Shown here piece after piece: positions 1-32,482 of a stretch of 32,482 bases of DNA. The position numbers and the translations under genes are program-made. The first letter of the stretch is position 1; each line of letters begins with the position of its first letter. The stretch spans positions 1-32,482 of the forward strand of contig JAIRYD010000133.1 in the NCBI GenBank assembly GCA_031267935.1. Direction: 5' to 3'. The stretch is from Tannerella sp. (lineage in GTDB: Bacteria > Bacteroidota > Bacteroidia > Bacteroidales > Tannerellaceae). The notes below the pieces were generated by a model. The model made no database searches. It had not been told where the DNA came from and saw only the letters and a list, made by a program, of their open reading frames with translations.

Positions 1-407
1 CCTCGGAGCGGGTGCCTCAGGAACTGCTGGACAACGAAGTGACGTGCGCCGCGGTACGTTATCTGGAACGCAACTCGTACACAAAGTCGCAGCTCGAAAC
101 GTATGAAAAATACCTGGACGCGATCCGCGTCGAACGCACATTCTACGTCGATGCCCTGGCGAAAGGATGGGAGGAAGGTAAAGCGGAAGGTGAAGCCATC
201 GGCATAGAGAAAGGCAAAGCGGAAGGACGGGCAGAAGGTAAAGTAGAAGGCAGGGAGGAAGGTGAAGCCATCGGCATAGAGAAAGGCAAGGCGGAAGTCG
301 TAATCACCTGCCGCCGCAACGGAATTCCGCTGGAGCAAATTCAACTTGTTACCGGTCTGGACCGGGAGCGGATCGAAGAAATCCTTCGCGCGGACAATGA
401 GGTTTAG
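1..407 (+). CDS. C-terminal part of an Rpn-family (PD-(D/E)XK nuclease / putative transposase) protein, truncated by the window start
   Basis: Frame is open upstream of the listed GTG at 12 (SERVPQELLDNEV...). Charged KAEGEAIGIEKGKAEGRAEGK repeat followed by a ...GIPLEQIQLVTGLDRERIEEIL tail typical of Rpn/PDDEXK family C-termini. Confidence 0.7.
   Translation, partial: SERVPQELLDNEVTCAAVRYLERNSYTKSQLETYEKYLDAIRVERTFYVDALAKGWEEGKAEGEAIGIEKGKAEGRAEGKVEGREEGEAIGIEKGKAEVVITCRRNGIPLEQIQLVTGLDRERIEEILRADNEV
185..297 (+). repeat. In-frame 72-bp-period direct repeat (about 41 bp per copy) in the Rpn-like gene
   Basis: ggaaggtgaagccatcggcatagagaaaggcaa(a/g)gcggaag at 185-225 and 257-297; spacing 72 bp = 24 codons. 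Confidence 0.9.
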
Positions 408-483
408 GTATTGAATGGATTTCCCATTCAATCTGTATATCCGTTTGTTTTTTCAGGAACATTCGATCCGCGCCGTCCGCGTG

Positions 484-1740
484 CTATCGGGACGGTTCAT
501 CCAGCGAGTGGACGATCAGTCCCGAACGCAGTTTCGGTTCGAACCAGGTGGTTTTCGGCGGCATGATGTGGCCCGAGTCGGCGATGCGGATGATTTGCCG
601 TATCGAGACGGGGTACAGCGCGAGCGCGGCTTTCATCTCTCCGCTGTCCACACGTCGCTTGAGTTCGCCCAGGCCGCGTATGCCACCCACGAAGTCGATA
701 CGTTTGTCGGAGCGCAAGTCTTTTATTCCCAGTATTTCGTTCAGAATGAGATTGGACGAAACGGTCACATCCAGGCCGCCTATCGGGTCGCCATCATCGT
801 ATGTGCCTTCTTTGGCGGTCAGCGCATACCAGTTGCCGTTCAGGTAGAGCGAAAACTGGTGTAGCCGGGCGGGCCGGAACATCTCGCCGCCTTTCGGTTC
901 TATGGCGAATTTTTTTGCGAGCGCCTGCAGAAAAGCGTCGTCGGACAGTCCGTTCAGATCTTTCACCACACGGTTGTAGTCGATGATGGTCAGCTGGCTT
1001 GCAGGGAAACATACGGCCATGAAATAGTTGTACTCCTCGTCGCCGCGATGGTGCGGGTTGCGTCCTGCATTTTCGGCTCCGACCAGTGCGGCAGCAGCCG
1101 AGCGGTGATGGCCGTCGGCGATGTAGAGCGCAGGTATGGCGGCGAAGCAGGCGGTGATTTGCCGTATGTCCGCGTCGTCGTTCACGATCCAGAACGTGTG
1201 GCGGAAATTTTCGGGCGGAGCGATAAAGTCGTATTCCGGCGTCCGGGCGATGTATTCGGCCACGATGGCGTCAATGCCGTCACAGTCGGGGTAGGCAAAA
1301 AAAACGGGTTCGATGTTGGCATTGTTTATGCGGACATGCTTCATTCGGTCTTCCTCCTTGTCGCGTCGTGTCAGTTCATGTTTTTTGATGCGTCCTTCGA
1401 GGTAGTCGTCTACGCAGGCGCACAGCACGAGGCCGTATTGCGTTTTGCCGTTCATGGTCTGCGCGTAGATGTAATACTGTTCCCGGTCGTCCTGCACGAG
1501 CCATTTGTTTGCACGGAAGGTGTTGAAGTTGGCGACTGCCCGGTCGTAGACTTCCGGGGCATGTTCGTCGGTTCCCGGCGGGAAGTCTATTTCCGGTTTG
1601 ATGATGTGATAGAGCGACTTTTCGTTGTCGCCGGCTTCGGCGCGCGCTTCTTCCGAGTTGAGCACGTCGTACGGTCGCGACGAGACGGCCTCGACCAGTT
1701 CCTTTGGCGGACGTATGCCCCTGAACGGTTTGACGATCAT
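484..1740 (-). CDS. DUF1015 family protein (418 aa)
   Basis: ORF from ATG at 1740 (MIVKPFRGIRPPKELVEAVSSRPYDVLNSEEARAEAG...) to TAG at 484; characteristic DUF1015 N-terminus and YIADGHHRSAAA motif. The longer listed ORF runs back into serA. ATGA overlap with the serA stop. Confidence 0.9.
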   Translation of the reverse strand: MIVKPFRGIRPPKELVEAVSSRPYDVLNSEEARAEAGDNEKSLYHIIKPEIDFPPGTDEHAPEVYDRAVANFNTFRANKWLVQDDREQYYIYAQTMNGKTQYGLVLCACVDDYLEGRIKKHELTRRDKEEDRMKHVRINNANIEPVFFAYPDCDGIDAIVAEYIARTPEYDFIAPPENFRHTFWIVNDDADIRQITACFAAIPALYIADGHHRSAAAALVGAENAGRNPHHRGDEEYNYFMAVCFPASQLTIIDYNRVVKDLNGLSDDAFLQALAKKFAIEPKGGEMFRPARLHQFSLYLNGNWYALTAKEGTYDDGDPIGGLDVTVSSNLILNEILGIKDLRSDKRIDFVGGIRGLGELKRRVDSGEMKAALALYPVSIRQIIRIADSGHIMPPKTTWFEPKLRSGLIVHSLDEPSR

Positions 1741-2660
1741 GATGGATTGATTCTGAATTTTTCGTTTCCGTTCAGCAGGAAGTCGACGATTTGTGTAGCG
1801 GCGGCGATGCCTGCGTTGTTGTTGGCTTCGGCGGTTTGCGCGCCCGTCTTTTTGGGTGTGCCGAAGTAGCGTGCGGCAAATCTTTCGGTCAGTTCGGCAT
1901 GGATGGCGGGGGCGATGTCGGTCATGTATCTGAAGTCGGGACGTTCTTCCATGACCTTGAGCAGTCCGGCTTCGTGAACGACTTCCCGGCGTGCGGTGTT
2001 GACGAGCATGGCGCCTTCGGGCATGGCGGAGAGCAGGTCGTATCCGACGGCATTTTTCGTTTCGGGTGTGGCGGGGATGTGCAGCGACACGAACGGGCAT
2101 GTTTCATACAGTTCCCGTACCGAGGCTGCGGCCCTGATGCCGTCTTTTTCTATTGTTTCGGCGGAGAGGAACGGGTCGAAGGCGCAGACTTCCATTCCGA
2201 AGCCACGGGCGATGCGTGCGACGTGGCGTCCGACGTTTCCGTAGGCATGGATGCCGAGTTTCTTGTCTTTGAGTTCCGTTCCCGACGTGCCGTTGAAGAA
2301 GTTGCGTACGCCGTAGACCATCAGTCCGAGCGCCAGTTCGGCTACGGCATTGGCGTTCTGTCCGGGGGTGTTCATGACGCAGACGTGGTGTGCCGTGGCC
2401 GAAACCAGGTCTACATTGTCGTAGCCGGCGCCGGCGCGGACGACGATTTTCAGTTGCCGCGCGGCATCGAACACTTCGCGGTCGATCACGTCGCTGCGGA
2501 TAATGAGGGCGTCGGCGTCGGCGACGGCGTCCAGCAGTTGCGTTTTATGCGTATATTTTTCCAGAGAGGCCATGGTCATGCCGGCCGATTCGATCACTTC
2601 GCGGATGGCGTTTGCGGCCGGAGCGGCAAAAGGTTTTTCGGTTGCAAGTAATATTTTCAT
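1737..2660 (-). CDS. serA: D-3-phosphoglycerate dehydrogenase, short Bacteroidetes-type form (307 aa)
   Basis: MKILLATEKPFAAPAANAIREV...; VRAGAGYDNVD, NTPGQNANAVAELALGLM, YGNVGRHVARIARGFGMEV, NTARREVVHEAGLL motifs; adjacent to serC. Confidence 0.88.
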   Translation of the reverse strand: MKILLATEKPFAAPAANAIREVIESAGMTMASLEKYTHKTQLLDAVADADALIIRSDVIDREVFDAARQLKIVVRAGAGYDNVDLVSATAHHVCVMNTPGQNANAVAELALGLMVYGVRNFFNGTSGTELKDKKLGIHAYGNVGRHVARIARGFGMEVCAFDPFLSAETIEKDGIRAAASVRELYETCPFVSLHIPATPETKNAVGYDLLSAMPEGAMLVNTARREVVHEAGLLKVMEERPDFRYMTDIAPAIHAELTERFAARYFGTPKKTGAQTAEANNNAGIAAATQIVDFLLNGNEKFRINPS

Positions 2661-2671
2661 AATGCGGAAAT

Positions 2672-3739
2672 TTAATTTTTCTTTTCGAACGACTTCATGG
2701 CTTCGACCAGTACTTCCACGCTGCTTCGGGGCATCGCGTTGTATATCGAGGCGCGGAAACCGCCGACGGAACGGTGTCCCTTGATGCCGACAATGCCTTG
2801 CGCGGAAGCATATTCGCCGAAGGTGTTTTCCAGTTCGCGATATTCGTCGTTCATCACGAAGCAGACGTTCATCAGCGAACGGTCTTCGACGGCTGCCGTG
2901 CCCCTGAACAGTCTGTTGCGGTCGATCTCGTCGTACAGAACCGCGGCTTTCCCGATGTTTTTCTGCTGCATGACGGCGATGCCGCCCTGTTCCCTGTACC
3001 ATTTCAGCGTCTGCAGCGCGGAATAGATGGGGAGGACGGGTGGCGTGTTGAACATGGAGTCGTTGTCGATGTGGATCCGGTAGTCGAGCATGGAGGGAAT
3101 CGGGCGTTCGACTTTTCCGAGGGCGTCTTTGCGGACGATGATAATCGTTACGCCGGCCGGCGCCAGATTCTTTTGCGCGCCGGCGTAGATGATGCCGTAT
3201 TGCGAAACGTCTATCGGCCGTGCGAAAATATCCGACGACATGTCGGCGACCAGCGGGATGTGCACCTGCGGGATGGCGTGGATCTCGGTTCCGAAGATGG
3301 TGTTGTTCGTCGTGATGTGGAAATATTCCGCATCGGGCGAGATGGTGTAATTCTTCGGAATATAGGAATAGTTTTTGTCTTTGGACGAGGCAACCACTTC
3401 CACTTCGCCAAACAGACGGGCTTCCTTGATGGCCTTGGATGCCCACGTGCCGGTATCCAGATAGGCTGCTTTCCTGTTCAGCATGTTGTAGGGTACCATG
3501 CAGAACTGCATGCTGGCGCCGCCGCTCAGGAAGACGACTTCGTGTGTATCGGGCACGTCCAGCAGTTCTTTCACCAGTGCGCGCGCCTCGTCGTTGACGG
3601 CGACGAATTCTTTTCCGCGGTGTGACACTTCGAGCAGGGACAGTCCCGTCCCGGCAAAATTCTCTACGGCAGCGGCGGTGTTCTTTATTGTATATTCGCT
3701 CAGAATAGAAGGACCCGCGTAAAAATTATGTTTTTTCAT
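2672..3739 (-). CDS. serC: Phosphoserine aminotransferase
   Basis: [45 protein letters not shown]..., [19 protein letters not shown] (PLP lysine region). Confidence 0.96.
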
Positions 3740-3783
3740 TGCGATGCTTTTTTATTATATGAATATTTAGTTGTAACGATGTG

Positions 3784-3791
3784 CAAAGGTA
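3784..3791 (-). promoter_or_regulatory. Bacteroidetes -7-like box (TACCTTTG on minus strand) upstream of serC
   Basis: caaaggta on + strand, reverse complement TACCTTTG matches TAnnTTTG; about 45 nt upstream of the serC start. Confidence 0.6.
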
Positions 3792-4095
3792 ATCTTTTTT
3801 CGCCAATGAACGGCTGTTTTCCCGTTTTTTGGCTAATTCTTTTTTGGGGGGAGCTTCTGCCTCTTTTCCCGCCTTCTTCTTCGCCGCCCACGTAAAGATC
3901 ATCTACATGAACAATGCCGGTTGAATTTTATTGAGTGCACACCTGCAAACTGTTTTCTTGCTGCAAAGGTAGCATCTTATATTTTTTGCAGCGACCTAAA
4001 CACTTCATCCTAAAAAAGAATTACCTCCGAAGCAAGACTCTTTTTCCCCGATGCCGATTTTTCATTCTGTTTTGGTGCGAATATTGTTCGAATTG

Positions 4096-4106
4096 TGTAC
4101 TTTTGT
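4096..4106 (+). promoter_or_regulatory. Bacteroidetes -7-like box (TACTTTTG) upstream of dxs
   Basis: attgtgtacttttgtggca just upstream of ATG 4126; tacttttg matches TAnnTTTG. Confidence 0.6.
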
Positions 4107-4125
4107 GGCAAAAAAAAATCACGTG

Positions 4126-6096
4126 ATGAGTTCAAACGGACAGGAACAACTACTTCAATTTATCGACAGCCCGGACGACCTGCGGAAATTGTCTGTCGGA
4201 CAACTGGATCAGGTCTGCGCCGAGTTGCGCCGGTATATCATCGACATACTGTCCGAAAAACCGGGACATCTGGGTGCAAGCCTCGGCACGGTCGAACTGA
4301 CGGTCGCCCTCCACTACGTCTTCCGCACACCCTACGACCGCATCGTGTGGGACGTCGGACATCAGGCCTACGGACACAAGATTCTCACCGGCCGTCGCGA
4401 TGCCTTCCACACACTCAGGCAGTTCAACGGCATCAGCGGTTTCCCCAATCCGGCAGAAAGTGAATACGATGCCTTCATCGCCGGACACGCCTCCAACTCC
4501 ATCTCCGCCGCGCTGGGAATGTCCATCGCCTCCGAGATAAAACAGGAAACCGACCGGCACGTCATTGCCGTCATCGGCGACGGCGCCATGACCGGCGGGC
4601 TCGCCTACGAGGGGCTGAACAACGCCTCCTGCAGCCCGAACAACATCCTGATTATCCTTAACGACAACGACATGGCCATCGATCAGAGCGTCGGCGGATT
4701 GAGCAAATATCTGGTAAACATCACAACCAGCCAGACCTACAACAGGATTCGTTTCAACCTGTATCAAAAACTGCTGAAACTGAACATTATCTCCGAAAAC
4801 CGCCGGGAAAACATCCTGCGATTCAACAACAGTCTGAAAGCCCTGATCAACCGCCAGCACAATCTGTTCGAAGGATTCAGCATCAGATATTTCGGCCCCG
4901 TCGACGGACACAACGTCGTCGACCTTGTCCGCAAACTGAACGACATCCGCCACATGAAAGGCCCCAAGCTGCTGCACATCAAAACAAAAAAAGGAAAAGG
5001 ATTCCGCCCGGCGGAAATATCGGCCGTCGAATGGCATGCCCCCGGCAAATTCAACAAGGAAACAGGGCAGCGTATCCTTCCCCAAAACCTGAACGAGCCG
5101 CAAAACTATCAGGACGTGTTCGGACATACACTGGTCGAACTGGCCGGGAAAGACAGCCGCATCATGGGCGTCACACCCGCCATGCCCACCGGATGCTCGA
5201 TGATCTTTCTGATGAAAGCCTTCCCCGAACGGGCTTTCGACGTGGGAATTGCCGAAGGACATGCCGTCACATTCGCCGCCGGACTGGCGAAGGAAGGACT
5301 GATCCCGTTCTGCAACGTCTATTCGTCGTTCATGCAGCGCGCTTACGACCAGATTATTCACGACATCGCTATCCAGAAACTGCACGTCGTACTCTGCCTC
5401 GACCGCGCCGGACTGGTCGGCGAAGACGGCGTCACGCACCACGGCGTGTTCGACATGGCCTGTCTGCGCCCGATACCCGGATTGACCATTGCCTCGCCGC
5501 TGAACGAGGTTGACCTGCGCAACCTGATGTATACCGGCTACTGCCATTCGGGACCGTTCGTCATCCGCTATCCGCGCGGCAGGGGCGAACTGAAAGACTG
5601 GCAGAACAAGCTGGAGATAATGCCTCCCGGCAAAGGACGGAAACTGCGGGAAGGCGACCGGCTTGCGCTGCTTTCGATAGGTCCGGTCGGAAACGAAGCC
5701 CGAAAAGCCATCGACGCGGTAGAGCGCGAAGGCTATTCTGTGGCACACTACGACATGATTTATCTCAAACCGATTGATACCGGCATCCTTCACGAAGTGG
5801 GGCAACAGTTCCGGCGCGTCCTGACCGTCGAAAACGGCGTCGTGACCGGCGGACTGGGAAGCGCCGTCGTCGAGTTCATGGCCGAAAACGGATACACCCC
5901 GCAAGTGAAACGCATCGGCATCAAAGACGAATTTGTCGAACACGGAAGCATTCCCGAACTCTACAGGCAATGCGGCCTGGACGCCGCAGGCATCGCCGCA
6001 ACCGTCAGGGAATTTCTGCAGTCTGCCGACGGGACGGAAACGCTTGCCGGCAAGAAGGGACATCACGTATTTTCGTTCATCAATATTCCGACATGA
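4126..6096 (+). CDS. dxs: 1-deoxy-D-xylulose-5-phosphate synthase
   Basis: [71 protein letters not shown] motifs. Start taken as ATG 4126 ([12 protein letters not shown]), not the listed upstream ATG. Confidence 0.96.
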
Positions 6097-7436
6097 AAGT
6101 AGTAATTGCCGGCGCGGGAGAAGTCGGGACGCATCTGGCAAAAATGCTGTCCCGCGAGCGGCACGACATCGTCATCATGGACGAAGACGACGAAAAACTG
6201 GCCTTTGTCCATTCGGGATTCGACATCCAGCCGGCAGTCGGGAATCCCACTTCGCTCGGAGATCTCGAAAAAGCCCGCGTGAAGACGGCCGACCTGTTCG
6301 TCAGCGTCACACCCGAAGAAGCCACGAACATCACCGCCTGCATGCTGGCCGCCAACCTCGGCGCACAGAAAACATTCGCACGCATCAACAACTACGAATA
6401 CCTCCTGCCCAAAAACAGGGAACTGTTCGAAAAAATAGGCGTCGGCTCCATGATTTATCCCGAAATGCTGGCCGCCAAGGAAATCGTGGCAGCCGTCCGG
6501 CGTCCGTGGACACGGCAATACTGGGAACTGTTCGGCGGCAGCCTGATCCTGCTCGGCGTCAAAATCCGCGAAAACGCGCCCATCGTCGGCCGGCCGCTGT
6601 TCGAACTGCTGGCCAACAACAGGAAGATGTATCACGTCGTGGCCATCAGGCGCGACAACGACGAGATGATTATCCCGCGCGGACAGGATACGATCCGGGC
6701 GGACGACCTCGTCTTTATCAGCACCATGCGCGAATACGAAGAAGAAGTGCGCATCTCTGCCGGCAAGCACGGTCCCGACATCAGGCACATCGTCATCATG
6801 GGCGGCAGCCGGATCGCCTGCCGCGCCTGCCAGTATCTGCCCGACCATATCCAGATCAAGATCATCGAATCCAACCGCGAAAAAGGGATCCATCTGTCCG
6901 AAACGCTGCCCCGCAACGTGCTCGTCATCTACGGCGATGCACGCGACACCGACCTGCTGCTTCAGGAAGGAATACAGAAGACGCAGGCTTTTATCGCCCT
7001 GACCGACAATTCGAGCAACAACATGCTGGCTTGTATGGCCGCCAAACGCTTCGGCGTATACAAAACCATCGCGCAGGTGGAAAACCTCGACTATATCCCG
7101 CTGGCCACCAGAATGGATATCGGTTCGATCATCAACAAGAAACTGATTGCCGCCAGCCATATCTACCAGTTTCTGCTCGACGCGGACGTGGCCAACATCA
7201 AATGCCTTGCCATTGCCAACGCCAACGTGGCCGAACTTGTCGCGCACGCTGATTCGCACGTCACCCGCAAACAGGTGAAAGACCTGAATCTGCCGAAAGA
7301 CATGACGCTGGGCGGACTGATACGCAACGGCAAGCCGATGATGGTCGAAGGCGACACGCAGATATGCGCCGACGACCGCGTGATGGTCTTCTGCCTCGAA
7401 TCGGCCATGAGCAAACTGAAAAAATACTTCAACTGA
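6093..7436 (+). CDS. trkA: Trk system K+ uptake regulatory protein TrkA (447 aa)
   Basis: [32 protein letters not shown] Rossmann/RCK_N; two RCK_N/RCK_C units; ATGA overlap with the dxs stop. Confidence 0.94.
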
Positions 7437-7447
7437 ACGGACGCACC

Positions 7448-8902
7448 ATGTCGCAACTGAATATTCGGTTCGTCCTCAAGATGCTTGGACTGATGCACAT
7501 GCTCGAAAGCCTTTTCGTCCTCGCCGCCACCGGGGTTGCTTTCTACTACCGTGAACAGGATCGCTATCCGCTCCTCGTCTCGTCGGCCGTCATGCTGGGC
7601 GTCGGACTGATCTTCCGGCTGTCGGGCCGGAACGCCGGCCGGATGTACACGGGCCGGCGCGAAGGCAGCCTGGCCGTGGCGCTCACATGGATTCTGCTTG
7701 CATTCTTCGGGATGATGCCCTATCTGCTCGGCGGATATGCGGACGGCGTGACGGACGCCTTCTACGAGGCGATGGCCGGTTTCACGACGACCGGCTCCAC
7801 CATTTTTCGCGACGTCGAAGTGCTGCCCCACGGCATCCTGATCTGGCGCAGCCTGACGCAGTGGCAGGGCGGCGTGGGCATCATCGTCTTTACCGTCGCC
7901 CTGCTGCCCCTCGTCGGCGGCGGAGCCAACCAGCTTTTCGACGCCGAAGCATCCGCCATCATGCACGAACATTTCCTGCCGCGCATCACCCAGATTGCAA
8001 AACGCTTTTTCGGCATTTACCTGCTGATCACCTGCGTCCTGACGCTGCTGCTCTGGGCCGGGCCGATGAATCTGTTCGATGCCGTCAACCATGCGATGAC
8101 CACCGTCTCGTCCGGCGGATTTTCCACGAAAAACGACAATATCGCCAGCTGGAATTCGCCTTACATCTACTACGTGATATGCGTGTTCATGTGCATCGCC
8201 GCACTGAATTTCACGCTGATCTATTTCCTGTTCAAGGGCCAGTGCCGGAAACTGGCAAAAAACGAGGAAACACGCTACCTGGCGATATTCATCATCATCC
8301 CCACCCTGCTCATGACGGCAATACTGTTTGCAGGCAACCGTGACGCGGGCCCGGAACTGCCGTTCCGCCTGGCGCTGTTTCAAATCACGTCCTTCATCAC
8401 CACCACCGGATACGTGGTGTCCGACTACGCCGCCTGGGGAACGTTTTTCAGTCTGATCGTGCTGATTCTGATGAGCGTCTGCGGCTGTGCAGGATCCACT
8501 TCCGGCGGTCTGAAGATGGGGCGGTTCATCATCCTGCTCAAAAATACGCAAAACGAATTTAAGAGACTGACACACCCGAATGCGATTCTGCCCGTCCGCA
8601 TGAACGGACAGGTCATCCCTTCGCTTGTCGTGCAGCGCGTGCAGACGTTTGCCTTCATCTACCTCGTACTGATCATCATCGGATGCGCCGTACTGCTGGT
8701 CGACGGTCTGCCGTTCGAAGAATCCGTCGGCCTGACCGTTTCCGCCATCGGCAACGTCGGTCCCGCACTGGGCGAGTACGACGGCGTATTCTCCGACCTG
8801 CCGGCCGTCGCCAAATGGACGCTCGCCTTCCTGATGCTGGTCGGCAGACTTGAAATATTCACGATACTGGCGCTGTTTCTGCCGGGATTCTGGAGAAGAT
8901 AA
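7448..8902 (+). CDS. trkH: Trk-type K+ transporter subunit TrkH (484 aa)
   Basis: MSQLNIRFVLKMLGLMHMLESLF...; MAGFTTTGSTIFRDVE, WRSLTQWQGGVGIIVF, CGCAGSTSGGLKMGR pore/selectivity motifs; directly downstream of trkA. Confidence 0.94.
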   Translation: MSQLNIRFVLKMLGLMHMLESLFVLAATGVAFYYREQDRYPLLVSSAVMLGVGLIFRLSGRNAGRMYTGRREGSLAVALTWILLAFFGMMPYLLGGYADGVTDAFYEAMAGFTTTGSTIFRDVEVLPHGILIWRSLTQWQGGVGIIVFTVALLPLVGGGANQLFDAEASAIMHEHFLPRITQIAKRFFGIYLLITCVLTLLLWAGPMNLFDAVNHAMTTVSSGGFSTKNDNIASWNSPYIYYVICVFMCIAALNFTLIYFLFKGQCRKLAKNEETRYLAIFIIIPTLLMTAILFAGNRDAGPELPFRLALFQITSFITTTGYVVSDYAAWGTFFSLIVLILMSVCGCAGSTSGGLKMGRFIILLKNTQNEFKRLTHPNAILPVRMNGQVIPSLVVQRVQTFAFIYLVLIIIGCAVLLVDGLPFEESVGLTVSAIGNVGPALGEYDGVFSDLPAVAKWTLAFLMLVGRLEIFTILALFLPGFWRR

Positions 8903-8958
8903 AAAACGGGTTCGTTCTTTTCCGGGGTACTATCGGGAACCTCCAAACAAAGAATTAT

Positions 8959-9052
8959 ACTTCACGCGGTCTGAAATTGCGAGTTCAACTATGAACGATG
9001 AACGATAAACGATGAACGATGACCGGATTCATCGCTCATAGTCCACAAAACC
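8959..9052 (+). repeat. Dispersed palindromic repeat copy 1, containing 4x AACGATG-type heptamer
   Basis: acttcacgcgg...ctatgaacgatgaacgataaacgatgaacgatgaccggattcatcgctcatagtccacaaaacc; arms ctatgaacgatgaa / ttcatcgctcatag pair 13/14; diverged inverted copy at 32089-32163. Confidence 0.8.
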
Positions 9053-9124
9053 ATGCCGCGCACAGTATATTTCCCCTCCCCCATGGAAAAAAACTTTTTC
9101 TCCACGGCAAAAGACGCGCGAAGA

Positions 9125-9190
9125 CGCGGCGAACGCAGTGAAGCAATCCATGCTGTTCGCGGACCGGACTGCTTCCTTCGTCGCAACGAT
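9125..9190. repeat. Diverged copy of the palindromic 'gcgaacgcagtgaagcaatcc...gga-tgcttc...cgcaa-ga' intergenic repeat
   Basis: gcgaacgcagtgaagcaatccatgctgttcgcggaccggactgcttccttcgtcgcaacga resembles the elements at 9397-9464 and 9511-9578. Confidence 0.65.
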
Positions 9191-9242
9191 GCGGCAGGAC
9201 GGTGTAATTACGAACGGGAAACCCGACGCCCCGTGCCGATAC

Positions 9243-9320
9243 GTCGACAACATTTCATTTTATGTCGACAACATTTTACTTTATGTCGACAACATTTCAT
9301 TTTGCGTCGACAACATTTTA
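9243..9320 (+). repeat. 21-bp tandem repeat, about 3.7 copies
   Basis: gtcgacaacattt(c/t)a(t/c)ttt(at/gc) units starting at 9243, 9264, 9285, 9306. Confidence 0.95.
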
Positions 9321-9345
9321 GAATCCGTGCATCGTTCATAGTGTC

Positions 9346-9573
9346 ATGACGAAGATACGCTTATCCCCGTCCGCAATCACGGCCATGTCACGCCCCGTCA
9401 TTGCGAACGCGGTGAAGCAATCCGGGCGGCATGATTTATGGATTGCTTCGTGCCTCGCAATGACGAAGATACGCTTATCCCCGTCCGCAATCACGGCCAT
9501 GTTCCACCCCGTCATTGCGAACGCAGTGAAGCAATCCAGCCTGCCCGCGGTCCGGATTGCTTCGCGCCTCGAC
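9346..9573 (+). repeat. 114-bp tandem duplication containing palindromic 'RHCERSEAI-type' intergenic repeats
   Basis: atgacgaagatacgcttatccccgtccgcaatcacggccatgt... at 9346 and again at 9460. Confidence 0.9.
9397..9464. repeat. 68-bp palindromic repeat A
   Basis: gtcattgcgaacgcggtgaagcaatcc ... ggattgcttcgtgcctcgcaatgac imperfect terminal inverted arms. Confidence 0.9.
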
Positions 9574-9578
9574 ATGAC
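9511..9578. repeat. 68-bp palindromic repeat B
   Basis: gtcattgcgaacgcagtgaagcaatcc ... ggattgcttcgcgcctcgacatgac; same length and architecture as repeat A. Confidence 0.9.
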
Positions 9579-9843
9579 GATGTTGGCCGGAAGTTTTATG
9601 CCGTGCACGCAGCCCTGTTCGTGATTTCCACTGTCTGTTTTTCTGAATATACAGACTTGCCAAGACGCAACGGAGTGGAGCGGATGCTTTTTACCGGGAT
9701 ACGCACCCTGTTACGGTAAAGTATTCAACAGCACCCCCAAAAAAGAATCAGCCTCTTTTTCCGCATCGGGCGTAATGATGAAAAACGGCAATCTGAAATG
9801 CACCCTTGCGGCAGATGTTGGGGGATTGTACGGATAATTTTTG

Positions 9844-9851
9844 TACCTTTG
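9844..9851 (+). promoter_or_regulatory. Bacteroidetes -7-like box (TACCTTTG) upstream of the ABC-F gene
   Basis: ttgtacctttgcgg 28 nt upstream of ATG 9880. Confidence 0.65.
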
Positions 9852-9867
9852 CGGCTTCAAGAGATAA

Positions 9868-11499
<1,632 letters not shown>

Positions 11500-11529
11500 C
11501 GCGGCTGCGGAATTTCGGACAGCCCCTCT

Positions 11530-13059
11530 TTATTTGGCGTAGCTTACCGCGCGCGTTTCGCGGATCACCGTGATCTTCACCTGACCGGGATAAGTCATTT
11601 CGTCCTGAATCTTTTTTGCAATCTCGCCGGAGAGATTTTCCGTATCCTTGTCCGATATTTTGTCGGCGCCCACGATGACGCGCAACTCGCGACCGGCCTG
11701 TATGGCATACGTCTTGACTACGCCCGGATAGGTCATGGCCAACTGTTCGAGGTCGTTTAACCGCTTGATATACGCTTCGACGATTTCGCGACGCGCTCCG
11801 GGACGCGCTCCCGAAATGGCGTCGCACACCTGTACGATCGGGGCAATCAGGCTCTGCATTTCAATTTCGTCATGATGTGCGCCGATGGCATTGCAGATAT
11901 CCGGCTTTTCCTTGTATTTCTCGCAGACTTTCATTCCCAGAATGGCGTGCGGCAATTCAGGCTCGTCGTCAGGCACTTTGCCGATGTCGTGCAGCAATCC
12001 TGCCCGTCGCGCTTTTTTCGGATTCAGCCCAAGTTCGGTAGCCATGATGGCGCAGAGGTTGGCCGTTTCGCGCGCATGCTGCAACAGGTTCTGACCGTAG
12101 GACGAGCGATATTTCATCTTCCCGATCATCCGCACCAGTTCGGGATGAAGTCCGTGTACACCCAAGTCGATTGTAGTCCGTTTGCCTATTTCAACAATCT
12201 CTTCTTCAAGCTGCTTACGCACACGGCCTACGATTTCTTCGATTCGTGCGGGATGGATACGTCCGTCCTGCACCAGCTGATGCAATGCCAGCCGCGCCAC
12301 TTCGCGGCGCACGGGGTCGAAGCCGGAGAGAATGATTGCTTCGGGCGTGTCGTCCACAATGATCTCGATACCCGTCGCCGCTTCGAGTGCGCGGATATTG
12401 CGCCCTTCGCGGCCGATGATGCGTCCCTTGATTTCGTCCGAGTCGATATGAAAAACCGTCACGGCATTCTCTATCGCCGTTTCGGTCGCGACCCGCTGGA
12501 TCGAGCGTATGACGATCCGCTGCGCTTCTTTATTGGCCGTCATCCGGGCTTCATCCATGATCTCGCTGATATACGACGAGGCTTGTGTTTTTGCCTCATC
12601 TTTAAGCGATTCGACCAGCCGTTCGCGCGCCTCGCTTGCCGACATGCCTGCAATGGCTTCCAGATTAATGACTTCCTGCTGATGCAGTTTGTCCATCTCC
12701 TGCTTTCGTTTTTCGATCACGACAAGCTGGTTGTTCAGGTTTTCCTTTGCGATGTCGACTTCCGACGTCTTTCTTTGCAATTCTTCCGTGCGCTGGTTCA
12801 GCGACATTTCGCGTTGTTTGAGCTTTGTCTCGACGGAATGGGTTCTGGCATTCCGTTCCGTCATTTTCTTCTCGAACTCGGATTCCAATTGAAGCACGCG
12901 TTCTCTGACTTCCACTTCTTTCTTCACCTTGATGATTTCGGTTTCCTTTTCGGCATCCGACAGCATCTTTCTATATCGGGACTTTCCGCTGTAATTCATC
13001 CACAGCCATGTCAGCAGCACGCCTGCCACCAAACATCCCAAGTAAAATAATATTTCCAT
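11530..13059 (-). CDS. rny: Ribonuclease Y
   Basis: N-terminal TM plus coiled coil, KH motif [30 protein letters not shown] motif [15 protein letters not shown]; 509 aa. Confidence 0.96.
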
Positions 13060-13087
13060 ACTGTTCTGTAATTCATTTAATTAATAT

Positions 13088-13134
13088 AAAAAAGCACTCC
13101 TGTTATACGTAATTTTTTCCGTATAACACAGTGC
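13088..13134 (-). terminator. Hairpin plus T-tract between zapA-like gene and rny (intrinsic-terminator-like)
   Basis: Minus strand GCACTGTGTTATACGGAAAAAATTACGTATAACAGGAGTGCTTTTTT: GCACT/AGTGC and GTTATACG/CGTATAAC pair with a small internal loop, followed by T6. Confidence 0.65.
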
Positions 13135-13163
13135 GTAAATACTTTCCTTACTGCTTCTATAAA

Positions 13164-13469
13164 CTAACTGCCCGGCAAAAAACCGTTCAATTCCGTTATG
13201 TATTGATGTATCTTCCGTGTAATCGGCGTTGTGTCATGCTGTGCTTCGAGCCAAACGAGGTCCGTCACCAGCTGTAAGGCGACCATGGCCAGCAAATCCT
13301 TTTCATCCAGGGATTTCACATATCGCTGCTTATATTCGACGTAGAGCGTCTGAATTTTTTCCGCAGCCTTGCGTATCGCCGCTTCGGAGAACTCGTCTCC
13401 CCGCGCGAGGGTCACAGGATATGTTTTCCCTGCCACTTCCAAGTTTATATTAAACTCTTCCTTTTTCAC
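13164..13469 (-). CDS. zapA: ZapA-like cell division protein (start uncertain; ORF opens at 13496, GTG at 13469 preferred)
   Basis: ...KEEFNINLEVAGKTYPVTLARGDEFSEAAIRKAAEKIQTLYVEYKQRY...DLLAMVALQLVTDLV, ZapA-type pattern; the longer ORF would overlap the upstream gene. Confidence 0.72.
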   Translation of the reverse strand: MKKEEFNINLEVAGKTYPVTLARGDEFSEAAIRKAAEKIQTLYVEYKQRYVKSLDEKDLLAMVALQLVTDLVWLEAQHDTTPITRKIHQYITELNGFLPGS

Positions 13470-13471
13470 TA

Positions 13472-13765
13472 CTATCCGTTTAACAGTGCAATACATTTTT
13501 CTATTTCACGCACCATATTCAACAATTGCTTTCGGGCGCTTTTCACATCCCCATACAGGGCGGATGCGGCGCGCGCCGTCAACAAATCACTGTATTTGGC
13601 ATTCCACGACTTGATCTCCTCCAATGTCTGCCGTGTACGGGCTTCTTCTTCATGTAATTGCGACGTCAGTTCCGCAATTTTTTTCTTTTGATTTTCGCAT
13701 ATAACCAAAAGCGCCCGGAATTTTTTATCAAATTCCTCCAACAAGGTTCTTTGTTCTTCGGTCAT
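13472..13765 (-). CDS. Small coiled-coil protein (97 aa) upstream of zapA-like gene, possibly cell-division related
   Basis: MTEEQRTLLEEFDKKFRALLVICENQKKKIAELTSQLHEEEARTRQTLEEIKSW... from ATG 13765; heptad-like; directly upstream of the zapA-like gene. Confidence 0.75.
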   Translation of the reverse strand: MTEEQRTLLEEFDKKFRALLVICENQKKKIAELTSQLHEEEARTRQTLEEIKSWNAKYSDLLTARAASALYGDVKSARKQLLNMVREIEKCIALLNG

Positions 13766-13783
13766 TTTCTGCCAAATTGTAGA

Positions 13784-13791
13784 CAAAAGTA
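13784..13791 (-). promoter_or_regulatory. Bacteroidetes -7-like box (TACTTTTG, minus)
   Basis: caaaagta on + strand, just upstream of ATG 13765 on minus. Confidence 0.55.
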
Positions 13792-14043
13792 GATATAAAA
13801 AATGAAAAATACAATTCAAAAATATATTTTTTTTATAACAAAAAGAAGTCGCCCGTATTCAAACAGACAACTCCTTTCTTGCAGAGTACAGTTAATTATA
13901 TGTGAATAAGACATATAATCGTCCCGACAACATATTTCGGACGCAGGAATGAAAGAGAAAAAAAAATTAATGGCGAACCTCTCCGCGCGCACTTTCATCC
14001 GGCGTTGCGGCATCCTGTCTGCGGCCGCAAAGATGGCAACCGG

Positions 14044-14244
14044 TTATGCCAGCCAGAAAAAGATTTCTCCGTCTTTCTCGGCAGAATCGATTTTTTCTTC
14101 CTTGGCTAACCAGCCGATGGCGGCAAACAAATCCTTTTCAGTTCTGATTTTGGTTTCTTTCTTAAGCTCTTTTACGCTCATACGCCCGGATTTGTTCAAT
14201 GCTTTCCAAACTAAACCTGCATTTTCTCCAATTTGATTAATCAT
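14044..14244 (-). CDS. Winged helix-turn-helix domain protein (DUF2582-like), 66 aa
   Basis: MINQIGENAGLVWKALNKSGRMSVKELKKETKIRTEKDLFAAIGWLAKEEKIDSAEKDGEIFFWLA; family pattern recognised. Confidence 0.85.
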   Translation of the reverse strand: MINQIGENAGLVWKALNKSGRMSVKELKKETKIRTEKDLFAAIGWLAKEEKIDSAEKDGEIFFWLA

Positions 14245-14285
14245 ACGTTACTCTTTTTATATACCTAAACTAAACAATATCGGCG

Positions 14286-14293
14286 CAAAGGTA
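14286..14293 (-). promoter_or_regulatory. Bacteroidetes -7-like box (TACCTTTG, minus)
   Basis: caaaggta on + strand 42 nt upstream of ATG 14244 on minus. Confidence 0.6.
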
Positions 14294-14396
14294 CGGGGAA
14301 AAAAGTAAAGAAGCGGATAAAAATAGCATTATTATTGATAAAAAAAGTGAATCGTGTGAATCGGGGTATGCGCGCATTTTCAGGAGCCTCTCCCCC

Positions 14397-15323
14397 CTAC
14401 TCCACCGTTCCCAAATATCCTTCCACCGCTGCAATCGACACATCCCTCAACACGACATGTTTATTCCTGTCCAGCAGGTATACAGACGGTATCGCCCGCA
14501 AGATATAAGTCTCATTATCCTCAATTTCTGCATTATAGTCATATCCGCTCAGCCACGACGGCGGTATCTCGTGCAAATGAGATTTCCATTCCTCCAGTTG
14601 TTTGTCCGGATATATTGCCAAGATCCGAAGGCGTTGCCGGTTTTGCATTTCATGGATCACGGCAGAATGTGTGATCCTGTCAATCAGCGTGATGCAGGCA
14701 TTACATCCCAAATTGTGAAAAACCAGCAGCACGTATTCCGAGCGAAGTTCCGAGAGCGATTGCTGCCGTCCCGAAGCCGTCCGGTAATGGATTTCCGCGG
14801 CAGGCGTACCCGGACGATTCTTTTGCAGGTAGCCCCAGAGCATTTTCAATCGGATCTTCCGCGTGTCATCCACTTTTTTCGATGCAAGCAGATGTGCCAG
14901 CACGGGCATATACAACTCGTCATTATGCATCGGTGAATCAGCCTCATAAAGATAACGTTCCAGGTTGAATGCAAAAAACGCATGTACGTCGGGGTCGTTC
15001 TCCGCCAAATCCATCAGGTGCGTAAGCCCCTGGCTTGCGGCATCGTACGAAGCATAGGAAAGAATTTCAATATAATTGACAAGCGCCTGCTCGGAAACCT
15101 TCGCCGCACTGCCGACGCCGGTCGTGTCGCGGAAGTCGAACCGATCCCAGTAATGCATCGCCAAATATTCGGCGCGCATCTGCGGATCGGTGTAGACGGC
15201 CGGAATGGTCACCATCGGAAAATCGCGCGGTTTCACGGCGATTTCCCGAGGTTTATCCTTGCAGCCCGACAACCACAAACACGGCAAGACAGCCAACACG
15301 ACGTATAAACGACTGCAATACAT
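14397..15323 (-). CDS. Lipoprotein with DUF5106-like N-terminus and thioredoxin-like C-terminal domain
   Basis: MYCSRLYVVLAVLPCLWLSGC lipobox (ATG 15323); DUF5106-like MRAEYLAMHYWDRFDFRDT; YVLLVFHNLGCNACITLI CxxC and AIPSVYLLDRNKHVVLRDV thioredoxin-fold tail. Confidence 0.8.
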   Translation of the reverse strand: MYCSRLYVVLAVLPCLWLSGCKDKPREIAVKPRDFPMVTIPAVYTDPQMRAEYLAMHYWDRFDFRDTTGVGSAAKVSEQALVNYIEILSYASYDAASQGLTHLMDLAENDPDVHAFFAFNLERYLYEADSPMHNDELYMPVLAHLLASKKVDDTRKIRLKMLWGYLQKNRPGTPAAEIHYRTASGRQQSLSELRSEYVLLVFHNLGCNACITLIDRITHSAVIHEMQNRQRLRILAIYPDKQLEEWKSHLHEIPPSWLSGYDYNAEIEDNETYILRAIPSVYLLDRNKHVVLRDVSIAAVEGYLGTVE

Positions 15324-15343
15324 ACATGTTCGCACTTTGCACA

Positions 15344-16831
15344 CTATCTTCGCGGCTGTTCGCGGCGCACCCGTACCAGTTCGCGCAGGTTATGGGCAGC
15401 CTCGTTCAGACCGGCCGCCTGCGCCTTTTTCAGACACATCTCAGCCTCGTCGTAACGGCCTTCATATATGTAGAGTACACCCAGGCAGTTGTCATATTCG
15501 GGCGAATCGATAGCCTGCACTTTCTCCATATACTCATGTGCCAGTCCGACATCACCTTCCGCCAATGCCGCAGCCGCACCGTTCAGATTGGCTATATCAT
15601 TGTTCGGGAAATGTTTGCGAGCAGTGATCAATGTCTCGTTAAACTCGCGACTCCCTTCGGGATAGGTGCGTGCAATCTGATACATCTCGTCCTGACTCAG
15701 CAACTTCGGGCGTTCCTTGATATGTCGCTTGCCTTCTTCGAGTGTAAAGTCGCGGACGACATAATTGATCTGGCAGTCCACTCTGCGCAGTTTGGGATAT
15801 AATTCGCGGTATATCTGCTTATAAGGCACTCCACCGCCCACTTTCTTAATCTGCGCTTCGCGCTTGTCAGGATCGTATTCGCGTTCTATAATCGACAGCA
15901 CGTCCCATTTTCTGGGCAACATATAATATACGTCCTGCACCATCCGTTTCAGGCCGTCCCAGTCTTCGCCGCCGACGCCCGTACGGAACAAACCGGATGG
16001 AATCCTGCTCATCTGCGCAAAATATTCACGCATGGCCTGCGCGCGCTTGAACGAAAGTTCGTAATTTAATTGCTGCGAACCTTCGGGCGACGCATAACCG
16101 CGCATCTCCACACCCGTCACTTTTACATCCGGGTCTGTAGCCACAATCACAATCATTTGATTTATCTTGTCCAACTCATTGCGGTTGTTACGGAAGTCCG
16201 GCAGGATGGTACTCTGTCCCTGCGGGAAGTCGAGATAAGCCTCACCGATCTCGTAGCGGATCTTCTCCTGTTCCTTCTCGGGTGCGAGATAGCGGAACTG
16301 AGGATTGATGACCACCTGTTTGCCGGCCGATACATCGGCCATCACCAGTTGCTGTTGCGGCACGCCGCAGCACCCGAACGCTTCCTCGCGAAATTGCAGC
16401 TTGGCGTCGGCCATCCAGTTCCGGTAGGGAATCGATACATGATAGGGGAGCCGGGCTTTTTTACGGTCGAATCGTTCCACCGCATATACCGGACCGGTCA
16501 TACTCACTTCGTAGTTGCTGACGGCTTCGAGCGGCGTCCCGTTCAAGGCTCTTTCTCTGACATCCAGTTTATAGCGAAGCTTGCTTTTGATAATAAGTTT
16601 CGGCAATTCCACCTTGTTCTGTCCAGATATGAGTATCGGCGTATATATAATGCTCTCAACGGATTTCATCTTTAATGCGCTCGCGTCGAATATCAGGTCG
16701 ACCTCTACCGTGTTGCCACTCTGTTCGATTTTCTCGGATACCACTTTTACCCGAAGTTGCGCCTGCAGGATCAAACATGCCGATAACAATGGCAGAATCA
16801 GACAGCCGCGTTTTAAATTATGTCTTTTCAT
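15344..16831 (-). CDS. DUF3868 / OmpA-like domain protein, fimbrial-locus associated
   Basis: MKRHNLKRGCLILPLLSACLILQAQ signal; VTGVEMRGYASPEGSQQLNYELSFKRAQAMREYFAQ OmpA-like motif; TPR-like C-terminus (AALAEGDVGLAHEYMEKVQAIDSPEYDNCLGVLYIYEGRYDEAEMCLKKA). Confidence 0.8.
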   Translation of the reverse strand: MKRHNLKRGCLILPLLSACLILQAQLRVKVVSEKIEQSGNTVEVDLIFDASALKMKSVESIIYTPILISGQNKVELPKLIIKSKLRYKLDVRERALNGTPLEAVSNYEVSMTGPVYAVERFDRKKARLPYHVSIPYRNWMADAKLQFREEAFGCCGVPQQQLVMADVSAGKQVVINPQFRYLAPEKEQEKIRYEIGEAYLDFPQGQSTILPDFRNNRNELDKINQMIVIVATDPDVKVTGVEMRGYASPEGSQQLNYELSFKRAQAMREYFAQMSRIPSGLFRTGVGGEDWDGLKRMVQDVYYMLPRKWDVLSIIEREYDPDKREAQIKKVGGGVPYKQIYRELYPKLRRVDCQINYVVRDFTLEEGKRHIKERPKLLSQDEMYQIARTYPEGSREFNETLITARKHFPNNDIANLNGAAAALAEGDVGLAHEYMEKVQAIDSPEYDNCLGVLYIYEGRYDEAEMCLKKAQAAGLNEAAHNLRELVRVRREQPRR

Positions 16832-16846
16832 CGCTTTCTTCCTTTC

Positions 16847-17464
16847 TTATTTTAGCATGAATACGGCTGTTATTCCGGCCTTCGTCGGTCCTATATAATG
16901 CATGGTGCTGCTCGAAAGTTTCTCGCTGCTGCATTTCTCGCAGTTGTATTTGTCGAACTGCATGTAGGCATAGCCCACGCCCAGTGTAAATTCAAGGCTG
17001 AAGCGGCTGGCAAGCACCAGATGGTAACCGTAAGAAACACCCGTACCTCCCAGCCATCCTTCAAAACGTTTGTTTTGAATACCATCGTTGTGATGATCGC
17101 CCCATCCCGCCGGGAGGAAAGACAACCCCCCGACGTTGTACTGGGCATATTGGGCATGCACACCGACAAAATGTCTGTTGAATTTCTCACACATCCACCA
17201 GCGCAGTTCGGGCTGGATCATGAAATGTTTAATTTTGCCTTCGGAAACCACATCTCCACTTCTTGGATCCAATTCTTTCTGCAAAACCCAAGGATTATAA
17301 TTTACGCCGACATCCAAAGTCAATTTATCCGACAAGGCGTATTCAAATCCCAGGTTGATCGTCGAAGTAGCATCGTACAGAATATTGCTTTTTATCGCAA
17401 AATTTTGACCGAAACCGCTGATGCTCAGCAGTAATGCTCCTGTCAGAAACACCCATCTCTTCAT
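16847..17464 (-). CDS. DUF3575-like outer-membrane beta-barrel-type protein
   Basis: MKRWVFLTGALLLSISGFGQNFAIKSNILYDATSTINLGFEYALSDKLTLDVGVNYNPW...GPTKAGITAVFMLK; signal peptide, alternating beta pattern. Confidence 0.82.
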   Translation of the reverse strand: MKRWVFLTGALLLSISGFGQNFAIKSNILYDATSTINLGFEYALSDKLTLDVGVNYNPWVLQKELDPRSGDVVSEGKIKHFMIQPELRWWMCEKFNRHFVGVHAQYAQYNVGGLSFLPAGWGDHHNDGIQNKRFEGWLGGTGVSYGYHLVLASRFSLEFTLGVGYAYMQFDKYNCEKCSSEKLSSSTMHYIGPTKAGITAVFMLK

Positions 17465-17505
17465 ATTACATCTGTTTTTTAAAATATCAATATCTAATTC
17501 ATGGG

Positions 17506-17513
17506 CAAAGGTA
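17506..17513 (-). promoter_or_regulatory. Bacteroidetes -7-like box (TACCTTTG, minus) upstream of DUF3575 gene
   Basis: caaaggta on + strand, 42 nt upstream of ATG 17464. Confidence 0.6.
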
Positions 17514-17582
17514 TTATTTTTTTTTCAGTTAACTACTGATTTATCCAAATTTATTACCAAAATATCAATATTTTTTTCTAAT

Positions 17583-18467
17583 TCACTTGCTTTTTTTCCC
17601 GTGCATTTTCCTGCCTGATTTTTCCATCACGCTTCTTTGGCAATTACGAATCAGTTCGAGCGGCGTACAGTCAAATTGCTTCCGGCAAAACCAGTTGAAA
17701 TGTGTAGCCGAATTGAAATTAAATTCCGTCATGAGGTCGCTGATCGTGACATCCGGATCCATCGCTTTCAGCTTCACCTGCCGGGCCATCTGATTCAGAA
17801 TCCATTGCCGGGCTGAGGTGCCGAACACGCTCTTGAACTTGCTGTCGAAGGTGGTCCGTCCCATGTTTGCCAGCGAGGCCAACTCACCTATTCCTCTCAC
17901 TTTCATATAATTCTGCATGATAAGGCTGCGGAAATCCGATTCGCCGAGTATTTCATGAAACAGTCGGGTCAGTTCGCGTCTTGTATAAAATGCACGCAAA
18001 ACCAAAAACAATTCTTTTTCCTTGATTTCGTGCAGATGTTCGCAATTCAAACCCGCGTCGAGATAAAATGCCATCGTATCAAGGAAATTCTCCAGCGGAT
18101 GCCGGAACGGGATGGCGCTCAACGGATCGTAAACATCCTCCCGGTCGAGCATGCGTTGAATAAACAATTTATCACAAACAGACCGTAACGTTCTGAATGA
18201 GAACACTATCAACTCGCTGTCCTGACGTACTTCGTACGTATACGGACAGCCTTTTGGAATTAACAACAGTTCTTTGGAAACCAATTTCTTGATTTCGTCT
18301 TCTATCTGGAAATACACGCTTCCCTTCATTAAGAATACCAAACTGTGCCCTTTCGTACTATAAAATTCAATAGTACCGCCTTCTGCAACTTTTACATGCT
18401 TGAATCCGTCCGATTCGTCTGTCTTGTAACTGATACACGACAGATGTTCTTTCTTATAAAAAATCAT
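17583..18467 (-). CDS. AraC-family transcriptional regulator
   Basis: N-terminal cupin-like domain; C-terminal HTH: MKVRGIGELASLANMGRTTFDSKFKSVFGTSARQWILNQMARQVKLKAMDPDVTISDLMTEFNFNSATHFNWFCRKQFDCTPLELI. Confidence 0.92.
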   Translation of the reverse strand: MIFYKKEHLSCISYKTDESDGFKHVKVAEGGTIEFYSTKGHSLVFLMKGSVYFQIEDEIKKLVSKELLLIPKGCPYTYEVRQDSELIVFSFRTLRSVCDKLFIQRMLDREDVYDPLSAIPFRHPLENFLDTMAFYLDAGLNCEHLHEIKEKELFLVLRAFYTRRELTRLFHEILGESDFRSLIMQNYMKVRGIGELASLANMGRTTFDSKFKSVFGTSARQWILNQMARQVKLKAMDPDVTISDLMTEFNFNSATHFNWFCRKQFDCTPLELIRNCQRSVMEKSGRKMHGKKSK

Positions 18468-18483
18468 ACCACTTTACTTTTAC

Positions 18484-19614
18484 TCAATTTATTACATATA
18501 TACTTTTAAACCATTCCAATTCTTCGTACCGCGCATCGAGATACGGATATTCGTCCTGCCGGATGTATGTCGTCAGGCCCGAGTGTTTTTCGATTTTAAA
18601 TCCCAGAGATGATGGGATAAATTCCGGTGTAGCAGCCTTGTAAATCACACAATTATCTACCATGCGCATCAATTCGGCCTGTTTTCCGGCGTCTTTCAGT
18701 ATGCGCGAAAAATAATCTTCAAAATCAAAAAACAGGTGATACGAGTAACGGTCGAAATGCTGGACATCGCCGATATCCACGCTTTTATTCACCGACACGT
18801 TTTCCCGCAGCCAGTCGGAAAGCGCATTCAACCCGTCCGTTCTGATGATGCTCAACGTCGCCGAGCGCAATTCGCCCGACTTCGTATCCACCTCTTCATA
18901 AGCGTCTTTCGTGAATTTTTCCAAATTCGCTTTCGGCTCGAAAAGCGCGTTGACCGACAATTCATATACTCCCTGAAAACCGGGAGACAGTATTTCGGCA
19001 GACGACGCCACGATATATTCCGCTTTGTTTCTCAGTTCATACGCGACTTCTATTCCGGCCATAAAACACGCTTCGAAAAGAATAAATTCAAACAGGCTGT
19101 CCGGTATTGCCGCCGCAAAGTCCGTCATACTCATCCAGTTTGCTCCATCCTGTACAAGAGATCGCGTCGGCATCGAACGCGGCGACGATAACGTCGCCTC
19201 CGGCAACCAGCCCGACGCATGAGAGAACAGGATCATTCCGTACGAATCAGCCGGATACATGTCTGCTACATCTCGCAATATCCCGGCAAATACCTCCGGC
19301 GATGCCGAATTTTCATCTTCATGTGCATAGATCTCCTTCGTCTTTTTTATCCCGTTTTCCACATATACTTCTTCCAACACGGCTCCTGTTCCATACAAAT
19401 CCCTGTATATGATCAGATATCCGTTCTTCCCGTTCCAGCCTTTCTTCAGCGATTCGACTTTGCCGTCCGCCTCGCCTCTCAGATTGTTGTCGCATCCGAT
19501 ATATACGAAAACCGTCCGTTTGAAATCCGGTTCTTCGGGTTTTTCGATATATTCCCGCACGCAGGACGACAGAAAAAACAGATAAATCATACACGCAAAA
19601 CATTTATACCGCAT
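18484..19614 (-). CDS. Clostripain-like (peptidase family C11) cysteine protease lipoprotein
   Basis: MRYKCFACMIYLFFLSSC lipobox from ATG 19614; VFVYIGCDNNLRGEADGKVESL, LFSHASGW (catalytic His region), FILFEACFMAGIEVAYEL (catalytic Cys region), VASSAEILSPGFQG. Confidence 0.87.
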   Translation of the reverse strand: MRYKCFACMIYLFFLSSCVREYIEKPEEPDFKRTVFVYIGCDNNLRGEADGKVESLKKGWNGKNGYLIIYRDLYGTGAVLEEVYVENGIKKTKEIYAHEDENSASPEVFAGILRDVADMYPADSYGMILFSHASGWLPEATLSSPRSMPTRSLVQDGANWMSMTDFAAAIPDSLFEFILFEACFMAGIEVAYELRNKAEYIVASSAEILSPGFQGVYELSVNALFEPKANLEKFTKDAYEEVDTKSGELRSATLSIIRTDGLNALSDWLRENVSVNKSVDIGDVQHFDRYSYHLFFDFEDYFSRILKDAGKQAELMRMVDNCVIYKAATPEFIPSSLGFKIEKHSGLTTYIRQDEYPYLDARYEELEWFKSIYVIN

Positions 19615-19710
19615 GCGGCGCCTTGCATATACGGATTCGCCGGATTGCTTCAGTGCATTCGCAATGGTGAAACGCGTATTTCCGTCTCTGCGGAAAACGA
19701 ATCCGTAAAG

Positions 19711-19718
19711 CAAATGTA
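19711..19718 (-). promoter_or_regulatory. Possible -7-like box (TACATTTG, minus) upstream of the C11 protease gene
   Basis: caaatgta on + strand, about 97 nt upstream of ATG 19614. Confidence 0.4.
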
Positions 19719-20114
19719 CAGGATAAATCTTGCGGTTTACACACCTGTACGTGTCGCACAAAGTATGCTCGCCACTATTGTTCCCGTCCGTGTTTTTGCA
19801 TGTGCTCATACATTTCAAATATTTGTCCAAAAACGCCCCTGCAAGGGCTTCTTCGAGGTATTCCGGCGCTCCGGATTATCCTACTTTCCCATTTTCGGCC
19901 GCAATAATACATTATTATTCCCTAATTCACAAATTTCCGGATAAATTTTTTTCTACAAAATGACACAATTTCATGTAATTTGCGGTGAAACAACTATTTT
20001 AAAAATTGACTAAATTTCGTTTTCATGCGGAAGTTATTACAAAATATAACTGATTTGGCATATTCGGCACATTCGCCGACGACACAAACGCGCCGTATCT
20101 TCCGCACCCGATTT

Positions 20115-23100
20115 TCAATTCTCCACATACACTTTTCGAGCCGGCTGCGCCTGGCCTCTCACCTGCGTTTTCACAAAATATATCCGGCCGGGCGCCACCG
20201 GAATCGACAGATGCGTACCCGCCGTTTCTCCGCGGTACACCGTCGTCCCCGTCACGTCGTATACCGTCACGCCCGCAAGCCGTCCGTCCGGATCTTCGAT
20301 GTGGATGCGGCCTGCTGCGGCATATATGTGCACATCGTCATCCGGCACGCTTTCCACGCCTGTCGGTGCGCCGATGTATAGACTGAAACGATCGTTCACT
20401 TCCGTCGCGCCCGCCACATTCGACGGCTGCACGGTAAACACGTACGTCGACTGCCGCTGCAGGTCGATCTCGCGGTCGCGCTGGCCGTGATCGACCAGAT
20501 ACACCGCACGTCCGAAGTCCGCCACGCCGGAAAAGTCGAGCGTCACAGGCGCATCCGTACTTTCCAGACGAAGACCCAGCTTCACCGGTGCGCTGAAATC
20601 GCCGCTGCGATTGATGGCCAGTGCGTCACGGTCGTCGGTGAGCGTATACACCTGCACGGGCACGCCGTCGACAAACGCCTTGCGCGAATCCTCGCCGGGG
20701 TCGTACGCGGCAGCGGCGCCTGTTTCGTTGCGCAGCAACGTCGCGTTGGCATACGACTGCTGGTGCGCCGTGATCCGCAGCATGCCGCGTTCCGACGGCG
20801 CACTGCGCAGTGCATAGCCCCGCGACGGGCCTGTGGTCGTCGTCATGGAGGCCTTCATCTGCAATGTGTTGAACGAGGCGCCCTGCCGCTTCATGACGAA
20901 AAACGACTGAAACGGCGCCACAAGCGGTTCCGTGCCGGCCGGCATCACTGCGTCCGCAATGATGTAGCGCATCGTATCGCCCGTGGTGAGCAGCGTAATG
21001 AATCCTTCGTCCACATTGCCGCTCCATATCTTATATGAATTTTCTATATTGCCGGCGTTGTCCGTCAGAAATTCAGCCACTTTCAGGTAGGCTGCAAACG
21101 GATTGACCACCTGTATCAGCGACCAGGTCGCGTCTACGGGCAGCGCCAGCACACCTGCCGCAGACAGGGAACCGTGCGTAATGAATTTTTCGGGATTGCC
21201 GCGCGTCAGAACGCCCGACGGTTGTCCGCCGATCCCCGTGTAGGATGTCGCAACTTTCGGGAAAGTGAAACGTTTGCCTTCCGTATCCGGCTGGATGTAT
21301 ATGTTGAACGGCCGGCCCAGCGGCAACGCCACGCCCATGCTTCCGAATGTGGCCGTAAACGTCTTTTCCGCCGCCACGGAACCCGGTATGTCCGGATTGC
21401 CCGACTGGAAGAAGTTCATGTAAACCGAACCCCAGTCGGGCTGGTTTGTGGCTTTGGGAAAATGGTAATCGCCCGTATACGTGTGTGTAAGCGGAGCCGA
21501 CCACATGACGAAACGGTCTTTTTCCGACGAAACGGGTTCGAAGTCGATCGAAGCGTTCCCGTACGTGAGGAGATGGATGCCGGCGATCATGGCGCGGTCT
21601 TCGAGATGGATATTACCGCATGCCGTTTCCGCCGTCAGTTCGGGATAGTGCGGACAGTCCTTGCCGAGGATGACATCCACGCAATCGCCGTTGGGCGCCC
21701 ACGTCATGGCGAGCGGCCGGCCGTTTTTGATCTGTACCCAGTTGTCCGGATTGAACCAGTCCGTATCGACGGCGCCCGTCCACCGGGCCGTGTCGGCGCC
21801 CAAAGGCGTGCCCAGCACCTTGACCGTGATTCGGCCCATTGGGAAACTCTTCGTCCGGAAAGGATACCACACGCCATCGGACGAAGGGATATTTCCGAAA
21901 TGCGGTCGCACGTAGAACGAAGTGTCGGCAGACGGATTGGTAAGGACCGGAAATGTATTGCCGATATAGGTCGAATCGCTTCTGTACCACCAGAACTCCA
22001 CATGTGCAGGCTCCTCGCTGAGGCAGACCGTATAGGACGGTACGCCCCGGCACACGGTGAAACTGCCCTGACAGCTCTCGAGCAGATAAATATATACGTC
22101 GGCCGTACGGGTGACGCTTTCGCATGTCAGTTTATAGGTGAAATGCACCAGATTGCTGCCGTACGACGGACCGGGAGCCGTATACATGATCTTGTTGTTC
22201 ACGATCTGAATGGAGCCGAACGTGCCGCTCAGCACGCCCGGGCCGCCCGGCGTCGTGATGTTGGCGGCCGTGAGCGGCAGGTTGTTGCACGGCGAATCCA
22301 GTATGTCGTTTGCAAAAACGTCGATCAGGACCGTGCCGTAATGCGGCACGGTGGCCAGGTCTTCGCGGACAAGGAATGTGGCTACCTCCACATGGTTGTT
22401 ACCCCAGTCGCATTCGAGGATCGCGTCCGGCACCATATTCCCGTTCACCAGCGTACCGCCTACAATAATATCGTAAACCCCCGCCACATCGACAACGGTA
22501 ATCTCGTACGTCTTCACATCGCCCGGATACAATGTCGTGCCGAGGACTTGATTGTAAATGGAAGGGTTGGCTTCGTCGTTGAGATAAATCCTGACCGGTA
22601 TGCTCGGATGCAGGGAGGCATCGCCGATGTTTCTCACCTTGAATGTCAGTTTTTTCGTGCTGACGTTGAGCGCAGCATCGATCACTTCGGCGTCGGGCGT
22701 GAGTACAATCGGCCGGATGATTTCCCGGCCAACCGCATGTTCGAAACTCGACGAGATGACGGTCTGCATGATATTGCCGTTATACACGAACGTCTTTTCG
22801 AGATCGGTGTCGTTCTTGTAAAAAGCATAGTCGGGATCCAGTGGATGGAACACCCTTTCCGGCATCGTGAGATCTGCCTTGATCTTCATCGGATGATAGT
22901 GAAACTGATTCCAGACGGGCGGCGCGGGCGCCAGATCGCGGTTTATTCCTTCCACGACGAGGATAAACCCGGCCGCATTGGTTCCGGTCGCATTGGATCG
23001 TCCCATGACTATGATATCGGCCGAACCGTCGCCATCCACATCGGCAATGGCGGGGTATTCATAACCGGTATAAGAAGTACAGGGATCCTTGCGCAAACGG

Positions 23101-24824
23101 ATCACATTCGGCTTATTGGCAGTCGTGGCATCAAGTCTTACATACGATTCCCGCGCCGAGATGATACGCAACGTTTGTTCGTCGCGGTAGCAAATATCCG
23201 CCATGCCGTCGTTGTCGAAATCGAACAGCGTAAAACCGGTATTGATGGAATCGTCATCGTGTTCCAGCATAAAGGACACTTTCAGACGGTCGTTCGACGC
23301 TACGCCGCTGTTGTTATCCCATGTAAATGAAATCAGACATCCGGCCACACTGGTGCTGGATAATGTCTTGGACGAAGTAACCCCTCCATCGGTCACATTC
23401 GGATGGACGGGAATTCCGGATAAAGTTGTACTGGTGCTGGGAGCAAAAGGTCTGCCGCAAATCAGGGAAATTTCCGGCAGTTTTTTCCCGTTCTGCACCT
23501 TTCCGTCTATATCGCCGATATAAAGATACGAACCCACTCCTTCCGCAGCAGGGCAATATGCCGTAAATGTTCTTGTTGTTAAAAGTGTTCCTGCCGTCAT
23601 CTCTTCATTCGGTCTCCAGACTCTTATCGTGTGCTCCATACGATAGCCGGAAGTCCTGCTAATATTGTGCGTGACGACTTCGGCCTTTCCGTCGCCGTCG
23701 ATATCGGCTACGGCCGTCCGGCCGTCCGGTACGCCGGCACAGGTCAACGTTTCATAAAGTCTTGTGACCATGTTAATGTGATGATAAATTTTCCCGCCGG
23801 CTATGTAATCGTAAATGCCGTCGCCGTCGATATCGTAGATCGCCGGAAAGGTGATGGAATGTTCATTATGATTATCAAAACTGAGGCCGGCGCCTACATA
23901 AGCGGTTTTGTTTGCAGCAATGGGACTGGAACCCAGGTCCTCAAATTTTGTAATACCTACACCGGTGGCCGCATTGTATACTTTATTGTAAACAATAAGT
24001 TCCGGCACGCCGTCCCCGTTCATATCCACAATTTGGGGAGTTGGACGATCATATATATTTGCACCGGAAGAAGACTCGTTACTGGCCCCGGAAGCATCAT
24101 ACCGGGTCGTGGTTCTCCATCTTTCCACAAGATTGAAGTTGTCGTCGGTGACTTCGAATGATGCGGTTTGTTTTTTATATAGAGCGGTGGACGAGTTATT
24201 GAAGCAGACAATGATTTCGCCGAATCTGTTGGGGCCTATGGCATTTACCAGCGCAATCTGTGAAGGGGAACCATGATAACCCGACTGGCAATGTTCAACG
24301 CCACCACCTGGGAGCGCAAACTTCCTGAGTACGGCGCCGGTCTGGCCGTTAAAGATATATAAGTAAGGCGAATTGTAATTTATACCGGTTCCATCCAAAC
24401 TCAGCGCCACGATTTCCGGCTTCCCGTCGCCATTAAGATCACCAACCATCGGTACGGTAAAACCATACAAACGATCTATGCCTTCTCCTCCGCCATTGCC
24501 TCCCTGTTGCCAGAATTTCTGTTGCGGTCCGAAAACTACCGTCGGCATTTCCGTAAAACAGCGATACAGCGTAGAATCGACATATCCGGTCGGATAGGGC
24601 GCCGCGCGCAAAAGAGGGATGCGGGGGCGTTCATTCTGTTCGCCGATCGTGAACTGTTTGAAATTGAATTCCAATGTTTTTGCAGCCGGCAACGTATCGG
24701 TCGGCACGGTCGTTCCGACAGGCTCGGAAGGGTGATTGATTCCGGCATACGACCCTGCTCCGCATAAAAGCGCGCACACGATCATCCCTTCGCGTAACAA
24801 CTTTTTTACATTCCAAACTTTCAT
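20115..24824 (-). CDS. 1569-aa secreted FG-GAP/VCBS-repeat (integrin-alpha-like) protein with T9SS-type C-terminal tail
   Basis: Type I signal (MKVWNVKKLLREGMIVCALLCGAGSYAG); DLNGDGKPEIVALS, DMNGDGVPELIVYN, DIDGDGIYDYIAGG, DIDGDGKAEVVTHN, DFDNDGMADICYRD, DVDGDGSADIIVMG; C-term VHIYAAAGRIHIEDPDGRLAGVTVYDVTGTTVYRGETAGTHLSIPVAPGRIYFVKTQ...KVYVEN. Confidence 0.88.
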   Translation of the reverse strand: MKVWNVKKLLREGMIVCALLCGAGSYAGINHPSEPVGTTVPTDTLPAAKTLEFNFKQFTIGEQNERPRIPLLRAAPYPTGYVDSTLYRCFTEMPTVVFGPQQKFWQQGGNGGGEGIDRLYGFTVPMVGDLNGDGKPEIVALSLDGTGINYNSPYLYIFNGQTGAVLRKFALPGGGVEHCQSGYHGSPSQIALVNAIGPNRFGEIIVCFNNSSTALYKKQTASFEVTDDNFNLVERWRTTTRYDASGASNESSSGANIYDRPTPQIVDMNGDGVPELIVYNKVYNAATGVGITKFEDLGSSPIAANKTAYVGAGLSFDNHNEHSITFPAIYDIDGDGIYDYIAGGKIYHHINMVTRLYETLTCAGVPDGRTAVADIDGDGKAEVVTHNISRTSGYRMEHTIRVWRPNEEMTAGTLLTTRTFTAYCPAAEGVGSYLYIGDIDGKVQNGKKLPEISLICGRPFAPSTSTTLSGIPVHPNVTDGGVTSSKTLSSTSVAGCLISFTWDNNSGVASNDRLKVSFMLEHDDDSINTGFTLFDFDNDGMADICYRDEQTLRIISARESYVRLDATTANKPNVIRLRKDPCTSYTGYEYPAIADVDGDGSADIIVMGRSNATGTNAAGFILVVEGINRDLAPAPPVWNQFHYHPMKIKADLTMPERVFHPLDPDYAFYKNDTDLEKTFVYNGNIMQTVISSSFEHAVGREIIRPIVLTPDAEVIDAALNVSTKKLTFKVRNIGDASLHPSIPVRIYLNDEANPSIYNQVLGTTLYPGDVKTYEITVVDVAGVYDIIVGGTLVNGNMVPDAILECDWGNNHVEVATFLVREDLATVPHYGTVLIDVFANDILDSPCNNLPLTAANITTPGGPGVLSGTFGSIQIVNNKIMYTAPGPSYGSNLVHFTYKLTCESVTRTADVYIYLLESCQGSFTVCRGVPSYTVCLSEEPAHVEFWWYRSDSTYIGNTFPVLTNPSADTSFYVRPHFGNIPSSDGVWYPFRTKSFPMGRITVKVLGTPLGADTARWTGAVDTDWFNPDNWVQIKNGRPLAMTWAPNGDCVDVILGKDCPHYPELTAETACGNIHLEDRAMIAGIHLLTYGNASIDFEPVSSEKDRFVMWSAPLTHTYTGDYHFPKATNQPDWGSVYMNFFQSGNPDIPGSVAAEKTFTATFGSMGVALPLGRPFNIYIQPDTEGKRFTFPKVATSYTGIGGQPSGVLTRGNPEKFITHGSLSAAGVLALPVDATWSLIQVVNPFAAYLKVAEFLTDNAGNIENSYKIWSGNVDEGFITLLTTGDTMRYIIADAVMPAGTEPLVAPFQSFFVMKRQGASFNTLQMKASMTTTTGPSRGYALRSAPSERGMLRITAHQQSYANATLLRNETGAAAAYDPGEDSRKAFVDGVPVQVYTLTDDRDALAINRSGDFSAPVKLGLRLESTDAPVTLDFSGVADFGRAVYLVDHGQRDREIDLQRQSTYVFTVQPSNVAGATEVNDRFSLYIGAPTGVESVPDDDVHIYAAAGRIHIEDPDGRLAGVTVYDVTGTTVYRGETAGTHLSIPVAPGRIYFVKTQVRGQAQPARKVYVEN

Positions 24825-24835
24825 TGTTTTGAACT

Positions 24836-27133
24836 TTATTCGTTATATTTTTCCTTCATGCACCGCACCGAGAATCCGTTCGCTCTGAACGCATTTTCGA
24901 TCGTGGCGCTTCCATTCCGGATATGCAGGCATTTGGCGCTCGGTCCAGCCGTTTCGGCCGTCCAGTAGTAACCGGAGGCGCCGACGTCGAAGAGCTGTCC
25001 CGTGCTGAAGTCGAGGCCGCCTGCAGCGGGCAGCACGAGGCCGCCTTCATAAGCCTGTCCGTAATTCCATCCGCCGACGGGTGTGAGCGCCTCCAGAAAT
25101 TCGGCGGCCGTCGGCACGCGCCATCCGGCAGGACACGGGTCGTACGGCGATTTCAGTCCGCCTGTGGTCCACAGCGAATTGTCGGCGTCGTCCGTGTCCG
25201 ACCAGGTGTACCAGGGTGGCAGCGTGCTCGTGATAAACGTCGCGGGACGTCGGTGCGACTCTTCCAGCGGATTGCTGCCGAGCGTCGTCACGTCCTGCGG
25301 AGAAACGTATGGTAAGGGCACTGCACTCCCCCGGTATGTAGATCGCTGTGTGCTGCCCGTCAGGGATTGGCTTCCCACTAAAGGTTCTTTCCGTCCCCAC
25401 TGGTACAGCAGTCCGTACGAGTCGACACTGCCCGGCGCATACGCCTTGGCGCCCAGGTTGCGGTCCATGAAGATCCGCCCCTTGTAGTTCACCTGACCGG
25501 CCGGACTGTCGGGATCATAACCGTTCCAGACATGCCACGACCAGACAATGTTGCTGCTTCCGTCGCGCAATACGAATACGGCATTGCCGGCGCCGTTCAG
25601 CGTGACGCCGGCAGGATTGGCACTCGGATACGTACTTGAAACGATGTTCGGTACGTCTTCCCACAGCAGATCGATCGTTGCGCCGGCACGGATTGTGCCG
25701 TCCATACCGGCTGTTGCCCTGTCAATAATAAGATTCGCGGCCGTCGCACTGCTCGTAAAGGATGCATACTGGCGCACGTGAATGGTTTTTGTCAGCGTAC
25801 CGGCCCGGAAAGTGATGGCGCCTTCGCGTACATACGCATCATATAGTTTATTGACCGAAAAGCCGGTATACGAAGGAGTCGTCGTCTGGGAGAGAAAAAA
25901 CGAACCGTTGTAGCTCACCGTCCATGCCGGAACTCCGGGATAATTGGTTTCTACGTAGATCTGTTTTGCATCTGTTTCGGTCATAACCATGTCGCCTTCG
26001 CTCAGGGCGAGATAATACTGCCCGTCGAAAACAAATTCTTTCATGCGTGCGTCGGTCACGCTCAGGTCGTATTCCAGATTGGCGCTCCGGATGGCTGCCG
26101 CCTCTTCTTTAGTGGCAAATCCCGGACGCGATATGTTTCTGATATTGATGAGATAGCGATGATTGCGCAGGAGGGGCAGCGTGTTGTCGGACGCATCGAT
26201 AAAGTCTACGCGGTAATACAGTTCCGGTCCGTTGTCATATTCGGCGCCGATCACAAGAAAAGTGGGATTGGGTGCGACGGCGGCTTCGGGGACGTATATT
26301 TCGCTGAAAAATTTGTTCGTGCCAATGATATATTCCTGTGTCGCAGTGATGGGCGTCGCATCCGTCGGGACGGATGGAGCCGTCGCTTTATGAAGCGTCC
26401 TGTCGAAGTTCGGCAGGCTGGGCGCCAGAAAACCTCTGTTTCGCGGATTATATACGTATATATGCTTAATTTTAAAATGATTACCGAATCCGAGGGAAGG
26501 GTCGACGGCAAACAGATCCACGCCTACATCTATTTTGGCAATGCTGCGCACGAGCGTCACTTCGACGCGTTCCATCACGACCGGATCCTGCACGAGCACA
26601 TATTCCGGGTCGTCGGATTCGCCCCACATCGGGAATGGCGCATACGGATTGGTTTGCCATTTCCCGCTGAAATTGAATTTCAATCTGTTATATACGTCGC
26701 CGAGTGTTTCGCCCGTCGCAATCGCGGCGCCGTCCAACACCGTGGAGGCGTTGGCGACCACCACCAGCTTCAACGGATTTTTATATCTTTGAAGTTTGAC
26801 GTCTGCGTCTTTCAGGTTGCCGTTCACTTCGCCGGCGCCCGGCTTTATTTTGGCGGGGTCGACCGTGATTCTGTAGCAGAACGTATCCACGCCTGAACCG
26901 TTTTTGGAAAAGGCAAGGATGTCCAGTTCCCGGATTTCGTTTTCATCGTCGGGCGAAAGGGCGTAAGTCGTAGCAGGATGAAGCACGCCGGGCACCGTCA
27001 TGCGGATCTTTACGTCGGACGTTTCCGCCGCCACATCGCCCCCTTCACCGTCAGGGGGATCCATGCTCTGGTGCTCCATCGAACACGCCACAAGCCCCCA
27101 CAACAGAAGAATTATATAATACCACTTTTTCAT
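24836..27133 (-). CDS. Fimbrillin-like lipoprotein with C-terminal FISUMP (Fibrobacter succinogenes major paralogous) domain; candidate tip/accessory pilin
   Basis: MKKWYYIILLLWGLVACS lipobox; ATTYALSPDDENEIRELDILAFSKNG fimbrillin-type strand; GRIFMDRNLGAKAYAPGSVDSYGLLYQWGRKEPL...DPCPAGWRVPTAAEFLEAL...YYWTAE...FSVRCMKE FISUMP pattern. Confidence 0.85.
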   Translation of the reverse strand: MKKWYYIILLLWGLVACSMEHQSMDPPDGEGGDVAAETSDVKIRMTVPGVLHPATTYALSPDDENEIRELDILAFSKNGSGVDTFCYRITVDPAKIKPGAGEVNGNLKDADVKLQRYKNPLKLVVVANASTVLDGAAIATGETLGDVYNRLKFNFSGKWQTNPYAPFPMWGESDDPEYVLVQDPVVMERVEVTLVRSIAKIDVGVDLFAVDPSLGFGNHFKIKHIYVYNPRNRGFLAPSLPNFDRTLHKATAPSVPTDATPITATQEYIIGTNKFFSEIYVPEAAVAPNPTFLVIGAEYDNGPELYYRVDFIDASDNTLPLLRNHRYLINIRNISRPGFATKEEAAAIRSANLEYDLSVTDARMKEFVFDGQYYLALSEGDMVMTETDAKQIYVETNYPGVPAWTVSYNGSFFLSQTTTPSYTGFSVNKLYDAYVREGAITFRAGTLTKTIHVRQYASFTSSATAANLIIDRATAGMDGTIRAGATIDLLWEDVPNIVSSTYPSANPAGVTLNGAGNAVFVLRDGSSNIVWSWHVWNGYDPDSPAGQVNYKGRIFMDRNLGAKAYAPGSVDSYGLLYQWGRKEPLVGSQSLTGSTQRSTYRGSAVPLPYVSPQDVTTLGSNPLEESHRRPATFITSTLPPWYTWSDTDDADNSLWTTGGLKSPYDPCPAGWRVPTAAEFLEALTPVGGWNYGQAYEGGLVLPAAGGLDFSTGQLFDVGASGYYWTAETAGPSAKCLHIRNGSATIENAFRANGFSVRCMKEKYNE

Positions 27134-27201
27134 TTCCCATTATTTAATCATGAAAAATCAATAACCTGCCGCATATCCTGCTTGTTCCTTCTCATACGCC
27201 A

Positions 27202-28629
27202 TCAACTGGAAGGATTCTGCATCACTCTGAAATTCTTCGTCATATTCCCCGCCTTGACGCTGATGGTTCCCGTCCGGGAAACCGTTTCCGGTCCTACAAT
27301 GATTTTCATATACCCGTCATGACTGTCGTCGACAGTGATCCATCCGTCGGAGGTGGTTGCCGTCCATCCCGCAGGGTGGCTCGTTTCGACGCCGACGTAA
27401 AACGTGCCGCCCGCATTGCCTGTCGTGATCGTACTCAGGTTCAGGCTCAGCCAGTGCATCTCCTTCACGACGACATTGCTCATGTCGGCCAGATTCCAGT
27501 CAAGAATCTCGACGCCGAGATTGCCTTTCTTGGAATAAAACGCGCTGTCGGCGGTGTTATGTCCGTCGCCGGTTACGTTTTTGATAATGAACTTATAACG
27601 GTGGTTCCGCAACAGCGGTCTGTATGCTTCAAATACTCCGCCGCTGTTTCTCTTTTCGAAGTCAAGGCGATAATATTGTGTGACGCCCAGCGGCGTATAC
27701 GTGCCGCCCACGACCAGACACGTGGCGGCAAAATCGTCTCCGCGATCGACGGCTGCGGCTTCGTATGTGTAAATCGTCTGCAGCAACTTGTGGTCGCCCG
27801 GCGGCACGGCGTAATGCTGGCCGGACCAAACGGTAAGCGGCTGCAACATATTTTCGGTCGGGATTGAAGGACTCGTCACTCTCATTCCGTCGCCATCCGT
27901 GATGATTCCGCTTGTGAGATCGTTGGGAGCTACGCGTCCGTATACTTTACGGTTATACAGGTAGACGTCCGTCAACGTAAAATCGGGTATGACGGCCGGC
28001 TCGTCCGCATATACTTCAATCGAAACTACGCTCCGCAAAAGCGTGATGCCCTGCAGACCGTGTTCTTTCATACTGTCGTTAATCCTCAGATTGCCGGCGC
28101 TCTGTCCCCACATGGGCAAAGGTTTGTACGATCCCGAAGTCACATTCCATACCATCAGATTATGAGACAGCAACCGGGCCAGCAATGCTTCTTTCTGCGC
28201 GCCGTGGGCAGGACTCAATGTTTCCAGTTCGTCTTCCACATTGGCAAGAAACACCAGCCGACAGTCAGTCGTATCGTTTTTCTGAAGTACTACGCTGAAC
28301 GACTTTTCGTTATATGGCGTCGTTTCCGGCGGAGTGATTGTGGTCGGAATGCCTTTCGCGCGATAGTCGAAATATTCGGCCTGCGTATCTTCGTCGACAC
28401 GGAACACCAGCACGTCGATGGTTCGGATCTCGTTTTCCGCGGCTTCGCTCATGCCGTACGTATGCGGCGTGGCGTTGGGCATGCGCACCGTGAAGACGAT
28501 ATGTTTCAGCGGCTCGCCCGATATCGGGCCGGGCACCTCGACAGCGGATGTACACGCCGTCAGCATCGCCAGCAAAAGGCATGATGCGGCGAGGGTGAAA
28601 CAGTATGCTATTTTATGTAACTCAGTCAT
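27202..28629 (-). CDS. Fimbrillin-like accessory lipoprotein with BACON-like C-terminal domain
   Basis: Lipobox LLLAMLTAC; HTYGMSEAAENEIRTIDVLVFRVDED fimbrillin motif; C-term HPAGWTATTSDGWITVDDSHDGYMKIIVGPETVSRTGTISVKAGNMTKNFRVMQ BACON-like. Confidence 0.8.
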   Translation of the reverse strand: MTELHKIAYCFTLAASCLLLAMLTACTSAVEVPGPISGEPLKHIVFTVRMPNATPHTYGMSEAAENEIRTIDVLVFRVDEDTQAEYFDYRAKGIPTTITPPETTPYNEKSFSVVLQKNDTTDCRLVFLANVEDELETLSPAHGAQKEALLARLLSHNLMVWNVTSGSYKPLPMWGQSAGNLRINDSMKEHGLQGITLLRSVVSIEVYADEPAVIPDFTLTDVYLYNRKVYGRVAPNDLTSGIITDGDGMRVTSPSIPTENMLQPLTVWSGQHYAVPPGDHKLLQTIYTYEAAAVDRGDDFAATCLVVGGTYTPLGVTQYYRLDFEKRNSGGVFEAYRPLLRNHRYKFIIKNVTGDGHNTADSAFYSKKGNLGVEILDWNLADMSNVVVKEMHWLSLNLSTITTGNAGGTFYVGVETSHPAGWTATTSDGWITVDDSHDGYMKIIVGPETVSRTGTISVKAGNMTKNFRVMQNPSS

Positions 28630-28647
28630 CGTTACTTCATCGTTTTT

Positions 28648-29742
28648 TTACATGTGCAATTCATTGTCACTGACGGAAAAATTCCAGTTTCCGATACTTA
28701 CGCCGACAGACAGCGATGTTTCATCGTCGGGGTTGCCGTCTATCGTAAACCGCATATAGAATACATACATGGTGGTGAAATCCAACTGCAACCGTCCTAC
28801 GGCATAGCGTTGAAGAATGTCTATCAGATCGATCCCTTCGTCCAGTCCGTTGATTCGCCAGGGTTCGCCGTTCCGGTAAAATTTCAACATCGGCCTGGCA
28901 CGTATTGTGCCGCGATCGTTGATCATCAGCGTGCTGCGCGATGTATACCATTCCGTGCCCGTATCGTCGACCGGCGAAAAACCTGATTTATAGTAATTCG
29001 TAGGTGCGCTGATCAGACTGTTGTCAAAATCGTAATAGCTGTTGTTGGCGGCAATCACCGTTTCGAACACGTCGTCGACGGGGTCGGAGCTTCTCACGGC
29101 GGTACCGTCGATCCGAATATTAAACATATAGGTGTCCTGCCGCAGATGGAGGCGCAGCGAATCGTAGGCTTCGGCACGGGTGGAAGGGGTTATCACGACA
29201 TTGTCCAGCACGCCGTAATACAGATTGTCCACGCCGGCGGTAATGGTGTCGCCCGGGAAAAGATAGTTGACGGAAAAATCGCTGAAATGACTGATATGCT
29301 TTATCGGCGTGACCGGCGCTATGGCAAAATTGCTTCGCCTCAGACCGCCCCATGCCACAAACTTGTAATACCCGGCCGCCAGCGAAACGGGCATGTAATA
29401 GATGCCTTTCTGTCTGAGCGTCGGCTGCAGGTCGGTGTATTTATCGATGTACACACCTGTCACCGCGTCGAACACGTATAAATCTACCTGCGATACGGCG
29501 TCCATATTGGAAGGGCGAATGCCCTTTTCGACCGTCAGGACTTCGGGATCGGCGTCCGTTATCTGCTCGACATCGTCGTATTCAAAAAATATGCGCACCG
29601 AACGCACCGTGTCGCCACTCACATACGGCGCCGGTGCACAGTCGTCCATATTGTCATTGATACACGACTGAAAAAACAGGCACGTACCGAATACGGTCGC
29701 AAGGATCACCTGCAGGAAATATTTTTTTGACGCTCGTTTCAT
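28648..29742 (-). CDS. FimB/Mfa2-family fimbrial anchor lipoprotein
   Basis: TCLFFQSCINDNMDDCAPAP lipobox region typical of Mfa2/FimB; VDLYVFDAVTGVYIDKYTD; LAAGYYKFVAWGG. Confidence 0.87.
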   Translation of the reverse strand: MKRASKKYFLQVILATVFGTCLFFQSCINDNMDDCAPAPYVSGDTVRSVRIFFEYDDVEQITDADPEVLTVEKGIRPSNMDAVSQVDLYVFDAVTGVYIDKYTDLQPTLRQKGIYYMPVSLAAGYYKFVAWGGLRRSNFAIAPVTPIKHISHFSDFSVNYLFPGDTITAGVDNLYYGVLDNVVITPSTRAEAYDSLRLHLRQDTYMFNIRIDGTAVRSSDPVDDVFETVIAANNSYYDFDNSLISAPTNYYKSGFSPVDDTGTEWYTSRSTLMINDRGTIRARPMLKFYRNGEPWRINGLDEGIDLIDILQRYAVGRLQLDFTTMYVFYMRFTIDGNPDDETSLSVGVSIGNWNFSVSDNELHM

Positions 29743-29938
29743 TTTTTTCTTCGTAATAATTATCCTTCACTTCAATCTCCGGTCGATAAAATGTTTTTTT
29801 CGGCCGTCAACAGTCTCAATAATTCAATTCACACACAACACGAACCAGGCTGTTGGGGGCTTCTCCCCCACCCTTTCGTCGGACGGATGCTTCCGACGCC
29901 GGCGCACATCGCCTTGCCTGATTCACAAAGGGAACAAA

Positions 29939-29974
29939 AGGGGGGATGCAAAACCTGAAGGCATGCATGCCCCC
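29939..29974 (-). terminator. Possible attenuating terminator between the fimbrillin gene and the Mfa2-like gene
   Basis: Minus strand GGGGGCATGCA...TGCATCCCCCCTTTTGTT: G/C-rich stem with one bulge and a short T-tract. Confidence 0.5.
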
Positions 29975-30006
29975 TTCTTTGTACAATATAAACTAACAAA
30001 ATAATA

Positions 30007-31434
30007 TCAAAGTCCTCCCAATTCCGTATCAGATTCCACCAGCGTCCAGGGCTGAATGAGCACATCTACCGTAATCAGCGTGATTGTTCCCAGCGGATTT
30101 TCCGGATCCGGCGGTTCCGGATTAGAATAACCTAACGCATTGAATTTCGTAATTCTCGAATCATAGTAAAAATTTCGGACAGCCGCATAAGGCGCCGAAT
30201 ATTCCGTCTTCGGGTCCAGATATACCAGATAATAGCAATATCCGTCTTTATAATTGCCGAGGTATGAGGCGCTCGGTGTAGCAGTGCCCCATGCGCTTCC
30301 GATCGCGGCATTGGTGAAATACAGATATTCGCCTCCGGCCGTAATATATACGTACAGATCATTCTGCACAACCGTATTCGCAGGTCGCGTAAGCGAATCC
30401 GTCTGTCCGGGCGTAAATGCCGTAACGATCTGGTCGGGACGGAATTTGGCTCGTATGGAAACATACGACATCAAACCCTGCAGGTACGGCACGTCGCTGG
30501 TATTCTCTACGGTGTATTTCGAAACTCTACTGGCGACTGCTGTTCCATCGTCATCCGCATCTGCGTATGCGGCGGAAATGATGGAAGTATTAGTACCGAA
30601 ATCATGTACGAAATCGGCGCCATAGGTCGAATAGTTACTGTCATAATTCGGGTCTTCGATGATTCCGGAAGTAACTTTTTGCAAAGGATAGAGTTTCGTG
30701 TTTACATTACCCATACAGAACGTCAAGTCTCCCGTAGCCGTAGTCAGGAATGTGGCGCCCGATGCCGTATTGTTCGGCGAGGTAGACAGGGTCGGAGCCT
30801 TGCGAACCGTCGCTTTAGCTGCCAGACGTGCTACCGTAATCGTAAATTCATTCTCGTGAGTGGTCCGGGGATCCACCACGCCGGCGGCAATCGTAAATGT
30901 GGTATTGGCCGCCGTATTGACGCTGAACATGGCAAAACCGTCCGTAGCATCAGAAATGGCATTTCTCAGTGCGAGACCGGTAGCCGAATAAACGCCCTGC
31001 ACCCCTCCACTGCCTTCGATCACGGCTTTAGCCGCTGCCGGCAGGTTGATACCCACATAGATTCGCTTCGTTCCGCTCAACACTTCAATCGAGTTTTTCA
31101 TTACATATTTGTTGTCGTCTACCAAGTCAAAATCAGCGGGATATGCCAATGACACATGCTTTTCGAGCGTTCCGCCATACACATACACATCTACAGTCTT
31201 CACGACCACTTCAGTCGCTTTTGCATTCGGGTCTGCTGCATAAGTAGTTACCTTCGGAATGGTAATCGACATCTTCGTCGGTTCTCCCTCTACGCCCGAA
31301 ACAGGGTCTATCCCGTCACTGGTCGTAGTCGTACAGCTTGTGAAACACAAGCCGGTTGCGGCAAAAGCCGCGAAAAGTCCGAGTGCAATCATTCGGCCTT
31401 TTCCAATTCTCTTTTTTCCATCTGTTTTTTTCAT
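30007..31434 (-). CDS. Mfa1-family fimbrillin lipoprotein (major-subunit candidate)
   Basis: Lipobox GLCFTSC; VTTYAADPNAKATEVVVKTVDVYVYGG; RIYVGINLPAAAKAVIEG; C-terminal GTITLITVDVLIQPWTLVESDTEL typical of Mfa1-like fimbrillins; first gene of the locus. Confidence 0.87.
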   Translation of the reverse strand: MKKTDGKKRIGKGRMIALGLFAAFAATGLCFTSCTTTTSDGIDPVSGVEGEPTKMSITIPKVTTYAADPNAKATEVVVKTVDVYVYGGTLEKHVSLAYPADFDLVDDNKYVMKNSIEVLSGTKRIYVGINLPAAAKAVIEGSGGVQGVYSATGLALRNAISDATDGFAMFSVNTAANTTFTIAAGVVDPRTTHENEFTITVARLAAKATVRKAPTLSTSPNNTASGATFLTTATGDLTFCMGNVNTKLYPLQKVTSGIIEDPNYDSNYSTYGADFVHDFGTNTSIISAAYADADDDGTAVASRVSKYTVENTSDVPYLQGLMSYVSIRAKFRPDQIVTAFTPGQTDSLTRPANTVVQNDLYVYITAGGEYLYFTNAAIGSAWGTATPSASYLGNYKDGYCYYLVYLDPKTEYSAPYAAVRNFYYDSRITKFNALGYSNPEPPDPENPLGTITLITVDVLIQPWTLVESDTELGGL

Positions 31435-31635
31435 CTCAGTTTTAATCTAAATTCAAAATATTAATATTACGTTGCTTTTTTATTTGGTTGAATTATAATT
31501 CATAAAAACCTTTTTAATGCATCCTTTTTTTATTTTTTTCAAATTATTCTCCAACCGTTTCAGTTAAATCGGTGCAAAGTTGGGCGTTTTTTAATAAATA
31601 TCTTTTCCTTATCAACCTTTTTTATTCGTAATTCT

Positions 31636-31670
31636 CGCGAAAATTTCGCGCAGGTCAAAAAAAATTCGCG
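31636..31670. promoter_or_regulatory. Operator-like palindrome CGCGAAA-A-TTTCGCG plus extra TTCGCG half-site beside the fimbrillin promoter
   Basis: cgcgaaaatttcgcg at 31636-31650 and ttcgcg at 31665-31670, immediately next to the -7-like box at 31675-31682. Confidence 0.5.
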
Positions 31671-31674
31671 ATAA

Positions 31675-31682
31675 CAAAAGTA
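31675..31682 (-). promoter_or_regulatory. Bacteroidetes -7-like box (TACTTTTG, minus), candidate fimbrillin promoter with a long (~230 nt) leader
   Basis: caaaagta on + strand; no other CAAAnnTA was found by eye between here and ATG 31434. Confidence 0.5.
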
Positions 31683-32088
31683 AATTCAGCATTTTATAGG
31701 ATTCTATAACTAAAAAAATATTGATTTTATTAAAAGAAAATATGTATGCCGTTGAATATCAGAGATTTTTTTCGAATGATATTCCGGCCGGGAGCATGCT
31801 GCTAATAAATATAATGACAATTATCGGATAAATAATGCGGGCGTTTCAAAGTGGATATTTCTTATAATTAGCTCAAAAAGATTGTAAAAAGGGACTCCCC
31901 GGACATCGAAAACGGGAAAAAAAGGAAGATAAATGAAAAATTAGCGAATGAACAAATGCGAGGGCCGGCGAATTTTAACACTTCTTTTTGTTGTTTCGGG
32001 ACTTCATCGGATGCAGAGACAGACCTGCGTGTCTGCCCGTTCGCAAGCCTTGAATCCGGCGTTTTTAGAGATTCCAGGAAATATATCC

Positions 32089-32163
32089 GGGTTTTGTGAA
32101 CGATGAACTGTGAATCCGTTCATCGTTCATCGTTTATCGTTAAACTCACAGCCCGCGTGAAGT
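32089..32163 (-). repeat. Dispersed palindromic repeat copy 2 (inverted relative to 8959-9052), with AACGATG-type heptamers
   Basis: gggttttgtgaacgatgaactgtgaatccgttcatcgttcatcgtttatcgttaaactcacagcccgcgtgaagt; perfect arms gaacgatgaac / gttcatcgttc. Confidence 0.8.
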
Positions 32164-32214
32164 CAGGGCAACCGCACGGGCGTTGGATCTTTCAGGCTTG
32201 AAAAGCCGGATTTC

Positions 32215-32380
32215 CATAACCGCAGGTAAGCGCAGCGCAGCCTGCGGCAGAGACATGACTCTCCGTGTCCCCCTGCCTGAAAGGCAGGACAGCGCGTGTA
32301 ATCCAAATCCTGCCTTTCAGGCAGCGAACCGGCGGCTGACATACCTTCCGCAGGCTGCGCTGCGCTTACCTGCGGTTATG
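32215..32380. repeat. 166-bp element with perfect 33-bp terminal inverted repeats and an internal 17-bp inverted repeat
   Basis: cataaccgcaggtaagcgcagcgcagcctgcgg (32215-32247) and its exact reverse complement (32348-32380); internal ctgcctgaaaggcagga (32273-32289) / tcctgcctttcaggcag (32308-32324). Confidence 0.95.
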
Positions 32381-32482
32381 AAAATAACGCCCTTCGGGCG
32401 TGCCGTCTTGCCGGTGTCCGGTGCAGTGGATGCGTAACATGAGTTATCAGATTGAAGACCACAATACAGATACTGTAACTTT

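Follow-up and report, generated by a model that had tools for sequence, protein, structure and literature searches.

A type V pilus locus of Tannerella sp. in which tyrosine at predicted pilin maturation sites accompanies an altered C11 protease pocket

Introduction

Cleavage of type V pilins usually follows an Arg or Lys residue, and a pilus locus of Tannerella sp. whose pilins depart from this pattern, and which encodes a protease of its own, raises the question of how such pilins are matured and by which enzyme. In the Mfa pilus of Porphyromonas gingivalis, the known cuts fall in the loop that joins strands 1 and 2, following Arg49 of Mfa1, Arg43 of Mfa3, and Arg54 of Mfa4 (PMC5789003). A surface clostripain cuts type V pilins during assembly, according to a 2025 review (PMC12632263). 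Clostripain cutting of these pilins has thus been stated before; the pairing of an altered protease pocket with altered pilin sites is what we found no description of in the literature searched. The enzyme that matures type V pilins in bacteria other than Porphyromonas is treated only briefly in that literature, and a locus-encoded protease with a changed pocket and apparently matched substrates makes the question directly testable.

Results and Discussion

Organization of the locus

We analyzed a contig of 32,482 nucleotides (the window; JAIRYD010000133.1, assembly GCA_031267935.1), in which ten genes, all on the minus strand, occupy positions 14397 to 31434. The genes and their profile matches are as follows.

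30007 to 31434, minus strand: shaft pilin, Mfa1-type lipoprotein fimbrillin, 475 aa (NF038041, 202 bits; PF15495, 39 bits)
28648 to 29742, minus strand: Mfa2/FimB-type anchor lipoprotein, 364 aa (PF08842, 101.8 bits)
27202 to 28629, minus strand: tip/accessory pilin with a C-terminal BACON-like domain, 475 aa (FimD_tip_adhes, 55 bits; BACON, 3e-5)
24836 to 27133, minus strand: tip/accessory pilin with a FISUMP tail, 765 aa (FimD_tip_adhes, 47 bits; TIGR02145, 28 bits)
20115 to 24824, minus strand: FG-GAP giant, 1569 aa, with a predicted C-terminal T9SS sorting domain (PF13517/PF01839)
18484 to 19614, minus strand: C11 protease, lipoprotein, 376 aa (PF03415, 105 bits)
17583 to 18467, minus strand: AraC-family regulator (HTH_18, 55 bits)
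16847 to 17464, minus strand: DUF3575 protein, predicted outer-membrane barrel (PF12099, 217 bits)
15344 to 16831, minus strand: DUF3868/OmpA-like/TPR protein (PF12984, 45 bits; OmpA and TPR weak)
14397 to 15344, minus strand: DUF5106 and thioredoxin-like lipoprotein (PF17127, 153 bits; PF13905 [Thioredoxin_8], 40 bits)

A preliminary description of this DNA had proposed about 17 kb of codirectional genes forming a self-contained type V pilus system, and the profile matches bear this out. The PF06321 (FimA) profile had no match in the host genome (2.84 Mb, Tannerellaceae), so we relied on NF038041 and PF08842; the shaft pilin and the anchor exceed the cut-offs of 130 bits for NF038041, 27 bits for PF15495, and 21.2 bits for PF08842, and the host genome has no further PF08842 match. 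Neither the shaft pilin nor the one tip pilin searched had a match in the PDB at the sequence level, and we therefore turned to structure prediction. The best PDB match of the shaft pilin model, whose overall confidence is modest (pLDDT 55), is Mfa1 (5nf3; E, 4.8e-13), and the FimA fold (4q98) is also matched. The ten genes thus include a lipoprotein shaft pilin with the Mfa1/FimA fold as well as an Mfa2/FimB anchor, and positions 14397 to 31434 are a pilus locus of type V (Mfa1-type).

The locus resembles P. gingivalis Mfa1-5 in its gene order (shaft pilin, anchor, tip pilins, and a large T9SS-tailed protein), in its lipoprotein precursors, and in a maturation site, predicted here, on the loop joining strands 1 and 2 (PMC5789003, PMC5954841). 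It differs in that the predicted P1 residue is Tyr rather than Arg, in that a C11 protease is encoded within the locus whereas the gingipains are unlinked, and in that the large protein has FG-GAP repeats, with no vWA domain found by Pfam, unlike Mfa5.

Rfam and tRNA scans of the window gave no matches. Promoter and terminator scans performed no better than chance, as did the Bacteroidales promoter pattern. Intergenic gaps of 118, 264, and 500 bp leave a single transcript unproven. The longest of these gaps, between the giant and the C11 gene, follows from the protease start at 19614: a 448-aa reading of this open reading frame was over-called, and the lipoprotein start yields 376 aa, with close orthologues of 371 to 373 aa. 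The AraC protein probably regulates the locus.

Tyrosine at the predicted maturation site

All three pilins of the window have Tyr at the predicted P1 position in place of the Arg or Lys that is customary, though not defining, in type V pilins. In the shaft pilin the predicted site is VTT-Y65↓A66-AD, and the model places Y65 in a loop between strands at residues 52 to 60 and 80 to 86. With a profile in which P1 was masked, the predicted sites are PHT-Y↓G-MSE in the BACON-tailed pilin and ATT-Y↓A-LSP in the FISUMP-tailed pilin. Both of these proteins show the same N-terminal strand-site-strand pattern as the shaft pilin, while scoring under the FimD tip-adhesin cut-off (47 to 55 versus 170 bits). 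The BACON-like and FISUMP tails named in the preliminary description were recovered, although as weak matches on proteins below the FimD cut-off.

Across loci, the masked-P1 profile placed Tyr, Arg, or Lys at P1 in 111 of 127 to 129 pilins, and the Tyr column coincides with Arg or Lys in sister loci. Y65-A66 is unchanged in 9/9 shaft pilins from three families. The mechanical P1 rule errs visibly in both directions (e.g., L062, L065, L077, and L175), and because of these mis-picks we also read P1 by eye from the masked-P1 profile, which is a judgment. Read in this way, 13 C11-linked loci from three families contain 27 Tyr and 3 Arg/Lys pilins (27/30), with one Arg/Lys pilin in each of L126, L132, and L136. 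Genomes without a C11 of the type found in the window (E-type, described below) have Arg/Lys sites, with the exception of one Tyr pilin (L081). Nine genomes have Tyr-site loci without a linked C11, and in 8/9 an E-type C11 is encoded elsewhere. The one Tyr pilin of G156, however, occurs in a genome whose C11s are all Asp-type. In Parabacteroides sp. PH5-46 (NZ_JARXXA010000014), pilus loci of both kinds, Lys-site (L062) and Tyr-site (L172), share one genome with E-type C11s.

On the mechanical P1 calls, Fisher tests gave P values of 2.6e-5 by locus and 7.5e-6 by genome, values that ignore relatedness. The Tyr/C11 loci group almost into one clade of the Mfa2 tree, with four changes in C11 state and three in Tyr state, and much of the association may therefore reflect one event; an independent-pairs test on this tree was without power.

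A C11 protease with an altered S1 pocket

The window protease aligns directly with PmC11 of Parabacteroides merdae (3uws/4yec), including the catalytic dyad (His132/Cys183), and its C11 domain and dyad make it a member of Peptidase C11. Asp177 of PmC11, considered to set basic specificity, is the primary S1 residue and is conserved through C11 (PMC4850288); the window enzyme has Glu181 at this position, together with Ile for Thr204 and Pro for Asp207. Glu occupies the S1 position in every pilus-linked C11, accompanied by Ile/Val at 204 and Pro at 207, while nonlinked C11s of the same genomes (L138, L146, L152, and L153) retain Asp177. Linkage of C11 to pilus loci recurs in three families, and the C11s of G479, G316, G060, and G458 score well below the pilus-linked copies. 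The preliminary description's view that the locus has its own protease held, and the C11 subfamily goes with the altered pilin site.

Like the surface clostripain of Bacteroides (fragipain), which targets surface lipoproteins as well as type V pilins, this C11 is a lipoprotein; it differs in being locus-encoded, in its Asp-to-Glu change in S1, and in the Tyr sites of the accompanying pilins. A C11 enzyme can prefer nonbasic P1 residues: archaeal globupain, for which no pilus link is reported, prefers Nle, Leu, or Asn, a P1 range beyond Arg/Lys (PMC12280095).

Proposed maturation pathway and alternatives

The sequences suggest that the cutter and its cutting site changed together. We consider the best explanation, and a reasonably probable one, to be that a dedicated C11 matures the pilins of its own locus by cutting after Tyr. 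The locus would build one type V pilus, whose shaft and tip pilins would be exported, lipidated, and carried to the cell surface. There the C11 lipoprotein would cut each pilin after Tyr (Y↓A or Y↓G) in the strand 1-2 loop, rather than after Arg/Lys, removing the lipidated first strand and opening the groove for strand exchange, while an uncut Mfa2 would anchor the fiber. It is an even bet that a pilus-dedicated clostripain branch switched from basic to Tyr P1 along with the sites of all its pilins, which would insulate one pilus system from the general Arg/Lys pilin protease. If so, two kinds of type V pilus could be separately matured in one cell, the C11 family would offer a natural specificity-switch pair, and which pilus pairs with which protease could be predicted from sequence.

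The same locus could instead be an ordinary one, in which Tyr is structural, a general Asp-type clostripain cuts at nearby Lys or Arg, and the linked C11 is a neighbor with another job. The host genome does encode a general Asp-type C11 (C60, L152), and E-type C11s also exist away from pili, some of them adjoining T9SS genes; however, the recurrence of C11-pilus linkage in three families speaks against this reading. Two lysines lie within positions -6 to +10 of the site in the window shaft pilin, but 16/29 Tyr-site pilins lack any Lys or Arg in that interval, and Tyr stands where sister loci carry Arg/Lys. We regard this reading as unlikely. We think it improbable that the linked C11 is a basic or broad enzyme acting on other substrates (the giant, the tip pilins, or pilus release) while a separate protease serves the Tyr sites. 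That reading draws on the three linked loci with one Arg/Lys pilin and on the Arg retained, in most E-type C11s, at the position of the PmC11 self-cleavage site Lys147; Arg at a likely self-activation site would be odd for a strictly Tyr-specific enzyme. It sits poorly with the Asp-to-Glu change in every linked copy, and profile searches recognized no protease gene besides C11 in the window locus.

The FG-GAP giant and the accessory module

A further view, compatible with Tyr cutting by the C11, gives most weight to the giant, as an Mfa5-like adhesin that defines this pilus and is functionally linked to it. The giant scores 53 and 47 bits with FG-GAP profiles. Residues 129 to 600 contain seven D-x-D/N-G motifs, the number that a seven-bladed propeller of the integrin-alpha type would have. 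Its C-terminal tail is sub-threshold by sequence models, and its predicted fold resembles the RemA sorting domain (8gl6_D; TM, 0.83 over 76 residues), which points to a T9SS sorting domain; the host genome has a T9SS (SprA match, 2886 bits). The protein would be exported via the T9SS and is probably a terminal adhesin like Mfa5.

The giant follows directly after tip-like pilins in 14 loci, and the pilus label is clustered on its tree, with 6 changes compared to about 14 in shuffles. By the test proposed in the preliminary description, the placement of homologs with respect to fimbrillin genes, linkage is nonrandom for both the giant and the C11. However, 27/45 sampled relatives of the giant lie outside pilus loci, nine C11-linked pilus loci lack it, and it is absent from 50/50 pilus loci fetched by Mfa2 alone. 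The giant is truly linked to pilus loci, yet it is an optional module, and its standing as the defining adhesin is somewhat doubtful. What persists of the earlier proposal of an FG-GAP adhesin in the Mfa5 position is the position and the T9SS tail; the absence of a vWA match in Pfam and the optional occurrence count against it.

We also considered the DUF3575/DUF3868 module as a special trait of the window locus and rejected this, since the module is standard, being present in 46/66 type V pilus loci. Most Mfa2 loci have it upstream of the gene for the anchor, and only in the window's lineage is it placed at the far end. The DUF3575, DUF3868, and thioredoxin proteins are probably envelope accessories, and DUF5106/thioredoxin relatives adjoin C11 in two other loci (L156 and L157).

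The window's pilus locus and its genome

The window spans all of contig C212, from a genome of 2.84 Mb with 99.8% completeness. The gene list of the preliminary description for 14397-31434 was borne out, with the same genes found and every one on the minus strand; the start of the gene for the C11 (clostripain-family) protease was moved from 19830 to 19614. To the left of the locus are housekeeping genes (DUF1015, class-V aminotransferase, dxs, trkA, trkH, ABC-F, and RNase Y). A PF08842 search found no second gene for the Mfa2 anchor in the genome, so this locus looks like its only one of the Mfa2 type. The shaft pilin passed the Mfa1-family model in a profile search, and Mfa1 and FimA were among the top PDB matches of its predicted structure, a modest-confidence model. 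The locus is very probably a genuine type V pilus locus.

Tyrosine at the predicted pilin maturation site

The N-terminal part of the shaft pilin is predicted to comprise a strand (52-60), a loop with Tyr65, and a strand (80-86). Porphyromonas gingivalis pilins are cut in or at the edge of the corresponding loop, after Arg49 (Mfa1), Arg43 (Mfa3), or Arg54 (Mfa4), and related solved precursors expose Arg or Lys there (PMC5789003); Mfa1 polymerisation requires Rgp (PMC5954841). We built a site profile from an alignment anchored on the maturation site, with P1, the residue before the predicted cut, masked. P1 was Tyr in 42 proteins, Arg in 39, Lys in 30, and another residue in about 18, several of which are visible misalignments. 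All three window pilins have Tyr at P1. Reading by eye gave 27 Tyr and 3 Arg/Lys pilins across the loci whose linked C11 belongs to the window's subfamily (the window; L060, L077, L082, L126, L128, L130, L132, L134, and L136 in Tannerellaceae; L155, L156, and L157 in two other families). Y65-A66 is invariant among nine shaft pilins with only 30-55% identity to that of the window, and 16 of 29 Tyr-site pilins are free of both Lys and Arg between positions -6 and +10. Genomes without this C11 subfamily have Arg/Lys sites, with the single exception of one pilin of locus L081. With a cruder mechanical P1 call, Fisher tests gave p = 2.6e-5 when loci were counted and p = 7.5e-6 when genomes were counted, both tests ignoring relatedness.

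The C11 specificity pocket

Asp177 of PmC11 is described as the primary S1 residue, conserved through C11 (PMC4850288). In a direct alignment with PmC11, this position is Glu181 in the window enzyme, whose catalytic dyad is intact, and Glu in all pilus-linked relatives; in the window enzyme and these relatives, Ile/Val also replaces Thr204 and Pro replaces Asp207. Four genomes with such an E-type copy have a sampled second C11 that keeps Asp177 (L138, L146, L152, and L153). Globupain is a C11 enzyme able to prefer non-basic P1 residues (PMC12280095). Since cleavage of type V pilins by surface clostripain is already stated in a review (PMC12632263), a general pilin-cutting role is not new; we found no description in the open-licence literature of an altered pocket paired with altered sites. 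The window locus is a new variant of the type V pilus locus, with its own altered-pocket C11 and tyrosine sites, and a dedicated C11 whose pocket is matched to these sites is somewhat favored as its mechanism.

Most E-type C11s keep Arg at the place of the PmC11 self-cleavage residue Lys147, so they may be activated by another protease or may themselves retain some acceptance of Arg. In Tannerella, a second E-type subfamily sits immediately upstream of genes that, on sequence inspection, look like the core T9SS genes (porP, K, L, M, N), which indicates further roles for E-type C11s. In L135, L137, L144, and L145, from Tannerella genomes, C11s with the Glu S1 residue are one or two genes upstream of the apparent porP-porK-porL-porM-porN; that of L137 has an N-terminal Ig-like extension.

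Descent and the site-protease association

Tyr loci are nearly confined to one clade of the Mfa2 tree, which covers 55 loci; on this tree, C11 linkage needs 4 changes and majority-Tyr 3. The association is thus mostly a single ancient coupling, kept over long distances, and not many parallel events. Two features exceed simple descent. Tyr-site loci also occur without a linked C11 (L075, L080, L081, L087, L172, L201, L207, L210, L211, L212, and L213), and 8 of the 9 genomes with such loci carry an E-type C11 elsewhere. Several unlinked loci have mixed sites (e.g., KRY, RRY), whereas linked loci are mostly pure Tyr.

L207, L212, and L213 are each predicted to have one Tyr-site and two Arg/Lys-site pilins, with the genome's Glu-type C11 located elsewhere. 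The pilus locus of genome G252 is split with both halves kept: L075 holds the Mfa2-side genes to the giant, and L114, on a separate contig, holds C11-AraC-DUF3575-DUF3868-Trx.

The FG-GAP giant

Seven D-x-D/N-G motifs in the 1569-aa giant suggest a seven-bladed FG-GAP propeller, and the predicted fold of its last 76 residues matches that of the RemA T9SS sorting domain; the genome encodes SprA and 19 type-A tail matches outside the giant. Its nearest named orthologues are in the Tannerella metagenome genomes Nc350_bin189 and Gx481_bin112, and relatives are present in 65 of 125 Tannerellaceae genomes. Pilus-linked rows (18 of 45) cluster on the giant tree above chance, which excludes random placement relative to pilus genes. 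The giant is nonetheless an optional module, since nine C11-linked loci lack it and pilus loci with a giant but no C11 are common. Two adjacent giants, a tandem duplication, occur within pilus loci at L060:7812-17567 and L078:1-9050, and a relative of the giant's FG-GAP region (G034:C99:11868-14222) lies inside a 5177-aa open frame.

The DUF3575/DUF3868/thioredoxin module

The DUF3575/DUF3868 module, previously described as a feature of the locus, is present but ordinary in Mfa2 loci: of 66 loci, 46 have DUF3868 upstream of Mfa2 and 3 have it downstream, so only the module's position in the window is unusual. DUF5106-thioredoxin lipoproteins also adjoin C11 in L156 and L157, from other families, which supports their membership in this type of locus. 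In L148, L151, and L146, Asp-type C11 genes lie divergently beside DUF3575 (and short DUF3868) genes, with no pilins nearby.
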